Shown piece by piece: positions 1-64,000 of a stretch of 64,000 bases of DNA; within the stretch, counting starts at the first letter, position 1; each line of letters starts with the position of its first letter. The position numbers were made by a program, and so were the translations under genes. Origin of the DNA: Alphaproteobacteria bacterium (GTDB taxonomy: Bacteria > Pseudomonadota > Alphaproteobacteria > MPNO01 > UBA2964); contig WLWZ01000007.1 in assembly GCA_012103315.1 (NCBI GenBank), positions 1 through 64,000 on the forward strand. Reading direction: 5' to 3'. Under the pieces are notes generated by a model that saw nothing but the letters and a program-made list of their open reading frames with translations, was not told the DNA's origin and did not search any database.

Positions 1-20
1 GTTAAACGGTAGCATCTCAG

Positions 21-1049
21 ATGGCGGATACTGAAGAGACCTCCGCTAATCCCATCCTAATCGAAGCCGTCCGCGGCGATGCTGTCGAAAGCGTTCACCG
101 CGGGTCTTTCGCCGTTGTCGATGCGCATGGCCGTGTGGTTATGGCGGCTGGTGATACTGACGCGTCGGTCTTCCCGCGTTCAGGCATCAAACCCATTCAA
201 GCCCTTGCCCTAATTGAAACCGGTGCAGCCAAAGCCTTCGGCCTCGGTCATGCAAACATTGCTCTCGCTTGCGCTAGCCATAATGGCGAGGTTACCCATA
301 CCGATATCGTTGGCAATTGGTTACAGAAGATCGGCTGTACTCCCGATGATCTGGTTTGTGGTCCTTCCCTGCCCTGGACTGATGAGGCGAAAGCCGTGCT
401 CACAGAAAGCGGCAACGAACCATCGACTCTTCATGATAATTGTTCTGGAAAACACACGGGGTTCCTGACAATTGCCAAGCATCTGGATCACCCAATTCTT
501 GGCTATAGCCGCGGGGATCATCCGGTCCAGCAACGCGTCATTGGTATCATCGAGCAGATGACCGGCATGGATCTGTTTGATGCTCCCAAGGGGTTGGATG
601 GCTGTGGTATTCCAACCATTGCAGTCCCGCTTGGAAACCTGGCGCTGGCTATGGCACGGCTCGGTGACCCGCATGATCAACCCGAAGAACGGCAGAAAGC
701 CTGTGCCCGTATTCGCAACGCCATGGCGATGGAACCCTATCTAATTGCTGGCAAGGGACGCTTCTGTACCCGGGTTATAGACGCTCTTGGACAAGCAGCT
801 TTGGTAAAAACCGGTGCCGAAGGCATTTACTGTGCGACACTTACGGAACTCGGCCTCGGTGTAGCCATCAAAATCGATGATGGGGCGCGTCGCGCAGCCG
901 AAGCCGTCATGATGCGACTCCTAATGAAGTTGGGCGTGATCGACGACCGAGCAATGGGTCGGCTCCTCAATTTGCTTGAGCCACCCATCTTCTCAAGAGC
1001 CGGAGAGGTTATCGGTGTACTCCGCGCCGCCCACGATGATCTTCAGTAA
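21..1049 (+). CDS. L-asparaginase, asparaginase II (R. etli ReAV-like) family
   Basis: Predicted cytoplasmic asparaginase converting asparagine to aspartate and ammonia. At 342 residues it has the usual length of the PF06089 family. Landmarks are S54-x-x-K57 in FPRSGIKP, ACASHNGE at about 83-90, HDNCSGKH containing C141 and K144, and DGCGIPT with C195. In the Rhizobium etli ReAV enzyme the matching Ser-Lys pairs and two Cys form a metal-containing active site, so the catalytic set looks complete. No signal peptide is seen. The gene converges on the FAH-family gene with an 11-base gap; its upstream context lies outside the window. Family assignment is firm, physiological role is inferred. Confidence 0.9.
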   Translation: MADTEETSANPILIEAVRGDAVESVHRGSFAVVDAHGRVVMAAGDTDASVFPRSGIKPIQALALIETGAAKAFGLGHANIALACASHNGEVTHTDIVGNWLQKIGCTPDDLVCGPSLPWTDEAKAVLTESGNEPSTLHDNCSGKHTGFLTIAKHLDHPILGYSRGDHPVQQRVIGIIEQMTGMDLFDAPKGLDGCGIPTIAVPLGNLALAMARLGDPHDQPEERQKACARIRNAMAMEPYLIAGKGRFCTRVIDALGQAALVKTGAEGIYCATLTELGLGVAIKIDDGARRAAEAVMMRLLMKLGVIDDRAMGRLLNLLEPPIFSRAGEVIGVLRAAHDDLQ

Positions 1050-1060
1050 TCGTTAGAGGC

Positions 1061-1975
1061 CTAATCCCCCTGGACGACCGGGTTTTGCAACTCACCGATC
1101 CCATCGACGGTAATCCGTACCGTATCGCCGGATTTAAGGAAGATACCGCGCGGGCGTCCAACACCCGACGGCGTACCGGTAGAAAACACATCACCTGGTA
1201 GCAGGTTAAACCGGCGGCTAACCCATTCGATCTGTTCCGCTATATCAAAGATCAGATCCGAAATGACTTCATTCTGCATTTCATCCTGATTGACCCAGAG
1301 TTTCATACGGCACGCATATGGGTCGTCGATCTGATCAGCAGGCGTAATCCACGGTCCCATTGGCGCTGCCGTGTCAAAGTTCTTGTGACCAAACCAGTCT
1401 ACGCCAAAGCGCGGCCAGTCCTCCCGTTTGCCCTGATCCCGGGCAGAGAGATCATTCATGATCGTGTAGCCGGCGACGTGTTCAAACGCTTTCTCTACCG
1501 AAATGTTTTTCCCCGGCTTGCCAATGACAACGGCAAATTCAGCTTCCCAGTCAACCATGTCGGATAATGCAGGTAGTTTAATTTCCTCATCCGGACCGAT
1601 CACGCAATGTGGACCATTCTTGAGAAAGAAGTATGGGTTGGTGACCGATTTATCCGGATAGGTTTTCTTGTCCGGCGACATTTCCATCGCATGTTTTTTA
1701 TAATTCGCGCCCGCGCAATAGATCGCAGGCGGAAACAGCAAGGGCGCCAATAGCTGGACATCAGCGAGGGGACGCATCTCCGCTGGATTATCCGCAATCG
1801 CATGCAGCGCACCACACGACGTTTCCCAATTGTTGAGGATCTCGATATTTGTTCGCGCCCAGGCTTCCCCGCCGGTCGCTTGTTCCAAATCAACGACCTG
1901 ATCATCACCAACGAGAATGCCAGGTCTCGGTTCTCCCGCGACGCCGGCATAGTTCAAAAGCTTAAAGTCAGCCAT
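1061..1975 (-). CDS. Fumarylacetoacetate hydrolase (FAH) family protein
   Basis: 304-residue FAH-superfamily enzyme. Known members hydrolyse or decarboxylate 2-oxo acids from aromatic catabolism using one Mg/Mn ion. The acidic E144-x-E146 pair in DWEAEFAVVIGK and the following NDLSARD segment are the expected metal-binding region, and STGTPSGVG near the C-terminus is the family signature. It is divergent from the GlcG-like gene at 2092, with about 115 bases between the starts that could hold promoters for both. The neighbouring 3-hydroxyanthranilate dioxygenase suggests aromatic-acid breakdown, but the substrate cannot be read from sequence. A second FAH paralogue lies at 23478-24374. Confidence 0.9.
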   Translation of the reverse strand: MADFKLLNYAGVAGEPRPGILVGDDQVVDLEQATGGEAWARTNIEILNNWETSCGALHAIADNPAEMRPLADVQLLAPLLFPPAIYCAGANYKKHAMEMSPDKKTYPDKSVTNPYFFLKNGPHCVIGPDEEIKLPALSDMVDWEAEFAVVIGKPGKNISVEKAFEHVAGYTIMNDLSARDQGKREDWPRFGVDWFGHKNFDTAAPMGPWITPADQIDDPYACRMKLWVNQDEMQNEVISDLIFDIAEQIEWVSRRFNLLPGDVFSTGTPSGVGRPRGIFLKSGDTVRITVDGIGELQNPVVQGD

Positions 1976-2091
1976 TTCCTGTTTCCTTATTCTGAGACTT
2001 AGAGTTTCGAGTCTAATATTTTTCTGACAAGATTATCTCACTAGGCGTTGGTTCACTCAACGTCGGGCACGTCATTAACGCAGGATTCGCT

Positions 2092-2520
2092 ATGTCTAAT
2101 ATTACGCTCGATCAAGCATCCACTATTGTCGATACGGCATTGGCTAAAGGTCGCGCAATGGATCTCAAACCATTGACCTTTGCAGTACTTGATGCCGGCG
2201 GGCATATGGTCGCCTTTAAACGGGAAGACAAGTCCTCATTGCTACGCGGTGATATTGCGTCCGGCAAAGCCTGGGGTTCCCTGGGCATGGGGGCATCAAC
2301 CCGAACTCTTGGCGAGCGTGCAGCCGGAAACCCAAGTTTCTTCAGCGCCCTTTCTGATCTTAGCGGCGGAAAAATTCTGACGAGTCCTGGTGGCGTTCTT
2401 GTTCAAAACCAGGACGGCGACGTTATCGGCGCCGTTGGTGCCAGCGGAGATACAGGAGCGAATGATGAAGCCTGTGTTATCGCTGGTATTGAAGCTGCTG
2501 GACTCGTCGCGATCATTTAA
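2092..2520 (+). CDS. GlcG/HbpS-family protein (DUF336)
   Basis: 142-residue protein of the GlcG/HbpS fold, recognised from the N-terminal ITLDQASTIVDTAL helix, the VLDAGGHMVAFKRED strand-turn and the GGVLVQNQDGDVIGAVG and GASGDTGANDEA segments. Family members bind heme or accompany glycolate, propanediol or aromatic catabolic enzymes; the biochemical role is often unknown. No signal peptide is seen, so it is probably cytoplasmic. It is first in a co-directional trio with an unknown 112-residue protein and 3-hydroxyanthranilate dioxygenase, with gaps of about 18 bases each, which suggests one transcript. A second family member is at 54268-54735. Confidence 0.88.
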   Translation: MSNITLDQASTIVDTALAKGRAMDLKPLTFAVLDAGGHMVAFKREDKSSLLRGDIASGKAWGSLGMGASTRTLGERAAGNPSFFSALSDLSGGKILTSPGGVLVQNQDGDVIGAVGASGDTGANDEACVIAGIEAAGLVAII

Positions 2521-2538
2521 GCCGATGGAGCCTCAGAG

Positions 2539-2877
2539 ATGAGTACGCCCCAAGAACATACCCCTGATAATCTGGTTGAACTCGATCTATCGCCATTTGC
2601 GAAGGAAGACGTTGAAAAAATCAAGGCATTGGGTGAGAAACAACGGCTGTGTTACCGCTGGTTTAGGTTTCAACGGAGAACCGAGCCTGGTCTAGATCAA
2701 TTTATAATCTATTCAGGGGCACGCGGTCGCACACCCTACGCAGCGTACCGAATAGAAAGACATCGGGACGCCCAATATGCTCTTATAAGCCAGCGAACGG
2801 GCGAAACCATTGCAAATGGCAGGACAATTGGGAACGTATTGGATCACCTGCCAGACGATTTCTTTTACTCGATCTAG
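2539..2877 (+). CDS. Conserved-looking hypothetical protein, 112 aa
   Basis: Not recognised. A soluble 112-residue protein with an acidic N-terminus (EHTPDNLVELDLSPF) followed by an arginine- and aromatic-rich middle (LCYRWFRFQRR) and a C-terminal half that could be a small alpha/beta domain. No signal peptide, membrane segment or cysteine pair is visible; the single Cys is in RLCYRW. It sits between the GlcG-like gene (18-base gap) and the 3-hydroxyanthranilate dioxygenase gene (18-base gap), so it is probably co-transcribed and may be an accessory protein of that pathway. AGAG within the short upstream gap can serve as ribosome-binding site. The function is unknown. Confidence 0.75.
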   Translation: MSTPQEHTPDNLVELDLSPFAKEDVEKIKALGEKQRLCYRWFRFQRRTEPGLDQFIIYSGARGRTPYAAYRIERHRDAQYALISQRTGETIANGRTIGNVLDHLPDDFFYSI

Positions 2878-2895
2878 GCATTTAAGGAGAGCGGA

Positions 2896-3429
2896 ATGAC
2901 TGGTGTTGCTTCTTTCAACCTGATGCAGTGGGTAGACGACAACCGTCACCTGCTCAGACCACCCGTTCTCAATCAAACCATTTTCGCAGAAGATGATTTT
3001 ATTGTTCAGATTGTCGGCGGGCCTAATATCCGTACGGATTATCATGACGATCCTTATGAAGAGTTCTTCTATCAATTGAAGGGTAACATGGTGCTTAAGG
3101 TCGTCGAGGACGGCGAACTCCGTGACAAACCCATCAACGAGGGCAGTATTATGCTGATCCCGCCGCACATGCCGCATTCACCTCAAAGACCCGATCCCGA
3201 AAGCATCGGGATGGTGCTCGAACGTGTTCGGCCGACTGGCGTTATGGATGCCTTCGAATGGTATTGTGAGAACTGTGCCACCAAGGTTTGGCGACGCGAA
3301 GTTCGTGTTGATAGCATCGTTGAGGACTTACCTCCGGTGTTTGAGGAATATTACGGCAGCATCGCGGAAGGAAATTGCGAGAATTGCGGACATCCTCATC
3401 CACAAAAGCTAACTGCGACAAAATCTTAG
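2896..3429 (+). CDS. nbaC: 3-hydroxyanthranilate 3,4-dioxygenase
   Basis: 177-residue cupin dioxygenase that opens the ring of 3-hydroxyanthranilate in the kynurenine and 2-nitrobenzoate routes, giving aminocarboxymuconate semialdehyde. The Fe(II) ligands are visible as H50 (DYHDD), E56 (YEEFF) and H94 (HMPHSPQ). The C-terminal rubredoxin-like metal site of the bacterial enzyme is present as C124-x-x-C127 and C161-x-x-C164. Strong ribosome-binding site AAGGAGA lies just upstream of the ATG. It is the last gene of the GlcG/unknown/dioxygenase trio. Kynureninase and the semialdehyde decarboxylase are not adjacent; an amidohydrolase with partial resemblance to that decarboxylase is at 33 kb. Confidence 0.93.
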   Translation: MTGVASFNLMQWVDDNRHLLRPPVLNQTIFAEDDFIVQIVGGPNIRTDYHDDPYEEFFYQLKGNMVLKVVEDGELRDKPINEGSIMLIPPHMPHSPQRPDPESIGMVLERVRPTGVMDAFEWYCENCATKVWRREVRVDSIVEDLPPVFEEYYGSIAEGNCENCGHPHPQKLTATKS

Positions 3430-3543
3430 TTTGCGGGGACTATCTCTTCCCTGGCACTGTTTACCTCACATGAACGTGTGTTGATGCCGGAACCGAATTC
3501 GGCAAACGTTCGCTTTGACGTATGAATTAATGGGAGTTGAGGG

Positions 3544-4409
3544 ATGAAGAACTTAATCAGATTAACCTGTATCGGGTTAGCCTTAGCAATCGTCGCTAAT
3601 ACCGGGACGGCTTGGGCTCAAAAGAAAGCACCAAAACGCGCTATTACCAAGATTGCAGGCGATCTTTACCGTTTTCAGAATAACTTTCATTTCTCGGTGT
3701 TTTACGTCACTGATGAAGGTGTTCTCGTAACAGATCCGATTAACAGCGGCGCCGCGAAATGGCTAAAAGCGGAAATCAAAAAACGGTTCAATAAGCCGAT
3801 TAAATATCTGGTCTATAGCCATGACCATCAGGATCATAGTTCAGGCGGTGAGGATTCGCCGGCGTGACGATTGTCGGCCATGAAAAAACCCGAGCAGCTA
3901 TGGTTGGCGAAAAACGGCCTACTCCACCACCAACACTGACATTTTCAGATAAAATGACTATTAATCTTGGTGGTAAGAAAATCGAACTCACCTATGTCGG
4001 CTTAGGTCACTCCGACAATAGCATCGTGATGCGATTTCCTGCAGAACGGGTGCTCTTCGCAGTCGACTTTATCTCGGTTAAACGGCTGGCCTTCAAAACG
4101 CTTAGCGATACGTATATCCCGGGCCTTATCAAATCGATCCGAAAGGTTCAGAATATGGATTTTGACATTATCGCCCCCGGCCATGGCAAGACCGGTACAC
4201 GCCAGGACGTCAAAGATCATGGTGACTATATTGAAGATCTCCACAATGCAGTCATTGGGGGCATGCGATCCGGTAAATCTCTCGATAACCTGAAAACCTC
4301 CCTCAAGCTGCCAAAATACGCTAATTGGTCTCAATATAAGGGGTGGTTACCGTTGAACATCGAAGGCATGTTCAGCCGGTTAAAAAACCAGAGACGTGCA
4401 ACGAAATAA
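3544..4409 (+). pseudogene. Secreted metallo-beta-lactamase-fold hydrolase, frameshifted
   Basis: Two reading frames together give one MBL-fold hydrolase. The first part (3544-3867) has a signal peptide ending near AWAQ and the zinc motif H93-D-H95-Q-D97-H98, then reads DSPA and stops at 3865-3867. The second part, in the -1 frame, continues the fold from about 3855 with FAGVTIVGHEKT, then GLGHSDNSIVM, the VLFAVDFI aspartate and the APGHG histidine, ending at 4409. Restoring one missing base just after 3852 joins the frames. No slippery heptamer is visible at the junction. A GTG at 3864 could restart translation, but the second part lacks the HxHxDH motif. It is either a pseudogene or a sequence error. 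Confidence 0.8.
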
Positions 4410-4431
4410 CAAACATTTAAATCTTAACCAA

Positions 4432-4464
4432 AACAGCGGTGCCTGATCAGGTGCCGCTGTTTTT
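4432..4464 (+). terminator. Rho-independent terminator after the MBL-fold gene
   Basis: A stem formed by AACAGCGGTGCCT and AGGTGCCGCTGTT, with a very short loop around TGATC and a following run of T, lies 23 bases after the stop at 4409. Its arms are nearly perfect inverted repeats. The position fits termination of the MBL-fold transcript. Confidence 0.75.
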
Positions 4465-4595
4465 GTATCTGACGACCTAAATCAATGAAATTTCGTACAG
4501 ATTTGCGAATTTCTAGCGGCGAAAATCAGAAATCTAGACTTAATCGAAGGCCTCTACCCTTAACCAATTTCCTAAATCATTGATTTATCGTTGTT

Positions 4596-4626
4596 TTGTA
4601 AAGTTGGCATAGTCCTTGCATATAAT
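4596..4626 (+). promoter_or_regulatory. Possible sigma-70 promoter of the small SEL1 gene
   Basis: A perfect TATAAT at 4621-4626 lies 36 bases before the ATG at 4663. A weak TTGTAA at 4596-4601 stands 19 bases upstream, which is longer than ideal spacing. The surrounding 4465-4662 stretch is A/T-rich and holds no other gene. Proposed from sequence resemblance only. Confidence 0.3.
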
Positions 4627-4662
4627 TACCTATCTTTAACTAATTAGACCTGTACTCGTAAA

Positions 4663-5049
4663 ATGACACAGATCAAACCAGTTCTCATCGCTCTTGGAAT
4701 GGCATTCGCTCTTTTAGCCACAGCCATTGTCCCTACTGCCAACGCGCAAAATGTCGGCTTCCAAACTGCCTCAGTTGGAAATCAGGAACCGTCTGTCGCT
4801 GTTACAATTTGGCGAGAAGCAGCAGAACGTGGTAATAGCAGCGCCCAATTCATGCTTGGGATGTATAATGCAAAGGGCATAGAAATGCCTCGCAACCTCC
4901 TGAAAGCGTATGTCTGGTTAAAACTGTCAGCCCCGAGCTATCCGCTTAGCAAGGCACTTCTCAAGCATGTAAAAGCTGAGCTGACACCGGCCAAAATCTC
5001 TCTAGGAGATTTCATGGTTCAGGACTGGAAATCTCGCAATACCAATTAG
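4663..5049 (+). CDS. Small secreted SEL1/TPR-like repeat protein
   Basis: 128-residue protein with a clear signal peptide (hydrophobic ALGMAFALLATAIV, cleavage near ANAQ), so probably periplasmic. The mature part carries one SEL1-type repeat: SAQFMLGMYNAKGIEMPRNL then KAYVWLKLSA. The tail after the repeat, with LKHVKAELTPAKI, resembles the C-terminal end of the 12-repeat SEL1 protein at 51531-53135, suggesting a stripped-down paralogue. SEL1 repeats mediate protein-protein contacts; no specific partner can be inferred. It is monocistronic between a terminator and a convergent cupin gene, with a 4-base overlap of the two 3' ends. Confidence 0.8.
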   Translation: MTQIKPVLIALGMAFALLATAIVPTANAQNVGFQTASVGNQEPSVAVTIWREAAERGNSSAQFMLGMYNAKGIEMPRNLLKAYVWLKLSAPSYPLSKALLKHVKAELTPAKISLGDFMVQDWKSRNTN

Positions 5050-5420
5050 CCGCCGGTTAAATCACCGGGCATACGTTCAACAACCCGGTCTGGTGATGCG
5101 TGAATACCGTAAGTTTTCATCGGTTGATCACCCGTAACACTAAACCAATGCTTTACCGTGGGCGGGAAAACCATCGTTGTTCCTGGCCCAATAGTTCCAA
5201 CTTCGCCTTCTCCTTCGATCCAGGCTTCCCCCTTACCTTCCAAGACAATCACAATTTCCATATAAGGATGCCAATGGATGCCGGTATTGAAGCCCGGCGG
5301 AGATGTCTGGAGTCCTAATCGAACCGGTGTCGATCCCTTTTCGTCTCCGACAAGCGTCTGATAGGTCGCATCATCGTGTAAAGGAAACTCTTCGACGTCT
5401 GTGTCTTGAATGATTGGCAT
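5046..5420 (-). CDS. Single-domain cupin protein
   Basis: 124-residue cupin. Motif 1 is visible as TGIHWHPYMEIVIVLEGKGEAWI with the H-x-H...E ligand set, and motif 2 as PPTVKHWF with its histidine, so metal binding is likely. No signal peptide. Small cupins of this type are isomerases, dioxygenases or sugar-binding sensors, and the activity cannot be assigned from sequence. It lies 12 bases downstream of the VWA/MoxR pair on the same strand and may be the third gene of that transcript. Its 3' end overlaps the small SEL1 gene by 4 bases. Confidence 0.85.
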   Translation of the reverse strand: MPIIQDTDVEEFPLHDDATYQTLVGDEKGSTPVRLGLQTSPPGFNTGIHWHPYMEIVIVLEGKGEAWIEGEGEVGTIGPGTTMVFPPTVKHWFSVTGDQPMKTYGIHASPDRVVERMPGDLTGG

Positions 5421-5432
5421 AGCATTGCCCCT

Positions 5433-6644
5433 CTAGTGAGAACGGATTGGCTGCAATGTTGATCCGTTTCGTTTTCGTAACGTATCCATAGCTCGATCCA
5501 AACCGTTTAGGGTCATCGGGAACATACGGCCACCAAGCAATTTGTAGATGAGCTGCGTCGACATGGTTTGCGGCCATCTTTCAGGCGATTCAGGATTGAG
5601 CCAAACTGTGTCGGGGAATTGTTCTATCAAGCGTTGAAACCAAACCGCGCCTGCTTCATCGTTCCAATGTTCGACCGAGCCGCCTGGTTCGGTAACTTCA
5701 TAAGGGCTCATTGTCGCATCACCGACAAAAATCACCTTGTAGTCCGAACTATAGGTGTTCAGCACTTCCCAGGTAGGAAGAAACTCGCTCCTGCCGCGTC
5801 GATTATCACGCCAAACACGTTCGTACAGAAAATTGTGAAAGTAAAAATACTCAAGATGTTTGAACTCGGTTTTTGAGGCTGAAAACAATTCCTCACTGAC
5901 TTTCACGTGCGGATCCATGGTGCCACCAACATCGATAAACATCAGGACCTTCACACGATTGCGACGTTCGGCCCGCATTTTAACGTCAAGCAACCCAGCA
6001 TTTCGAGCTGTTGAAGAAATCGTTTCATCAAGATCGAATTCGTCTTCTGCACCTTCCCGGACAAATTTTCGAAGACGCCTAAGCGCAACTTTGATATTGC
6101 GCGTTCCGATCTCGACCTCGCCAGTGAGGTTACGAAACTCTCGATTCTTCCAGACTTTAGTAGCGCTGCCGCCGCCGCCTTCCCCGCCAATACGAACGCC
6201 AGCGGGATTCTGTCCGGAATGACCGAAAGGCGATGTGCCGCCGGTACCGATCCATTTATTACCACCAGAATGCGGCTTGTCCTGCTCCGCTAAACGGTTT
6301 TGCAGCTCTTCCATAAGCTCATCAAATCCAAGCTTCTCCAGTTTCTCTAGTTCCTCTTCGCTAAACACACGTTGCGTTAGGGCCCGTAACCAGGAATCCG
6401 GAATAGCATCATCAAAGAACTCCGCACTCTTTCGTTCAAGACCTCGGAAATAAAGACCGAAAGCCTGATCAAAACGGTCGAAATTTCGTTCGTCTTTTAC
6501 GAGGGCTGAGCGCGCCAAATAGTAGAAATCATCGACATTCGCGTCGCAAACACCCTTTTCCATAGCTTCGAGCAACATGAGATACTCCCGGATTGTCACC
6601 GGAATCTTCAATTGTCTTAGCTCGTAAAAGAAGTCGACAAACAT
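5433..6644 (-). CDS. VWA-domain protein, CoxE-like
   Basis: 403-residue protein of the CoxE/VWA family that partners MoxR-type AAA ATPases. An N-terminal helical region (about 1-125), a Gly-rich linker (about 127-163), and a C-terminal von Willebrand A domain (from about 230) are visible. The metal-ion-dependent adhesion site reads D238-V-G-G-T-M-D, a DxGGT variant rather than DxSxS, which is common in this family. Later acidic segments near FVGDATMSPYE complete the domain. The MoxR gene lies 14 bases upstream on the same strand. By analogy with CoxD/CoxE and other MoxR-VWA pairs it probably helps mature or remodel a metalloenzyme. The target is not evident; the Mo-enzyme at 45.8 kb is only a speculative candidate. 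Confidence 0.88.
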   Translation of the reverse strand: MFVDFFYELRQLKIPVTIREYLMLLEAMEKGVCDANVDDFYYLARSALVKDERNFDRFDQAFGLYFRGLERKSAEFFDDAIPDSWLRALTQRVFSEEELEKLEKLGFDELMEELQNRLAEQDKPHSGGNKWIGTGGTSPFGHSGQNPAGVRIGGEGGGGSATKVWKNREFRNLTGEVEIGTRNIKVALRRLRKFVREGAEDEFDLDETISSTARNAGLLDVKMRAERRNRVKVLMFIDVGGTMDPHVKVSEELFSASKTEFKHLEYFYFHNFLYERVWRDNRRGRSEFLPTWEVLNTYSSDYKVIFVGDATMSPYEVTEPGGSVEHWNDEAGAVWFQRLIEQFPDTVWLNPESPERWPQTMSTQLIYKLLGGRMFPMTLNGLDRAMDTLRKRNGSTLQPIRSH

Positions 6645-6658
6645 GTCGCTAACTCAAG

Positions 6659-7498
6659 TTATCCCTGACGCCGCGATAGAAAAGCCAACCGTTCGAACAT
6701 GTGCACGTCTTGCTCATTCTTTAGCAAAGCGCCGTAAAGCTGCGGAATTGCTTTAGAGGAATCAGCTTTGATCGCATCGGCATCAATGTCTTCGACCAAC
6801 AGCAGTTTAATCCAGTCTAATAGTTCCGACGTGGAGGGTTTCTTCTTAATCCCGTTTACGTCTCGCAACGAATAAAACACATCGAGCGCTTCTTTAAGGA
6901 ATTGCTGTTTAATCTCAGGGAAATGGACGTGGATGATTTTCTCCATGGTCTCATTCTCAGGGAACTGGATGTAATGGAAGAAACAGCGGCGTAAGAAGGC
7001 GTCGGGCAATTCCTTTTCATTGTTAGACGTAATGATCATCAGCGGTCGATGCTTCGCCTTGATGGTCTCCTGCGTTTCATAGACCGAGAATTCCATCCGA
7101 TCGAGTTCTTGAAGCAAGTCATTTGGAAACTCAATATCCGCTTTATCAATTTCATCGATTAGAACAACCGCTTGCTGGTCACAGTCAAAAGCATCCCAGA
7201 GTGGGCCTTTGTCGATGTAATTTCTGATCTCTGCAACGCCTTCAACGCCCAGTTGGGAGTCCCGAAGCCGTGATACAGCATCATATTCGTATAGTCCGTG
7301 GCGTGCCTTGGTTGTCGATTTGATATGCCATTCAAACAGCGGCATACCCAATGCCTGCGCAACCTCAATAGCCAATAAGGTCTTACCCGTTCCGGGCTCT
7401 CCTTTGATTAGAAGAGGGCGTTCGAGGGTCATCGCAGCATTAACTGCCATGTTCAGGTCGTCTGTCGTGACGTAGGTATCAGTTCCGGTAAACTTCAT
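6659..7498 (-). CDS. MoxR-family AAA+ ATPase
   Basis: 279-residue AAA+ ATPase of the MoxR/CoxD group, a cytoplasmic chaperone-like motor. Walker A is GEPGTGKT at residues 33-40, Walker B is VVLIDEIDKAD, sensor 1 is IITSNNEKELPDAFLRRCFFHY with the arginine finger pair. The length matches stand-alone MoxR proteins. It heads a minus-strand transcript with the VWA gene (14-base gap) and probably the cupin. It is divergent from the CopD-like gene at 7631, with about 130 bases between starts. Function in complex maturation is inferred from the family. Confidence 0.92.
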   Translation of the reverse strand: MKFTGTDTYVTTDDLNMAVNAAMTLERPLLIKGEPGTGKTLLAIEVAQALGMPLFEWHIKSTTKARHGLYEYDAVSRLRDSQLGVEGVAEIRNYIDKGPLWDAFDCDQQAVVLIDEIDKADIEFPNDLLQELDRMEFSVYETQETIKAKHRPLMIITSNNEKELPDAFLRRCFFHYIQFPENETMEKIIHVHFPEIKQQFLKEALDVFYSLRDVNGIKKKPSTSELLDWIKLLLVEDIDADAIKADSSKAIPQLYGALLKNEQDVHMFERLAFLSRRQG

Positions 7499-7630
7499 CG
7501 GTTCGCTTTTGATTCCATGATTTCGGGGTTAGCGTTACTCGCGATAGATCAAGCGCGGACCGTAGAGTACCGATCTGACGCGATCAAGCCCGGCAATAAG
7601 CGCCGCAGAACACATATAGGAGGACATTTC

Positions 7631-8086
7631 ATGGCCGCAGCAGAAACACTTCATCTCCTCGCCGCCGTCATTTGGGTTGGCGGTATGTTTTTTGCCGTTT
7701 ACGTGCTCAGGCTCGCCGCCGGTCCAATGGAACCTCCAGAACGTGTGGCATTATGGGGGCGCGCATTTGCGAAGTTTTTTCCGTGGGTCTGGATGGCCAT
7801 CATCATCATGCCGGTAACCGGCTATTAAATGGTTTTCGAAGGATTTTCAGGATTCAAAGACCTACCGGTGCCTTATCACATCATGCACGGCATCGCCTGG
7901 CTGATGATCGCGCTGTTCATGCATCTATGGTTTGCGCCCTATGCTCGTTTTAAGAAAGCACTCGAGAGCGACGACGTTCCAGAAGCTGGCAAAAATCTTA
8001 ATCAGATCAGAATCATCGTCACCACTAATTTGTGGCTCGGCTTGATCAATGTTTTGTTGGGTGCCCTTGGTGGCTTTCTCGGCTAG
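7631..8086 (+). pseudogene. CopD-like integral membrane protein interrupted by an in-frame TAA
   Basis: About 151 codons with strong ribosome-binding site AGGAGG at 7618-7623. The hydrophobic segments LHLLAAVIWVGGMFFAVYVL, WVWMAIIIMPVTGY, GIAWLMIALFMHLWF and NLWLGLINVLLGALGG give the four-helix pattern of CopD-family (DUF2269-like) membrane proteins. A TAA at 7826-7828 interrupts the frame right after PVTGY and the same frame continues with MVFEGFSGF. Homologues as I recall them have an aromatic residue here, so a TAT/TAC to TAA change is likely. The helix pattern otherwise is intact, suggesting a very recent lesion, a sequence error or readthrough. The end overlaps the TlpA-like gene tail to tail. 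Confidence 0.78.
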
Positions 8087-8633
8087 GGGGTCCGAGGAGT
8101 TTTGTCAGGACAGACTGGAGTTCTTCAGTCGACGGATTGGTCTTTTTTGATTTATAGCGATGAATGAAATGCAGTGCCTTGCGGCCCGATTGGTCAAAGA
8201 TAAAGACAGTCGGAATACGCTGAACGTCTTCGAATTTTTTCGCAATAGCATCGTTACCCTTTAGCGCATGAAATGTCGGTTTATGACGATAGATGAAACG
8301 CTCCAAGCGTTCTCCATCGTCCTTGAATCCGCCCAGATCTTCAAAGTAATTGATTGCAATAATCTTCAAAGGCTTGCCTTGATAGGCCCTTTGCAACTCA
8401 TTCAGATGTTTGAACTCGATATTGCAAGGAGGGCACCAGCTCGCAAAAAACGAGATCAAGACCACGTGTTGATCTAGATCGTTCTTCAACAATTTTCCGC
8501 CGCTTATCGTCGGCAACCCCACCACAAGATTTCGCAAATCTCTATCAAGCGTCACTGACATCTTTTCAGCGGCGGCCCCTTGAGGGGACGCCCAAACGAC
8601 AAGACACATGAGAAGTCGAATTAATAATTTCAT
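8046..8633 (-). CDS. TlpA-like secreted thiol-disulfide oxidoreductase
   Basis: 195-residue thioredoxin-fold protein with an N-terminal signal peptide (LLIRLLMCLVVWASPQGAAA), so periplasmic. The redox motif W66-C67-P-P-C70 and the cis-proline in RIPTVFIFD are present, typical of the TlpA/ResA group that reduces cytochrome c, Cu-binding or other periplasmic thiols. Its last 41 bases overlap the convergent CopD-like gene. A CopD-like protein next to a TlpA-like protein would fit copper or cytochrome oxidase handling, but this is inference. It has no close upstream partner on its own strand; the ornithine cyclodeaminase gene ends 68 bases away. Confidence 0.88.
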   Translation of the reverse strand: MKLLIRLLMCLVVWASPQGAAAEKMSVTLDRDLRNLVVGLPTISGGKLLKNDLDQHVVLISFFASWCPPCNIEFKHLNELQRAYQGKPLKIIAINYFEDLGGFKDDGERLERFIYRHKPTFHALKGNDAIAKKFEDVQRIPTVFIFDQSGRKALHFIHRYKSKKTNPSTEELQSVLTKLLGPPSRESHQGHPTKH

Positions 8634-8701
8634 GACGTGTAGTTAGGAAACTTCATCACGGAAATAAAGTTTCTCACGATCTTGTGTAAACGGTCGAAAC
8701 T

Positions 8702-9745
8702 TTAAATTTCAATGCCGATGCCCTTGGACTCCGCGATATCGCAAGCCAAACCAGCCAGCCCCATAAATCCGACACCCTGATCAGAGTTTTGTTTAAACAA
8801 GGTGATCTGTTCGTCAGAGGTTCGGCCCTTGGTTTTTCCCGTCAAGATTTCACCGAGTTCTACTATATCATCCCAACTGGTAATCCCCTGTTCTATTGGC
8901 TCACAAAGATCACCATGTTCTTCAACAATGGATTGTTCCCGAATATTCACCAGGATCATGTCTGCACGACGTACGACCTCGTCGTCGATTTCTCGCCGTG
9001 TTTTGGCAAGTCCGGCCTGCTCCTTTACACCTTTTGTAGAATTCACAATCGAGGTGACGTGTTGGCCCGGCGATAGCCATTCCCCATAGAGTGCCGGAAC
9101 ATTGGTGTTCGTCGCACAACAAATTAAGTCGGCGCCGATTGCGACATCTTGCGGATTATCCACACCGCGAATATCAAGATCGCAATGGGTTTTCATCTCT
9201 GCGACAAACTTTTCACGGTTTTCAGCCGAACGGCTATAAACCCGTACTTCCTCTATCGGCCGAATTGTCGACATTGCCACGAGATGACGACGCGCCTGAA
9301 GCCCGGTGCCATACAATCCAAGAACTTTGCAATCTGATCGGGCTATAAGGTCAGTACCAACCGCACTGGTAATCGACGTTTCAGTTCCGAAACTTTCTTC
9401 AAAAGTATCAAATGGGTAAATCGGCAATGAGCCAACAATGATAGCTCGCAATTCAGCTGTCTCAGAATTATAGGCGACATAAACTCGGCGCCCGGCACCG
9501 TTATATTGCTGAGCATCGCCCTTAAAAGTGAAGCGTTCCGCATGAATAAACATGCCAGAGACTTCCAAAGACGGACAGCCGCCTGGATGAACAGTAATAC
9601 GACGATCTTCATATTGTATGCGGGTCTTTGGTGCACTAAATGACGGCGCGTTCCCCTGGTCGGTAAAACCTTTGCGAACGGCGTCAATCGCATCTTCGAC
9701 AGAAATCAAACCAGCAAGGTCGCGAGAGTCAATTAGCAACGCCAT
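8702..9745 (-). CDS. Ornithine cyclodeaminase / mu-crystallin family protein
   Basis: 347-residue NAD(P)-dependent enzyme of the OCD/mu-crystallin family, which includes ornithine and lysine cyclodeaminases, ketimine reductases and alanine dehydrogenases. The Rossmann motif is LGLYGTGLQARRHL around residue 143, preceded by the conserved TSAVGTDLIAR segment. The ITVHPGG and substrate-side regions are present. Cytoplasmic. It is the third gene of a minus-strand set behind the LLM monooxygenase and the alpha/beta hydrolase (about 40-base gap), suggesting a shared catabolic job on a nitrogen-containing compound; the substrate is unknown. Confidence 0.9.
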   Translation of the reverse strand: MALLIDSRDLAGLISVEDAIDAVRKGFTDQGNAPSFSAPKTRIQYEDRRITVHPGGCPSLEVSGMFIHAERFTFKGDAQQYNGAGRRVYVAYNSETAELRAIIVGSLPIYPFDTFEESFGTETSITSAVGTDLIARSDCKVLGLYGTGLQARRHLVAMSTIRPIEEVRVYSRSAENREKFVAEMKTHCDLDIRGVDNPQDVAIGADLICCATNTNVPALYGEWLSPGQHVTSIVNSTKGVKEQAGLAKTRREIDDEVVRRADMILVNIREQSIVEEHGDLCEPIEQGITSWDDIVELGEILTGKTKGRTSDEQITLFKQNSDQGVGFMGLAGLACDIAESKGIGIEI

Positions 9746-9787
9746 GAAGCGCCCTCCAAATTAAGATCAGAAAAAAGCTTTCAGGAT

Positions 9788-10594
9788 TTAGCCTAAAAAT
9801 TCGGTCACTTTATCGGCAACAGCGTCCGGTGCTTCCAGCTGAACCGCATGACCGCACCCATCAACAATCTCAACAGAACTATTCGGCAGACCTTTGCTAT
9901 AGGCCTCGGCATGGGTCTTTGGAACAAAGCTGTCATCATCGCCCCAGACAACCAATGCATCGCCCTTAAATCGGTAAAGTCGATCAACGAGTTTCTGGTC
10001 ATAAAAATATGGCGGCTTGAAGCCAAACCGCGCGATGCAGCGGAACGTTTTGTAGCGCAGCATTCCTTGCGGCTTACCTGTTAGTTGATCAGGTATCCAC
10101 TCTTCGGCCAGAGCGCCGTTACCGTCTGCAAACATCATATGTCGAATATCATCGATTTTGCCGTTAAGCGGCTGCACGGCCAAAAATAAGTCACCAATTT
10201 GCTCACCGGAGACAAACAAGCCAGGAGCACCGATCAATACGAGCTTACCAACCCGCTCAGGATTATGTGCCGCTATCTCTGCCGCCAGCCATCCGCCGAC
10301 ACAATTACCAACAATATCGATCTTCTCGATACCAAGAAAATCCATGACTTCAAGCGTATGAAAACGCAAGTCATCGATACCTTCTAGGCTGTTATCTTCA
10401 TCACTACCAACGCAGCCCGGCATTGCCGGAGCAATAACATGGCATTTTTCAGCCAAGGCATCGTGGAATGCACAATTGCTATCGACCAACCCATGCATGT
10501 CGGTGATACCATGTAGATACAGAACTGGATTGCCTGAGCCAGCTTCATAGAGATGTACCGTACGCCCCTGTACGTCGATATCACGCAGGCTCAT
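9788..10594 (-). CDS. Alpha/beta hydrolase with a Cys nucleophile elbow
   Basis: 268-residue alpha/beta hydrolase. The start MSLRDIDVQGR at 10594 is chosen over an earlier in-frame codon because it gives a normal domain start and a 14-base overlap with the upstream LLM gene. The oxyanion region YLHGITDMHG, acid residue region VVWGDDDSFVP and base GCGHAVQLE are present. The nucleophile elbow reads VGNCVGG with C98 where serine is usual (GxSxG). A Cys nucleophile is known from dienelactone hydrolase, so lactone or enol-ester hydrolysis is a reasonable guess. Translational coupling to the flavin monooxygenase gene supports a joint pathway such as oxygen insertion followed by ring opening. Confidence 0.88.
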   Translation of the reverse strand: MSLRDIDVQGRTVHLYEAGSGNPVLYLHGITDMHGLVDSNCAFHDALAEKCHVIAPAMPGCVGSDEDNSLEGIDDLRFHTLEVMDFLGIEKIDIVGNCVGGWLAAEIAAHNPERVGKLVLIGAPGLFVSGEQIGDLFLAVQPLNGKIDDIRHMMFADGNGALAEEWIPDQLTGKPQGMLRYKTFRCIARFGFKPPYFYDQKLVDRLYRFKGDALVVWGDDDSFVPKTHAEAYSKGLPNSSVEIVDGCGHAVQLEAPDAVADKVTEFLG

Positions 10595-11831
10595 TTGCGG
10601 CCTCCATTTCGTCAAGCATCGGGAAGTCCTTGGCGAAAAGTTCCGCTGAATCGCGCCGCATTGCTGGCATAACCTCTTCGGCAAATAGTTTCATCGATTT
10701 GCGGGCCAATTCATCTTTCATATTTCCGAACTGGAATTGGATCAGCAGGTTGCCGACCTTGGCGTCTTCCACAAATTCCCAGAGCTTTTTACGAACCGTT
10801 TCTGGGCTCCCAACCATGATGGAGTTCTTGCTTTCCAAATCCGCCCAATCCTTCGCATCACCGAGTAAATCTCCGCCAGCAGCGGCCCGCGATGAATCGA
10901 GGAAAGCTTCCCAAGAGTTCAAAGACTGAGATGGCACGCCGGGACCGAAGGTCATCGACCGGCCTTCTTTACGTAAATGCCCTTTGAGACAATTCCGCGG
11001 GAAGTAGAAAATACCCTCCTGGGACTCTGCCCTTGCCTGCTCATCTGTTTCTGAAACATAGACCGACAGCAACACACCCATCTTAAATGGCGTATACGTC
11101 TTACCGTGGTCTTTCATCACCCCGGCAAACTCTTTCGCGGCCATCCGTGTACCGCCACCATGTGACCGTGATGACAGAAAATAGCAGTAGCCTCGCTTGG
11201 CCACTTCGGCCATAGACTCAATACTTCGTGAACCTGGCACCCAAACATCGGGATGCGGCTGCTGTAATGGTTTTGGCCATATATTGACGTAACGCATCGG
11301 GTAGCATGGCCCTTCATGCGAGAACGGGCCGTCATCGGTCCAACTCTTCACGATAAGGTCAATCACTTCCCATAAACGACGACGCCCTTGCGGCGATGGA
11401 ACGTTGTAATTGAAGGCTTCTGGTCCGCCACCAACGGCAAAACCAGCGATCAACCGTCCATTCGACATATTATCGATCATCGCATATTCCTCTGCGACCC
11501 GAAGCGGGTTGAGGTAAAGCGGCGGCAAATTACCGAGAACAACGATCTTGCCGTTCTTCGTAATCTGGGTCAGGGCTGACGCCAAAAGGTTCGGCGATGG
11601 CATCAAGCCATAGATGTTTTGATGATGTTCATTAAGAACCATCCCGTCGAAGCCAAGCTCGTCGGCATAAGCCAACTGTCCGAGATATTCCTGGTACAAG
11701 CCCCGTGACTTTTCGCCATCCCACAGCTTGTTGGGAACGGTTACCCAGCCACTTTCGTTTTTTTCATCGAAATCATCTGGCAAATGGGGATATGCCATAA
11801 AATGCCAGCAAAACATTCGTACTGGTTGCAT
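10581..11831 (-). CDS. LLM-class (luciferase-like) flavin-dependent monooxygenase
   Basis: 416-residue member of the bacterial luciferase-like family, using reduced FMN or F420-type cofactors; a TIM-barrel enzyme in the cytoplasm. The N-terminal MRMFCWHFMAYPHLPDD-like strand is visible as PVRMFCWHFMAYPHLPDDF, followed by GFDGMVLNEHHQN, the GKIVVLGNLPPL strand, and the NGRLIAGFAVGGGPEAF flavin phosphate region. Length exceeds the common 330-360 residues because of a longer C-terminal part. The downstream hydrolase gene overlaps its end by 14 bases. Such proteins often catalyse Baeyer-Villiger or desulfurising oxidations; the substrate is unknown. Confidence 0.9.
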   Translation of the reverse strand: MQPVRMFCWHFMAYPHLPDDFDEKNESGWVTVPNKLWDGEKSRGLYQEYLGQLAYADELGFDGMVLNEHHQNIYGLMPSPNLLASALTQITKNGKIVVLGNLPPLYLNPLRVAEEYAMIDNMSNGRLIAGFAVGGGPEAFNYNVPSPQGRRRLWEVIDLIVKSWTDDGPFSHEGPCYPMRYVNIWPKPLQQPHPDVWVPGSRSIESMAEVAKRGYCYFLSSRSHGGGTRMAAKEFAGVMKDHGKTYTPFKMGVLLSVYVSETDEQARAESQEGIFYFPRNCLKGHLRKEGRSMTFGPGVPSQSLNSWEAFLDSSRAAAGGDLLGDAKDWADLESKNSIMVGSPETVRKKLWEFVEDAKVGNLLIQFQFGNMKDELARKSMKLFAEEVMPAMRRDSAELFAKDFPMLDEMEAANEPA

Positions 11832-11910
11832 GCGCCTCGTTCTCCCTGAAAGAGATAAATTACTTTCTTTCCATTATCATGCTCTGAGATCAGAAAACCG
11901 GCAACCCGAC

Positions 11911-11955
11911 GGCACAAAAAAACCGGGCATTCGTCAGGAACCCCCGGTTTGTGCC
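11911..11955 (-). terminator. Rho-independent terminator of the four-repeat protein gene
   Basis: On the minus strand a stem AAACCGGG / CCCGGTTT with a loop of about 15 bases is followed by a run of T, flanked by further pairing bases GGCAC / GTGCC. It lies 15 bases beyond the stop of the gene ending at 11970. Both arms and the T run are clear. Confidence 0.8.
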
Positions 11956-11969
11956 GCCCCTATAGATGA

Positions 11970-12863
11970 TCAGATCAATGCGAGATCAAGTCTCTCGTCC
12001 TCCTCTTTGCCAATTTCCATCGGATCAATCAAGTACGACCCCACCTCAGGTTTTGCGTCTGGCTTAGGCTTTGTCGTTTCATCAATCGCAACGATCTCAC
12101 GCACCAAATCCTTCACAAGGTCGCCAAATTCTGACTCCGACAGACGCGGATGGTTCTCAACAAAATTGCCGATCCGTTTTGCGAGTTTTTGGAACGCCTC
12201 GATATCACCGATTTCCGCCCCTTTGCTTTGCGCCGCAACACCGCGGACGAGTTTACCAACTGCTTCACCTAACGGCATTTCTGCGATGCGAGGATGGTCT
12301 TTCAAGAATCCGTGGGCTTCTCGCGCCGCTTCAGTCAGGCCAGCACCTCCAGTATCACCGACAATTTGTGCATTTATCCCGCGTGCCATCACGGCCACGG
12401 ATTTACCAAATTGTGAATTTTGAATTCGCGGATGATCGCTAAGAAATTTTGTTACTTTTTCAATAGCGTCGTTAAGGGCCTTCTTGGCTTCTTCACTCAA
12501 CTCCATGCCTTCGGACTTTGATAAATGAACGATACCCCGGATCAACTTGTTAACTTCTTTACCGAACGGGCTTTCCGCTAATCGTGAATGATTATCGAGG
12601 AAAGCATGGGCCGTTCGGGCTGCGACTGTTAATGGGTCTGCCCCCGGCGGCGTCACATGAGGTTTTGGTTCAACGGGTTTTAAGGCAATGGCCCGACGAG
12701 CTTCTTCGCTCAATCTAACTTCATCGACAGGCAGCCTTACCGGCCGGCCGCCATCACGTTCTGTCTCTGGCCGCGGGGTTCGCGCTTCATCCTGGAATGG
12801 CGAAACTCGATCAACATCTGATGCCCCGGGAAGTTGGGCTGTATTACTGCTAATGGGATACAT
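11970..12863 (-). CDS. Unknown protein with four copies of an FxxxHPRL-FG repeat
   Basis: Not recognised. The 297-residue protein has a proline/charge-rich N-terminal 80 residues, then four degenerate units at about 84-112, 137-165, 183-211 and 232-259. Each unit reads F-L/V-x-x-H-P/S-R-I/L, then about five residues, F/L-G, then a helix like KxVxxLVRGI. Units are spaced about 46-53 residues apart and separated by charged helices, so an all-alpha repeat array is likely. No signal peptide or membrane segment. The leader just upstream of the ATG on the coding strand contains repeated GTAGTA units and GGAG. A terminator follows, so the gene is monocistronic. Function unknown. Confidence 0.82.
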   Translation of the reverse strand: MYPISSNTAQLPGASDVDRVSPFQDEARTPRPETERDGGRPVRLPVDEVRLSEEARRAIALKPVEPKPHVTPPGADPLTVAARTAHAFLDNHSRLAESPFGKEVNKLIRGIVHLSKSEGMELSEEAKKALNDAIEKVTKFLSDHPRIQNSQFGKSVAVMARGINAQIVGDTGGAGLTEAAREAHGFLKDHPRIAEMPLGEAVGKLVRGVAAQSKGAEIGDIEAFQKLAKRIGNFVENHPRLSESEFGDLVKDLVREIVAIDETTKPKPDAKPEVGSYLIDPMEIGKEEDERLDLALI

Positions 12864-13076
12864 TTACTACTCCTACTACGCTACTACTCTGTTACGCTGA
12901 CTGACTGAATTCATGCTGTTGTCCGAATTGTTCAAACAGATCGATAATATTTTAAAGAAATTCCATCAGCATTTTTGTGAAATTTCAGACGTAATTTGTC
13001 CAAATACCATGAAGAATTTGCTGAAATTTTATATGAATTTTCGTTAACTCTAGAAAGCCATGGAAACCCTAATCAA
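12864..13076. other. Divergent intergenic region
   Basis: About 213 bases between the four-repeat protein (minus) and the NUDIX gene (plus). It contains the GTAGTA-rich leader of the minus-strand gene at about 12864-12895 and A/T-rich sequence at 12940-13040 that probably holds promoters for both. No convincing operator or RNA structure was seen. Confidence 0.4.
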
Positions 13077-13679
13077 ATGAACCAAGACGACGTCGAAATA
13101 GTCGAAAAAAAGAAACTGTATCGCGGCCACCTCACCGTGAATGAGTTCATCTTGCGGCATAAGCTGTTCAATGGAGGAATGACCAAACCCATATCCCGCG
13201 AAGTTGTTCAGCGAGCAGCCGCCGTTGGCGTTCTGCCTTATGACCCCATTCGGGACGAGGTCGTCCTTATTCGGCAATTCCGCGCTGGTGTTATGGTCGC
13301 AGACCATAACCCCTGGTTAATCGAAAGCGTCGCTGGTTTGGTCGAAGAGGGAGAAACAGCTGAGGATGTCGCCCGACGAGAATCCATCGAAGAGGCCGGG
13401 TGTGAAATTAGCGAGCTTCACCATATATGCGACTTCTTTGCCAGCCCTGGTATGCTGAGCGAATGTGTAACCATGTATTGCGGCATCACGGATACGACGA
13501 ACGCAGGCGGACTACACGGCCTTGAACAGGAAGATGAAGATATTGAAGCGATTGTGGTTCCCTGGTCACAGCTTTGCGACGATATCGACACAAAAAAGCA
13601 CTTCGATGCCAAAATTATGCTTGGGGTGATGTGGCTGACGCCCAGGCGTGAAGATCTAAGAAAGCGTTTTACTGGATAG
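13077..13679 (+). CDS. NUDIX hydrolase, ADP-ribose pyrophosphatase type
   Basis: 200-residue NUDIX enzyme from the chosen ATG at 13077 (MNQDDVEIVEKKKLYRG); an in-frame TTG at 12996 would add 27 residues with no family resemblance. The NUDIX box is visible as GLVEEGE followed by REsIEEAGC, with the metal-binding glutamates intact. The upstream IRQFRAGV segment and downstream FFASPGMLSE are typical for the NudF/ADP-ribose pyrophosphatase group, which hydrolyses ADP-ribose to AMP and ribose-5-phosphate. It is cytoplasmic. It lies 45 bases before the sulfurtransferase gene and may share its transcript. Confidence 0.88.
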   Translation: MNQDDVEIVEKKKLYRGHLTVNEFILRHKLFNGGMTKPISREVVQRAAAVGVLPYDPIRDEVVLIRQFRAGVMVADHNPWLIESVAGLVEEGETAEDVARRESIEEAGCEISELHHICDFFASPGMLSECVTMYCGITDTTNAGGLHGLEQEDEDIEAIVVPWSQLCDDIDTKKHFDAKIMLGVMWLTPRREDLRKRFTG

Positions 13680-13724
13680 ACAACTCCGCTATAACACCGC
13701 CGCACGAAACAGCGGAGGCCGTAA

Positions 13725-14579
13725 ATGAGCGCCCCCCAAGACCGCCCATTGGTATCAACCGACTGGCTTTCTAGCCGGCTCAACGACAGCAATATTCGTG
13801 TTGTCGATGCGTCTTGGTATCTGTCCGCGATGAACCGAAATGGTCGCGCTGAATTTGATAACGCACACATTCCAGGTGCTGTGTATTGGGATATTGATCA
13901 GATCGCCGATACCGACAGTTCTCTGCCCCATACAATGCCTTCCGCCAATCAATTCGAAATTCAAATGGCGGAATTGGGAATCGCGAACGACGCGACGGTT
14001 GTAACCTATGACGGCTTGGGACTTTTCTCTGCCGCACGCCCCTGGTGGATGCTGAAAGCCTTCGGACATGACAATGTCTTTGTTTTAGATGGCGGTTTAC
14101 CTAAATGGATGGCGGAAGGTCGTCCATTGAATAACGATCGCCCTGCCCTCCCCGAATGTACATATACAGCCAATCTCGACAATGCCTTCATGCGGTCTGC
14201 TGCTGATGTCCTCAAAAATGTCGACACCCGATCAGAGCAGATCCTGGATGCCCGTGCCGAAGGGCGTTTCAAGGGTACCGAACCCGAGCCCCGTCCCGGT
14301 TGCCGCTCAGGACATATACCCGGTGCAATGAATTTACCGTTTGATCATTTGATCGACCCACAGACCAAGACAATATTACCCGAACATTGTCTCGAGACGC
14401 GTTACAAAAATGCCGGAATTGACGTAAACGCGCCCGTGGTCACCAGTTGTGCTTCGGGCGTTACAGCCTGTGTATTGCCCCTTGGTATGCATGTACTGAA
14501 CAAACCCAATGTCGCCGTCTATGACGGTTCCTGGTCTGAATGGGGTACACGGGAAGATTTACCCTTGGAAGCCGAATAG
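13725..14579 (+). CDS. sseA: 3-mercaptopyruvate sulfurtransferase
   Basis: 284-residue protein with two rhodanese domains: an inactive N-terminal one starting [13 protein letters not shown] and a catalytic C-terminal one. The active-site loop reads [11 protein letters not shown], where the first Cys is the persulfide nucleophile and the GVTA ending distinguishes mercaptopyruvate sulfurtransferases from thiosulfate ones. The [13 protein letters not shown] motif precedes it as expected. It transfers sulfur from 3-mercaptopyruvate to acceptors in the cytoplasm. The next gene is a cystathionine beta-lyase-like PLP enzyme, so a sulfur amino acid theme is consistent. Confidence 0.92.
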
Positions 14580-14688
14580 GGTCCTTCCCGCTTCCTACGG
14601 ACAGCTTTAAACAAATGGTTTGCAATGCCATGATGTGGGTATAAAGCCCAGGACACGGACGCATCGCTATTTTTTTGATTGTGAACAA

Positions 14689-15867
14689 ATGAAACAAGAC
14701 ACCCTTATTACAACCGCGGGCCGCGATCCAGAGAGCAATCACGGGATCGTCAATCCACCGGTCTATCATGCCTCAACGATTGTCTCGCCGACGTTGGCAG
14801 AATTCAGAGAAGCACGAACCAAACGATGGGATTTAGACGTCTTTACTTATGGACGTCAGGGTACACCGACGCACCAGGCACTCGAGGTGGCGACTGCTGC
14901 CCTCATTGGCGGTGACCGTTCGGTCTGCATGAGTTCAGGGCTAGCGGCTATTAATGCCGCAATGCTCGCATTCTTAAAGTCCGGCGATCACGTCCTAATG
15001 GTCGATACTGTCTACGGACCGACGCGAAGCTTCTGTGATAACTTTCTTGGGCGTTTTGGCGTTGAGACGACCTATTACGACCCGACGATCGGTGCCGGTA
15101 TCAAGGATTTGATTCGGGATAATACAAAGATCGTTTACACAGAGACACCCGGTTCTCTGACTTTCGAACTCCAGGATATCCAGGCCATTGCCGACGAATC
15201 TCACAAACGGGACTGCATTGTGATGATTGATGATACGTGGTCGAGCGGCGTGTTCTTCAAACCGTTTGAACACGGGGTCGATGTTTCAGTCATCGCCGGA
15301 ACCAAATATATCGTCGGCCATTCCGACGTCATGATGGGCATGATCACGACCAAAGACGAGTATTGGCAGCAGGTCCGCCAATCAGCCTCTGCTCTTGGTG
15401 CTAATTCTGGTCCCGATGACGTCTATTTGGCGTTACGCGGTATGCGCACGATTGGTGTTCGGATGCGGCAGCACCACGAAAATGGGCTCAAAATCGCGAA
15501 TTGGCTCGAACAACGACCAGAAGTCGAACGCGTTCTACATCCTGGCCTGCCCAGCAATCCACACCATGAGCTCTGGAAACGCGACTTTACTGGAGCCTGT
15601 GGCCTGTTTGGTGTTGTGCTCAAGCCATACACAGAGGTTGCGCTCGCAGCGATGCTGGATGGTCTCGACCTATATGGGATGGGCGCAAGCTGGGGCGGTT
15701 TCGAAAGCCTGATCCTCCTGACCAATCCCGCATCGACCCGAACGGTTGCAAAGGAACAATGGCAGAATGATGGCCCAACCCTGCGCATACATGCCGGGTT
15801 GGAAGATGTTGAAGATCTTATTGCCGATCTTGAGAAAGGCTTTGAGCGCTTAAACGCAAATAGCTGA
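14689..15867 (+). CDS. metC: Cystathionine beta-lyase (Cys/Met metabolism PLP enzyme)
   Basis: 392-residue PLP enzyme of the Cys/Met metabolism family from ATG 14689 (MKQDTLITTAGRDP); an earlier in-frame ATG at 14620 adds an unrelated extension. The phosphate-binding tyrosine region TYGRQGTPTHQALE, the SSGLAAI segment, the aspartate in VMIDDTWSSG and the Schiff-base lysine in AGTKYIVGHSD are all visible. The VGHSDVMMG form and overall length favour alphaproteobacterial MetC, which cleaves cystathionine to homocysteine, pyruvate and ammonia; a cysteine desulfhydrase activity cannot be excluded. It lies about 110 bases downstream of sseA. Confidence 0.88.
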   Translation: MKQDTLITTAGRDPESNHGIVNPPVYHASTIVSPTLAEFREARTKRWDLDVFTYGRQGTPTHQALEVATAALIGGDRSVCMSSGLAAINAAMLAFLKSGDHVLMVDTVYGPTRSFCDNFLGRFGVETTYYDPTIGAGIKDLIRDNTKIVYTETPGSLTFELQDIQAIADESHKRDCIVMIDDTWSSGVFFKPFEHGVDVSVIAGTKYIVGHSDVMMGMITTKDEYWQQVRQSASALGANSGPDDVYLALRGMRTIGVRMRQHHENGLKIANWLEQRPEVERVLHPGLPSNPHHELWKRDFTGACGLFGVVLKPYTEVALAAMLDGLDLYGMGASWGGFESLILLTNPASTRTVAKEQWQNDGPTLRIHAGLEDVEDLIADLEKGFERLNANS

Positions 15868-15884
15868 TATATAAAGATAATTAG

Positions 15885-16304
15885 ATGACAGCGGAAACCA
15901 TAACTTTTACCCAATCGGCAATCGACAAAGCTCTTGAAATCATCAGGTTTGATGATAAGGGATTGGTCCCGGCAATTGCCCAGCAGCACGATACCGGTGA
16001 AGTTTTGATGATGGCCTGGATGAATGAAGAGGCGGTCATTGAAACACTGCAAAATGGTCGAGTTTGTTACTACTCGCGTTCGCGCAACAAATTGTGGCGC
16101 AAAGGTGAAGAATCCGGACAAACCCAGACATTAACGGACTTTCGGATCGATTGTGATGGAGACACCATTCTATTACAGGTCGAACAGCTCGGTGTTGCCT
16201 GTCATACCGGCCGCCACAACTGCTTCTTTAATGCCGTTGGCGAGGACGACATCCATGTCATTGCAGATGTCGAAATCGACCCGGGGGAATTGTATAAAAA
16301 ATGA
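15885..16304 (+). CDS. hisI: Phosphoribosyl-AMP cyclohydrolase
   Basis: 139-residue HisI, third step of histidine biosynthesis, opening the adenine ring of PR-AMP. Visible motifs are VLMMAWMNEEA, YYSRSRNKLWRKGE and the metal-binding DCDGDT, ACHTGRHNCFF, which together keep the three cysteines that bind zinc. It is separate from hisE, as in alphaproteobacteria. The stop overlaps the start of the COG0523 GTPase gene by an ATGA, so the two are translationally coupled. It lies 17 bases after metC, not with other his genes. Whether this is the only hisI or a paralogue for metal stress cannot be told here. Confidence 0.94.
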   Translation: MTAETITFTQSAIDKALEIIRFDDKGLVPAIAQQHDTGEVLMMAWMNEEAVIETLQNGRVCYYSRSRNKLWRKGEESGQTQTLTDFRIDCDGDTILLQVEQLGVACHTGRHNCFFNAVGEDDIHVIADVEIDPGELYKK

Positions 16305-17380
16305 GCGTCCATGAAGGCCCCGAAGACGCAATCCAAGTCTCACTACTGACTGGATGGCTGGGGAGCGGCAAGACAACGCTCCTAAATGCTCTGCTCAAAC
16401 ACCCTGACATGGCAGAAACCGCTGTTCTGGTGAATGAATTCGGCGATATCGGTATCGACCACATGCTTGTCGACACGGTTGACGAGAATATGGTCAAGTT
16501 AACGACGGGCTGCTTGTGCTGTACGGTGCAAGGGGATTTGAGCCGTTCGCTACGAGAACTCTTCCTAAAGCGCGTTAAAGGCGAGGTGACCCAGTTCAAG
16601 CGTGTCTTGATCGAAACCACTGGACTCGCTGACCCCGCTCCCATTCTCCACACATTGATGAATGACCCAATCATTGCATCCAGGTTCTTTCTCGATGGCG
16701 TCATTTCTACATCTGATGCCGTCTTTGGGCATGGGCAACTCGACCGCCACGAAGAACCTCGCAAACAAGCAGCGGTCGCAGACCGGATCGTCATGACAAA
16801 GGTTGATATGGCGAAACCTGAAGCGATGGATAGTCTCGAAACACGCCTCAAAACTCTTAATCCAGGCGCTAACATTATACGTGCAGCAAATGGTGCAATT
16901 GAGCCTGACGCCTTGTTTGGCTGCGGTCTGTACGACCCAGAGAGCAAAAGCTTTGATGTCCAAAACTGGCTGCGCGATGAGTCTTTTCGGGAAGATCATG
17001 ATCATGATGATCACGGACATGATCACGAAGATCACAAGCACATGCACGATCCTGAGCGTCATGGTGACGGCATCTCGTCATTTTGTATGCGGTATGAGGA
17101 GCCAATTGAATGGCCTGCCTTCGTTGCGTGGATACAGACCCTCATCACCCATCGTGGTGAAAACCTGTTACGGATCAAGGGCATCGTAAACATTGACGGT
17201 GAAGAAAACCCTGTTGCTATCCACGGCGTTCAGCACATCTTTCATCACCCGGTCAGACTACCGGAATGGCCAAGTGACGACCAGGACACACGAATTGTCT
17301 TTATCACCCGTGACCTCGACCAAAAGGTCATCCAGGACAGTCTCGACGCCCTTCAACAGGCAGCGAAGAAGACCGAGTAA
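16301..17380 (+). CDS. COG0523/CobW-family GTPase, putative zinc metallochaperone
   Basis: 359-residue G3E GTPase. Walker A is GWLGSGKTT at residues 18-26, the metal-binding CxCC motif is C71-L-C-C74 in TTGCLCCTV, and a His/Asp-rich loop follows at about 230-255 (DHDHDDHGHDH). The C-terminal CobW_C domain begins around FCMRYEEPIEWPAF. Known members insert cobalt, iron or zinc into client enzymes (CobW, NHase activators, ZNG1/YeiR). Coupling by ATGA to hisI, encoding a zinc enzyme, makes a zinc delivery role the most likely. No Zur box was recognised upstream of the pair. Confidence 0.9.
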   Translation: MSVHEGPEDAIQVSLLTGWLGSGKTTLLNALLKHPDMAETAVLVNEFGDIGIDHMLVDTVDENMVKLTTGCLCCTVQGDLSRSLRELFLKRVKGEVTQFKRVLIETTGLADPAPILHTLMNDPIIASRFFLDGVISTSDAVFGHGQLDRHEEPRKQAAVADRIVMTKVDMAKPEAMDSLETRLKTLNPGANIIRAANGAIEPDALFGCGLYDPESKSFDVQNWLRDESFREDHDHDDHGHDHEDHKHMHDPERHGDGISSFCMRYEEPIEWPAFVAWIQTLITHRGENLLRIKGIVNIDGEENPVAIHGVQHIFHHPVRLPEWPSDDQDTRIVFITRDLDQKVIQDSLDALQQAAKKTE

Positions 17381-17408
17381 ACGCATTCCATTCCATGCGT
17401 TGACAGTA

Positions 17409-17436
17409 AGCGCTATATCCGCCGATATATAGCGCT
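17409..17436. promoter_or_regulatory. ModE-like palindrome (Mo-box) before modA
   Basis: A perfect inverted repeat AGCGCTATAT / ATATAGCGCT with an 8-base spacer (17409-17418 and 17427-17436) lies 22 bases before the modA start codon. Proteobacterial ModE operators have the form of CG-TATAT arms with a 6-8 base spacer, which this closely resembles. It fits molybdate-dependent repression of modABC. No modE gene is in the window. Confidence 0.7.
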
Positions 17437-17457
17437 CAAGTTTGGCGGGAGGTCTTT

Positions 17458-18216
17458 TTGGTTAGAGTTGTAATCGTTTTTTGCACGATTTTTGTATCAT
17501 TATCGACGACTGTTGCCCTACGAGCGGAAAACATCTTGTTTTTTGCCGCCGCGAGCACTGCAGATGCCCTAAACGCCGCAATTAACGCCTATCCCAGCAA
17601 GAAAGTCCGTATTCGGGTTTCCTATGCTTCTTCGGGCGCTCTTGCACGACAAATCGAAAACGGCGCCCCCGTCGCGCTTTTCCTTTCAGCCAGTCCTCTC
17701 TGGACCAAACGCCTCACTGCAAAAAACCTACTCGCCAAAGATCGGAGTAGCCCATTTTTGGGTAATCGTCTGGTTCTCGCGATCCCGCAAACTGGAAAGC
17801 TGAAAATTAAGATCGAAAAAGGTTTCTCGCTCGCATCCATGTTGGGATCTGAACGTTTGGCGATTGCCGATCCAGCTCATGCCCCCGCAGGCATTTATGC
17901 AAGAGAATCCTTGAAATCTCTCGGTGTCTGGAAAGACATTTCCCGCAAAACTGCTCGAGCAACTGACGTCCGGAGTGCTTTAGCGCTCATTCAACGCGCC
18001 GAAGTCCCGGCTGGTATCGTTTATCGAAGTGATGTTGTTGCCGTCAAAAACGTCAAAATTATCGGGACATTTCCAAAAAATACACACCCGCCGATTATCT
18101 ATCCACTGAGTATCGTCAAACAGTTTGAAACACCGGCCGTTCGAAAGTTCTTTGATTATTTGCGAACACCAGTTTCTGTCGAAATCTTTCAAAAATTCGG
18201 CTTCGAAGTGAAATAG
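17458..18216 (+). CDS. modA: Molybdate ABC transporter substrate-binding protein
   Basis: 252-residue periplasmic protein with a signal peptide (VVIVFCTIFVSLSTTVALRA). The TTG start is supported by GGGAGG at 17447-17452. ModA features are FFAAASTADALNAAI, the SYASSGALARQIENGAPVALFLSA oxyanion-binding region split across two loops, and ADPAHAPAGIYARESL. It binds molybdate or tungstate and passes it to ModB. modB begins 3 bases after its stop. A ModE-like palindrome precedes it, implying repression when molybdate is plentiful. Confidence 0.93.
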   Translation: MVRVVIVFCTIFVSLSTTVALRAENILFFAAASTADALNAAINAYPSKKVRIRVSYASSGALARQIENGAPVALFLSASPLWTKRLTAKNLLAKDRSSPFLGNRLVLAIPQTGKLKIKIEKGFSLASMLGSERLAIADPAHAPAGIYARESLKSLGVWKDISRKTARATDVRSALALIQRAEVPAGIVYRSDVVAVKNVKIIGTFPKNTHPPIIYPLSIVKQFETPAVRKFFDYLRTPVSVEIFQKFGFEVK

Positions 18217-18219
18217 AGA

Positions 18220-18918
18220 ATGGATATCTTCACACCCTTAGAGATCGAGGCGATATGGCTGAGCCTTAAGATTTCATTTTGGGCCATGCTGTGGAGCATG
18301 CCGCTTGCTCTTGGGACCGCCTGGATCCTTGCCCGATGTGATTTTCCGGGAAAGTTTCTCTTCGATGGCATCATCCACCTGCCCCTTGTCTTACCGCCGG
18401 TCGTCATTGGCTATGTCCTGCTCGTTCTTATGGGTAAGCAAGGCATAATCGGAAAATTTCTCTACGATACCCTTGGCATTACATTCACCTTCTCCTGGCG
18501 TGGGGCCGCTGTCGCCGCCGGCATTATGGCATTTCCTCTCATCGTCAGGGCTATAAGACTATCCCTGGAAGCCGTCGATCAAAGGTTCGAGGCTGCCGCG
18601 CGGACACTGGGTGCTAACCCTATCTCAGTCTTTTTGACTATCACCCTTCCACTAACTATGCCGGGCATAATCGTTGGGGCAATTCTGGGCTTTGCCCGCT
18701 GTCTCGGCGAGTTTGGCGCAACGATAACTTTCGTTTCCAATATTCCAGGGGAAACCCGGACGTTGCCAATTGCCCTTTATGGCTTTTCGCAAGTGCCCGG
18801 GGGCGAAGAAGCAGCATTTCGAATTGTTGTCATTTCCGTCGTCATTGCGTTATTCGCTCTTGCCGGATCGGAAATCTTGGCGCGTCGTATGCAGGCGAGG
18901 ATCGGAACTGGTTCATGA
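18220..18918 (+). CDS. modB: Molybdate ABC transporter permease
   Basis: 232-residue inner membrane permease with about five to six transmembrane segments. The hallmark sequence LPLVLPPVVIGYVLL follows the first helices, and the EAA loop reads EAAARTLGANPISVF. FARCLGEFGATITFVSN is the typical ModB ending region. It pairs with ModC ATPase to move molybdate into the cytoplasm. It lies 3 bases after modA and overlaps modC by an ATGA, so the operon is tightly coupled. Confidence 0.94.
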   Translation: MDIFTPLEIEAIWLSLKISFWAMLWSMPLALGTAWILARCDFPGKFLFDGIIHLPLVLPPVVIGYVLLVLMGKQGIIGKFLYDTLGITFTFSWRGAAVAAGIMAFPLIVRAIRLSLEAVDQRFEAAARTLGANPISVFLTITLPLTMPGIIVGAILGFARCLGEFGATITFVSNIPGETRTLPIALYGFSQVPGGEEAAFRIVVISVVIALFALAGSEILARRMQARIGTGS

Positions 18919-20048
18919 TAGCGATTGATGTCCAAAAACAGCTCGGTAGTTTCTCGATCTCCACGAAATTCGAGTCTCAAGCGCGTGGCATAGTCGCTCT
19001 TTTCGGCCAGTCTGGCTCAGGGAAAACATCAATCATCAACATGATTGCTGGATTGCTCAAACCGGATAGTGGCCGTATCGAAATTGACGGACGAGTTCTT
19101 TTCGATGCCGAAAACAATATCAACTTGAAGATCGAAGAACGCCGGATCGGCTATGTCTTTCAGGAAAGCCGATTGTTTCCTCATTTATCGGTCCGACGCA
19201 ATTTACATTATGGCCGTAAACGAGCACCAACAGGTGGTCGAGAGGTTGATTTCGATCAGGTGATCGACGTCCTTGGCATCGGTCATCTGCTGGACCAGAA
19301 ACCGCTCACGCTATCAGGCGGTGAACAACAGCGCGTAGCCCTGGGTCGGGCCCTCCTCTCAAACCCCGATATACTATTGATGGATGAGCCACTGGCGTCG
19401 CTTGATGTCGCCCGCAAATCTGAAATACTTCCATTCATTGAAATGGTTCGCGACAGTTTTGATGTCCCGATTGTCTATGTAAGCCATGCGATCGATGAGA
19501 TTATTCGGCTCGCGGATACCCTCGTTTTAGTTGATAACGGGGAAATAGCGGCCGTTGGACCGGTAGAAGCACTCACCAGTCGTCTCGATCTCCGACGCCT
19601 CACAGGGCGCTACGATGCCGGGTCCGTTATCCCCGCAACGGTTGATAGTCATGACGAAAAATATGGCCTTACCACCCTCTCCTTTAATGGAGGTACATTG
19701 CGCGTACCTCACGTGACCGCGCGAGAAGGAACTAATGTTCGCGTTCGTATTCGGGCACACGAGGTCTCCCTCTCTTTACAAAAGCCAGATGGGGTAAGTC
19801 AGATCAATGTTCTTCACGGAAAAATCCGCGAGATCGGAGGCATTCGTGACAATCATGATGGCACAACCCCACACGACATCGATATCTGTGTCGATATTGG
19901 CGTCCCGCTATGGGTCCGCATTACGAGGTGGTCTTTAGATCAAATGGCGCTCTCTGAGGGAAAAGAAGTTTATGCGCTCATAAAAAGCACATCCATCGAT
20001 CGTCAAAGCCTTGGCCAGAAAACACACATTACGGAGATTAAAAAATGA
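18915..20048 (+). CDS. modC: Molybdate ABC transporter ATP-binding protein
   Basis: 377-residue ATPase. Walker A FGQSGSGKTS, signature LSGGEQQRVALGRALL, Walker B ILLMDEPLASLD and the switch histidine in YVSHAIDE are visible. The C-terminal third (about 270-370) matches the Mop/TOBE domain that binds oxyanion and regulates transport, with VRVRIRAHEVSLS. It overlaps modB at its start and the small ABM gene at its end, both by ATGA. Energises molybdate uptake. Confidence 0.94.
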   Translation: MIAIDVQKQLGSFSISTKFESQARGIVALFGQSGSGKTSIINMIAGLLKPDSGRIEIDGRVLFDAENNINLKIEERRIGYVFQESRLFPHLSVRRNLHYGRKRAPTGGREVDFDQVIDVLGIGHLLDQKPLTLSGGEQQRVALGRALLSNPDILLMDEPLASLDVARKSEILPFIEMVRDSFDVPIVYVSHAIDEIIRLADTLVLVDNGEIAAVGPVEALTSRLDLRRLTGRYDAGSVIPATVDSHDEKYGLTTLSFNGGTLRVPHVTAREGTNVRVRIRAHEVSLSLQKPDGVSQINVLHGKIREIGGIRDNHDGTTPHDIDICVDIGVPLWVRITRWSLDQMALSEGKEVYALIKSTSIDRQSLGQKTHITEIKK

Positions 20049-20338
20049 GTATCGCTCTTTTCGTTACCCTGGATTTCAACGATGGGGCCATGACCGGATA
20101 TCTTGAGTTAGCCCATCAGCACAAAGCGCGGGTGTTGAAAAACGAACCTGGCTGTCAGCAATTCGAGATTCTCATTCCGGATGATACCGAAAACCGAGTG
20201 CATCTATTCGAAGTCTATGATGATGAAGCGGCGCTCGAAATTCACATGAATTCCGACTACATGCAGATGTATCGGGAAAAATCCGGTCCGATGTTGGCGA
20301 ACCGTCATCTAAATCGCTGTAAGGTGAACGACGCCTGA
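20045..20338 (+). CDS. Small ABM-family (quinol/antibiotic biosynthesis) monooxygenase
   Basis: 97-residue ferredoxin-like fold protein of the ABM family: LFVTLDFNDGAMTGYLEL, the conserved EPGCQQFEI strand, and FEVYDDEAALEIHMNSDYMQ. Relatives include YgiN quinol monooxygenase, LsrG isomerase and heme-degrading IsdG types. It starts inside the last codons of modC (ATGA) and so is translationally coupled to molybdate uptake, which is an unusual position; a link to molybdenum use is not established. Its stop is directly next to the convergent OsmC gene end. Confidence 0.85.
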   Translation: MSIALFVTLDFNDGAMTGYLELAHQHKARVLKNEPGCQQFEILIPDDTENRVHLFEVYDDEAALEIHMNSDYMQMYREKSGPMLANRHLNRCKVNDA

Positions 20339-20854
20339 TTATTCAGCTGGCTCAACTTCCCAGGTCACATCAAGCTCAACGTCGGCGGAACGCAGCAGGT
20401 TCATGACCGGGCAACGATATTCCACGTTGTCCTGAAGCTTCTTAACCCGATCAGCGGGTTCATCAGTGTACAAAACTATTTTGAGCTCAATTTTTTCAAA
20501 ATAAGGCCGAATACCCGGAACACCTTTAGGACCGCGCACATCCACCTGTCCTGAACATTCGAAATCTACACCGGTGTAGCTAAAGCCAATTGCATCGGCG
20601 ACGCCCTTAATAATCACCCCGTCACACCCGACCAGAGATACAAGCACGTTTTCAAGCGGACTGACCGCGGTATTGGTGCCACCCATCGTGTCCGGTTCAT
20701 CGGTTGCAACAATATCGAAATGACGAACCCTAACCTCGGTTCGTGTACCGGCATCATTGCGCGCCGTTAAAGTACGAATGCCAAGCTTTTTAGTTTCGGG
20801 GTCGATACTCGGGGCCAGCATGTCGGCCAGTTGCACACGTTCAGTCATCGCCAA
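20339..20854 (-). CDS. OsmC-family peroxiredoxin-like protein
   Basis: 171-residue OsmC/Ohr-superfamily protein. The two redox cysteines are in SLVGCDGVII and VEYRCPVMNLL, spaced as in YhfA/OsmC-like proteins. Family members reduce organic hydroperoxides; the YhfA-like subgroup has no proven substrate. Cytoplasmic. It is the last gene of the minus-strand transport operon, 10 bases after the permease gene, so probably co-transcribed. Confidence 0.86.
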   Translation of the reverse strand: MAMTERVQLADMLAPSIDPETKKLGIRTLTARNDAGTRTEVRVRHFDIVATDEPDTMGGTNTAVSPLENVLVSLVGCDGVIIKGVADAIGFSYTGVDFECSGQVDVRGPKGVPGIRPYFEKIELKIVLYTDEPADRVKKLQDNVEYRCPVMNLLRSADVELDVTWEVEPAE

Positions 20855-20864
20855 TCCCTGTGTA

Positions 20865-21626
20865 CTAGTTAGTTTCGGTGTCGCTTTGCTTTGGACGCCA
20901 ACGAAGAATGTAATCCTCTACCTTGTCGAGGATAGAGTTCAGGATCACAACGATCATCATCAAGATCAAAACGCCGCCCATGACCCCTTCCATCGCCAAC
21001 TGTCCGGTATTTTCCATCATCCGGAAACCGAGACCCCGTTCTGACGCGATGAATTCCGCCACCACGGCGCCCACGAGCGCTTGTGGAATCGCAATACGGA
21101 GCCCAGCGGTGATCCACGGGCTGGCATTTGGCAGCGTCACCCGAAAGAAGAGTTGCCAACGATTGGCGCCAAGCACCCGCGCTGTATTGCGCAAATCCAG
21201 ATCAGCGGCTCTCACCCCTTCGTAGGTGTTAAAGAACACCAGCATGAAGGTAACCATGCCTGCCATCATCACCTTCGAGAGGAGGGCGATGCCGAACCAA
21301 GCTATGAAAACTGGTGCCAAGGCAATACGAGGAATGCCGTAAACCGCGAGGACATACGGCTTAAAGATCATCGCCGCCTTTTCGCTCTGCGCGAGCAACA
21401 GCCCACAAACAAGTCCTATGATCGCACCAAAAAAGTAGCCAATGGCAGTTGCTTGGAAGGTAGATTGAAGATCGGGCCAGAACTCCCCATTGAGTCCACC
21501 ATACTCTACAAGATATTTCCCGATCTCCGACGGGTTGGACAAAAGATCCCCACCAAACAATTGCCAGGCGGAAAGTAAAATAACCGCGACCATGACGCGC
21601 CAGAATGTAAGCTTATAGACATTCAT
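20865..21626 (-). CDS. ABC transporter permease, SsuC/TauC type
   Basis: 253-residue membrane protein from ATG 21626 (MNVYKLTFWRVM), which overlaps the ATPase stop as ATGA; an upstream in-frame codon at 21665 would extend into the ATPase gene. About six transmembrane helices are seen. The EAA loop reads NTARVLGANRWQLFFRVTLPNASPWI and the ASERGLGFRM motif of the nitrate/sulfonate/taurine permease group is present. It forms the channel of an importer with the adjacent ATPase and NMT1-like binding protein; the ligand is not determined by sequence. Confidence 0.9.
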   Translation of the reverse strand: MNVYKLTFWRVMVAVILLSAWQLFGGDLLSNPSEIGKYLVEYGGLNGEFWPDLQSTFQATAIGYFFGAIIGLVCGLLLAQSEKAAMIFKPYVLAVYGIPRIALAPVFIAWFGIALLSKVMMAGMVTFMLVFFNTYEGVRAADLDLRNTARVLGANRWQLFFRVTLPNASPWITAGLRIAIPQALVGAVVAEFIASERGLGFRMMENTGQLAMEGVMGGVLILMMIVVILNSILDKVEDYILRWRPKQSDTETN

Positions 21627-22417
21627 AGCGCCGCCACCTTCGTCTCCTCTCCAAGATGTTCCCAAATTCGATCGTAAATAGACCTAAAGGACGGTTCGCT
21701 CTGAATACTAAAAATATCCCGCGGTCGCGGGATATCGACAGGCACCACTTCACTGACCCGTCCTGGCCTAGCTGACATAACGACAACGCGATCCGCCAAG
21801 GCAATGGCTTCTGTCAGTTCATGGGTAATAAAGATAACCGTCGTCCCTGCTCGCTCCTGCCAAAGTTCTAGAAGTAGGTCCTGCAATTGCAAACGGGTTT
21901 GGGCATCGAGCGGCCCGAAAGGCTCGTCCAGCAAAATGACTTTTGGATCATAGGCAAGTGTCCGGACAATATTGACTCGCTGGCGCATGCCACCCGAAAG
22001 TTCGTGACGATAGTGGTTTTCAAAACCATTCAACCCGACCCGGTCCAGCAACTGACGGGCTCGGTCGAGCCGTTCTGCCTTGGTACCAATACCCTGCATT
22101 TCCAGACCGAACGTTACGTTCTCAATAACCGTTCGCCAGGGAAACAGATTGTCAGACTGGGTTACGTAACCGATTTCTTTATTGATTCCACGACTTGGTT
22201 TCCCCCGAAACAACACGTCGCCGGTCGTTGCATCTAGTAATCCAACGATCACATTCAGGGCGGTTGACTTCCCACAACCGGAGGGGCCAACCATGGTGAT
22301 AAACTCACCCTCATTGATGTCGAGATCCACTTCCGAGAGCGCCACGACGTCTCCACGCTGTGCGTGGAAGACGCGCGACACATCCCGAAGCGATATAATC
22401 GGCTCGGATTCAGCCAC
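21623..22417 (-). CDS. ABC transporter ATP-binding protein, SsuB/TauB type
   Basis: 264-residue ATPase. Walker A GPSGCGKST, Q-loop GYVTQSDNLFPW, signature LSGGMRQRVNIVRTL, Walker B VILLDEPFGPLD and H-loop FITHELTEA are complete. The GGMRQR form and FPW after the Q-loop are typical of nitrate/sulfonate/thiamine-precursor importers. It follows the binding protein gene by 31 bases and overlaps the permease gene by ATGA. It energises the importer. Confidence 0.92.
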   Translation of the reverse strand: MAESEPIISLRDVSRVFHAQRGDVVALSEVDLDINEGEFITMVGPSGCGKSTALNVIVGLLDATTGDVLFRGKPSRGINKEIGYVTQSDNLFPWRTVIENVTFGLEMQGIGTKAERLDRARQLLDRVGLNGFENHYRHELSGGMRQRVNIVRTLAYDPKVILLDEPFGPLDAQTRLQLQDLLLELWQERAGTTVIFITHELTEAIALADRVVVMSARPGRVSEVVPVDIPRPRDIFSIQSEPSFRSIYDRIWEHLGEETKVAAL

Positions 22418-22448
22418 TTTTCTTTACTCTGCTACGCGGTGAAAAATC

Positions 22449-23435
22449 TTACTGGTATTTCGCCGTGTAGGTGTCAAAAAGTTGATCGGCTGAAACGTCT
22501 TTACGACCATCCAATAGCATCGTGTTTTTAGCCATCTTCTTGGTGACGTTCCCTTTCAGGTTTAAAGCAGGCTTAACCGCCTTGATAGCCAACTCACCAA
22601 TTGGTGCTTTCACCTTCTTGAACTCACCTTTGATGACGTCAAAGACCTCCTTAGCTGATTTCTTGCTAATTTCAGCCACGGCTTTCCGTGTCGCTCGGAT
22701 CATTGCCTTAACGACACCAGGGTTTTTGTCAGCAAATTCCTTAGTCGTGACGATGCTCTCCATCATGAATGGATCAATTGACGGGTCAGCGCCCGCAGCA
22801 TTGTCGACCCACATGACAGCAAGGCCTCGTGCGATGGCAATGCGGTCTGCTGGCGGTGAAATGGCGAAACCATCAATCTGGTCCCGTTTCAAAGCCGCGA
22901 GAAGCGACGGCGGGCCACCAATGGCAATGATCCGTACATCTTTCGGACCTAAACCACCGACGCGAGTCAGATGTTTTAGCTGCTTATGCGTTAGAGAGCC
23001 CGGACGCGTCATTCCAAGACGGAGGCCTTTCAGAGCCGCGGCGCGTTGTTTCAAAGGAGCACTCGCTGAAATACCCAATTCCTTTTGCTTCTTGGCGCTA
23101 ATCACGACACTGATCAGATTACGCTTATAGAAGTTATAAACGTTTAGGAGTTTCCGCTTCTTCTTAATTGCCCCAATTTGGTAGGTACCGGCGTAGGCCT
23201 TAAACTGAACGTCACCAGACATCAAAGCAACCAAGTCTGGTCCGCCGCCGCGTGTCTTGATCTGCGTCACGTTCAGACCTTCTGCTTTATAAAAACCAGC
23301 TGCTTTAGCATAGCTGATTGGCAAGAATGCAAAGCTCGCAACCGCCTGTGTGATTTTGATGTCTTTCATCTTCTGGGCTTCTACCCCAGAGGCTGCAACG
23401 CAAAGCGCAGCCGTCGCCAATAACAACGTCTTCAT
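22449..23435 (-). CDS. NMT1/SsuA-type ABC transporter substrate-binding protein
   Basis: 328-residue periplasmic binding protein with signal peptide MKTLLLATAALCVAASGVEA. The mature start (IKITQAVASFAFLPISYAKA) and AAGFYKAEGLNV, then RGGGPDLVALMSGDVQF, match the NMT1/SsuA group that binds sulfonates, pyrimidines, riboflavin precursors or aromatic acids. Strongly basic overall. It is second in the operon FAH - binding protein - ATPase - permease - OsmC. The neighbouring FAH gene hints at an organic acid ligand, without proof. Confidence 0.88.
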   Translation of the reverse strand: MKTLLLATAALCVAASGVEAQKMKDIKITQAVASFAFLPISYAKAAGFYKAEGLNVTQIKTRGGGPDLVALMSGDVQFKAYAGTYQIGAIKKKRKLLNVYNFYKRNLISVVISAKKQKELGISASAPLKQRAAALKGLRLGMTRPGSLTHKQLKHLTRVGGLGPKDVRIIAIGGPPSLLAALKRDQIDGFAISPPADRIAIARGLAVMWVDNAAGADPSIDPFMMESIVTTKEFADKNPGVVKAMIRATRKAVAEISKKSAKEVFDVIKGEFKKVKAPIGELAIKAVKPALNLKGNVTKKMAKNTMLLDGRKDVSADQLFDTYTAKYQ

Positions 23436-23477
23436 TTCTCTCTCCCTTTGATTTTATATCGATTGATACGAATTGAC

Positions 23478-24374
23478 TTAGACGACAGTATTCTCAAGAA
23501 CACCCAATCCGTCGATAGCTAATGTGCAAACATCGCCTTTTTTCAAGAATTTAGGTGGTTTAAATCCGATCCCAACGCCGGCGGGAGTCCCCGTAGCAAT
23601 AATATCGCCAGGTTGTAGGGTCATGCTGCGCGATAATGTTGCGATCAAGGTGGGGATATCGAAGATTAAGTCTTTCACCTGAGCACGTTGACGAACCTCC
23701 CCATTGATCTTGGACTCAACAAAAAGCTTCTTCACCTGTCCAACTTCATCTGCTGTCACCAGCCAGGGCCCCATGGGGCAGAAACCATCAATGCTCTTAC
23801 CCAAGAACCATTGCTTGTGCTTGGATTGCAAGTGTCGCGCCGTCACATCATTGACAATGGTGTAGCCAAAGACGTGTTTCAGAGCGTCTTTCTTAGTGAT
23901 TTTGCGTCCACCTTTGCCAATAACGACCGCAAGCTCAACTTCATAGTCTACTGATTTCGTAGGATCGAGATGGCCAGGGATATCATCACCTGGCCCAATG
24001 ACACTGCTCGGTGCCTTTGTAAATATGATCGGACAATCAGGAATAGCGCTCGCACCAGCGGTAGCATTAAAGCCGCTTTTGTCGAATTCATGAGCATGGT
24101 CGTGATAGTTTTTTCCGACGCATAAAACGTTTCGGCGTGGCACCGGGATGGGCGCTGTTAGCTTAACGCGTGATGCTTTTAGACGGGCTTCTTTCTTACG
24201 GGTTGCCGTCGCCCGACCCAACGCCGGCAATATTCCTGGCGCAGCCGCAATGATATCGGTCATGTCTGTTGGTAGCTGAGGCGCCGCGATAGAAAGATTT
24301 ACGACTGTCGCGCCTTCATCAGTCAGAACACCGATATGCGTTTTCTTCCGTTGAGTAAAAGAAACAAGTTTCAT
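23478..24374 (-). CDS. FAH-family hydrolase (second paralogue)
   Basis: 298-residue FAH-superfamily enzyme with the metal pair in SVDYEVELAVVIGK, NDVTARHLQ, and the signature ATGTPAGVG. The N-terminal cap (about 1-80) and the AtVCVGKNYHDHA-like segment (CVGKNYHDHAHEF) place it with 2-hydroxyhepta-2,4-diene-1,7-dioate isomerase and acylpyruvate hydrolase relatives. It heads the importer operon, 42 bases before the binding protein gene. It probably acts on a compound taken up by that importer; the substrate is unknown. It is clearly diverged from the paralogue at 1061-1975. Confidence 0.88.
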   Translation of the reverse strand: MKLVSFTQRKKTHIGVLTDEGATVVNLSIAAPQLPTDMTDIIAAAPGILPALGRATATRKKEARLKASRVKLTAPIPVPRRNVLCVGKNYHDHAHEFDKSGFNATAGASAIPDCPIIFTKAPSSVIGPGDDIPGHLDPTKSVDYEVELAVVIGKGGRKITKKDALKHVFGYTIVNDVTARHLQSKHKQWFLGKSIDGFCPMGPWLVTADEVGQVKKLFVESKINGEVRQRAQVKDLIFDIPTLIATLSRSMTLQPGDIIATGTPAGVGIGFKPPKFLKKGDVCTLAIDGLGVLENTVV

Positions 24375-24477
24375 TGATTGGTCCTATTCTATTCGAAAAT
24401 TTGGAAAGACTTGTAACCAGCAGTCCCGATTCTAGACACCGCTGATCGCAGATATTTGTCTAATACTGGTATAGGAT

Positions 24478-25452
24478 TTAAGCAGCCTGCCCTAAGCGGT
24501 CCCGATCATGTGCCTCGCCAAGGTCGAAGTCTTCAGGACCTAGGGGCACGATTCCTGACGGATTCACGTTCGCCATATTGCCCCAATACCCCTTCTTGAT
24601 ACCCTCCATATCAGTGATCTCTGCGATGCCCGGTTGCTGATAGAGGTCCTTGAGATAATTCCAGAGGTTCGGCTGATCGCAAATGCGGAACTTACTGCAT
24701 TTGAAATGGCCATAATAAACTGAATCAAAGCGAACGAGTGTCGTATAGAGGCGCCAGTCCGCCTCTGTAATGGCGTTGCCACAAAGAAATCGGCGCGTTC
24801 CAAGATGTTCTTCCAACCATTCAAGGGTGTCAAACAGATTGCGATAAGCCTCTTCATAGGCATCCTGTGACTTCGCGAAGCCACAACGATAAACACCATT
24901 GTACAGGGTGGTATAGATTCGCTCATTATACTGATCGATTTCCGACCGCAGCGCTTCTGGATACAGATCAATCGTTGCATCGCCCCACTCATTAAACTCA
25001 GTGTTGAGCATTCGGATGATTTCGGCGGACTCATTGTTCACGACGGTCCATTTCTGTTTATCCCAGAGTGTTGGAACCGTGACTCGCCCCGTATAGTTGG
25101 GATCAGCTGCCTGGTAAGCTTGGTGAAGTTCAAAAACGCCGTCGATTGGATCGAGACCATTGCCGATGCCTTCGGTATAAGCCCAGCTCCGGGTGCGTGG
25201 GATGTAAGATAAGGAAATGGTTATAATTGCCTCGAGCCCTTTTATACGGCGCACTAGCTGCGTGCGGTGGGCCCAGGGGCAATTGGGGGCCAGGAACAAA
25301 TGATAGCGACCGGATTCTGCAGGGAAATCAGAAGACCCGTCGGCAGTCACAGCGTTGCGAAAATTGGATTCAGGCCGGACAAAAGCACCACCTTCGGCGT
25401 TTCTGAATTTTTCGTCGTCATCAACCCATTCGCCGTCGATTAGCATTCCCAT
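24478..25452 (-). CDS. Glutathionyl-hydroquinone reductase (Xi-class GST)
   Basis: 324-residue member of the YqjG/PcpF/ECM4 family. The nucleophilic cysteine is C58 in LAPNCPWAHRT, and SYIPRTRSWAYTEG, the NNESAEIIRMLN glutathione-binding loop and the C-terminal helical domain with ITEADWRLYTTLVRFD are visible. The enzyme reduces glutathionyl-hydroquinones to free hydroquinones in the cytoplasm, a detoxification step in quinone and aromatic metabolism. It stands alone on the minus strand with about 100 bases on each side. Confidence 0.93.
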   Translation of the reverse strand: MGMLIDGEWVDDDEKFRNAEGGAFVRPESNFRNAVTADGSSDFPAESGRYHLFLAPNCPWAHRTQLVRRIKGLEAIITISLSYIPRTRSWAYTEGIGNGLDPIDGVFELHQAYQAADPNYTGRVTVPTLWDKQKWTVVNNESAEIIRMLNTEFNEWGDATIDLYPEALRSEIDQYNERIYTTLYNGVYRCGFAKSQDAYEEAYRNLFDTLEWLEEHLGTRRFLCGNAITEADWRLYTTLVRFDSVYYGHFKCSKFRICDQPNLWNYLKDLYQQPGIAEITDMEGIKKGYWGNMANVNPSGIVPLGPEDFDLGEAHDRDRLGQAA

Positions 25453-25503
25453 TTCGTCTCTCCTCTAAATTCCGTTTGAATTGATATACTACGATCCGGA
25501 AAC

Positions 25504-25531
25504 AAAAAAAGACCGGGAAATTTCCCCGGCC
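25504..25531 (-). terminator. Rho-independent terminator after the NMT1-like orphan
   Basis: On the minus strand GGCCGGGGAAA / TTTCCCGGTC forms a hairpin followed by seven T. It sits 25 bases past the stop at 25556 and separates that gene from the downstream glutathionyl-hydroquinone reductase. Confidence 0.85.
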
Positions 25532-25555
25532 TTGTTTTGATGCAAGGTTAATAAG

Positions 25556-26431
25556 TTATTCAGCTGCGGAAACGATCGCCTCCGCATAGTCACGATCTCC
25601 GAGGTTTCCATCTTCGAAAATACCGCGCTCGGCGATCCATTGTTGAGAATTCTCGAATATTTCGCGGGAATATGGCTCGAAAACAATTCTCTCTCCGGGT
25701 CCAAAAAGTCTGGTATCCATCCGGTCACGGAACCGCTCTGGGAATTCTTCCTTGTAGTAATGCGTGTAAAGCTCTGGTCGAAGATCGATATCAGCTTGCG
25801 CCCGACGAAGAGCGCCGAAGTATTTCTCAACATCCTTCATATCGGAATCTTCCGCCACCATTGATGCCATCATGAAGGAGGTATCTGCGACCTTTCGGAA
25901 CCCGAGTTGTTCCATGAAATAGTAAGGCCCGCTGAAGAGGCTGGCAGCAGGAACTTTTCCATCAATCAGGAGCTCCATACGGTTGAACAAAAGTCCATCC
26001 GCAAAAGATAGTTTGATTTTGTCGGCCGGCAAAAATTGTTCCAGGGCCTGAATAGATGAATAGTGACTGCCGGATTGATAACCGACGGATATCGGTACAT
26101 CCGCCAAGTCTTCCGGTGTATGAATGTCCGAGTCAGCAGCGAGAAAGATCGCACAGGGCGATACCGAATATGCGTCAGCGTATAGTTTCCCGTGTCCAGA
26201 AGCCGCCGCGACATTTACAGTCCAGTGGCAGGCTGAACTAACATCACAAGTTCTTCCCTCTTCAAATGTTTGATAAGCGCCGACCTTGTCGCCTAAATCA
26301 TGCAACTTGCCGTCATGTCCGACCAAAACATTGTCGAGTTCATGTTCTAACCCAGCGTCATGGAAATAGCCTTTTTCGATGGCAACCCATTCATGAAGCC
26401 GCATGTGTGGCGCGATTACGAAATTTCCCAT
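25556..26431 (-). CDS. Cytoplasmic NMT1-like periplasmic-binding-fold protein
   Basis: 291-residue protein with the type II periplasmic-binding fold (LHEWVAIEKGYFHDAGLEHELDN split across strand and helix, then VSACHWTVNVAA and PEDLADVPISVG). There is no signal peptide or lipobox, and the protein starts directly with MGNFVIAPHMRLHEW, so it is probably cytoplasmic or uses another route. No transport genes adjoin it. Such proteins can be sensors, enzymes related to pyrimidine precursor synthesis, or decarboxylase-like proteins. It is monocistronic with a strong terminator. Exact role unknown. Confidence 0.72.
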   Translation of the reverse strand: MGNFVIAPHMRLHEWVAIEKGYFHDAGLEHELDNVLVGHDGKLHDLGDKVGAYQTFEEGRTCDVSSACHWTVNVAAASGHGKLYADAYSVSPCAIFLAADSDIHTPEDLADVPISVGYQSGSHYSSIQALEQFLPADKIKLSFADGLLFNRMELLIDGKVPAASLFSGPYYFMEQLGFRKVADTSFMMASMVAEDSDMKDVEKYFGALRRAQADIDLRPELYTHYYKEEFPERFRDRMDTRLFGPGERIVFEPYSREIFENSQQWIAERGIFEDGNLGDRDYAEAIVSAAE

Positions 26432-26521
26432 AACTACCTCTCATAGACGTTCAAATGACGAACAGATGAAATATCGTAACATTTGATACTATTATTTCAA
26501 GCCTATTCCTGATTAGAAAAA

Positions 26522-27508
26522 TTATCTCTGTACTGCCTGAACAATCCCAGGACGGCTGCGAACGTCCTCCAACCCTAAATTTGCGACCAATTCAGCAACC
26601 TTTGTGTGACGTTGTCTCGTCTCATACCGTGGGCCGTACCAGTCAAAAGTATCCAACAAAGTCCAAGTATATTGTTGTTCTTTATCCAACTCCGGAGCAT
26701 GGCTGGCGCAAATCGGAATAAAGAAATTCAAAATCCGAATTTTTCGTATGGGCGCCAAAAAATAAGTAATCGGGAAAAAAATCTTAACCAGGAAATGACT
26801 AAGCTTGAGAGTCCTTTCAACGGAAAGATGCCGCGTCACAAGCCTCAAACCGTATTTGATAAATTGCCCCCAAGAAAAAATGCCTTTTTCATAAAAATTA
26901 TAAGCAAGCTTGCCACCCGGTTTCAAAAACTTCGGCAGACTTTCAATTACTCGGGCGGGATCCGGTGTATGCTGAATGACCCCCATACAAAAAACGCCAT
27001 CAAACGTGCCCTTTCTGAAAGGCAACTCAAACAGTGACGCTTGAATGCAATCAACACGGCCATCGTGGAATTGTGTCGTTTCCCGGCAAGCATCGATAGC
27101 GCCACTCAAATCACAAGCAATTACTCTTGCGCCATGGCCCGCAACAACATCTGTGAAACGACCTGCCCCGCAACCACCATCGAGAATCAATTTGTTCTCA
27201 ATCCACTCTGGTGACCAACCACTGTCATTCAAAAATCGAGTTTCTGAAAGTGTATGACCCGCGAGCCGGTCAACCTGAATGTCTTTCCACTTCATCCACT
27301 GAAATCCAAAGTTGTCACAATAATCGTCATCAGCTTCGACAAAACGGGCAACACCATTGGATATCGGAAAAACAGCCTGGCACCCCGTACAGGTCAATGC
27401 CCCAGTAATTACATCTCGGTTCTCCAATTTCTCATCGACGGACAAATCCAGTGACTTGTCACCGTCGCATTTGGGGCAGACAAGAATTTCAGCTGTATCC
27501 TGGTTCAA
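26522..27508 (-). CDS. SAM-dependent methyltransferase with N-terminal zinc ribbon
   Basis: 328-residue class I methyltransferase. A Trm112-like zinc ribbon is formed by C11-x-x-C14 and C40-x-x-C43. The SAM-binding motif I is LDGGCGAGRFTD, followed by IACDLSGAID and the GVFCMGVIQHTPDP motif IV. Two hydrophobic-basic helices near 230-265 (VERTLKLSHFLVKIFFP) might bind membrane. The architecture is common in surface-polysaccharide and lipid-linked sugar clusters. It follows a glycosyltransferase gene by 39 bases on the same strand, part of the glycan block. Acceptor unknown. Confidence 0.85.
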   Translation of the reverse strand: MNQDTAEILVCPKCDGDKSLDLSVDEKLENRDVITGALTCTGCQAVFPISNGVARFVEADDDYCDNFGFQWMKWKDIQVDRLAGHTLSETRFLNDSGWSPEWIENKLILDGGCGAGRFTDVVAGHGARVIACDLSGAIDACRETTQFHDGRVDCIQASLFELPFRKGTFDGVFCMGVIQHTPDPARVIESLPKFLKPGGKLAYNFYEKGIFSWGQFIKYGLRLVTRHLSVERTLKLSHFLVKIFFPITYFLAPIRKIRILNFFIPICASHAPELDKEQQYTWTLLDTFDWYGPRYETRQRHTKVAELVANLGLEDVRSRPGIVQAVQR

Positions 27509-27547
27509 CTACGCTCTCCACATTAGATAGGTAATTCTTCGCTGCCT

Positions 27548-28627
27548 TTAATTTTTGGCATTAAAAAGATTTTCAAGCATAAACTTCATCCGTCCTGCTT
27601 GACTATAATCATCGGCCAAACAACGCGCTCGTCCAGCACCAGAAATTGTCTCTCGTGTCGCATCTTGCTCAAGATAATAGCGTATTTTTTCGACCAGCTC
27701 AGTACGAGACCGGAAATAAACAGCCTCCTTATCTTCTTCAAACAACGCAGCATGTTCATCAGAATATTCTGCCATCATAAAGGCGCCGCATGCCGGTATT
27801 TCAATAGTACGGTCCGTCTGCAAATCTCGATTTGCTTTCCTCAAAAAAGCAAGATTGATCTTCGTGGAACAGATGCCTTTTGAATAAAGCGGATTATTAT
27901 TCGTATTCACCAATGCACGTCGTTCGACGATCAAGTTCGGTTCTTTTGGATCAAATGACTCCCAGCCATTTCCCCAAACACGAACTCGAATGCCCTGCTG
28001 GGCGAGATACAACATGTCATCTGCACGTGGCTGTTCAAAACTGCCAATAAACCCCACGTCATCATCCAACCATTCATGTTCTTCAGATGTAAGCTCCACA
28101 GGCATGTGATGTGCCGGATCATACGCCTTATCAACCATGACGACATGATGCGCTCCAAAAGATGGGAGCTCGTTCGGGTTCGCGTTATAGGACTTAGTCG
28201 TGAAAACCGTATCGTAATGTTTTACCCCCAACCGATAGGCCCAAGTCCTGTTGAGAGAATTAAACATGTCGTCATCGCTATAAGACACCAGCCGAGCGTT
28301 CGGGCATAGCTTGCGCAATCTCCGCAACGTGCCCGGCCAAACCATATTACCTTTTTCAATCCATATAATATCCGGACTCATCTCTCGCGCTTTCTCGACA
28401 ACCCGTTTGTTGATTTTCTCAAGGTCGAGATGAAATCCCAGCTTCCAAGCTAATTTGAAAAAATTGGTTATTTCCGCATAGCCAGTATCACCGCTTTGTA
28501 CAGGAATTGAAGATATTGCTTCAACGGGCACACCAAGGTCACGGGCAGCACAAAGCCGCGAATAGCCTTTTGAGTAGTCGTTAAGGTCTCCAATAAAGAG
28601 CATAGAAAGAGACGAAAGGTCGGTCAT
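27548..28627 (-). CDS. CgeB-like glycosyltransferase (GT-B, group 1_2)
   Basis: 359-residue cytoplasmic glycosyltransferase of the CgeB/DUF3880 type. The N-terminal half has LSMLFIGDLNDYSKG and DIIWIEKGNMVWPGTLRRLR; the C-terminal half has VGFIGSFEQPRADDMLYL, RVWGNGW, and a nucleotide-sugar-binding end with ACGAFMMAEYSDEHAALFEEDKE broken into the expected E-rich loop. Such enzymes act in surface glycan or spore-coat decoration. It is divergent from the asnB-type gene, with a 153-base gap that could carry promoters both ways. Sugar and acceptor unknown. Confidence 0.82.
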   Translation of the reverse strand: MTDLSSLSMLFIGDLNDYSKGYSRLCAARDLGVPVEAISSIPVQSGDTGYAEITNFFKLAWKLGFHLDLEKINKRVVEKAREMSPDIIWIEKGNMVWPGTLRRLRKLCPNARLVSYSDDDMFNSLNRTWAYRLGVKHYDTVFTTKSYNANPNELPSFGAHHVVMVDKAYDPAHHMPVELTSEEHEWLDDDVGFIGSFEQPRADDMLYLAQQGIRVRVWGNGWESFDPKEPNLIVERRALVNTNNNPLYSKGICSTKINLAFLRKANRDLQTDRTIEIPACGAFMMAEYSDEHAALFEEDKEAVYFRSRTELVEKIRYYLEQDATRETISGAGRARCLADDYSQAGRMKFMLENLFNAKN

Positions 28628-28780
28628 ACTAAAATCAGACTAAATGAGGAGCGTTGCAACGACTCGCAGGGTGCGATGAATAACAGTATTAGATGATAAA
28701 ATGAATCACCAATTCGCAAGTACTGGGGGCAACAATAGAGTTATCACATGGAGCCCCTTAATTTTGGAATCGAGTAAAAC
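28628..28780. other. Divergent promoter region of the glycan block
   Basis: 153 A/T-rich bases between the minus-strand glycosyltransferase and the plus-strand amidotransferase gene. No obvious operator palindrome was seen. It is the likely start for two divergent transcripts. Confidence 0.4.
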
Positions 28781-30688
28781 ATGTGCGGCATAGCCGGGAT
28801 CATTGGTAGACGGGAAATACATTCCGACGCCGTGTCAGCGATGACTACGCTAATGGAACATCGCGGCCCAGATGGTTTTGGAGAATGGCGAAACGCAAAC
28901 GGCACCGTCGCACTGGGTCATCGTCGCCTCGCCATTATCGATCCGACAGAGGCTGGCGCTCAGCCCATGAGCGATAGTTCCGGCAACGCCATCATAACCT
29001 TCAACGGCGAAATATATAACTATCTGGAAATCGCTCAGCAGCTCGCGGCTGAGGGTATCCAGTTAAAGACACACAGCGACACAGAAGTCTTGCTCGCCGC
29101 CTATATGCAATGGGGAACCAATTGCCTTTCTCTGTTCAATGGGATGTTTGCGTTTGCCATCTACGACCAGCGGAATAACACAGTATTTTGTGCCCGTGAT
29201 CGATTTGGTGAAAAACCATTTTTGTTCGCCCGCACTCCGGAGATGATCGCCTTTGCCTCAGAATACAAAGCTCTTTTACCTCTTCGATGTGTCAACGCTG
29301 AACAGAATGAAGGTCTTCATCTCCGCTTCCTAATATCACCTCGGGAAGGGCTTGATGACGAACGAGGGACAATCTTTGCAGGAATTGAGCAGCTCCTTCC
29401 TGGGGAAATGGCAGTAATTGAGGTCGCAAACCTTGGTATTACGATCTCCCGTTATTGGGACATCTCGCCAAATCAGGAATACGAAGATATCGAGGATGAC
29501 GATGCTATCGCCCATTTCAGGGCCTTACTCGCGGACTCGATTAAGCTACGGTTGCGCAGTGATGTCCCCGTGGGGTCGTGCCTCTCCGGCGGGCTGGATT
29601 CGAGTTCTATTGTTTGCCTGTCGAAGCAAATGCACGGAAACGATCACCCCTACCATACCTTTACCGGACATTTCCCCGGCACCGCACAAGATGAGCTTCC
29701 GTTTGCCCAAAAAGTTATCGATCATACGGGTGTCGTAAGTCATCTTACCGAACCGACAACATCAGGTTTCATCGAAAATCTTGACCAGTTTATATGGGAT
29801 AACGAGCTCCCAGTTGGCAGTACAAGTCAGTTCGCTCAATGGAGCGTTTTTAAAAAGGCCAAAGAGCAAAACATTACCGTGCTTCTTGACGGTCAAGGTG
29901 CTGACGAATTGCTGGGCGGATATGAGCAGTACTTCAACTACTATCTGCAAACGTTCAGTAAGCAGGATGGCGCGAAGATATCAAAAGAAACCGAGGCCAT
30001 TGAAAAACGATATCCCCTCGCCTTAAACGGCGCCAAGTCAAAGCTTAAGGACTACGCACCTACAGTCCTGAGGTGGTATGCGGCCCAGATTTTAAAATTC
30101 GGTAGTGATACATTGTTTGGACTTGCAAAAGACGCTCTACCGCTTGTCAAGACACCTGGATCAGAGCATCCCTCAAAGGGCTTTAATGCCTTATCCGAAA
30201 AATTATATCAGGATAGCTTCAAAGCACACTTGCCGACCCTGCTGCGTTATGGCGACCGAAATTCCATGGCACATTCCAGAGAGGTTCGCCTGCCATTCTG
30301 CGACCATCGGATCGCAGAGTTTGCCCTAAACCTGAAACCTCAAACATTGATGGGAGACGCGCAAACAAAGCGAATTCTGCGGCGTGCGATGACCAAGATC
30401 CTACCTGAAGAAATTCGCATACGCTGGAACAAACAAGGTTTTCTTCCGCCGCAGGAACATTGGTTTTCGCAAGGCCTTCAACAACTTGCAAATGACACTA
30501 TTTCCGACAGGAGGTTCCAGGAAAGAAGTTACTGGAATGTTGGTTGGTGGCAAAAATGTCTTGATCGCTTTAATGCGGGAGAAAGTCACCTCGCCTGGAC
30601 ACTTTGGCGCCCTGTGATTTCAGAAGCCTGGCTAACGAAATTTGTGGACCGCGCGAAGGCAATTCAACCCATTGAGGTCTTCGCCTGA
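28781..30688 (+). CDS. asnB: Asparagine synthetase (glutamine-hydrolysing) / amidotransferase
   Basis: 635-residue two-domain protein. The N-terminal glutaminase has the catalytic Cys2 (MCGIAGIIG), HRRLAIID and FNGEIYN; the C-terminal synthetase has the PP-loop SGGLDSSS and HTFTGHFPG. Length fits the AsnB-like proteins found in glycan clusters, which may make asparagine or amidate a sugar acid. Four bases separate it from a downstream glycosyltransferase, so it is part of a three-gene transcript with two glycosyltransferases. True asparagine synthetase versus sugar amidotransferase cannot be decided from sequence; the context favours the latter. Confidence 0.9.
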   Translation: MCGIAGIIGRREIHSDAVSAMTTLMEHRGPDGFGEWRNANGTVALGHRRLAIIDPTEAGAQPMSDSSGNAIITFNGEIYNYLEIAQQLAAEGIQLKTHSDTEVLLAAYMQWGTNCLSLFNGMFAFAIYDQRNNTVFCARDRFGEKPFLFARTPEMIAFASEYKALLPLRCVNAEQNEGLHLRFLISPREGLDDERGTIFAGIEQLLPGEMAVIEVANLGITISRYWDISPNQEYEDIEDDDAIAHFRALLADSIKLRLRSDVPVGSCLSGGLDSSSIVCLSKQMHGNDHPYHTFTGHFPGTAQDELPFAQKVIDHTGVVSHLTEPTTSGFIENLDQFIWDNELPVGSTSQFAQWSVFKKAKEQNITVLLDGQGADELLGGYEQYFNYYLQTFSKQDGAKISKETEAIEKRYPLALNGAKSKLKDYAPTVLRWYAAQILKFGSDTLFGLAKDALPLVKTPGSEHPSKGFNALSEKLYQDSFKAHLPTLLRYGDRNSMAHSREVRLPFCDHRIAEFALNLKPQTLMGDAQTKRILRRAMTKILPEEIRIRWNKQGFLPPQEHWFSQGLQQLANDTISDRRFQERSYWNVGWWQKCLDRFNAGESHLAWTLWRPVISEAWLTKFVDRAKAIQPIEVFA

Positions 30689-30691
30689 TCA

Positions 30692-31918
30692 ATGCGGATC
30701 ACAATCGTCAATGCCTGCCACCCAGATCGACATCATGTCTGCGCTTTCCGTGGAACAACTTTCGCAGAAATTCTAACTAAGGCCGGACATCAGGTCGTCC
30801 TTATAACACCACCGCTGCCCGGTTTAGGGGAAGGAGATGACCAAACAACACTTGCTCAAAAATTCGAGGACCACGATTGGACAAAGTATTGTCACATCGT
30901 CGGCGGTTTTAAAGATGGATCTCTACTACCATCTGTTCGAACCGGTAAGGTCCCCGCTCCCCTGAGGCAAATGATCATTGGCTATAATTACCTGACCAGA
31001 GGAAATATCTATCATGATTGGATAGGCCCTAGTTCGGCGCTTTTGCCGATCATTGCATCAGAGTTCAAGCCGGACATCGTTTGGGCAATATTTGGCAATA
31101 CGAGCTGTTGGGTGATGGGTCAAACGCTCGCCGACACGGCCCACTGTCCTTGGGTCGCAGATATCAAAGACAATTGGCAGGCCTTTCTACCCTATGGACT
31201 CAAAAAGGCGATGGCACACCGATTTACGGACGCTGCTGCTTTTACCGTGCTTTCTCAGGCGCATGCCGAGACCTATCCGAGTACTCCAGGGCAAGAATTC
31301 AAATCAATTTATAACGGTATTTCCCCCTCTCTCATGGTTACGGCGAGTAAAACAGCTAAGGAGCAAAAAATTCGCGAGGAAATTTTAATAACGGGAAGCC
31401 TATACCAAGTTGATGTTCTCGCGAAAATACTACAAGCGATTGCAAGCTGGCCCAAGGCGTCGCCAGACCAGAAAATCGTCTACGCCGGTGGCGACACGGA
31501 GATATTTGATCGAGCGATACAAGCCCTCGAAATTGACCTAAATATTCAAAAACTTGGCAACCTCGCGCCGAACGATCTATGGCAACGACAGCGTTGCGCC
31601 AAACTCAACGTATATGTCCGCAACCCACCAAACTTAATTCATCACAAACTATTGGAATTACTGGCAGCAAACCGGCCTATTCTGGCCTATCCAGGCGAAA
31701 CAGATGAATCCGTTATGATCGCCAATGACCTAAAAGGAGAATTCTTTCCCTGCACAACCGAAGCCGAGGTTCATCAAGCACTTGAACATTCATTTTCCAA
31801 AAACACCTCCGCAACCCTCAATTTTAATGACCTTCAACAGTTTTCCAGCCAGCATCAAGCGGACATGCTCGCTACCTTGTTCACTAAAATCGTTGAACAG
31901 CACGGCACAAATTTATGA
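30692..31918 (+). CDS. GT-B glycosyltransferase
   Basis: 408-residue glycosyltransferase with two Rossmann halves. The N-terminus MRITIVNACHPDRHH and AEILTKAGHQVVLITPP are typical, PDIVWAIFG leads into the cleft, and the C-terminal half has SIYNGIS, ILITGSLYQVD and KLLELLAANRPILAYPGE with the conserved nucleotide-sugar binding region. It begins 4 bases after the amidotransferase gene and overlaps the next glycosyltransferase by an ATGA. It most likely adds a sugar to a surface glycan on the cytoplasmic face. Donor and acceptor unknown. Confidence 0.83.
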   Translation: MRITIVNACHPDRHHVCAFRGTTFAEILTKAGHQVVLITPPLPGLGEGDDQTTLAQKFEDHDWTKYCHIVGGFKDGSLLPSVRTGKVPAPLRQMIIGYNYLTRGNIYHDWIGPSSALLPIIASEFKPDIVWAIFGNTSCWVMGQTLADTAHCPWVADIKDNWQAFLPYGLKKAMAHRFTDAAAFTVLSQAHAETYPSTPGQEFKSIYNGISPSLMVTASKTAKEQKIREEILITGSLYQVDVLAKILQAIASWPKASPDQKIVYAGGDTEIFDRAIQALEIDLNIQKLGNLAPNDLWQRQRCAKLNVYVRNPPNLIHHKLLELLAANRPILAYPGETDESVMIANDLKGEFFPCTTEAEVHQALEHSFSKNTSATLNFNDLQQFSSQHQADMLATLFTKIVEQHGTNL

Positions 31919-33054
31919 AGGTTATGGTTTCCACGCACGGCCGTTTTCATGCCTTCGAGCTGGCAAAAGGTCTCCATGACCACAGCGCCTTACACCAACT
32001 ACTGACGCCCTATCCAGTTTGGGCAGTCCGTAAGGTCACAGGAGCAGATATGCCCGTCAGGAGCGCGGTTTGGATAGAGTTGGTAAAAAGGCTTTCCAAC
32101 AAAGCCCGCCTTGGCAGTAAACCAGATGCATTCGTCGGCAAGAGTTTCGGTAAATTCGCAGCCAGGACCGATATGGCTGATGCGGATATCTTCGTTGGCT
32201 GGAGCAATGCGTCACTGGAAGCCATACCAGTGGCCCACGCGGCCGGTTTGAAGGTCATCATAGAACGTGGATCGAGCCACATCGAGCATCAAACGGAAGT
32301 TCTAAAGACCGCCTATCAAGCGCTGGGCATGAAGCCGGCTGAAACATCCGTGGAAGTAATCGAAAGAGAATTAGCAGAATACGACTTGGCGGATGCAATT
32401 GCGGTCCCTTCGCAGTTTGCCGCTAAAACGTTCACGGACCGGGGTGTCTCCACTGATAAGCTCATCATCAATAATTATGGTGTCGACCTGACGCGGTTCA
32501 CCTCATCAGAAAAACGTACAGCGCGCGACATTCCGAAAATTCTCTTCGTCGGACAGGTCGGCGTCCGTAAGGGAATTCCCAATCTTTTGAAAGCATTCGA
32601 AACGCACAAAGATAATGCAGAGCTACACCTGGTTGGTCCTATCGAGCCCGGCTTTGAAAGCTATTTACGCGATTCTCCCACCGACGGCGTCGTCATCAAT
32701 GGCCCCGTAGCTGGCAATGCGCTTCCGGCTATTTATAAGAATACTGATATTTTCTGTCTGCCATCACTTGAGGAAGGGTTCCCGCTCGTAAATTTACAAG
32801 CCCTTACGAGCGGATGCCCTATAATTACGACAGAGGCCGCCGGCGCTGCCGACATTATTCAGGATGGTCGAAACGGCTTAATAATTGCAAATGACTCCGT
32901 TGAAGCCTTAACCGATGCGCTGCAAAAACTCATCGGCGACGCAACGCTCAGAAATCAGATGTCAGGTGCAGCGATCGCAAGCGTGCAGGACGGATTTACC
33001 TGGGAGCAATATGTCTCACGGGCAATGGCAACCTTTGAAAATCTACTAAGCTAG
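31915..33054 (+). CDS. GT4-family glycosyltransferase
   Basis: 379-residue group 1 glycosyltransferase. NYGVDLTRFTSSEKR, ILFVGQVGVRKGIPNLLKA and the EGFPLVNLQALTSGCPII donor-binding EX7E motif are clear. The N-terminal half begins MKVMVSTHGRFHAFELAKGL. It overlaps the preceding glycosyltransferase gene by ATGA and ends 6 bases from the convergent amidohydrolase. It closes the plus-strand half of the glycan block. Confidence 0.9.
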   Translation: MKVMVSTHGRFHAFELAKGLHDHSALHQLLTPYPVWAVRKVTGADMPVRSAVWIELVKRLSNKARLGSKPDAFVGKSFGKFAARTDMADADIFVGWSNASLEAIPVAHAAGLKVIIERGSSHIEHQTEVLKTAYQALGMKPAETSVEVIERELAEYDLADAIAVPSQFAAKTFTDRGVSTDKLIINNYGVDLTRFTSSEKRTARDIPKILFVGQVGVRKGIPNLLKAFETHKDNAELHLVGPIEPGFESYLRDSPTDGVVINGPVAGNALPAIYKNTDIFCLPSLEEGFPLVNLQALTSGCPIITTEAAGAADIIQDGRNGLIIANDSVEALTDALQKLIGDATLRNQMSGAAIASVQDGFTWEQYVSRAMATFENLLS

Positions 33055-33060
33055 GAGCCG

Positions 33061-34296
33061 CTATTTAGGCGCGCCTTGCATCCCTTTTGGAACTTCCAGA
33101 TTAAACAGCTTCGCAGCATTTAAGCCGAGAATCTTGAGCTTATCTTCCTCGCTCAGACCCGGCATGTCCCAGATAACGCTCGGCGTATCGAAATCCCAAT
33201 GCGGCCAATCCGATGCATAAAGCAACGAATTCGGTGCATCGATCATCTCAAAGGTACTGGCCAATGCGCGTGGATGATCCGTTTCCAACGGTTGGCTGGT
33301 ATAGAACATTTCCTTCATATATTCGCTGGGCAGTTTCTTCAGCAATGGCGCTTCCGACTGACGCATGAGATAGGTGTGATCGAGCCGTTGCATCAGCCAC
33401 GGCACCCAAGCCAAACCAGATTCAATCCAGATCGTTTTCAGATCGGGAAATTTCTCCGGCACGCCGTTCCACACCCAGTTGGTCATGTGTACGACATTGC
33501 ACCACACAAAGCTCAGCGCGTGCATTGCCCCAAACTGATTGATCTGCTTGGTCCACTCATCCGCCCAGTAATATCCGGCATGGAAGCCAAGCGGTTTGCC
33601 CACTTCCTGCAGCAGACCATAAAGTTTCATATAACGATTGTGATGAACTGGTTTGTGACGCACAGACGTAATCATAAAGCCGATCACGCTGTCATTGTCT
33701 GCAAACTCTTCCACGGTCTTGTATGATAGCTCAGCATCACCAAACGGCAGATAAATCATCGCGCCAAGTTTGGGGTCGTCTTTTAATATCCGCTCGGCAA
33801 ACCACCGGTTATAGGCCGTCGCGAGGACCCCTTCCATGTGATATTGCGGATGGGTTCCAAGATTGAGCAGCTGTGTCGGGAAAACAACCGTGTAATCGAT
33901 GCCCATCGTCTCGTAAGCACGCTGCGCGAGAACAACATCGCGATGGACAGATTTATCTTCGACAGCCTCGCCACGCTTGCCTTGGTGGATCACTCTGCCG
34001 CCAACATCCTGATAGCGCAGTGCCAGGTCACCATTGAGTCCATAAGGCGGTGAACCTGTCCGGTTTTGGATATGATCGATGGCCTGAAATTTGAGGACCT
34101 CATCCTCAATATATTCGGCCATTTCGCCCCAGCTCTCGGTCTCGACATGGTGCGAGTCGATATCGACAATAAATTTATCGTCGAAATTGCGCTCAGCCCC
34201 CATTTGGCGAGCGCGTTCCAGAATATCACGCGTATCCGTATCCGCTGTGACTTCCTTTACCGATAGTTCACGAGGTGTTTCGACACCACTATCCAT
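33061..34296 (-). CDS. Amidohydrolase-family metal enzyme (ACMSD-like subgroup)
   Basis: 411-residue TIM-barrel amidohydrolase from ATG 34296, chosen because GGAG lies about 10 bases upstream; a GTG at 34362 would add 22 residues. Features are VDIDSHHVE (H-x-H-like metal site variant), HAGYYWADEW, WNGVPEKFPDLKTIWIESGLAWVPWL split as usual, and LYASDWPHWDF with the metal aspartate. It belongs to the amidohydrolase-related group containing aminocarboxymuconate-semialdehyde decarboxylase and 2-hydroxybenzoate decarboxylases. It could decarboxylate or hydrolyse an aromatic product. It is divergent from the ferritin-like gene, with about 136 bases between starts. Confidence 0.85.
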   Translation of the reverse strand: MDSGVETPRELSVKEVTADTDTRDILERARQMGAERNFDDKFIVDIDSHHVETESWGEMAEYIEDEVLKFQAIDHIQNRTGSPPYGLNGDLALRYQDVGGRVIHQGKRGEAVEDKSVHRDVVLAQRAYETMGIDYTVVFPTQLLNLGTHPQYHMEGVLATAYNRWFAERILKDDPKLGAMIYLPFGDAELSYKTVEEFADNDSVIGFMITSVRHKPVHHNRYMKLYGLLQEVGKPLGFHAGYYWADEWTKQINQFGAMHALSFVWCNVVHMTNWVWNGVPEKFPDLKTIWIESGLAWVPWLMQRLDHTYLMRQSEAPLLKKLPSEYMKEMFYTSQPLETDHPRALASTFEMIDAPNSLLYASDWPHWDFDTPSVIWDMPGLSEEDKLKILGLNAAKLFNLEVPKGMQGAPK

Positions 34297-34432
34297 AACC
34301 TGTCTCCAATCAAAGCCTTGTTTTCTAACATCACTATATCCGGCAAGTACGGTTCCCGCCACATCCCCGTAATGACAAATTCAAGTTCAACCGGTATCAA
34401 TAGGAAAAACCAATTCTGACAAAGGATGTTCG

Positions 34433-35242
34433 ATGAGTCTCAACGATAATCTTCAAGAACTAATCAAAATCTCCGCACCGTTGTGGGCTGGCGAAGCGGA
34501 GGTTGTTCGGACTTTTTGGGATTCCCCGATCCGCAGCTTGGAGACAGACTTGTTGTGGCTGCGTCGACAGTGTTTCAAGGAATTCAACGGAAAAGGCCTA
34601 GGTGAGCATAAGGACCTGGGAATTTTCCTGGGCCCGCTCACTGAAATCATCGAATCCTTTCCCAAGATCGATCGCGATGTCAGCCGCCATCACGTCGCAG
34701 ATTTGATCGAGACCATTCAGGACGAGTTCACCCATTACTGTCTGTTTGCCGATATCTATGACGCCATTCGGGATGAAAACACACCACCGCTCGACCCTCA
34801 CGCGTTGCAAATATGGGATGAAGATAAATACCTCACGGATATGCGCATCGAGCAAAATCATGCCCATGGCGAGATTGGGATACGTGCCAGCCATTTCACA
34901 GAAGGCGGCTATTGCACCTTATTCAGGGAAGGTATGCGACTGAAAGGCCGTGGCGGTAATGACGACCTTATCGCGGAAGCCTGTCGGGTTATCTACGAAG
35001 ACGAATTCGGACATATGCTTGGCGGTATCGTCGGGCTTGAAAATGAAGAAATGTCCGCTGAAGATTATGCCTTAATGACCGATCTCGTCGTAAAACAGCT
35101 CAGGGCGCGCATTAAAATGCGCAATGCGGAGTTTAGCTTCCCCTTAAGCGAAGAACGTATCGAAGCGATCTATAATGGCGATATCGAGCCGGAACCGTTC
35201 GACTTTGATAAAGCAGCTGACGTCATGGCGGCTGCACATTAG
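34433..35242 (+). CDS. Ferritin-like putative di-iron protein
   Basis: 269-residue all-helical protein, not tied to a named enzyme. Two candidate di-iron motifs are E98-F-T-H101 (IQDEFTHYCLF) and E191-F-G-H194 (YEDEFGHMLGG), with E147 and E157 in the helices between as possible further ligands. That is the ferritin/ribonucleotide-reductase-like pattern. No signal peptide. It starts a plus-strand run with the GNAT, CmcJ-family and EamA genes. Related ferritin-like proteins oxidise or cleave small substrates, but the reaction is unknown here. Confidence 0.75.
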   Translation: MSLNDNLQELIKISAPLWAGEAEVVRTFWDSPIRSLETDLLWLRRQCFKEFNGKGLGEHKDLGIFLGPLTEIIESFPKIDRDVSRHHVADLIETIQDEFTHYCLFADIYDAIRDENTPPLDPHALQIWDEDKYLTDMRIEQNHAHGEIGIRASHFTEGGYCTLFREGMRLKGRGGNDDLIAEACRVIYEDEFGHMLGGIVGLENEEMSAEDYALMTDLVVKQLRARIKMRNAEFSFPLSEERIEAIYNGDIEPEPFDFDKAADVMAAAH

Positions 35243-35252
35243 ATATGAAGAC

Positions 35253-35798
35253 ATGACTGAGGCGTTTCCTAAGAGAATCCGCACTGAACGCCTGCTTTTA
35301 CGCCCTTACCGCTGGGGCGATATAGATGATTTGATGAATTATGCTGTCGATGAGGAATGGTCGCGCTATACGCGGCCCCCTTTTCCTTACACCCGTGAAA
35401 ATGCCAGAGAATTCCTCGCGGATCGGGTTGCGCTATCACGCCCCGATCAAAAAGTCTGGTGTCTGGAACTTAATAATCAAATGATTGGTGACGTTGGATT
35501 TGCCTGGCACAGGCAGAGCCTCTCAGCTGAAATAGCCTACAGCCTTTCATCTGAGTTCTGGAACCGAGGCCTGATGACTGAGGCTTGCAACGTCGCGATC
35601 GACACCGTTTTCAATAACGACGAGACGCTAAACCGAATTTATGCTGCGATTGATACACGGAATGTTGCTTCGATCAGGGTTGCCGAAAAATTGGATATGA
35701 AACAGGAAGGCGTATTGCGTCAAAACCGCATGCAAAAAGGCCAACTCGTCGATGATGCCTGGTACGCCATCCTCCGCGAAGAATGGGTTACAAAATAG
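35253..35798 (+). CDS. GNAT acetyltransferase, RimJ/RimL type
   Basis: 181-residue N-acetyltransferase from ATG 35253 (MTEAFPKRIRTERLLLRPY), 10 bases after the ferritin-like gene; an earlier in-frame start would overlap that gene. Features are the TERLLLRPYRWGD N-terminal strand, IGDVGFAWHRQS, AYSLSSEFWNRGLMTEA with the acetyl-CoA pyrophosphate loop variant, and NVASIRVAEKLDMKQEGVLR. It transfers acetyl groups to amines. In this context it could modify the product of the neighbouring enzymes; the substrate is unknown. Confidence 0.87.
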   Translation: MTEAFPKRIRTERLLLRPYRWGDIDDLMNYAVDEEWSRYTRPPFPYTRENAREFLADRVALSRPDQKVWCLELNNQMIGDVGFAWHRQSLSAEIAYSLSSEFWNRGLMTEACNVAIDTVFNNDETLNRIYAAIDTRNVASIRVAEKLDMKQEGVLRQNRMQKGQLVDDAWYAILREEWVTK

Positions 35799-35880
35799 CT
35801 TTCATCTATTGCCATGGACGAGCCCTACCCTATTTCTGTATCCTGGCCCCACAACACTGCTTCCTTCGGAAGGAAAAACC

Positions 35881-36717
35881 ATGGCAACCGTCCTTGAAGA
35901 TAACGAGAATACTGTCCGCGCAACCGTTCAGTTCAGCATCAATGATGGCCAAACCCCTGTTTCCATGGTGAAGGAGCCAGGACAAGGCTCTGACACGCGC
36001 ACAGGTAAATATGAAGACCACGAGATTACAATTTACGATGGCCGCCCTATTGCCGATCAGCTTGATCTCGATAAACACGGCTTCATCCTGCGTGATTTCG
36101 ATACGGCGGTTACTGACTTCTTCGATGATGATCATGTCAAATCGGTCTACTACCCGGAAATGGAAGAGATCGTGAAACGGGAAACCGGTTGTAGTGAAGT
36201 GATTGTTTTCGATCACACCATCAGGGTCGATGACAGCGACATGGCGCAGACTCGGAAAGTCCGAAATCCCGTTAAAAATATGTACAACGACTTCACGCGC
36301 AATTCCGCACCGCAACGGGTACGCGACTTACTGCCAGCAGATGAAGCCGAGGCCAAACTCGGCAAACGATATGGTTCAATGAACATCTGGCGTCCGCTGA
36401 TTGGCCCCGTTGAAACCGCACCATTAGCAGTTTGCGGTTGGGACACTTTGCGTGAAGAAGATCTGCTTGTCGCCGAACGGCGCTATCAAGATCGTCTTGG
36501 CGGCGTACTCCACCTTACCCACAACCCCGATCAGCGCTGGTATTACTTCCCCAAAATGACCCGCGATGAAGTTGTGCTTTTGAAGTGCTTTGACTCTCTT
36601 GAAGATGGCACCGCGAAATGGACTTGCCATGGGTCATTCCAACCGCCACACATTCCACCTAACGCTCAACGAAGACAGAGCATCGAAATACGTACCCTTT
36701 ATTTCTACGACGATTGA
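35881..36717 (+). CDS. CmcJ/NvfI-family oxidoreductase
   Basis: 278-residue protein from ATG 35881 (MATVLEDNENT) with GGAAGGAAAA upstream. It carries the family pattern VFDHTIRVDDS, NDFTRNSAPQRVRD, NIWRPLIGPVETAPLAVCGWDTL and CFDSLEDGTAKWTCHGSF split by a short strand, ending SIEIRTLYFYD. Relatives include CmcJ of cephamycin synthesis and fungal AsaB/NvfI proteins, which take part in hydroxylation or methoxylation of natural products. The EamA transporter gene starts inside its stop codon (TTGA). A natural-product or xenobiotic step is plausible but unproven. Confidence 0.85.
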   Translation: MATVLEDNENTVRATVQFSINDGQTPVSMVKEPGQGSDTRTGKYEDHEITIYDGRPIADQLDLDKHGFILRDFDTAVTDFFDDDHVKSVYYPEMEEIVKRETGCSEVIVFDHTIRVDDSDMAQTRKVRNPVKNMYNDFTRNSAPQRVRDLLPADEAEAKLGKRYGSMNIWRPLIGPVETAPLAVCGWDTLREEDLLVAERRYQDRLGGVLHLTHNPDQRWYYFPKMTRDEVVLLKCFDSLEDGTAKWTCHGSFQPPHIPPNAQRRQSIEIRTLYFYDD

Positions 36718-37617
36718 CTGACAGTAAAACCTCTACACAAGACCTAACAACCAACAGGCGTCGTGCAATCCAGCGCGGCGCTTTTTGGATGGTCGTAGCT
36801 GCATTGTCCTTCACGACAATGCTGTTCTTTGTCCGTTATCTTGAAGGACGCTACCCTTCGATTGAGGTCGTATTTTTTCGAGCTCTTGCGGGGCTCGTGT
36901 TCGTCATTCCCATCTTGACCCGCCAAGGACTATCCGGACTGCGAACACAGCATTTCCCGATGCACGTATCGCGAACTGTCTTTGCCTTGGCGGCGATGTT
37001 CTTTTTCTATTATGGCGTCGCCCACGTCTCGATGTCAGAAGGCACTGCGTTCACTTTTGTTATTCCATTGTTTGCCACTGTTGGGGCAGCCTTGATCTTA
37101 CGCGAAACGGTTGATGCCCCCCCGCTGGATCGCAACGATTTGCGGCTTTATCGGAACACTGATCATTATCCGCCCTGGCTATGCGGAAATTTCTCTACCA
37201 GTGCTCGCCATGCTGTTATCTGCTGTTTTTTATGCGGGTTCCTGGCTCAGCATGAAAATTTTAACCCGGACGGACTCAGCCTCTCTCATTGTACTCTACA
37301 TGAATGTCATGATCGTGCCGTTCGCATTGGTCCCGACCCTGATTATTGGCAAGATGCCCAATTTGCCAGATCTCCTTATTCTTATTGGTGTGGGACTAAC
37401 CGGCTCATTCGCGCATTTTTGTCAGGCCCGATCCTTTGGATCAGCTGACGCCAGCGCCGTCATGCCGTTTGATTTCCTGCGTCTGCCGATGGCAGTTGCT
37501 TGGGGATGGTTCTTTTTCGCAGAACCAACCAATGTCTGGACTTGGGTGGGTGCCATGGTAATTTTTGCCAGCACCTATTACATCGCCTGGCGGGAATCCC
37601 GGATATCTAAAACCTAA
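36714..37617 (+). pseudogene. EamA/DMT-family transporter, frameshifted in a C tract
   Basis: Two frames together give a ten-helix DMT transporter. The TTG start at 36714 overlaps the CmcJ-gene stop. The first part encodes GAFWMVVAALSFTTMLFFV through ALILRETVDAP, then goes out of frame after seven C at 37117-37123. The +1-corrected frame resumes at once with RWIATICGFIGTLIIIRPGYAE, conserved in the family, up to 37617. Removing one C restores a full-length protein. With only one lesion and full conservation on both sides, it is a recent pseudogene, a phase-variable homopolymer or a sequence error. It would export or import small metabolites of the cassette. It overlaps the convergent racemase gene by 4 bases. 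Confidence 0.85.
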
Positions 37618-38333
37618 AAATCCCGGAACAATCGTCCGTACCCTGAAATTGAATCATTCACCCCTGTTTTGCGTAATGCATTCCAGACAATTGCACCAAG
37701 GGCAGACACCACCGTTACACCAAGCTCTTGTTCAATTGGTTCAATCACCTCCGCTGTCGCAAAGTGCGGACAGAAAATATGAATGGTATCGGTCTCCGGG
37801 TGTTCCTTCACAATTTTCTGCGCTGCTTCAAAGACCTCTTTATCATCAACCTGTCCTAACTTGATAAAGGTCGTATAGAGACAGCCATACCCGACCGGGT
37901 TCTTTCCCATCTCGCTGATATATTTAGCGTGGCGGTCATAATGGCTATCGTCGTAGGGATAGATGATTCCGACATTGTTTGACTCGAGAGCCTGATGGGC
38001 TTCGCGCTGCGCTCCAAAGCTGGTGATACATGGGATACCGATCTCTTTCTCAGTCGCAGCCGCCATATTATCCGAGTTACCAAATCCCTGCGAAACATTG
38101 ATCGGTACGCCGCCAAAACAGAACAAATCAACCCCTGCCCGCGCCATGGCGTGCGCTGCATTCAAACTAACCTCATAGGCTCGATCTACTTCATCACTAT
38201 TGCGATCAACCAGCGGCAACGTATTCACCACCAGAGTCACACCATCGGGAACAATCTTGTAAAACTCGTAAGGAAACACTTCCGTTGCTGCCGGCGGCGA
38301 TGTGTAGCCAATTCGCGCGCGATGTCCGTACAT
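37614..38333 (-). CDS. Asp/Glu racemase superfamily, maleate isomerase / arylmalonate decarboxylase-like
   Basis: 239-residue cytoplasmic protein of the Asp/Glu racemase fold. The two catalytic cysteines are C72 in LFCFGGVP and C188 in IFCPHFAT, matching the two-Cys maleate cis-trans isomerase layout. RIGYTSPPAATEV is the typical N-terminus. Reported relatives isomerise maleate to fumarate, racemise amino acids or decarboxylate arylmalonates. It stands opposite the EamA gene and may belong to the same catabolic region. Exact substrate not determinable. Confidence 0.86.
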   Translation of the reverse strand: MYGHRARIGYTSPPAATEVFPYEFYKIVPDGVTLVVNTLPLVDRNSDEVDRAYEVSLNAAHAMARAGVDLFCFGGVPINVSQGFGNSDNMAAATEKEIGIPCITSFGAQREAHQALESNNVGIIYPYDDSHYDRHAKYISEMGKNPVGYGCLYTTFIKLGQVDDKEVFEAAQKIVKEHPETDTIHIFCPHFATAEVIEPIEQELGVTVVSALGAIVWNALRKTGVNDSISGYGRLFRDF

Positions 38334-38452
38334 GGTCTAGCTCCCTGTCATTGATGACGTTTTGTTATAACTGTGATGCTCATGACTTCCTTCGCAAAAG
38401 GCCCTATATGAGCTGTTAAGCTTCAGACTAAAGCCAAACAAAGGAAAAACAA

Positions 38453-39832
38453 ATGTCCCAGAAATTTGACGCAATCATCATCGGTACCGGCCAGGCTGGA
38501 CCGTCTATGGCACAACGCATGACCGGTGAAGGCCTAAAAGTCGCCATAATCGAACGCAAACTATTTGGCGGCACCTGCGTCAACGTTGGCTGTATCCCGA
38601 CCAAGGCCCTCGTGGCCAGTGCGCGCGCAGCTTATATGGCAAAGCGCGGTGATGACTTTGGTGTCTCTATTGATGGCGACATCAAAGTCGATATGGAAAA
38701 AGTCAAAGCGCGCAAAGACGGTATCGTTAAACAATCGAATGACGGCGTAACCAACTGGATGAAGAACATGGACAATCTCACCGTGTTTGAGGGCCATGGT
38801 CGTCTGGAAAGCGCCAATACCGTCAGCGTCAATGGTCAGGCGTTGGAAGCAGACAAGATCATTCTCAATGTCGGCGGCCGCGCAACCGTGCCGCCAATCC
38901 CCGGAATCGAAGATGTCGACTACTTCACTAATACGAACATGATGGAAGTCGATTTTCTACCCGAACATCTCATCATCATCGGTGGCAGCTACATTGGTCT
39001 TGAGTTTGCCCAGATGTATCGACGCTTCGGCAGCCGCGTTACCGTCGTTGAAATGGGGCCGCGCCTCATAGGGCGTGAAGACGAAGATGTTTCAGATACC
39101 GTCAGAGAAATTCTCGAAAACGAAGGCGTTGAAATTCGCACAAACGCCAGCTGCATCAGCCTCGAAAACCAGGATGGCAATATCGTTTTGAATGCAGATT
39201 GCGATGATGGTGCTGAAAAGATCATCGGCAGCCATATTTTGTTAGCCGTAGGGCGCAAGCCGAATACAGACGATCTCGGTCTTGATAAGGCCGGCGTCGA
39301 AACCGATGAACGTGGCTACATCACTGTAGATGATACGTTGCAAACCAATGTCACTGGCATCTGGGCAATAGGTGACGTCAACGGCCGTGGTGCGTTTACC
39401 CATACGTCATACAATGATTACGAAATTCTCGCAGCGAATATGTTCGACAATGATCCCCGCAAGGTTTCCGACCGCATCACCAATTACGGCCTCTTCATAG
39501 ATCCACCCCTGGGCCGTGTCGGTATGACCGAAACTCAGGCACGTGAGTCTGGCAAGAATGTCCTAATCGGTAAAATGATGATGGCGCGTATCGGTCGCGC
39601 CAGGGAACGTGGCGAAACGCAGGGGTTTATGAAAGTTCTAATAGATGCCGACACGAAACGCATTCTAGGAGCCAATATTCTCGGCATTGGTGGTGATGAG
39701 GTCATCCATTCCCTGCTTGATATTATGTATGCTGGCGCGCCCTACACGGTGATCCAGCGTGCTGTTCATATCCATCCAACGGTGAGCGAGCTCATCCCGA
39801 CAATGCTGGGAGATTTAAAGCCACTGGAGTAG
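38453..39832 (+). CDS. FAD-dependent pyridine nucleotide-disulfide oxidoreductase
   Basis: 459-residue class I flavoprotein disulfide reductase, similar to mercuric reductase and dihydrolipoamide dehydrogenase. FAD motif IIIGTGQAGPSMA, redox pair C42-V-N-V-G-C47, NAD(P) motif IIGGSYIGLEFAQ, the second FAD motif IWAIGDVNGRGAFTH and the active-site HIHPTVSEL base are all present. It lacks the N-terminal heavy-metal domain and C-terminal CC of MerA, and no lipoyl-enzyme genes adjoin it, so the disulfide substrate is unknown. Good ribosome-binding site AAAGGAAAA. It stands alone, followed by an MFS gene. Confidence 0.9.
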   Translation: MSQKFDAIIIGTGQAGPSMAQRMTGEGLKVAIIERKLFGGTCVNVGCIPTKALVASARAAYMAKRGDDFGVSIDGDIKVDMEKVKARKDGIVKQSNDGVTNWMKNMDNLTVFEGHGRLESANTVSVNGQALEADKIILNVGGRATVPPIPGIEDVDYFTNTNMMEVDFLPEHLIIIGGSYIGLEFAQMYRRFGSRVTVVEMGPRLIGREDEDVSDTVREILENEGVEIRTNASCISLENQDGNIVLNADCDDGAEKIIGSHILLAVGRKPNTDDLGLDKAGVETDERGYITVDDTLQTNVTGIWAIGDVNGRGAFTHTSYNDYEILAANMFDNDPRKVSDRITNYGLFIDPPLGRVGMTETQARESGKNVLIGKMMMARIGRARERGETQGFMKVLIDADTKRILGANILGIGGDEVIHSLLDIMYAGAPYTVIQRAVHIHPTVSELIPTMLGDLKPLE

Positions 39833-39880
39833 CGGCGCCATGCCTTCTTGTCCGCTGCTGTCGCAGGGAGCGCTCAACCT

Positions 39881-39911
39881 TCAAATGATCTACAATAAGG
39901 ATATCATTTGA
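39881..39911. repeat. Inverted repeat before the MFS transporter gene
   Basis: TCAAATGAT at 39881-39889 and ATCATTTGA at 39903-39911 form a perfect 9-base inverted repeat with a 13-base spacer, flanked by AGCGCT at 39869-39874 and 39918-39923. It lies 32 bases before the TTG start at 39944. It could be a repressor site for the transporter or a weak terminator of the upstream flavoprotein gene. Confidence 0.5.
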
Positions 39912-39943
39912 GATTTTAGCGCTTAAAAGGAGGCGGCAGTCAA

Positions 39944-41194
39944 TTGACGACGACAAACCCGCCACCCGTTCCCTGGCATTTACAAGCGGCGGTTTACGGC
40001 ATTGGTCTGTCCAGCACGACAATGTTTTATCTGGCATCCGTGGTAGTGCCCCTATGGGTCGCCACGATTGAATCATCCCCCTTTCTAATCGGCGTTGTTC
40101 TCGGAGCGAGACACTTTCTGCCACTCTTTCTCTCCATTCACGGTGGCGCACTGATGGATCGCCTTGGTGGTCGTCGAGTCATGGTGTTCTTTGGCATCGT
40201 CGGAATCATAACACCCTTACTGTTCCCAATGATGCCATGGATTGGGGCAGTCCTCGTTTTACAAATGATCGCCGGTTTGTCTGACTCAATGGGTTGGCTG
40301 GGCGCACAAACTCTGATTGGTCATCATATGCGGGGTAGTACAGTCTATACCGCGAGATTGAGCTTCACCTGTCGATTTGGTCCCCTTTTCGTACCGCCAG
40401 CCATTGGTTGGGTATGGGATATTTATGGTTCAACATGGGCTTTTGTTGGACTTAGTGTTTGGGGGCTTGGCTTCCTGATTTGTGCGCTGATGCTCCCACG
40501 GCATGAGCAGGACCCAATCGCGGCAAAGACCCCAAAAGAAACACGCGTTCGAGTTCGTGATGTCATGCCGCGCATGGTTGATTACGTCGATGCCTTCAGG
40601 ATGCTGGGAATCCCCGCAATCGCGCTAATCGTCATGGTAAGTATGTTGTCCCATGTTGGATCATCGGTGCAGAGCAGCTTCTATGTTGTCTATCTTGGTG
40701 AACAGGGTTTCACGGGAACTCAAATAGGATCTTTGCTAACAGCAGCATCTTTCGCCGCTTTGGGTGGTGCGTTGTCCGCGCATTGGATGGCTCGACGATT
40801 CAAACCATTCTGGTTTGTGATGACAACCGTTTTGGCCGGTATACTCTCCGTCGCAGTAACACCGGCGATCGGGTTATTCTGGTTGCTTGTCGTCGCCTCA
40901 GCCGTTCGCGGCGCTGCCAATGGCGCCACCCAGCCAATAATCATTTCTACAGTCCTCAGAGCTGTTGGCCCTGAAGCTCGTGGCAAAGCAGCTGGAATGC
41001 GAGGAACCTGCAATCGAATTTCATCCATCGCTTCCCCCGTCATTATGGGGGGGCTGGCAGAACTAGTCGGCATTGAAACCAGCTTTTATCTAATTGGCGT
41101 GATTGCAACGGTGCTAATGGGGGCTCTTGTCGTCCATGTAAAACGCTCTGCAGCGCTAACGGGGGCCAACAAGATCTATAGCGAAGATGAATAA
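39944..41194 (+). CDS. MFS transporter
   Basis: 416-residue integral membrane protein with 12 predicted helices. The TTG start is supported by AAAGGAGGCGG about 10 bases upstream. The motif A loop GGALMDRLGGRRVMV between helices 2 and 3 is typical, and a charged central loop around 187-205 separates the halves (RHEQDPIAAKTPKE). It belongs to the drug/small-molecule MFS type with no clear substrate. A perfect inverted repeat upstream might control it. It is convergent with the helicase gene with a 9-base gap. Confidence 0.9.
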   Translation: MTTTNPPPVPWHLQAAVYGIGLSSTTMFYLASVVVPLWVATIESSPFLIGVVLGARHFLPLFLSIHGGALMDRLGGRRVMVFFGIVGIITPLLFPMMPWIGAVLVLQMIAGLSDSMGWLGAQTLIGHHMRGSTVYTARLSFTCRFGPLFVPPAIGWVWDIYGSTWAFVGLSVWGLGFLICALMLPRHEQDPIAAKTPKETRVRVRDVMPRMVDYVDAFRMLGIPAIALIVMVSMLSHVGSSVQSSFYVVYLGEQGFTGTQIGSLLTAASFAALGGALSAHWMARRFKPFWFVMTTVLAGILSVAVTPAIGLFWLLVVASAVRGAANGATQPIIISTVLRAVGPEARGKAAGMRGTCNRISSIASPVIMGGLAELVGIETSFYLIGVIATVLMGALVVHVKRSAALTGANKIYSEDE

Positions 41195-41203
41195 CTAAAG
41201 TTT

Positions 41204-43432
41204 TCAGCTTTCAACTTGTTTTGCGGGCCGGCGTTTTCTCGCGCCAAACCCATTGCTAGGGGTCCCCGATGGTTTGTGGCCAAACTTTTGACCCGGCTTA
41301 CCACCACCAGCAACCTTGAGGCGTTTCTTACCCTTATTCTTGTTTACTTTCTTTTTCTTCTTCTTTCGATCAGCGGTTCGAGCTAATTCGGCGCCATCCT
41401 GCTGATCATGTTTTGGCGCGTCAGATTTAGCATTGCGCCGTGCATAAACCTCATCGGCCGATTCCGTTATCGGTTTACCATGCGTTGTCGTCCAGCTCCG
41501 TTTTACGGGATTGCGCGCTTTAGGATCCTTTCGATCCCAACTTTGGTCGCGCTTTTTCGTCTGAGGCCGCTGTTTGTTATTATCGCCATCTCTATTCTGT
41601 TTTCGATCGCGAAAAGAAGGTCGCTCCTGCCGTTCGGCTCGGTCTTCTTTGGGTTTGTAACGCTGCTCAGCATCGGGGTTTGAACGACGCTGCTCTCTAG
41701 ACTTGAAAGAGTTTTCGTTCTTACCGTCATATTTTTCGTATCGTTTGCTGCGCGATGAAGGAGCCCGTGGTTTACGCTCTGATCTATTTCCGTCGCGAGG
41801 CCGGCCCCGTGGCGGCCCACGTTCACCTTTGGGCGGGCCGTCGGCGCGCGTTGCAGATGTCGTCTCTTCAACCATACCTGCTGGACCAATTGCTTCGACA
41901 AAACGATCCACACAGTCCGCCTTCAGTTCAACGAAGGTCTCCTCTGGTTGAATACGTATTGCGCCAATATCACTCTTGGTGAGATTTCCACCACGACACA
42001 ACATCGGTAAAAGCCACCGTGGCTCAGCATTCTGCTCCCGTCCGACCGATAACCGAAACCAGACACTGTCTTTGAAATCCTCCCGGACATTCTTTTCTCG
42101 CGTTTCTCGCTCCGGAGGCCCCGTATCCAACAGTTCTTCAGGCGCTGAGCGCCCAGCACGATACAAGCGCAAAAAAGCCGCTGCCGCCTGCTCAGCGCCA
42201 TGACGATCCACGAGTTCAGCCGCAAATGTTTGCTCATCTTCCGTAAGCGCTTCACTCAGCATTGGACTCTCATGAATTCGATTCCGGTCCTTTTCCAAAA
42301 TCTCATCAATTGATGGTGGTTTGGCCCAACTCGCTTTCACATTCGCGAACTGTAAAAGCCTCTCCGTCCGCCGGCGCGCATTATGAGGCACCATGAGCGC
42401 GCAAATACCTTTGCGCCCAGCCCGACCCGTGCGGCCACTGCGATGCAACAGAGATTCCTTATTCTTCGGCAAATCGGCGTGGATCACCAATTCCAAATTC
42501 GGTAAGTCAATGCCACGCGCTGCGACATCGGTCGCGATACAAACTTGCGCCCGTCCATCTCTCATCGCCTGCAATGCGTGAGTACGTTGGCTCTGGTTTA
42601 ATTCGCCGGACAAGGCAACCACGGAGATGCCCCGATTGGTGAAGCGACTGGTCATATGGTTGACCATCATCCGGGTGCCACAAAACACCAGCGCGTTCTT
42701 GGGTTCGTAATACCGTAGAATATTGATAATCGCGTTTTCACGATCATTGGGCGCAATCGTCAGCGCGCGATATTCAATATCACCATGCTGTTCTTTTTCG
42801 GATGTTGTCTTTACTCGAACCGCATCACGCTGATACCGCTTCGCCAGCTTGCCAATCGTTGGCGGGACCGTTGCCGAAAACATCAACGTTCGGCGATCCC
42901 CAGGGGCTGCACCGAGGATGTATTCTAGATCCTCGCGGAAGCCGAGATCCAACATTTCATCAGCTTCATCGAGAACAACAACCTTAAAACCAGTCGTGTC
43001 CAGACTTCCTCGTTCGATGTGATCTCGCAATCTTCCAGGGGTCCCGACAACAATATGCGCACCGCGTTGTAGAGCCCGCCGTTCAGTTCTCATATCCATG
43101 CCACCGACACAGGTTACAACCTGAGCGCCAGTTTTTGCATAAAGCCACTCAAGTTCGGTCTTAACTTGCAACGCGAGCTCTCGTGTTGGCGCGACAACCA
43201 ATGCCAAAGGCACCGGTGAATAGTCAAATTTCTCGGCCCCATCCAATAGTGTCGGAGCCATATTGAGACCAAAGGCAACCGTCTTACCGGAACCGGTTTG
43301 CGCCGAAACCAAAAGATCTGAGTCCTTAAGCTCCTCGGCAATAACAGCCGTTTGAACCGGCGTTAACTCGCTATAGCCGCGCTTGCTCAACGCCTCGTTA
43401 AGCGCCGGAACGACACCTTCAAATACAGTCAT
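41204..43432 (-). CDS. DEAD-box ATP-dependent RNA helicase with DbpA domain and basic tail
   Basis: 742-residue helicase of the DeaD/CsdA type. Q-motif region LTPVQTAVI, Walker A SAQTGSGKT, PTRELA, DEAD in VVLDEADEMLDLGF, SAT, ARGIDLP and HRSGRTGRAG are complete. A DbpA-type RNA-binding domain follows (about 480-555, with AIRIQPEETFVELKA). The last 180 residues are an Arg/Lys/Glu-rich low-complexity tail (KKKKKKVNKNKGKKR and neighbours) typical of alphaproteobacterial homologues. It unwinds structured RNA in ribosome assembly and cold adaptation. Its leader contains a long-range inverted repeat. Confidence 0.93.
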   Translation of the reverse strand: MTVFEGVVPALNEALSKRGYSELTPVQTAVIAEELKDSDLLVSAQTGSGKTVAFGLNMAPTLLDGAEKFDYSPVPLALVVAPTRELALQVKTELEWLYAKTGAQVVTCVGGMDMRTERRALQRGAHIVVGTPGRLRDHIERGSLDTTGFKVVVLDEADEMLDLGFREDLEYILGAAPGDRRTLMFSATVPPTIGKLAKRYQRDAVRVKTTSEKEQHGDIEYRALTIAPNDRENAIINILRYYEPKNALVFCGTRMMVNHMTSRFTNRGISVVALSGELNQSQRTHALQAMRDGRAQVCIATDVAARGIDLPNLELVIHADLPKNKESLLHRSGRTGRAGRKGICALMVPHNARRRTERLLQFANVKASWAKPPSIDEILEKDRNRIHESPMLSEALTEDEQTFAAELVDRHGAEQAAAAFLRLYRAGRSAPEELLDTGPPERETREKNVREDFKDSVWFRLSVGREQNAEPRWLLPMLCRGGNLTKSDIGAIRIQPEETFVELKADCVDRFVEAIGPAGMVEETTSATRADGPPKGERGPPRGRPRDGNRSERKPRAPSSRSKRYEKYDGKNENSFKSREQRRSNPDAEQRYKPKEDRAERQERPSFRDRKQNRDGDNNKQRPQTKKRDQSWDRKDPKARNPVKRSWTTTHGKPITESADEVYARRNAKSDAPKHDQQDGAELARTADRKKKKKKVNKNKGKKRLKVAGGGKPGQKFGHKPSGTPSNGFGARKRRPAKQVES

Positions 43433-43446
43433 GGGTTTCTTTCGGG

Positions 43447-43499
43447 TTACCGGATTGTGCGCCGAACAATACTAGTTGAAAATTCGATTCATCCGGTAA
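43447..43499. repeat. Inverted repeat in the helicase leader
   Basis: TTACCGGAT at 43447-43455 and ATCCGGTAA at 43491-43499 are perfect inverted repeats separated by 35 bases, just upstream of the helicase ATG at 43432. In the mRNA this could fold into a long-looped hairpin near the ribosome-binding site. The plus strand has five T after the second arm. Confidence 0.45.
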
Positions 43500-43571
43500 T
43501 TTTTAGCGCGGTGCCGGGTTGTACTGCGTCCCTGTAAGCCTTGTAAAGCTCTGTCTCTCACCGCCGAAGCG

Positions 43572-44672
43572 TTATGCTACTCGATATTTTTCAATGATAT
43601 CGACATTTGGTTCAACACCAAGGCCCGGACCGCCGGGCACAGTCATAAGCCCATCTTTGGCATAAATTCCTTCTCCCATTGGGCTTGCAGCCAGGTCACA
43701 GTAATAAAACTCGACCATAGCCTCCTCTTCCATCGCTGCAACGATATGTTGAGTCGCAATTAGCCCCGGGCCATAAAGCGGCGAATGGGGTTCGAGACAA
43801 CAGTTGTTTTCAACAGCAAACGTCACTGCTTTCCACATCTCGGTTATGCCACCGAATTTGGTAACGTCTGGCTGTAGGTATTCAATCGACGGCGTTTCGA
43901 CCAAACGACGAAAATCCTGAAAGGTCCCGAGATTTTCGCCTGCTGCAACAGGAATACCGCCTTCCACCTGAACCCGAGCCAAACCATCATAGTCATCCGG
44001 TGGCGAGATCGGTTCTTCGAGCCAGAATAAATTCTGATCCGCCATCTTCTGCCCCATATCGATCGCCTCATCGACACTCCACGCACAATTGGTATCCAGC
44101 ATCAAAGCAACATCCGACCCAATGGCATTGCGAGCAGCAGCAACACATTTCAGCGTCCGTTCATGAAGCTTGATGTGTCTATATCCTCGTCCCGCTGCAT
44201 CTGCTGAAACCTTGGCTACATACTCAGCATCCTGAATGCGCATGAGACTCGCATAGACCGGAAGCTGTGTCCGCTTACTTTTCGGATTTAACAATCGGTG
44301 AATCGGTTGTTTCGCAATCTTTCCAGCAATATCCCACAGCGCGATATCCAGCGCCGAGAGTGCGAACCGCACGGGCCCATTCAGAGCCATGCTCTGGAGT
44401 TTTCGGTTTAGGTCCCCCATAATCGTTGAGATATCATCTACCTGCTGACCAATGGCCAACGGTGCCACAACCATCTCCGCCGCCGCATGGGCTATCCGGC
44501 ATGCACCAAAGCCAAAGGCCTCGCCCCAACCTGAAATCCCTTCGTCCGTATCAACGCGGAGATAAACCGCATCCATCATCGTTCGTGGCGTTCCGGAACG
44601 CAGAAATGGTTTAGGTGCCCCATGATCATATGGAAGCTCTATCAAGATTGGTTCGATATGGGTGATCTTCAT
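43572..44672 (-). CDS. Enolase-superfamily enzyme (mandelate racemase/MLE type)
   Basis: 366-residue member of the mandelate racemase/muconate lactonising superfamily. Metal ligands D193 (MLDTNCAW), E219/E220 (WLEEP) and E246 (AAGENLG) are present. The base positions read K168-L-H170 in YRHIKLHE where many relatives have KxK, and a His-Asp pair is suggested by EPHSPLYG and QPDVTKFGG. It abstracts an alpha-proton from a carboxylate; racemisation, dehydration or cycloisomerisation are possible. It lies 16 bases after the esterase gene on the same strand, so both probably form one transcript. Confidence 0.9.
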   Translation of the reverse strand: MKITHIEPILIELPYDHGAPKPFLRSGTPRTMMDAVYLRVDTDEGISGWGEAFGFGACRIAHAAAEMVVAPLAIGQQVDDISTIMGDLNRKLQSMALNGPVRFALSALDIALWDIAGKIAKQPIHRLLNPKSKRTQLPVYASLMRIQDAEYVAKVSADAAGRGYRHIKLHERTLKCVAAARNAIGSDVALMLDTNCAWSVDEAIDMGQKMADQNLFWLEEPISPPDDYDGLARVQVEGGIPVAAGENLGTFQDFRRLVETPSIEYLQPDVTKFGGITEMWKAVTFAVENNCCLEPHSPLYGPGLIATQHIVAAMEEEAMVEFYYCDLAASPMGEGIYAKDGLMTVPGGPGLGVEPNVDIIEKYRVA

Positions 44673-44687
44673 AGATGAAGGCCGTGA

Positions 44688-45377
44688 TTATCCATCAAGA
44701 ATAATCTTTGTAATTTCATCCGGCATTGTCAGCATCGGAAAATGACCGGTGTCGAGTTCGTGCCAGTTAGCCCCTAATTTTTCGGCACAACGACGCTGAT
44801 GGGGTTCGCCTGGCTTACCAGCTTGTTTGCACCAAACTACAGAAGCATCCCAAACCTGTTCCCAAAAACTTTCTAGAACGACGGGGTTCAAAAAACATCC
44901 TATTGGGTGCACCGTGGAACGGTCAGCTGCCCAATTCGCAATATCCGATGGTAGTTCCGCACTAAACCGCTTAAACCGATCATCCCGCGTCGGACCAATC
45001 GCGAGGTCACTTTCGACTGACATCTGACTACTGGTAATATCCCGAATACATTCACCATCCATCAACGCTAAGGCATCTGAGAATACCAAACGGTCGACAC
45101 GATCTCGAGCTAGCTCAGCGGTTTTCGCCATGACCATCCCACCGGCAGACGCTCCGACAAGAACCACATTTTTTAAATCCTCGGACCATAAGAACTGAGA
45201 AACTTCTTCGGCCTGAGTTTCAGTCGTAATGCCAGTTCGGATCTGTATCGCGCGCTCGCCACAACCATCGAGCGTCGGGGTATACACTGTATGCCCGGCC
45301 TTCCTAAGCCGTGTCGCAACAAGTTTCCAAATCCAACCGCCCTGGAATGCACCATGTATAAGAACAAATGAAGTCAT
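44688..45377 (-). CDS. Alpha/beta hydrolase, EstC/MES-like esterase
   Basis: 229-residue alpha/beta hydrolase from ATG 45377 (MTSFVLIHGAFQ); an earlier in-frame codon adds a tail without family resemblance. The oxyanion motif LIHGAFQGGWIW, the nucleophile elbow VGASAGGMV with Ser, and the ending LDTGHFPMLTMPDE with the His give a complete triad of the small-ester EstC/methyl-esterase type. It lies 16 bases upstream of the enolase-superfamily gene, suggesting ester or lactone opening before or after an alpha-proton step. Substrate unknown. Confidence 0.88.
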   Translation of the reverse strand: MTSFVLIHGAFQGGWIWKLVATRLRKAGHTVYTPTLDGCGERAIQIRTGITTETQAEEVSQFLWSEDLKNVVLVGASAGGMVMAKTAELARDRVDRLVFSDALALMDGECIRDITSSQMSVESDLAIGPTRDDRFKRFSAELPSDIANWAADRSTVHPIGCFLNPVVLESFWEQVWDASVVWCKQAGKPGEPHQRRCAEKLGANWHELDTGHFPMLTMPDEITKIILDG

Positions 45378-45507
45378 ATCTACGCATCCTAACCAATTTG
45401 TATTTTGGCGATGTACCATCGTACTCAGAAGTCGACATCACTCAAACACTGATGCTGCAACTGGTCCAATAATAAGAATTGATCAGTACAGATTAAGAAT
45501 ACAGGAT

Positions 45508-45584
45508 TGGCGCGCCCGGCAGGACTCGAACCTGCGACCTGCGGATTAGAAGTCCGCTGCTCTATCCAGCTGAGCTACGGGCGC
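45508..45584 (-). tRNA. tRNA-Arg (anticodon TCT)
   Basis: Minus-strand cloverleaf with acceptor GCGCCCG / CGGGCGC, D-arm AGCTCAGCTGGATAGAGC, anticodon stem-loop with TCT in GGACTTCTAATCC, and T-arm CAGGTTCGAGTCCTG. The discriminator is G and the CCA end is encoded at 45508-45510. No integrase or duplicated 3' end was seen near it. Confidence 0.97.
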
Positions 45585-45661
45585 GCACGCCCCATACTTA
45601 GAACAGCCAGTGATTTGTTTCCATCACTGTCTCGCGGGTCATATCCATCAACTTAAAATAG

Positions 45662-45670
45662 TTATCCACA
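45662..45670 (+). promoter_or_regulatory. Isolated DnaA-box match
   Basis: TTATCCACA at 45662-45670 matches the DnaA consensus TTATNCACA and sits in the leader of the molybdo-enzyme operon, 98 bases before its first ATG. No second box or A/T-rich unwinding stretch adjoins it. A chance match is possible. Confidence 0.3.
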
Positions 45671-45767
45671 AGCTGTGATTATTGTCATTGGTGAATCGTA
45701 ACAGATGAGAGTAGCGTTCTTTCCAAGAATTTCGAATTGCCGTTGTTAGCACAGCTCAACCTAGGGG

Positions 45768-46502
45768 ATGAACATGTCCGAGAATTGGAAAGAAGACTTA
45801 GCGGAATCGGAGCAATTCGATTATCCGCCGGATCCGGCAGATGATTTTGAATGGGTCCCAGCGACTCAAGAAGTCGCGGGCAATATGCCGGATCTCCCGT
45901 TAGAAACATGGCAATCCCAAAGCTCAACGCGACGGGAATTTTTGCGCGGCGTTGTTTGTTCGGGTGTTGCTGTTTCCGCAGCTTCGTACCTTTGGGCAGG
46001 GAATTCATCTGAGGCACGCGCTGCGGTCCGTGGTGTCGAACGACTGGTTTCACTCAACATCAACGGCAAGAACCGCCGGGTTGATGTAGCGCCAAATGAA
46101 ACACTTGCTCACACCTTGCGCTACAAGTTAGGGCTGACCGGTACCAAAATCGGCTGTAACCGCGCAGAGTGCGGTGCCTGCACAGTTCTCGCAGATGACA
46201 CGACGATTTATTCCTGCTCGACGCTTACCCATCAAGCGCGTGGCCAAAAGATCACAACTGTTGAAGGCGTCGCAGCCCCGGACGGGACACTGCATCCCGT
46301 ACAACAAGCCTTTATCGATGAACTGGGCCCACAGTGCGGATTCTGCACTCCGGGTCAGGTCGTCGCGGCAGTTGGACTTCTTAAGAAAAATCCAAAGCCA
46401 ACCGAAGATGAAGCACGACGTGCGCTGTCCGGCAACCTTTGCCGCTGCGGTGCGTACGACCATTACTTAAAAGGCGTGATGCGCGCCTCAGGGAGGGCTT
46501 GA
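45768..46502 (+). CDS. Tat-exported [2Fe-2S] subunit of a xanthine-oxidase-family enzyme
   Basis: 244-residue iron-sulfur subunit. After an acidic N-terminal extension of about 50 residues comes a twin-arginine signal STR55-R56-EFLRG and a hydrophobic stretch to about ARA at 86. The plant-type [2Fe-2S] motif is GCNRAECGACTVL and the second cluster CGFCTPG with CRCGAY. AGGGGATG upstream supports the start; ATG 45885 would give a more usual Tat leader. It resembles PaoA/CoxS small subunits. The Tat signal implies that the whole complex is exported folded. The large subunit gene begins 2 bases after its stop. Confidence 0.9.
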   Translation: MNMSENWKEDLAESEQFDYPPDPADDFEWVPATQEVAGNMPDLPLETWQSQSSTRREFLRGVVCSGVAVSAASYLWAGNSSEARAAVRGVERLVSLNINGKNRRVDVAPNETLAHTLRYKLGLTGTKIGCNRAECGACTVLADDTTIYSCSTLTHQARGQKITTVEGVAAPDGTLHPVQQAFIDELGPQCGFCTPGQVVAAVGLLKKNPKPTEDEARRALSGNLCRCGAYDHYLKGVMRASGRA

Positions 46503-46504
46503 TC

Positions 46505-48919
46505 ATGGCTTTTAGATTAGTTGGTAAAGATTTCACGCCACCGGACATCCACGCAAAGGTTACCGGCAAGGCCAAATACGCAGAAGACTTTCGTGCAGAC
46601 GGTATGGTGTTTGTTAAGACGCTTCCCTCCCCCATGCCCCATGCCGAAGTCAAATCAATCGACGTCAGCAAAGCAAAAAAAATGCCTGGCGTTGTCGGTG
46701 TTTTGCTCCCTTCTGAAGTGAAACAGCCCAAAGATGCTGGACATGCTATTTTGACCAGCTATCCGGTATTTGTCGGTCAACCTATCATGGCCATTGCGGC
46801 AACAACTGAGCAGCAAGCGGAAGATGCAATTGAAGCGGTAAAGGTTGATCTGAAACCGCTTCCCTTTTGCATCGACCCTCTGGATAGCCTCAAGCCAGGT
46901 GGTCCAAACGCCAACAAAGGCGGCAACGTTGCTAACCGTCGTAAGATTAAGCTCCAAGAAATCAAATGGACTGGTAAAGATTTTGCTCTCGCCGGTGACG
47001 ACCAAATGCCAATGGGCAAAGAAGCCTTTGGTTGGTCCTTTGGCGACATCGATGCCGGGTTTAAAAAAGCAAAAGTTGTTGTCGAAAAATCTTTCGTCAG
47101 CGCTGCCAATGCCCATCACGCATTGGAACCACGGTCAGCAGCAGCATATTGGGAAAACGGGAAATGTACGGTTTGGGGTTCCACCCAATCGTCATCCTTT
47201 GCGGTGCCCAGTCTCGCAAAATATATTGGGATCAGCCCCGCGAAACTGAACTTCGTCTCTGAGTACTGCGGCGGTGGTTTCGGCGGCAAAGCCTATTCCT
47301 ACCCAATCATGGCGCTACCGGCCTTGATGTCGAAAAAACTCAATGGTCGCCCCGTTATGATGCGGGTTAGCCGTGAGGAAGAGTTCTTTAATGGTTCTGC
47401 CCGTGCCGGTTTTCAAGGTTGGGTAAAAATCGGTTTCGACGGAAAAGGCAAAGTCGTTGCCTTGGATAGCTATGTTGTCCAAGATAATGGGTCGACCTCA
47501 GGATTCTGGGATTTCCAGAATTTCGGGATGGCGTCTTCAGTTATTCTGCAACCGAAAGCAATGCGGTTCAGAGGTGTCCCCGTTCTAACGAACACACCGC
47601 CCAAAGGCGCACAGCGTGGTCCTGGTGAAAACCAAACTGCTAATATTCTTGAGCCACTTCTCGATGATGCTGCCCGTCAACTGAAAATGGACCGCCTTGA
47701 TCTCCGACTGGCAAACACCCCAGGTGGCGGACAAGGTGGTAAGATTGGGCCCAAGCAAGCCCCGCTTACGAGTGCGTATCTCAAAGAAGGTCTCGAACAG
47801 GCCGCCAAGAAGTTTGGATATGCAGACCGAATCAAGAAATCTGGCAAGCAAGACAACGGTAAAATTCGATCAGTTGGTATCGGGCAAGCTTATCATGCCG
47901 CTGGTTATAATGGCTGGGATGGCATGGTACGGATTACCCCGGACGGAAAACTCCATGTCCATACGGGTGTCGGTAACCTCGGAACCTACTCATATGCCTC
48001 GACTTCACGTGTTGCTGCCGAAGTCCTTGGTTACAATTGGGACAATGTTGTCATTGAACGCGGCGGCACTCTCAAAGCGATGCCATTTGTTATCGGACAG
48101 TTCGGATCGAATACATCATTTACCATGACCCGAACAAACTATGCCGCTGGTATGGCCGCCAAGCAAAAACTGCTTGAAATTGGTGCTAACATGATGGGCG
48201 GCAAAGCTGGCGACTATAAACTTGATAACGAGAAGGTCGTCGCCAAGAAGGGCGGCAAATCGGTTACCTTCGCCCAAGCTGCCAAGCAAGCAATAAAACT
48301 CGGCGGTAAATATGACGGTCATGAACTCGACAAAGACCTTAAAGGCCTGACCAAACTTGCCGCAAAGCAAATTACCGGCACTGGCCTCGTTGCAGCGGCT
48401 AAGGACAAGATACCCAAGAAAGGCGTCGTCCCTGCCCTTGCAGCAGCCTTTATCGAGATCGAACTTGATCCCGAAACAGGGAAAGTCGAGGTGCTCGATT
48501 ATATGGGCGTCGCTGACGTGGGGCAGGTTCTTCATCCCCAGGGACTGGACGCCCAGATCCGCGGTTCTGCGGTTATGGGCTTTGGGCTCGCGGCTATGGA
48601 ACGGTATGTTTATGACCCTGAATACGGCAGACCCAATGCGAAGGGGCTGTATCAGGCAAAACCGCCGACTTACCTCGATGTTCCAGCGAAACTCGGTTCA
48701 CATGCCGTTACAGGCGCTAACGATCCTCAAAACCCCGTTGGGGCGAAGGGTGTCGGTGAACCAATCCAGGGAGCGGCTTCCTCGGCCTATCTCAGTGCGG
48801 TTTCGGAGGCCATGGGTGGTCATCTGTTCAATCGTGTACCGGTGGTCGCCGATATGATTGTGAATGCGTTAGCAAAACAGCCGCAATCACATAAACCCTT
48901 ACAAACCAATTGCCAGTAA
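46505..48919 (+). CDS. Molybdopterin-binding large subunit, xanthine oxidase/aldehyde oxidoreductase family
   Basis: 804-residue catalytic subunit from ATG 46505. Landmarks are PDIHAKVTGKAKYAEDF, SEYCGGGFGGKAY (cofactor binding), and the active-site glutamate in GAKGVGEPIQGAASSAYL. Two regions are unusually Lys/Gly-rich (near 590-660, KKGGKSVTFAQAAKQ). No signal peptide; by analogy with PaoABC it would be carried through Tat by the small subunit. It hydroxylates aldehydes, purines or heterocycles with Mo-pterin; substrate unknown. The FAD subunit follows after 22 bases. Confidence 0.92.
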   Translation: MAFRLVGKDFTPPDIHAKVTGKAKYAEDFRADGMVFVKTLPSPMPHAEVKSIDVSKAKKMPGVVGVLLPSEVKQPKDAGHAILTSYPVFVGQPIMAIAATTEQQAEDAIEAVKVDLKPLPFCIDPLDSLKPGGPNANKGGNVANRRKIKLQEIKWTGKDFALAGDDQMPMGKEAFGWSFGDIDAGFKKAKVVVEKSFVSAANAHHALEPRSAAAYWENGKCTVWGSTQSSSFAVPSLAKYIGISPAKLNFVSEYCGGGFGGKAYSYPIMALPALMSKKLNGRPVMMRVSREEEFFNGSARAGFQGWVKIGFDGKGKVVALDSYVVQDNGSTSGFWDFQNFGMASSVILQPKAMRFRGVPVLTNTPPKGAQRGPGENQTANILEPLLDDAARQLKMDRLDLRLANTPGGGQGGKIGPKQAPLTSAYLKEGLEQAAKKFGYADRIKKSGKQDNGKIRSVGIGQAYHAAGYNGWDGMVRITPDGKLHVHTGVGNLGTYSYASTSRVAAEVLGYNWDNVVIERGGTLKAMPFVIGQFGSNTSFTMTRTNYAAGMAAKQKLLEIGANMMGGKAGDYKLDNEKVVAKKGGKSVTFAQAAKQAIKLGGKYDGHELDKDLKGLTKLAAKQITGTGLVAAAKDKIPKKGVVPALAAAFIEIELDPETGKVEVLDYMGVADVGQVLHPQGLDAQIRGSAVMGFGLAAMERYVYDPEYGRPNAKGLYQAKPPTYLDVPAKLGSHAVTGANDPQNPVGAKGVGEPIQGAASSAYLSAVSEAMGGHLFNRVPVVADMIVNALAKQPQSHKPLQTNCQ

Positions 48920-48941
48920 CTGGCGGAAAGGAAACAGACCA

Positions 48942-49931
48942 ATGACTGATGTAATGCACTCATTCGACCTGTTCGCGCCTGCCAGCATCGAGGAGGCTGC
49001 AAAGCTCCTCGACAAACATGGTAAGGAAGCGTGGATTATTGCCGGTGGCAAGGACAGCTTCGACTGGTTTAAGGACCGTCACAAACGACCAAGCGCTGTT
49101 ATCGACATTACTGGGCTTAAGAAACTGCACGGTGTGTCAGATAAAGGGGACTATATTGCAATCGGTGCCCTTTCAACCTTGTCGGAGATAGAAGAGAGTT
49201 CCGTACTTAAAAAGAACTTTCCTCTCTTGGTTGAGGCAGCCGGACGCGTGGCGAGCCCACAAATTCGAAATGCGGGAACTTTGGGCGGCAATGTTGCCCA
49301 GGATACCCGTTGCACCTATTATCGAGATGGGTTCCCCTGTTATCGTGCGGGCGGCAATACCTGCTACGCCAATACACCAACAGCAATGAACCGGGAACAT
49401 GCTTTGTTCGATGCCGTTCGGTGTGTCGCCGTGACGCCCTCAGATACAGGCCCTGTCCTCGTTGCCCTCGAAGCAGAAATGGTCATTTCCAGAAACGGAA
49501 AAACACGGACTGTTTCCGCGGAGAAGTTCTTCATCGGACCAGCAATCGACATTACGCGGATGACCGTTCTTGAAAAAGGCGACATCCTCACCGAGATCCG
49601 ACTTCCCAAAAAATGGGCCGGCGCAAAGCAATATTTTGAGAAAGTTGCTGATCGAGAAGCCTGGGATTTCGCCTTGGTCAATATTGCCATGGTTGCGAAA
49701 GTATCTGGTGGAAAAGTATCCGATGTCCGGATGGCCTGCGGCGGCGTGCAATGCACACCTCGACGTCTAACCAACGTCGAAAGCCTGATGAAAGGCGAGA
49801 AAGTCGGTTCCGAGATGGAAACGCTCGCTAAACGCGTGGCTGCCCGCGGTGCTAAGGCGCTCAACTACAACCATTTCAAAATCCCACTCATGGGGAGCCT
49901 CGCCGCACGTGCTGTAAGGTCGCTCGCCTAA
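48942..49931 (+). CDS. FAD subunit with candidate [4Fe-4S] loop
   Basis: 329-residue FAD-binding subunit (CoxM/PaoB type). FAD motifs are AGGKDSF and RNAGTLGGNVAQD. An inserted loop holds C124, C133, C141 and C161, recalling the extra [4Fe-4S] cluster of PaoB and 4-hydroxybenzoyl-CoA reductase. The C-terminal domain starts around FEKVADREAWDFALVN. It passes electrons from the Mo and [2Fe-2S] centres to an acceptor. No signal peptide. It lies between the large subunit and a 46-residue membrane protein gene. Confidence 0.9.
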   Translation: MTDVMHSFDLFAPASIEEAAKLLDKHGKEAWIIAGGKDSFDWFKDRHKRPSAVIDITGLKKLHGVSDKGDYIAIGALSTLSEIEESSVLKKNFPLLVEAAGRVASPQIRNAGTLGGNVAQDTRCTYYRDGFPCYRAGGNTCYANTPTAMNREHALFDAVRCVAVTPSDTGPVLVALEAEMVISRNGKTRTVSAEKFFIGPAIDITRMTVLEKGDILTEIRLPKKWAGAKQYFEKVADREAWDFALVNIAMVAKVSGGKVSDVRMACGGVQCTPRRLTNVESLMKGEKVGSEMETLAKRVAARGAKALNYNHFKIPLMGSLAARAVRSLA

Positions 49932-49935
49932 CGAA

Positions 49936-50076
49936 ATGGAGTTATTGCGGTTTTCAAAAAACGTCTGGGGACAGGAAATGCTGCTCGGCATGTCATGGGA
50001 CCTCCTTTGGGTCCCGGCAGCCGCAGCATTTACTGTCATCCTGCTGCATCAGGCGTTCAGACTGCTGCGCCGATAG
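49936..50076 (+). CDS. 46-residue single-helix membrane protein
   Basis: Short open frame beginning 4 bases after the FAD-subunit stop and ending 25 bases before the cytochrome b gene. It begins MELLRFSKNVWGQEMLLGMS and has one hydrophobic segment of about 20 residues (WVPAAAAFTVILLHQAF) then basic LLRR. Position and helix make a small accessory or anchor of the dehydrogenase plausible. No family was recognised and no strong ribosome-binding site is seen, so translation may depend on coupling. It could also be chance. Confidence 0.5.
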   Translation: MELLRFSKNVWGQEMLLGMSWDLLWVPAAAAFTVILLHQAFRLLRR

Positions 50077-50101
50077 CCCGCCATAGAGCTTTTCAAATAA
50101 G

Positions 50102-50665
50102 ATGATGCCCGAAGAGCCTCGACACAAGCTGTCAGACCGCTTGTTTCACTGGATCATGGCCATTCTGGTCATTACCCTCCTGGGAACTGCGTTTCTACCG
50201 ATACTCGGCCTTAAGTTTGACTGGATTCCGATACATTGGATTTCGGGCACGTTATTGATTGCCGCGGTCATTTTTCATTTATGCCGCGCCTTGTTTGTGC
50301 ATGGTTTAAAAGAAATGCTCCCGACCGCCGCAGATATAAAGATGTCATCGGCCCCAGAACAGAAATATGACCTGAACCAAAAATTGTATCACTGGTCAGT
50401 GGGTACGATCATACTGGCACTGCTCGTTACTGGCGGTCTCATGATGGCAAAAATCGATACGCCATTCTGGAAACGAGATCCGTCAATTTTAACAGATTGG
50501 AACTGGGGTATCGTCTACGTCGTACATGGCGGTGCCTCGATGCTTTTGATCTTTTTTTTCATTCTTCATATTTACTTTGCTTTCCTGCCCGAACACCGCA
50601 CATTGCTACAATCCATGATTTTCGGAAAACCGGTAGGTCAACAGGACAATCAAAATGACAAATAG
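50102..50665 (+). CDS. Cytochrome b561-like membrane protein
   Basis: 187-residue membrane protein with four helices (IMAILVITLLGTAFLPIL, ISGTLLIAAVIFHLC, HWSVGTIILALLVTGG, MLLIFFFILHIYFAF). Histidines at the helix ends in RLFHW, HLCRALFVH, LYHWS and FILHIYF are candidates for two b hemes, as in b561/formate-dehydrogenase gamma proteins. Located after the molybdo-enzyme genes, it may pass electrons from the periplasmic complex to quinone. Its end overlaps the next unknown gene by 11 bases. Confidence 0.87.
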   Translation: MMPEEPRHKLSDRLFHWIMAILVITLLGTAFLPILGLKFDWIPIHWISGTLLIAAVIFHLCRALFVHGLKEMLPTAADIKMSSAPEQKYDLNQKLYHWSVGTIILALLVTGGLMMAKIDTPFWKRDPSILTDWNWGIVYVVHGGASMLLIFFFILHIYFAFLPEHRTLLQSMIFGKPVGQQDNQNDK

Positions 50666-51035
50666 CGCCGATATTAGAAAAAACATCGAGCTGATCGAAG
50701 AAGCATATGAATTTATGTTGGCCTATGCAGCCCAAGGTCGTGCAGATGAAGGCGCAGGTCCAGACGGCGCCCATATCAGAACCTTCCTGACCCAATTCAA
50801 TGACGCCACAGACTCTATTCTACAGGCTGTCGAAGAGGTTTCCTCATCATCCCCGGAGTCAAAAGCCTTCATAGAGGCCCTCAAAGTTGACGCTACAACT
50901 GTAAAATCAGTGATGACAATACTGCTCGGAAAAGACAATGTTTCATCCGAGATGGTCGATAATGCAAACGGGCTAATTTCCGTGCGGTCTTATCTTACAG
51001 CTTTGTTTTTCCTCGACAAAGCCGTACTCAGCTGA
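50655..51035 (+). CDS. Unknown helical protein, 126 aa, coupled to cytochrome b gene
   Basis: Not recognised. A soluble, mostly helical acidic protein (NIELIEEAYEFMLAYAAQG, FNDATDSILQAVEEV, VKSVMTILLGKDN). No Cys, signal peptide or membrane segment. Its start lies inside the end of the cytochrome b gene, which implies translational coupling, so it is probably the last member of the dehydrogenase operon. It could be a maturation or assembly chaperone of the Mo-enzyme (such chaperones are helical) or a regulator; this is inference. Confidence 0.7.
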   Translation: MTNSADIRKNIELIEEAYEFMLAYAAQGRADEGAGPDGAHIRTFLTQFNDATDSILQAVEEVSSSSPESKAFIEALKVDATTVKSVMTILLGKDNVSSEMVDNANGLISVRSYLTALFFLDKAVLS

Positions 51036-51051
51036 CGGCGATTCCCGACCG

Positions 51052-51366
51052 CTAATGGGTCCAATTTCCCGGCACACGGTCCGGGTGAAAGTTCTCAGCA
51101 TAACTTTTCGGCGTTATGCCTTTTTCAGTAGGTTCCTGCACTCGGTATTCAATGCCACATTTATCCGCAAAGGCTATCGCCTGTTCCTTGTCAGCGAATC
51201 GCAAACGTACCTGATCAGCATTCATATCCTGACTGCCCGTCCAGCCCATGAGACTATCCGGTCGTTTCGCACTCGAGGGTTCAAATTCAAATACCCAACT
51301 TTTGGTTTTCGCTTTACCGGACTGCATCGCCGTTTTAGCTGGCTTATATATCCTTGCGCCTGACAT
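51052..51366 (-). CDS. ETC complex I subunit, NDUFS4-like
   Basis: 104-residue homologue of mitochondrial NDUFS4/AQDQ (PF04800), an accessory subunit of NADH:quinone oxidoreductase seen in alphaproteobacteria. ARIYKPAKTAMQSGKAKTK, WVFEFEPSS, DSLMGWTGSQDM and the ADKCGIEYRV segment match the family. The start at 51366 (MSGARIYKP) is supported by AGGCGGGA just upstream; an earlier in-frame codon at 51405 is less likely. It is a lineage marker. It is convergent with the operon of the unknown 126-residue protein and has no complex I genes nearby. Confidence 0.93.
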   Translation of the reverse strand: MSGARIYKPAKTAMQSGKAKTKSWVFEFEPSSAKRPDSLMGWTGSQDMNADQVRLRFADKEQAIAFADKCGIEYRVQEPTEKGITPKSYAENFHPDRVPGNWTH

Positions 51367-51530
51367 TATTCCCGCCTCTATCGAAATGTATTTCTGGTTT
51401 AACATTAAACCATTACCGGTAGGTTATTAACCATATTGTTTTGAAATTTCAAAAGATTCAGTAGGGACACATAGCTAAATTTTGTGTTAAAAAACCTGCT
51501 AACCTATCGGCTCAGTTAGTTCTATAAAGA

Positions 51531-53135
51531 TTGAAAGCTAAGAGTTTGCGAAGCTATATCCGATTTATAGTTGTTGGCGTTGCTTTAACGCTTGCGTTCC
51601 CTGGTCACGCGATCGAACAACACGCCGATTTTGACAACCAAATTGCTGCGTCATCTGGCAAAAATTTTCAGAACAAGCTTGCGGCCGCAAACACAGGCAA
51701 TAGCGTCGCCCAATATTCGGTGGCACGGGCGTTTCAAAAGGGCCGAGGGGTCCAACAAGATCATGTAAAAGCAGTGCACTGGTTCAAAAAGGCTGCCACC
51801 CTGGGACACAAGAAATCTCAATATAGGCTTGGTGTCAGTTATCGTAAGGGACAGGGCGTAAAGCGTGACTACAAGCGTTCCGTTTTCTGGTTCAAGAAAT
51901 CTGCCGAACAAAGCTATAAGAAAGCATTGCATGCCCTTGGATATGCCTATCGAAAAGGCCTCGGCGTATCCCGCGACAACATGGTTGCCACGGGCTGGTA
52001 TCGACTTGCGGCTTCAAAGGGATATGCAAAATCTCAATACGCTCTAGCTATAGCCTTCGCGAACGGCAACGGCGTCCGACAAGACTTTAGGCGCGCGATG
52101 CTCTGGTACTCCCGAGCTGCCGAGCAAGGCCACCGCAAAGCAACCTATGAGCTGGGATTCCTATACCAAAAAGGCCGGGGTACGACTGCAAACCCAAAAA
52201 GAGCAGTGGAATTGTTTAAAGAAGCCGCTTCACTAGGCTATCGTCGAGCAAATTTTGCTATCGGCGACGCTTACCGGCAAGGTATCGGCGTTAAGAAAAG
52301 TGAGAAGAAAGCAGTAGAGTGGTTTCTTAAGGCTGCTAATCTCGGTTACCGGAAAGCGCAATATGCTGTCGCAAAGGCCCATGCTGATGGTGTTGGCGCT
52401 GCGAAAAGCTATTCTAAATCCCTGGTATGGTTACGCCGCGCTGCAGACCTTGGACACCGCCCTGCCCAACATCTTCTTGGCGATATGCATCGTCGCGGCC
52501 TCGGGGTTGCGCTGAATTACAGCGAAGCTCTGAAATGGTATAAACGTGCAGCTGTTCAAGGACATCCTCCCGCTCAATATTCACTTGGCATGATGTGTTT
52601 GATCGCGCTCGGCGTGCCGCAAGATTATAAAAAAGCTGCTAAATGGTTCCATGAAGCGGCACAATCAGACCACCCTGGCGCTCAATTTGCGTTAGCCCGC
52701 CTATACCTTTCTGGAAAAGGGGTTATGCGGGATGCCGTACATGCCGCACGCCTGTTCGAGCAATCCGCCCAGAACGAATATACCAAAGCACAATATGCGC
52801 TGGGAAATTTGTATGAAAAAGGTACAGGGGTTGCCCTCAACTATAAAGCCGCTGCGAAGCTATATCAGTCGGCTGCAGAAAAAGGCCATTCGGCGGCTCA
52901 ATACGCGCTCGGGCTCCTTCATTATGGCGGTAAAGGAGTTAACCGGGATTACGTACGCGCTTACGTTTGGACCAATCTTGGCGCCACAAAAGACCAAAAA
53001 TCTAAGCGCCGTAATGACCCTGTCCATCTTGTCAGAGACTTTATGGCGCAACAAATGACGCCCCAACAAATGAAGCAGGCAGCGGCCCTTGAGGCAGAGT
53101 TACGTCTTAAACTAAAAGCGGTACAAGCCCGTTAG
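51531..53135 (+). CDS. Secreted SEL1-repeat protein with 12 repeats
   Basis: 534 residues with a signal peptide (FIVVGVALTLAFPGHA) from a TTG start; no strong ribosome-binding site. About twelve 36-residue SEL1 units run from residue 55 to 485, each with AQYxLGxxYxxGxGVxxD and a KAxxWFxxAAxxGH helix. A short helical tail follows (QQMTPQQMKQAAALEAE). SEL1 solenoids bind partner proteins, often in the periplasm or envelope. A shorter relative is at 4663-5049. It is monocistronic; the downstream citryl-CoA-lyase-like gene is 139 bases away. Confidence 0.9.
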   Translation: MKAKSLRSYIRFIVVGVALTLAFPGHAIEQHADFDNQIAASSGKNFQNKLAAANTGNSVAQYSVARAFQKGRGVQQDHVKAVHWFKKAATLGHKKSQYRLGVSYRKGQGVKRDYKRSVFWFKKSAEQSYKKALHALGYAYRKGLGVSRDNMVATGWYRLAASKGYAKSQYALAIAFANGNGVRQDFRRAMLWYSRAAEQGHRKATYELGFLYQKGRGTTANPKRAVELFKEAASLGYRRANFAIGDAYRQGIGVKKSEKKAVEWFLKAANLGYRKAQYAVAKAHADGVGAAKSYSKSLVWLRRAADLGHRPAQHLLGDMHRRGLGVALNYSEALKWYKRAAVQGHPPAQYSLGMMCLIALGVPQDYKKAAKWFHEAAQSDHPGAQFALARLYLSGKGVMRDAVHAARLFEQSAQNEYTKAQYALGNLYEKGTGVALNYKAAAKLYQSAAEKGHSAAQYALGLLHYGGKGVNRDYVRAYVWTNLGATKDQKSKRRNDPVHLVRDFMAQQMTPQQMKQAAALEAELRLKLKAVQAR

Positions 53136-53274
53136 CTACCTGCTCCCCATATCGCTCGCTTTTCTGACGAGCCGTTTTCAAGCCTGAATTGCACCTTGGC
53201 TAACCATTGCGACTGCAGTTCGCGCTGTCTAATCTTTGTCTTTGACGTAAATGACATCAGAGAGCAGCAGGCCA

Positions 53275-54060
53275 ATGTCTAAGCCGACTCCTAATCAACC
53301 AACGACGCAAATCGGTTCAACCCATTCAGACACCGACACCCTCACTATTCGTGGACTCGACACATTGTCTGGAATTGTTGGCGAAAAAACCTTCACAGAG
53401 ACATTCTTTTTTATCGTCACTGGAACAATGCCGACCCCCGGACAAACGACCTGCTTTGATGCTTGTCTAAATATATTGATGGACCATGGATTAACACCCA
53501 GCGCTTTGGTTGCCCGGTTAACGGAAGATTCTGTTCCCGAAGACATGCAAGTCGCTATATCGGCAGGACTATTGCTCGTCGCTAATCGACATGTAGGCAC
53601 GATGAGCGGTGCCGGGCATCTACTCGCCGACGGTATCGCGGTTGACGGCGACCCGGAACGCTGGGCCGCCGATATAGTGACCGATTATCGGGCGCAAAAG
53701 AAACGAATTCCAGGCTTCGGACACCCACACTATTTCCCTGAAGATCCACGTGCAGCACGATTGTTTGAAATCGCAGAAGAAGCCGGTTGTGGGGGACAAT
53801 ATATGGCTCTGATGAAGTTACTCGAACAAGAAATAGAGAGAGCAATGGGCAGACGTCTAGTTCTGAATGTTACCGGCGCGATGGCAGCTGTCTTAAGCGA
53901 AATAGGCTTTCCAGTAGAAGGCATGCGGGGCGTTGCAGTCGTTGGGCGTGCCGCTGGTCTCGTCGCCCATATTGTCGAGGAGAAGAATACGGGGCTGGCG
54001 CGTCACTTAATCAAATATGCGGATCAAACAGTCGATACCAGCCCTGCCAAAGACATGTAA
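53275..54060 (+). CDS. Citryl-CoA lyase / short citrate synthase-like protein
   Basis: 261-residue protein of the citrate-synthase superfamily, shorter than true citrate synthase (about 430). IRGLDTLSGIVGEKTFTET, GAGHLLADGI, IPGFGHPHYF and GRAAGLVAHIVEE correspond to the core catalytic region, with histidines in GAGH and FGHPHY. Citryl-CoA lyases and related CoA-ester lyases of this length act in reverse TCA-type or catabolic routes. The ATG at 53275 is preferred over 53251 because a GAGCAGCAGG element precedes it. Substrate undetermined. Confidence 0.82.
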   Translation: MSKPTPNQPTTQIGSTHSDTDTLTIRGLDTLSGIVGEKTFTETFFFIVTGTMPTPGQTTCFDACLNILMDHGLTPSALVARLTEDSVPEDMQVAISAGLLLVANRHVGTMSGAGHLLADGIAVDGDPERWAADIVTDYRAQKKRIPGFGHPHYFPEDPRAARLFEIAEEAGCGGQYMALMKLLEQEIERAMGRRLVLNVTGAMAAVLSEIGFPVEGMRGVAVVGRAAGLVAHIVEEKNTGLARHLIKYADQTVDTSPAKDM

Positions 54061-54088
54061 AGACGGTTACTGGCCCCGATAAAGGAAA

Positions 54089-54165
54089 TGGTCGGGGTGG
54101 AGAGATTTGAACTCCCGGCCCTCTGCTCCCAAAGCAGATGCGCTACCAGGCTGCGCTACACCCCG
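54089..54165 (-). tRNA. tRNA-Pro (anticodon TGG)
   Basis: Minus-strand cloverleaf: acceptor CGGGGTG / CACCCCG, D-arm AGCGCAGCCTGGTAGCGC, anticodon TGG in TCTGCTTTGGGAGCAGA, T-arm CCGGGAGTTCAAATCTC. Discriminator A and an encoded CCA at 54089-54091. No mobile element adjoins it. Confidence 0.97.
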
Positions 54166-54267
54166 ACGAGGCACCACATAAGCTGTTTTCTTCGCCCAAG
54201 CAAGATAAACGGACAATTTCAGCGTATAAATATTCAAGTATAGGAAATCACGACTTTAGGAGCCGTC

Positions 54268-54735
54268 ATGACAACAATTTCCCTTGCCCAGGCAGAGATC
54301 ATGATTAATGCCATATTTAAGGAAGCACGCCGTTCAAACAACAAACCGATGGCCGTTGCGGTAACAGATCAAGGAGGCAGCGTAATCGTCTTTAAGAAGG
54401 AAGATGATTCTTCGATGATGCGTTTCGAAATGGCCCATGGGAAATGTTTCGCGTCCCTTGCAATGGGGCGTTCGAGCTCCCTCGTCCGCTATCGTGCTGA
54501 ACAGCGCCCAATGTTCATGGATTACCTTTTGAAGGCATCTGACAACAAAATTTTTGCCGAAGATGGTGGGATGCTCGTCCGGGAGCAGGATGGCGCTCTT
54601 CTTGGCGCTATTGGTGTTACTGGCGAGAGACCAGAACGCGATGAAGAATTAGCGGTCATTGCTATTCACAAAGCAAAATTTCTAACCGATGAGGATGCCG
54701 TTGGAACAAGTCACAATATTCGAACAGAAAATTAG
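54268..54735 (+). CDS. GlcG/HbpS-family protein (DUF336), second copy
   Basis: 155-residue relative of the 2092-2520 gene, recognised by ISLAQAEIMINAIFKEA, VAVTDQGGSVIVFKKEDDSS, GGMLVREQDGALLGAIG and VTGERPERDEELAVIA. The two paralogues differ mainly in the C-terminus. Cytoplasmic, no signal peptide. It is convergent with the bicupin gene, separated by a probable bidirectional terminator. Role unknown; heme binding or an accessory to a catabolic enzyme are family options. Confidence 0.87.
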   Translation: MTTISLAQAEIMINAIFKEARRSNNKPMAVAVTDQGGSVIVFKKEDDSSMMRFEMAHGKCFASLAMGRSSSLVRYRAEQRPMFMDYLLKASDNKIFAEDGGMLVREQDGALLGAIGVTGERPERDEELAVIAIHKAKFLTDEDAVGTSHNIRTEN

Positions 54736-54779
54736 AGAAAACAGTAAGTTAATTTATTTTCTTAAGACACAAGATAATA

Positions 54780-54806
54780 AAAAGGAGGCGTAAAACGTCC
54801 CCCTTT
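54780..54806. terminator. Imperfect bidirectional terminator between GlcG-like and bicupin genes
   Basis: AAAAGGAGGCG pairs with CGTCCCCCTTTT across a short A-rich loop, with one bulge and one mismatch, and T-rich sequence on both sides. The position between convergent genes fits shared termination. Moderate support only. Confidence 0.45.
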
Positions 54807-54825
54807 TAAACGATTATCCAGCGTT

Positions 54826-55965
54826 CTATTCGGCAGCAGCCGGTTTCGGTGGCAAGTTAGGAACTTCCGCATCGTAGAACTGGTCCATATCATGTACCAA
54901 CTCGTGCTCCGACAATGCATCTGTAAACCGTGAGCGGACAGCTTCGCTTTCGTCAGCATAATCAATCTGATCGCCGCCAATTCGAGCTGAAATCCATGAT
55001 TTTGGAACGCCTTGGGCGTTTCGCACAGCCACACCTTCATATTTAAAGGCAAGATAGCGTGACGGTGTCGGACCGGTATTGAAATGCTGATGCCACCACA
55101 TGTTCGGCGGAACGATCATTGTTCCAACTTCCCAAGGATAATACCTGGGTTCTTCGCCGTCAGGCCACATCAACGAATACCCCTCGCCGGACAAGATGAT
55201 CACATGTGCTCCAGGCCCGTGACGATGCCCTTTTTTGTAGGTTCCAATAGGAAACTGCGAAATATGAGCATTCATTGAACTTTTGGCGAAATTAAACCGA
55301 ATGTGTCCACCGCCTGCACCGCGCTCTTTCGCCGTAATCAACGGCAAATTTACAGCATCTGGCACGAAGTTCGTTACGAGCTTAAAGCCATCAGTCTCGT
55401 CTTTTGCAGCAAAATAATCAGGTTCACCGTTAAACCGGCCTTTGAAATCATAGGCCGTGTTGAAAACGAACTCAGGCTCTTCATAGACATTAAACATCGG
55501 CGGTGCGTTCGTTACCGCGACAAAACGAGCCGGATCTTTGCCCGAAGCATTGAAATGCTGATGCCAGCAATTCAACGGGATTGCAAACAGCGCACCAGGC
55601 CCCCATTCAAAGGTAATTCGATCTCCTTTATCGTTCCAAACGGTAGTAGAACCGCGGCCTGACAGGATCATAATCATTTCTTCAAACAACATACGTTGAG
55701 GTGCCAGCTTCTTGCCGGGATCGATCTCACAAACATAGCAGTCATTGGTTGTACGCGAGGCATCGTGATTGAGATAGACGCCCTTACCTTCGCGACGCGC
55801 CCACGGCTTCAGCTCTGTCGTGTAAAGATTCTTCACATAGACTGAATCGATGATCTCTAGCCCCTGATCCCGAACCCAACGCTCGTAAGGTGTTTCCTTT
55901 TCGGAAGCGAATTTCTTCGCCATTTCATCAGATACAATTGTCTTGTTAGCGCCGTCGTCAGTCAT
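54826..55965 (-). CDS. Bicupin protein, gentisate-dioxygenase-like
   Basis: 379-residue protein with two cupin domains, from ATG 55965 (MTDDGANKTIV) with AAGGAGAGAG upstream. The N-terminal cupin has YVCEIDPGKKLAPQRMLFEE, and WHQHFNASG; the C-terminal one has RHGPGAHVIILSGEGYSLMW and MWWHQHFNTG, with His ligands in each. Gentisate, 1-hydroxy-2-naphthoate and related dioxygenases share this layout. It probably binds Fe(II) and cleaves an aromatic ring, but only family-level function can be given. It starts 145 bases downstream of the EutA-like gene end on the same strand. Ethanolamine-related context is speculative. Confidence 0.83.
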   Translation of the reverse strand: MTDDGANKTIVSDEMAKKFASEKETPYERWVRDQGLEIIDSVYVKNLYTTELKPWARREGKGVYLNHDASRTTNDCYVCEIDPGKKLAPQRMLFEEMIMILSGRGSTTVWNDKGDRITFEWGPGALFAIPLNCWHQHFNASGKDPARFVAVTNAPPMFNVYEEPEFVFNTAYDFKGRFNGEPDYFAAKDETDGFKLVTNFVPDAVNLPLITAKERGAGGGHIRFNFAKSSMNAHISQFPIGTYKKGHRHGPGAHVIILSGEGYSLMWPDGEEPRYYPWEVGTMIVPPNMWWHQHFNTGPTPSRYLAFKYEGVAVRNAQGVPKSWISARIGGDQIDYADESEAVRSRFTDALSEHELVHDMDQFYDAEVPNLPPKPAAAE

Positions 55966-56089
55966 TGAAACTCTCTCCTTATTCGTATGCTTCATTCGGC
56001 CGCAATTTTAAGACAGGCGGCCTTTCTCTATATCGTTTTCTATACTTATTTCGCTAATGCTGCCAAGTCTATCCGCTCGCCTGATGTTA

Positions 56090-57820
56090 TTAATCGTGGC
56101 TATGACTGTGCCCATGGCCGTCTTCGTGACTGTGATCATGCGAATGACCGTGTTCATGATCCAACCTCTGGCCAGAGCGAGGGTCATCGGAGAACACCAA
56201 TGATTTGATCGTCACGGGTACCGTTCGTGACGGCAATCTTATTTTACCCAAATCGATATAATCGAAATCCCAAAGCACAACGCCATCAATTACCAGCACG
56301 CCAACCGGTATCTCCAACTCGTCTTTTAGAATGTGCCCAAGGGATTGAGCGATATCGCCATCGAGCACGATAAATAGCGGCTTACCGGCTGCGATCATAT
56401 CATCCAATCCAAGCTCTAAACCCTTGGCAAAGGCCAGCAACCGTTCATAGGCAGGTAAGCCCTTCCAATGAAATGACAACGCTATTTCACGGTCATCGTT
56501 GTCTACTTCAAAGGTTCGACGATGGGCTTTAACCGCCCGCGCAACTTCTTCGGACAAAATTTCTTCCGGGCAGTCGTAAGGCGGTTGGATTACTTGCAAA
56601 TTCCGACGCGGTAGCAACTCACCCTGATTGGAGATAAAGCAGGTATTACCAGACAACTGAACTGAGTATTCAGAGGCCCCAAGCGCCGTGGCGCGAATAC
56701 ATTCACCTGCAGGCAACATAGGCCACGGCAAAGCATTGGTCTCGAGTCTACGCGCGAGGGCATGTCCCAACCGTAGCCCCATATCGCCAAAATCCCGTTC
56801 TTCACGGCGATATACATACTCCGCCACGCCCCCGGAGAACATCACACCATCAATCTGACCCCAATCAAGAATTGGGTCCGTCAGATAAAAATTCTCAATA
56901 TCCTCCGGGATAGGACGAACCACCAGTGCATCAATCATCGTGGCTGCCATTACGTCGGCAACTTTATCAAGCTGTTCCGACGTCACCTCATCGCCAACCG
57001 ACCAATCGAATCCGGCGCGCGCAGCGTGGGTACGACCGGCAGGATCAAGGCGAACTATGACGCCATTCTCATCAACCACCTGTAACCGGCCACCGACATG
57101 TACCGCAGCCGTTACCTTAACCTGTCCCTCTTCCAAAATTGCTAGTTTTGCCGTCCCACCACCGATATCAACATTCAAGATTCGACGGTCACCATCCTGC
57201 GAGGCCTTGGCAGCACCAGAACCAAACGCTGCCAACATACTTTCCATATGATGGCCGGCAGTCGCGCAGACAAAATCACCACCCTTCTGGGATACCGTCG
57301 CGGCGATCGCTTGTGAATTCTCTCGGCGCAGCGCTTCACCCGTTAAAATTACCGCTCCGGCATCAATGTCATCGGGACTGAGACCAGCGGCTTCGTATGC
57401 ATCGTCAAGAATGCGACCGAGCTGTTCATCTGAAATTCGGGTTTCGCTCTCATAGGGAGTAAGAGCCACCGGTGACTGGAAGAGTGTCTCGCGATTTACC
57501 ACGAAGTAGCGGCTAGACATATCCTCCGCCATACGGCGCAAATGAAGTCGCGAAAAGATAACCTGGGTCCCAGAAGAGCCAACATCGATACCAACGCTGG
57601 TCAAACGGACATTATCGGCGATCCACAGCGGGTTTTCTTCAATCGGTCCATCAAAATCTGCATCATGGTCATGATCGGCATCCGGGCCATGTTCATGAAA
57701 AAATACGTCGCCATATTCATGATCTTCCAATGTATGACCCACCGGTGGTCCCGATGGGGTAGCACCTACTTCTTCTGATGTTTCAACGTCGTTGTCGTCC
57801 CGACCATCGCTCTGGCCCAT
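56090..57820 (-). CDS. eutA: EutA-like reactivating factor with His-rich ends
   Basis: 576-residue protein of the EutA family, the ATPase that reactivates coenzyme-B12-inactivated ethanolamine ammonia-lyase. ASKHA-type phosphate motifs are SVGIDVGSSGTQVIF and LNVDIGGGTAKLAI; VMFSGGVAEYVY is the adenosine region. The usual length is about 470 residues; here an acidic His-rich N-terminus (HEHGPDADHDHDADFDG) and a C-terminal GHSHDHSHEDGH tail add about 80, suggesting metal binding. eutB and eutC are not in the window, so the target lyase is elsewhere or different. Upstream 220 bases to the next gene hold its promoter. Confidence 0.88.
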   Translation of the reverse strand: MGQSDGRDDNDVETSEEVGATPSGPPVGHTLEDHEYGDVFFHEHGPDADHDHDADFDGPIEENPLWIADNVRLTSVGIDVGSSGTQVIFSRLHLRRMAEDMSSRYFVVNRETLFQSPVALTPYESETRISDEQLGRILDDAYEAAGLSPDDIDAGAVILTGEALRRENSQAIAATVSQKGGDFVCATAGHHMESMLAAFGSGAAKASQDGDRRILNVDIGGGTAKLAILEEGQVKVTAAVHVGGRLQVVDENGVIVRLDPAGRTHAARAGFDWSVGDEVTSEQLDKVADVMAATMIDALVVRPIPEDIENFYLTDPILDWGQIDGVMFSGGVAEYVYRREERDFGDMGLRLGHALARRLETNALPWPMLPAGECIRATALGASEYSVQLSGNTCFISNQGELLPRRNLQVIQPPYDCPEEILSEEVARAVKAHRRTFEVDNDDREIALSFHWKGLPAYERLLAFAKGLELGLDDMIAAGKPLFIVLDGDIAQSLGHILKDELEIPVGVLVIDGVVLWDFDYIDLGKIRLPSRTVPVTIKSLVFSDDPRSGQRLDHEHGHSHDHSHEDGHGHSHSHD

Positions 57821-58040
57821 TCTCGTCTCCGCCTATCCATGGAAATTGTTACAGTGGCTTAACCCAAATAGGGGCCAGTACCACAGCTGGCATTACATAC
57901 TACAATTCAGGACATGCGCCAACGACCTGCTGGAAATTCCGCGTTCCAAATATCGTCGTTTAGTAAGGGTTCGTTAACGATGGTGGCGTCAAACTTGCAA
58001 CGACAACAGGGCAACCACCTTAACGGGAAAGGAGAAGCCG
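57821..58040. other. Divergent intergenic region
   Basis: 220 bases between the eutA-like gene (minus) and a small secreted protein gene (plus). AAAGGAG at 58028-58034 is the ribosome-binding site of the latter. No riboswitch-like B12 box or other structured RNA was recognised. Confidence 0.4.
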
Positions 58041-58346
58041 ATGCTTCGTACCGCCCTCGTAGTAGCGTTGACCGCCATACCAGGTCTATTTTCAGTTGCT
58101 TTCGCGCAGCAGCCAATGTGCACGGAACGAAACGCCGTCTTAAACCAGCTATCCAACCAGTATTCTGAAGCTCCCGTGGCGATGGGAGTCGCCAATAACG
58201 GCGGGGTACTCGAGATTCTCTCTTCGAGTGCAAGAAAAAGTTGGACAATCATCCTCACGATGCCAAGTGGCGTAACTTGTATGATTGCGGCTGGTGAGAA
58301 CTGGGAAGCTTTGCCGACATTGACAAAGCTTGACCCACCAGCCTGA
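58041..58346 (+). CDS. Small secreted hypothetical protein, 101 aa
   Basis: 101-residue protein with a signal peptide (ALVVALTAIPGLFSVAFA) and a cleavage site near AFAQ. The mature part has two cysteines, in QPMCTERN and GVTCMIAAG, and a strand-rich middle LEILSSSARKSWTIILTMPSG. It resembles small alphaproteobacterial secreted proteins with no assigned function. Good ribosome-binding site AAAGGAG. Convergent with the DUF192 gene, 90 bases apart. Confidence 0.82.
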   Translation: MLRTALVVALTAIPGLFSVAFAQQPMCTERNAVLNQLSNQYSEAPVAMGVANNGGVLEILSSSARKSWTIILTMPSGVTCMIAAGENWEALPTLTKLDPPA

Positions 58347-58436
58347 AACGAAAGTGATTGTCTGCGGCAAAGTTTTCCGCGACGCATAATCCCTTCGGGT
58401 ATCCGGCAGTCCTTGCCCATAGTTTGGCGAGACCAG

Positions 58437-58925
58437 CTATTGTTTGTCTGATCCAAAGGCGGAATGCATGACTGTGTCCCCCCGCTTAATCTTCAATCGA
58501 GAAGCCGTACCACCGTTGAGCTCGAGGACGGCAATTGCCGCCTCCCCGGAAGAGATCGTCTGCAATGACCCCGGAACCGTACGTTGAACAATTCGCACGA
58601 TACGTCCGTCGGAGGCGATAAACAGCATATCAAGCGGTAGATAGGTATTTTTCATCCACATTGTGAGAACTTGGGATGCGCTGTAAATGAACAGCATACC
58701 CGCATCAGCCGCCAACCGACGTCGAAACATTAGGCCCTGACGTTGCTGACGCTCCGTCGTAGCAATTTCAATGGTAAATTTATGCGAAGATTTAGCGGTT
58801 TGGATGCTAAGCGACGATTTTGCAAAATCACTGGTCACGGCGGACTGTCCGACGACGATATTTCCGTTTGCGAATACGATTCCGATGAGCGCAATCAGCC
58901 CAAACAGTCGAAACAAATTATTCAT
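58437..58925 (-). CDS. DUF192-family secreted protein
   Basis: 162 residues with a signal peptide (LIALIGIVFANGNIVVG). DUF192 landmarks are IEIATTERQQRQGLMFRRRL, GMLFIYSASQVLTMWMKNTYLPLDMLFI in segments, and IVQRTVPGS, GEAAIAVLELNGGTA. Function of DUF192 is unknown; members often sit in the envelope. It is 76 bases downstream of the double cold-shock-domain gene on the same strand, so it may share the transcript. Confidence 0.88.
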   Translation of the reverse strand: MNNLFRLFGLIALIGIVFANGNIVVGQSAVTSDFAKSSLSIQTAKSSHKFTIEIATTERQQRQGLMFRRRLAADAGMLFIYSASQVLTMWMKNTYLPLDMLFIASDGRIVRIVQRTVPGSLQTISSGEAAIAVLELNGGTASRLKIKRGDTVMHSAFGSDKQ

Positions 58926-59001
58926 TACTCAATGGCCTCGCCGGAATATCGACAGTGATCAGCAAAACACCGCGCAACATTAATGACAAGTATGTAAAGG
59001 C

Positions 59002-59571
59002 TTATTCTGAAGCCGGCGGTGCAGACGAAAGCTTAACCTCGGCAGCTTGGCGACCTTTGGGACCATCTGCGATCCTGACCTCTACGACCTGACCTGTAAT
59101 CAGGCTTGCGATGCCGGCGTTACGCAATGTCACCATGTGAACGAATATATCACTTTCCTCGCTGTTATCGAGACAAACGAAACCATAACCTTTATGCGGG
59201 TTGAACCACTTTACGGATCCGCTCATAAAATCGCTGACTGGTCCCGTATGCTCCGGCGCCTGTTCCACAGACGGTTGGAGCTCGTTCATTTCATCTTCAG
59301 CCACTGCCGTAGAGGTATCGACGGATACCACACGTAGGACCTGCATGCCTTTTGCGCCTTTAACTGCTTCGCATTCAACAGTAGCACCTGGTGCAAGACG
59401 TTCATGTCCAGCCATGCGGAGTACGGTAAGATGTAAGAATACATCCGGAGAATTATCATCCGGTGTAAGGAAACCATACCCCTTGACTACATTAAACCAC
59501 TTCACGGTGCCACGAATCTGTACGGACTCTACAGTTCCAGGCAACGAATCTGACTCACTCAACGCAAACAC
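59002..59571 (-). CDS. Protein with two cold-shock domains
   Basis: 189 residues with two CSDs: about 21-85 (RGTVKWFNVVKGYGFLTPDD, DVFLHLTVLR) and about 118-183 (SGSVKWFNPHKGYGFVCLD, DIFVHMVTLR). The RNP1 KGYGF and RNP2 V/I-F-x-H motifs are intact in both, so both domains should bind single-stranded nucleic acid. An acidic linker (DTSTAVAEDEMNELQPSVEQ) joins them. Double-CSD proteins are common in alphaproteobacteria and act as RNA chaperones in cold or stress responses. The 291-base leader upstream is A/T-rich, as for cold-shock genes, but no thermoswitch could be modelled. Confidence 0.92.
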   Translation of the reverse strand: MFALSESDSLPGTVESVQIRGTVKWFNVVKGYGFLTPDDNSPDVFLHLTVLRMAGHERLAPGATVECEAVKGAKGMQVLRVVSVDTSTAVAEDEMNELQPSVEQAPEHTGPVSDFMSGSVKWFNPHKGYGFVCLDNSEESDIFVHMVTLRNAGIASLITGQVVEVRIADGPKGRQAAEVKLSSAPPASE

Positions 59572-59862
59572 TCCCCAGTATTTAACAGCACTAGGCTAAC
59601 ATTATTTTTTAGTTAGGCATAAATAATTTTTATTTCACTAAATGGATGAATACCGTCAAAACCGCGAATAATTTGGAATGTCAATATTAACATTCGCCTT
59701 AAAAGGTAATTTATTTCTCCCTTTCCGGCCGTCATTTCACAGAAAGGGGTAGAAATGGTGGTCCAGCCATAATAATTTGGACTGATTGGGAGATAGCATT
59801 TCCTACCAAATGGAAATGCTATAGACGTTAGAAAAATAAACTGTGGTGCTAGGTCTTCCGGG
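59572..59862. other. Divergent region between cspA-like gene and mrp operon
   Basis: 291 A/T-rich bases between the minus-strand cold-shock gene and the mrpE start. It contains a strong inverted repeat (59793-59822) and a short repeat GTCCA / TGGAC at 59761-59782. It should hold both promoters. No gene was found. Confidence 0.6.
59793..59822. repeat. Perfect 11-base inverted repeat upstream of mrpE
   Basis: ATAGCATTTCC and GGAAATGCTAT form perfect arms around the 8-base spacer TACCAAAT. The hairpin is 40 bases before the mrpE ATG and has no T run, so it is more likely an operator or leader hairpin than a terminator. Confidence 0.6.
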
Positions 59863-60354
59863 ATGGGAAACCGTATAATTCATTCGATTTCACTGGGTAC
59901 GGTATTGTTTGCCGTATGGCTGGTATTATCAGGTCATTACACTTTCTTTATAACAACCCTCGGGATTCTGTCCTGTGCGCTCGTTGTCTCGATCATGCAA
60001 CGCATGGATCTCATAGATCACGAAGGTCATCCGATACATTTAACCTGGCGGGCTTTCACCTACATTCCTTGGCTGATCATTGAAATTATAAAAGCCAATA
60101 TTGATGTTCTAAAACTTATCCTTTCACCTTCCCTCCCCGCAACACCGACGCTATTGCGGGTAAAAGCCTCACAGACAAGCGATTTGGGGCAAGTGATCTA
60201 TGCCAACTCCATCACGCTGACGCCCGGAACCATTTCTGTGGACGTTGCCAATGGCGAGATCCTGGTGCATGCGCTGACCCGTTCTGGCGCTGAAGACTTA
60301 ATGGATGGCGAAATGGACCGCCGGGTCACCAGAATGGTCGGGGAAGACAAATAA
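59863..60354 (+). CDS. mrpE: Na+/H+ antiporter subunit E (MnhE/MrpE/MbhA)
   Basis: 163-residue membrane protein of the MrpE family: two N-terminal helices (GTVLFAVWLVLSGHYTFFI, LGILSCALVVSIM), a central helix AFTYIPWLIIEIIKANIDVLKLIL, and the conserved NSITLTPGTISVDV motif. It is the first gene of the operon; its TAA overlaps the ATG of mrpF by one base. Mrp-type complexes exchange cytoplasmic Na+ for external protons, or couple to a redox module. It probably sits in the inner membrane arm. Confidence 0.92.
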   Translation: MGNRIIHSISLGTVLFAVWLVLSGHYTFFITTLGILSCALVVSIMQRMDLIDHEGHPIHLTWRAFTYIPWLIIEIIKANIDVLKLILSPSLPATPTLLRVKASQTSDLGQVIYANSITLTPGTISVDVANGEILVHALTRSGAEDLMDGEMDRRVTRMVGEDK

Positions 60355-60635
60355 TGTTTGCTGCCGCCACTGCCGCGCTCCTCATCACCATGATTATGGC
60401 GCTAATTCGCGCGATTAAGGGCCCGTCTATTTATGATCGTATCGTTGCGGTCAATATGTTTGGGACCAAGATTGTATTGATGATTGCGGTCCTTGGTTTC
60501 CTGATGGGTCGACCAGAATTCACCGATATTGCCCTGGTCTATGCCTTGATTAACTTTGTCGGCACTATCGCCGTCCTTAAAGTCTTTAAGTACGGTGATC
60601 TCGCGCGAGCCCATGACGATGAGGAGCCCTTGTAA
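60354..60635 (+). CDS. mrpF: Antiporter subunit F (MrpF/MbhB)
   Basis: 93-residue protein with three helices, recognised by LIRAIKGPSIYDRIVAVNMFGTKIVL region (the family's RGPxxxDRIxAxN motif) and TDIALVYALINFVGTIAV. It is small and hydrophobic, as usual. It overlaps mrpE at its start by one base and ends one base before mrpG. Part of the antiporter membrane arm. Confidence 0.92.
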   Translation: MFAAATAALLITMIMALIRAIKGPSIYDRIVAVNMFGTKIVLMIAVLGFLMGRPEFTDIALVYALINFVGTIAVLKVFKYGDLARAHDDEEPL

Positions 60636-60636
60636 G

Positions 60637-60978
60637 ATGAGCGGCACGATCATCGATATTTTAAGTTGGGCACTTATTATTTTGGGTGCATTTTCCTTAA
60701 TCACTGGCGCCGTCGGCGTACTCCGCTTTCCTGACGTTTATACCAGGATGCATGCTGCCAGTATTACTGACACCCTTGGTGCAGGGACCATTATCCTGGG
60801 GCTGATTTTGCAGGCTGGTCTTACACTAGTCGCCGCTAAACTTCTTCTAATCCTGGTCTTTATATTTTTCACCAGCCCGGCCTCAAGTTTCGCCCTTGCG
60901 CACGCTGCCCTAAGTAGCGGTGTCGAACCCATCCTGGATGCCGATTTGCGGGAAGATGACAAGGAGAGTTCATCATAG
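60637..60978 (+). CDS. mrpG: Antiporter subunit G (MrpG/MbhC)
   Basis: 113-residue protein from ATG 60637. Three helices and the motif VGVLRFPDVYTRMHAAS with TDTLGAGTIILGLILQAG define MrpG. The C-terminus ILDADLREDDKESS is hydrophilic. The next gene begins at or before its stop with an odd start codon. Part of the same membrane complex. Confidence 0.92.
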   Translation: MSGTIIDILSWALIILGAFSLITGAVGVLRFPDVYTRMHAASITDTLGAGTIILGLILQAGLTLVAAKLLLILVFIFFTSPASSFALAHAALSSGVEPILDADLREDDKESSS

Positions 60979-61529
60979 AATCCTACGCAAATATTGCCAT
61001 CCTGGCTTTTATGTCGATCACCGTGTTCGCAATCCTGCGAATTCGCAATCTCTATGCCGTTGTCATGTTGGCCAGCATTTACAGCCTGATGGCTGCTGCT
61101 ATCTTCGTTATTTTGGATGCAGTGGACGTCGCGTTTACGGAAGCTGCCGTTGGCGCGGGCATATCGACGGTGCTGGCACTCGGTACAATAGCGCTGACAA
61201 CAGACCGCGAGAAAAAACCAAGCCGTACAAAAATACTCCCGTTAATCGTCGTTTGCTTAACCGGAGCAGCCTTGATTTATGGAACATTGGATTTGGCGCA
61301 TTACGGTGACCCCAATGCACCAGCCCAGCAACACGTTGGTCCCGATTACCTTAGGGATGCGCCCGTAAAAACCGGAATACCTAATGTTGTTACGTCAGTT
61401 CTGGCAAGCTACCGGGGATATGACACGCTCGGCGAAGTCACGGTGATCTTTACGGCTGGTGTTGGCGTTATCTTGCTCCTGGGCAATTGGCGGCATATCG
61501 GCCGCAGGCGAGAGGACGAAGATGCATAG
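60975..61529 (+). CDS. Antiporter subunit, MbhD/MbhE fusion (C-terminal MrpA-like)
   Basis: 172-184 residues. The MbhD part (LYAVVMLASIYSLMAAAIFV, VDVAFTEAAVGAGISTVLALG) and a MbhE part (GAALIYGTLDLAHYGD then YDTLGEVTVIFTAGVGVILLLG) correspond to the C-terminal region of MrpA. The ATG at 61011 leaves out the first half of helix 1 and has no ribosome-binding site; AAGGAG at 60961-60966 is correctly spaced for an ATA at 60975 or ATC at 60972 (IESYANIAILAF), so a non-standard start or a base change is suspected. The chosen coordinates start at the ATA. Confidence 0.8.
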   Translation: MESYANIAILAFMSITVFAILRIRNLYAVVMLASIYSLMAAAIFVILDAVDVAFTEAAVGAGISTVLALGTIALTTDREKKPSRTKILPLIVVCLTGAALIYGTLDLAHYGDPNAPAQQHVGPDYLRDAPVKTGIPNVVTSVLASYRGYDTLGEVTVIFTAGVGVILLLGNWRHIGRRREDEDA

Positions 61530-61953
61530 TAATCTCGTTCTCCGTGTTGTCGCGAAACTTCTGATGCCATTTATCATGCTGTTTGGGCTTTACGTCCAAT
61601 TTCATGGCGATTTCGGGCCTGGCGGTGGGTTTCAAGCTGGCGTAATTTTCGCCGCCGGCTTTATTCTTTATGCACTGATCTTTGGCCTTCAAAGTGCCGG
61701 AAAAGTCCTCCCTCGCGGAATCCTCAGATTTGGCATCGCGTTGGGTGTTCTTCTTTTCGCCGGTGTCGGCGTATACAACCTCTTGGTTGGTGGCCAATAT
61801 CTCGACTACAACGTCATGGCTCAGGACCCTGTTCATGGACAGCATCTCGGAATACTCCTTGTAGAGCTTGGGGTCGGCATCACGGTTACCTCTGTCATGG
61901 TCATGGTGTTCTTTACGTTTGCAAGGCACCGACCGACGAAAGGAGACGACTGA
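61522..61953 (+). CDS. mrpB: Antiporter subunit B (MrpB/MbhF)
   Basis: 143-residue membrane protein from ATG 61522, overlapping the preceding gene by 8 bases. The family motif HGDFGPGGGFQAGVIFAAG is clear, with four helices including GIALGVLLFAGVGVYNLL. The C-terminus VMVMVFFTFARHR is typical. Part of the antiporter. Confidence 0.93.
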   Translation: MHSNLVLRVVAKLLMPFIMLFGLYVQFHGDFGPGGGFQAGVIFAAGFILYALIFGLQSAGKVLPRGILRFGIALGVLLFAGVGVYNLLVGGQYLDYNVMAQDPVHGQHLGILLVELGVGITVTSVMVMVFFTFARHRPTKGDD

Positions 61954-61954
61954 T

Positions 61955-62308
61955 ATGGCGGCAGTCGGTCTTTATAACTATTGGATAGTCGTCTTTTTAA
62001 TGATGGCAGGTTTTTACATTGTCATTGCCCATGACAATCTGGTGAAAAAAATTGTTGGGCTAAACGTTTTTCAGGCCTCAGTGTTTGTTCTCTATATAAC
62101 TTTCGGCAAAGTTCAGGGTGGTACAGCACCAATTATTGCTGAAGGAATCACTACCTATTCCAATCCTCTTCCTCACGTCTTGATTCTCACGGCCATCGTG
62201 GTCGGTGTTGCCACGACAGCGCTGGGTCTCGCCTTGGTCATCAGGATTAATGAAGCATACGGAACCATTGAAGAAGACGAAATTCACATTCAGGATGGGG
62301 AGTCGTGA
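61955..62308 (+). CDS. mrpC: Antiporter subunit C (MrpC/MbhG, NuoK-like)
   Basis: 117-residue NuoK-like protein from ATG 61955 with GACG/AAAGGAGACG ribosome-binding sequence upstream. Three helices, with VFLMMAGFYIVIAHDNLVKK, NVFQASVFVLYITFG and a PHVLILTAIVVGVATTALGLAL segment. The EED-rich C-terminus is family-like. It overlaps mrpD by GTGA. Confidence 0.93.
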   Translation: MAAVGLYNYWIVVFLMMAGFYIVIAHDNLVKKIVGLNVFQASVFVLYITFGKVQGGTAPIIAEGITTYSNPLPHVLILTAIVVGVATTALGLALVIRINEAYGTIEEDEIHIQDGES

Positions 62309-63780
62309 CAGAGCACCTCGCCGCATTACAGGTCGTTATCCCTCTGCTTTGCGCACCGCTTTGCATGTTAGTGCGTTATCGTGACTGGTCATGGATTGTC
62401 GCCCTATTTGGATCTTGGGCCTGTCTGATTATTTCATGGCTGCTCCTTCAACTGGTGATGGTGGATGGCATAATCAGCTATCACATGGGCAATTGGGCGC
62501 CGCCACTAGGTATTGAATATCGGATAGATAAAGTAAGCGCTTTCGTTCTGCTGATCGTATCTGCAATCGGGGCTGTGATAACGCCATATGCGCGGGAAAG
62601 TGTCCGCGCCGAGTTTGGAGTCAACCGGGTCTATCTCTTTTACACAGCTTATATGTTGTGCCTGTGCGGTCTTCTTGGCGTCACCATTACGGGCGATGCC
62701 TTCAATCTATTCGTATTCCTCGAAATTTCATCACTGTCGTCTTATGTCCTCATCGCCTTGGGAAAAGACCGCCGCGCCCTGACCGCTGCATATCAGTACC
62801 TCGTTTTGGGAACGATTGGCGCGACCTTTATTGTTATTGGTATCGGCCTTCTCTACGCAGAAACCGGAACCCTTAATATGGCTGACCTTGCCAAGCGCTT
62901 GGCTGATCAACCATTGAGTAGAACGATCGGTGCCGCCTTCGGTTTTCTCGTTGTCGGCATTTCTCTGAAACTGGCCCTATTTCCGCTGCATTTGTGGCTC
63001 CCAAATGCCTACACCTACGCGCCATCTGTCGTCAGCGCATTTCTTGCAGCAACAGCAACCAAAGTAGCCGTCTACGTGCTGCTCCGCTTCTTATTCAGCA
63101 TCTTCAATGTAAAACTCTCGTTTGGTGTAATGCCCCTCGACTCGATTTTGCTGGTTCTCGCAGTCATCGCGATGTTTGCGGCATCGGCCGTTGCCATCTT
63201 CCAGACGAACCTCAAGAGAATGCTGGCTTATTCCTCTGTCGCACAGATTGGCTACATGATCCTCGGCATCAGCTTCGCCAACGTCAACGGGCTCGCAGCA
63301 GGGATTATCCATCTATTTAATCACGCCCTTATGAAAGGTGGCATGTTCCTCGCCCTTGGGTGCATCTTCTATCGAATTGCCTCGGTGAACATTAACGACA
63401 TGGCAGGCATGGGACGCCGGATGCCTTGGACCATGGGAGCGTTTGTTGTCGGCGGACTAGGTTTAATCGGGGTGCCCCTCACCGTTGGCTTTATCAGTAA
63501 ATGGTATCTGGTCTTAGGTGCGCTCGAACGTGATTGGTGGTTTGCCGCTGCCCTCGTCCTTCTCAGCTCACTTCTCGCTGTTGTCTACATATGGCGCGTT
63601 GTTGAAGTCGCATATCTAAAACCAGTTCCTGAAGACGCACCAGAGATTGAGGATGCACCACCCGCAATGCTTATTCCGACATGGATCCTGATTGGTGCCA
63701 GTGTGTATTACGGTATCAATACTGACCTTACCGTCGGTGTCGCCAAGCAAGCCGCGCAACAGCTATTGGGAGCAGGCTGA
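62305..63780 (+). CDS. mrpD: Antiporter subunit D (MrpD/MbhH, NuoM/N-like)
   Basis: 491-residue proton-conducting subunit starting with GTG at 62305, overlapping mrpC. About 14 helices, with the conserved GDAFNLFVFLEISSLSSYVLIALG, AYQYLVLGTIGAT, PLHLWLPNAYTYAPSVVSAFLA and AYSSVAQIGYMILG regions and a key Lys and Glu in the NuoL/M/N fold. The final helices GVPLTVGFISKWYL are intact. It drives ion translocation. Its stop overlaps the next start as TGATG. Confidence 0.94.
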   Translation: MTEHLAALQVVIPLLCAPLCMLVRYRDWSWIVALFGSWACLIISWLLLQLVMVDGIISYHMGNWAPPLGIEYRIDKVSAFVLLIVSAIGAVITPYARESVRAEFGVNRVYLFYTAYMLCLCGLLGVTITGDAFNLFVFLEISSLSSYVLIALGKDRRALTAAYQYLVLGTIGATFIVIGIGLLYAETGTLNMADLAKRLADQPLSRTIGAAFGFLVVGISLKLALFPLHLWLPNAYTYAPSVVSAFLAATATKVAVYVLLRFLFSIFNVKLSFGVMPLDSILLVLAVIAMFAASAVAIFQTNLKRMLAYSSVAQIGYMILGISFANVNGLAAGIIHLFNHALMKGGMFLALGCIFYRIASVNINDMAGMGRRMPWTMGAFVVGGLGLIGVPLTVGFISKWYLVLGALERDWWFAAALVLLSSLLAVVYIWRVVEVAYLKPVPEDAPEIEDAPPAMLIPTWILIGASVYYGINTDLTVGVAKQAAQQLLGAG

Positions 63781-64000
63781 TGGACGGCGGAACCGCAGTA
63801 GCCTTTGCCATAGGGCTTCCCATCTTTGGGACCATTTTGATCCTCTTGAATGATCGTTATCCCAATATTCGGGAAGCCATCACGATTACGACCTCTATTT
63901 GTTTGGCCCTCATTGTCTTCGGTCTCGTACCGGAAGTTACAGCAGGCGGGCGCCCTGGCTTTGTTCTTGCTGAAATTGTTCCGGGCCTGCCGATAGCTTT
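63780..64000 (+). CDS. Second NuoL/M-type antiporter subunit (N-terminal part only)
   Basis: Begins ATGGACGGC at 63780 within the TGATG overlap with mrpD and runs off the window after about 73 codons. Two hydrophobic stretches (FAIGLPIFGTILILLN and TITTSICLALIVFGLV) and the segment VTAGGRPGFVLAEIVPGLPIA resemble the start of a second proton-conducting subunit. In Mrp/Mbh-type operons a second MrpD or an MrpA N-terminal part follows. Partial. Confidence 0.8.
   Translation, partial: MDGGTAVAFAIGLPIFGTILILLNDRYPNIREAITITTSICLALIVFGLVPEVTAGGRPGFVLAEIVPGLPIA

Follow-up and report, generated by a model that had tools for sequence, protein, structure and literature searches.

The window, a stretch of 64,000 nucleotides from the alphaproteobacterial contig WLWZ01000007.1, encodes on its minus strand (11970..12863) a protein of 297 residues whose core consists of four related units, each predicted to form a helical hairpin. 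The repeat family to which these units belong is narrowly distributed, real, and uncatalogued in the libraries searched. The gene is an uninterrupted ORF of 297 codons opening with ATG, and is supported by orthologues and by codon-position bias in comparison with the related genome G002. Four related units had been described in an initial annotation of this DNA, and they are borne out by comparison of the protein with itself, the best self-match scoring 113 and none of 200 residue shuffles more than 46. The top six ungapped self-alignment offsets (98, 46, 146, 48, 94, and 52) are all six differences between the positions of an FxxxHPR motif, which starts at residues 88 (FLDNHSRLAESPFG), 140 (FLSDHPRIQNSQFG), 186 (FLKDHPRIAEMPLG), and 234 (FVENHPRLSESEFG). 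The description of the unit itself needs revision: instead of about 29 residues at even spacing, units measure about 36-44 residues (typically near 40) and follow one another at uneven intervals of 52, 46, and 48 residues. The HPR of the motif is exact in units 2, 3, and 4 but reads HSR in unit 1, and the supposed common ending VRGI is found as IRGI, ARGI, VRGV, and VREI in the successive units. When 16 copies of the unit, drawn from five genomes, are compared, FG keeps its G in every one, and almost all share the F of FL and a V that follows FG.

Self-match, unit comparison, and AlphaFold2 together delimit the four units, all on the minus strand: unit 1 at residues 77-116 (12516..12635), unit 2 at 124-167 (12363..12494), unit 3 at 173-213 (12225..12347), and unit 4 at 221-264 (12072..12203). 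They are preceded by an N-terminal tail that is predicted to be disordered (residues 1-76; 12636..12863, minus strand), within which residues 47-56 (window 12725-12696) read DEVRLSEEAR, and are followed by an acidic C-terminal tail of low confidence (11973..12071, minus strand) that ends in DLALI, with DLAF in three congeners. Neither cysteine nor tryptophan occurs in any of the three full-length proteins. Structure prediction, which the initial annotation had proposed as a check, returned four confident helical hairpins and disordered tails. The AlphaFold2 models rest on a two-sequence alignment and give, for the whole protein, a mean pLDDT of 62.5 with values below 50 for residues 1-74 and 262-297; block pLDDT lies mostly at 75-92 within the core, where each of the four units is modelled as helix, short helix, and helix. 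A core-only model reaches pLDDT 82.9, the short helix of unit 4 not being assigned. The small solenoid that had been suggested finds less support, as the hairpins are confident, yet how they are placed relative to one another is uncertain (pTM 0.38 for the whole protein and 0.53 for the core). The four hairpins are thus well supported as models, with their mutual packing uncertain.

Foldseek, run with the whole-protein model, found nothing at E 0.001 or better in the PDB or among viral models, its best match having E 0.17. The top VIA-align Z scores, 8.5 for the whole protein and 8.9 for the core, belong to generic helical domains lying over units 3 and 4, the best core overlaps (Z 8.2-8.9) covering 87-89 residues at an rmsd of 2.9-3.2; a single-chain four-helix bundle overlays at Z 7.6, and the program itself cautions that helical bundles scoring under a Z of about 13 may share no more than a common arrangement. 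Units 3 and 4 overlay such bundles as the de novo designed 7m5t and the re-engineered single-chain ROP four-helix bundle 1yo7, with 10-14% identity in the overlay, but the window protein is natural, has four units, and carries long disordered tails. Because the best overlaps are with generic helical-bundle chains over units 3 and 4, an arrangement as two bundles and one as a solenoid appear equally likely. Helical repeat proteins, whether designed or natural (DHR junctions, for example, among the Foldseek matches), likewise consist of helical hairpins set head to tail; the window protein differs from them in its uneven spacing and variable linkers, and all of these matches are weaker than E 0.001.

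The function that we propose, tentatively and with slightly less than even confidence, is that of a lineage-restricted cytoplasmic protein with a four-hairpin helical core and disordered tails, acting as a non-enzymatic adaptor or scaffold. The four hairpins would have arisen by internal duplication before two genera split, and would form a rigid helical core, probably organized as two pairs of hairpins. The conserved hairpin turn F-L-x-x-H-P-R-[IL]-[AS]-E-[SM]-P-[FL]-G, repeated in each unit, could then serve as a docking edge, with further contacts added by the disordered N- and C-terminal tails in a presumed cytoplasmic location. The protein matches no enzyme family and contains no cysteine; together with its tails, predicted to be disordered, and the conserved turn that recurs in its units, this would suit a non-enzymatic adaptor. 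The four-site binding protein put forward in the initial annotation would be compatible with the present results. Against docking, no partner gene was identified, and it may be the folding of the hairpin, instead of binding, that keeps the motif residues conserved. The known kinds of repeat gain an uncatalogued helical hairpin, whose small size and clear limits make it suitable for structure determination.

No family in Pfam, NCBIfam, or PHROGs, and no PDB entry by sequence, claims the repeat protein, so the earlier statement that it belongs to no named family holds in these libraries. None of the Pfam families, including the solenoid and helical repeat families, reaches its curated cut-off in the window protein (P0001) or in its two complete orthologues (P0002 and P0003), and no enzyme family scores above its cut-off in Pfam or NCBIfam. 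The sub-threshold matches, among them DUF7503, HD_4, a CurL-like family, TIGR02187, and PHROG 30688, are mostly short and disagree between orthologues, and the PDB sequence matches, at E 0.04-10, go to designed proteins, ribosomal proteins, or short fragments; all were rejected. The ALF repeat (PF03752), likewise a short repeat of unknown function, scores 16.6 bits against a cut-off of 25.4, and its match at residues 111-142 lies across the linker that joins unit 1 to unit 2 instead of on the repeat unit. PADLOC returned one weak match in P0001 (PDLC02970, 16.6 bits, E 0.0019) and none in the orthologue P0003, which is probably a chance result for a helical query. A phage or plasmid origin was considered and set aside: tblastn against 50,697 phage and 72,556 plasmid records gave no match, and no relative was confirmed in viral contigs. 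A literature search for three motif strings returned nothing.

Orthologues are found in five of the 13 genomes of the organism's own taxonomic family, namely its own genome (G000), G002, G003, G005, and G010, and the same five are the only matching genomes among 27 at the level of the order. The G005 copy is taken to be locus L009, public record CALIBP010000293.1 from an uncultured alphaproteobacterium. No credible match beyond the family was found in samples of the class (385 genomes, four matching) and the phylum (398 genomes, two matching). The fourth class match, in G177, lies inside an ORF that by reading is taken for polynucleotide phosphorylase, and the second phylum match, in G685, is a single one covering half of one unit (18 of 36 positions); both are regarded as chance, as is a match in G021 (E 0.0015) that contains two internal stops and falls at the end of a Rieske-type ORF. 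A pattern search of genome contigs found a relative encoded in one of 42 stretches.

All four units are present in both complete orthologues, P0002 (76% identical) and P0003, which comes from another genus (38-43%). Units 3 and 4 are closest to the unit at the same position in G010 (55 and 63%), although window unit 3 matches window unit 1 just as well; G010 unit 1 scores 52% with window unit 1 as against 50% with window unit 3, and the unit 2 copies of the two genera are not especially alike (36%). Since units 3 and 4, and by a slight margin unit 1, best match their positional counterparts, unit similarity places the internal duplications before the split of the two genera. Between the window and G002 the gene differs at 54, 33, and 180 sites in codon positions 1, 2, and 3, respectively, so that 180 of the 267 differences are in the third position. 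The corresponding protein identities are 225/297 for the repeat protein, 400/413 for the neighbouring luciferase-like (LLM) monooxygenase, and 185/227 for the neighbouring Nudix protein; judged by these counts, the repeat gene evolves as constrained coding sequence, more rapidly than the LLM gene and at about the rate of the Nudix gene.

The gene also has expression signals of its own. A ribosome-binding site, AGGAG (12870..12874, minus strand), lies 6 bases 5' of the ATG and is also seen in the alignment of relatives. An intrinsic terminator (11914..11948, minus strand) follows the stop codon as a stem and U7, with a fold z-score of -4.7 in the window, and in the alignment a terminator also stands 3' of the gene in G002, L009, G010, and G003 with differing stem sequences (four of the five, including the window's, were folded). 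It is absent from the list of a simple terminator scan, for which we blame the limit on loop length. The terminator of its own that the initial annotation noted is thereby upheld, and together with the divergent upstream neighbour it supports the view of a single gene. Rfam has no match in 11800-13100. A tandem run of the CTACTACG type (3.2 copies, window 12873-12898) abuts the ribosome-binding site just 5' of the start codon and is largely kept in relatives.

Variation among the other copies is considerable. A deletion and in-frame stops have disrupted the G005 copy (L009 4112-4779). In G003 the N-terminal region is followed directly by a unit-3-like unit at a contig end, with unit 4 at another contig end, and an 8-base overlap of the two ends would break the frame (judged by eye); this genome appears to have lost or rearranged units, its gene being split over the two contig ends. 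The repeat gene is dispensable, since it is broken in the congener represented by L009 and absent from others. Narrowly distributed orphan genes are common, and the gene could be a young orphan under weak constraint, in the course of being gained or lost and of no functional importance. The narrow distribution, the lost or rearranged units of G003, and a decayed G005 copy beside an LLM protein 99% identical to the window's all favour this, but the strong third-position bias, the four-unit architecture kept across two genera, and the retention of a ribosome-binding site and terminator make it unlikely in comparison with an adaptor or scaffold. The patchy presence of the family, with one broken and one rearranged copy, offers a natural case for the gain, reshuffling, and loss of repeat proteins.

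The genes on either side are metabolic. Upstream and divergent lies a Nudix hydrolase gene of the YffH/AdpP subfamily (12996..13679, plus strand), whose product matches TIGR00052 with 159 bits against a cut-off of 79.6; it is listed from a TTG, and comparison with relatives suggests that the real start is probably nearer 13079. Downstream, 138 bp away, is the LLM monooxygenase gene (10581..11831, minus strand). Both the Nudix-side and the LLM-side neighbours are kept in all five carriers, counting a Nudix remnant in G010 and the two contigs of G003, and in the three non-carrier loci that were read (G007, G008, and G012) the LLM gene faces a sulfurtransferase gene, with Nudix and repeat genes both missing between them. 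Such co-occurrence would be expected if the repeat protein were an accessory either of the LLM monooxygenase or of the Nudix enzyme, which is ADP-ribose pyrophosphatase-like. However, the paired loss can be a single deletion, and G010 has an intact repeat gene beside which only the C-terminal part of a Nudix gene is open (L030 33-260, suggesting a remnant), so the Nudix/repeat gene pair is not obligatory. The LLM gene in turn persists without the repeat gene, and judged by their layout, with a divergent start on one side and a terminator on the other, each of the three genes forms its own transcription unit. An accessory role for either enzyme is accordingly very doubtful.

The interval between the repeat gene and the Nudix gene contains four degenerate 22-bp direct repeats of the form ATTT[CG]NNNAAA[AT]T-N9 (12940..13027, minus strand) and a weaker fifth copy (13049-13028, minus strand). 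At exact 22-bp steps, the window and G002 each have four copies, L009 has three, G003, where the array region (L059) is about 44 bp shorter, has two, and G010 has none. The self-match of the array exceeds all 200 dinucleotide shuffles in the window, G002, and L009, and is reached by 14 of 200 in G003 and 61 of 200 in G010. With one mismatch allowed, a pattern for a pair of sites matches, across 13 genomes, the repeat-gene locus in four congeners and three other places, and its reversed control matches nowhere in these genomes. The off-locus pairs lie 5' of a flagellin-like gene (G003), inside an ORF that by reading is a TauD-like dioxygenase (G008), and inside one that by reading is a phosphoribosyltransferase (G007); with two of the three inside unrelated ORFs, the pair is not confined to flagellar genes. 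The literature records MucR-type silencers of AT-rich DNA in alphaproteobacteria. The array possibly represents sites for a regulator phased on two helical turns.

The pair 5' of the flagellin-like gene agrees at 19 of 20 positions in G003 and at 17 of 20 in the G002 orthologue, a level reached by 5 of 1000 shuffles. This connection is a weak lead, noticed after the fact, to a motility-associated protein, be it a flagellar export substrate, an export chaperone, or an anti-sigma-like regulator, in which the disordered N-terminus with its D.VRLS..AR motif would act like the segment before FlgM-type helices. The motif persists in the G010 orthologue, where these residues are invariant columns, and flagellin (PF00669) is present in all five carrier genomes as against four of eight non-carriers (one-sided p 0.098 in the family and 0.040 in the genus), though this leaves four flagellated non-carriers, and of the four genomes that lack flagellin three are just 69-72% complete. 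The N-terminus may resemble that of FlgM (PF04316), which is likewise disordered with a V-x-L-S-x-x-A stretch. No search found this resemblance, however: Pfam gives no FlgM match at E up to 10 with the whole protein or the isolated tail, the organism's own genome has no FlgM at E 0.1, and the window protein has four hairpins, in place of the short helices of FlgM. Moreover, the repeat gene sits among metabolic genes, the site pair is absent from the four flagellin-domain genes of its own genome (best 13-16 of 20), and no pair of at least 17 of 20 was seen at the orthologue of the flagellin-like gene in G004. A motility role is therefore quite unlikely, and it is more speculative still that the repeat family serves motility as a multi-site adaptor within this single lineage of alphaproteobacteria and is switched by a regulator recognizing the 22-bp array and also its counterpart 5' of the flagellin-like gene. 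If the lead were true, the repeat protein would be a lineage-specific motility component.

As a marker of flagellar proteins in the organism's own genome, the looser motif D.V.LS..AR was rejected, with five matches against four for its reversed control; of the other proteins that carry it, one is OmpA/Pal-like by reading, those at L057 and L053 show nothing flagellar, and the fourth is at L054. The orphan flagellin-like gene itself runs from about 4190 onward in L072 (G003), from about 4250 onward in L075 (G002), and over 2890-3903 in L078 (G004). It adjoins a cupin gene (gentisate dioxygenase-like by reading) and lies in no flagellar cluster; its product has a start of the MAQ[LI]SFVTGS type, matches the flagellin-domain profile from a late position onward, and ends in a tail rich in Ser, Asn, and Asp.
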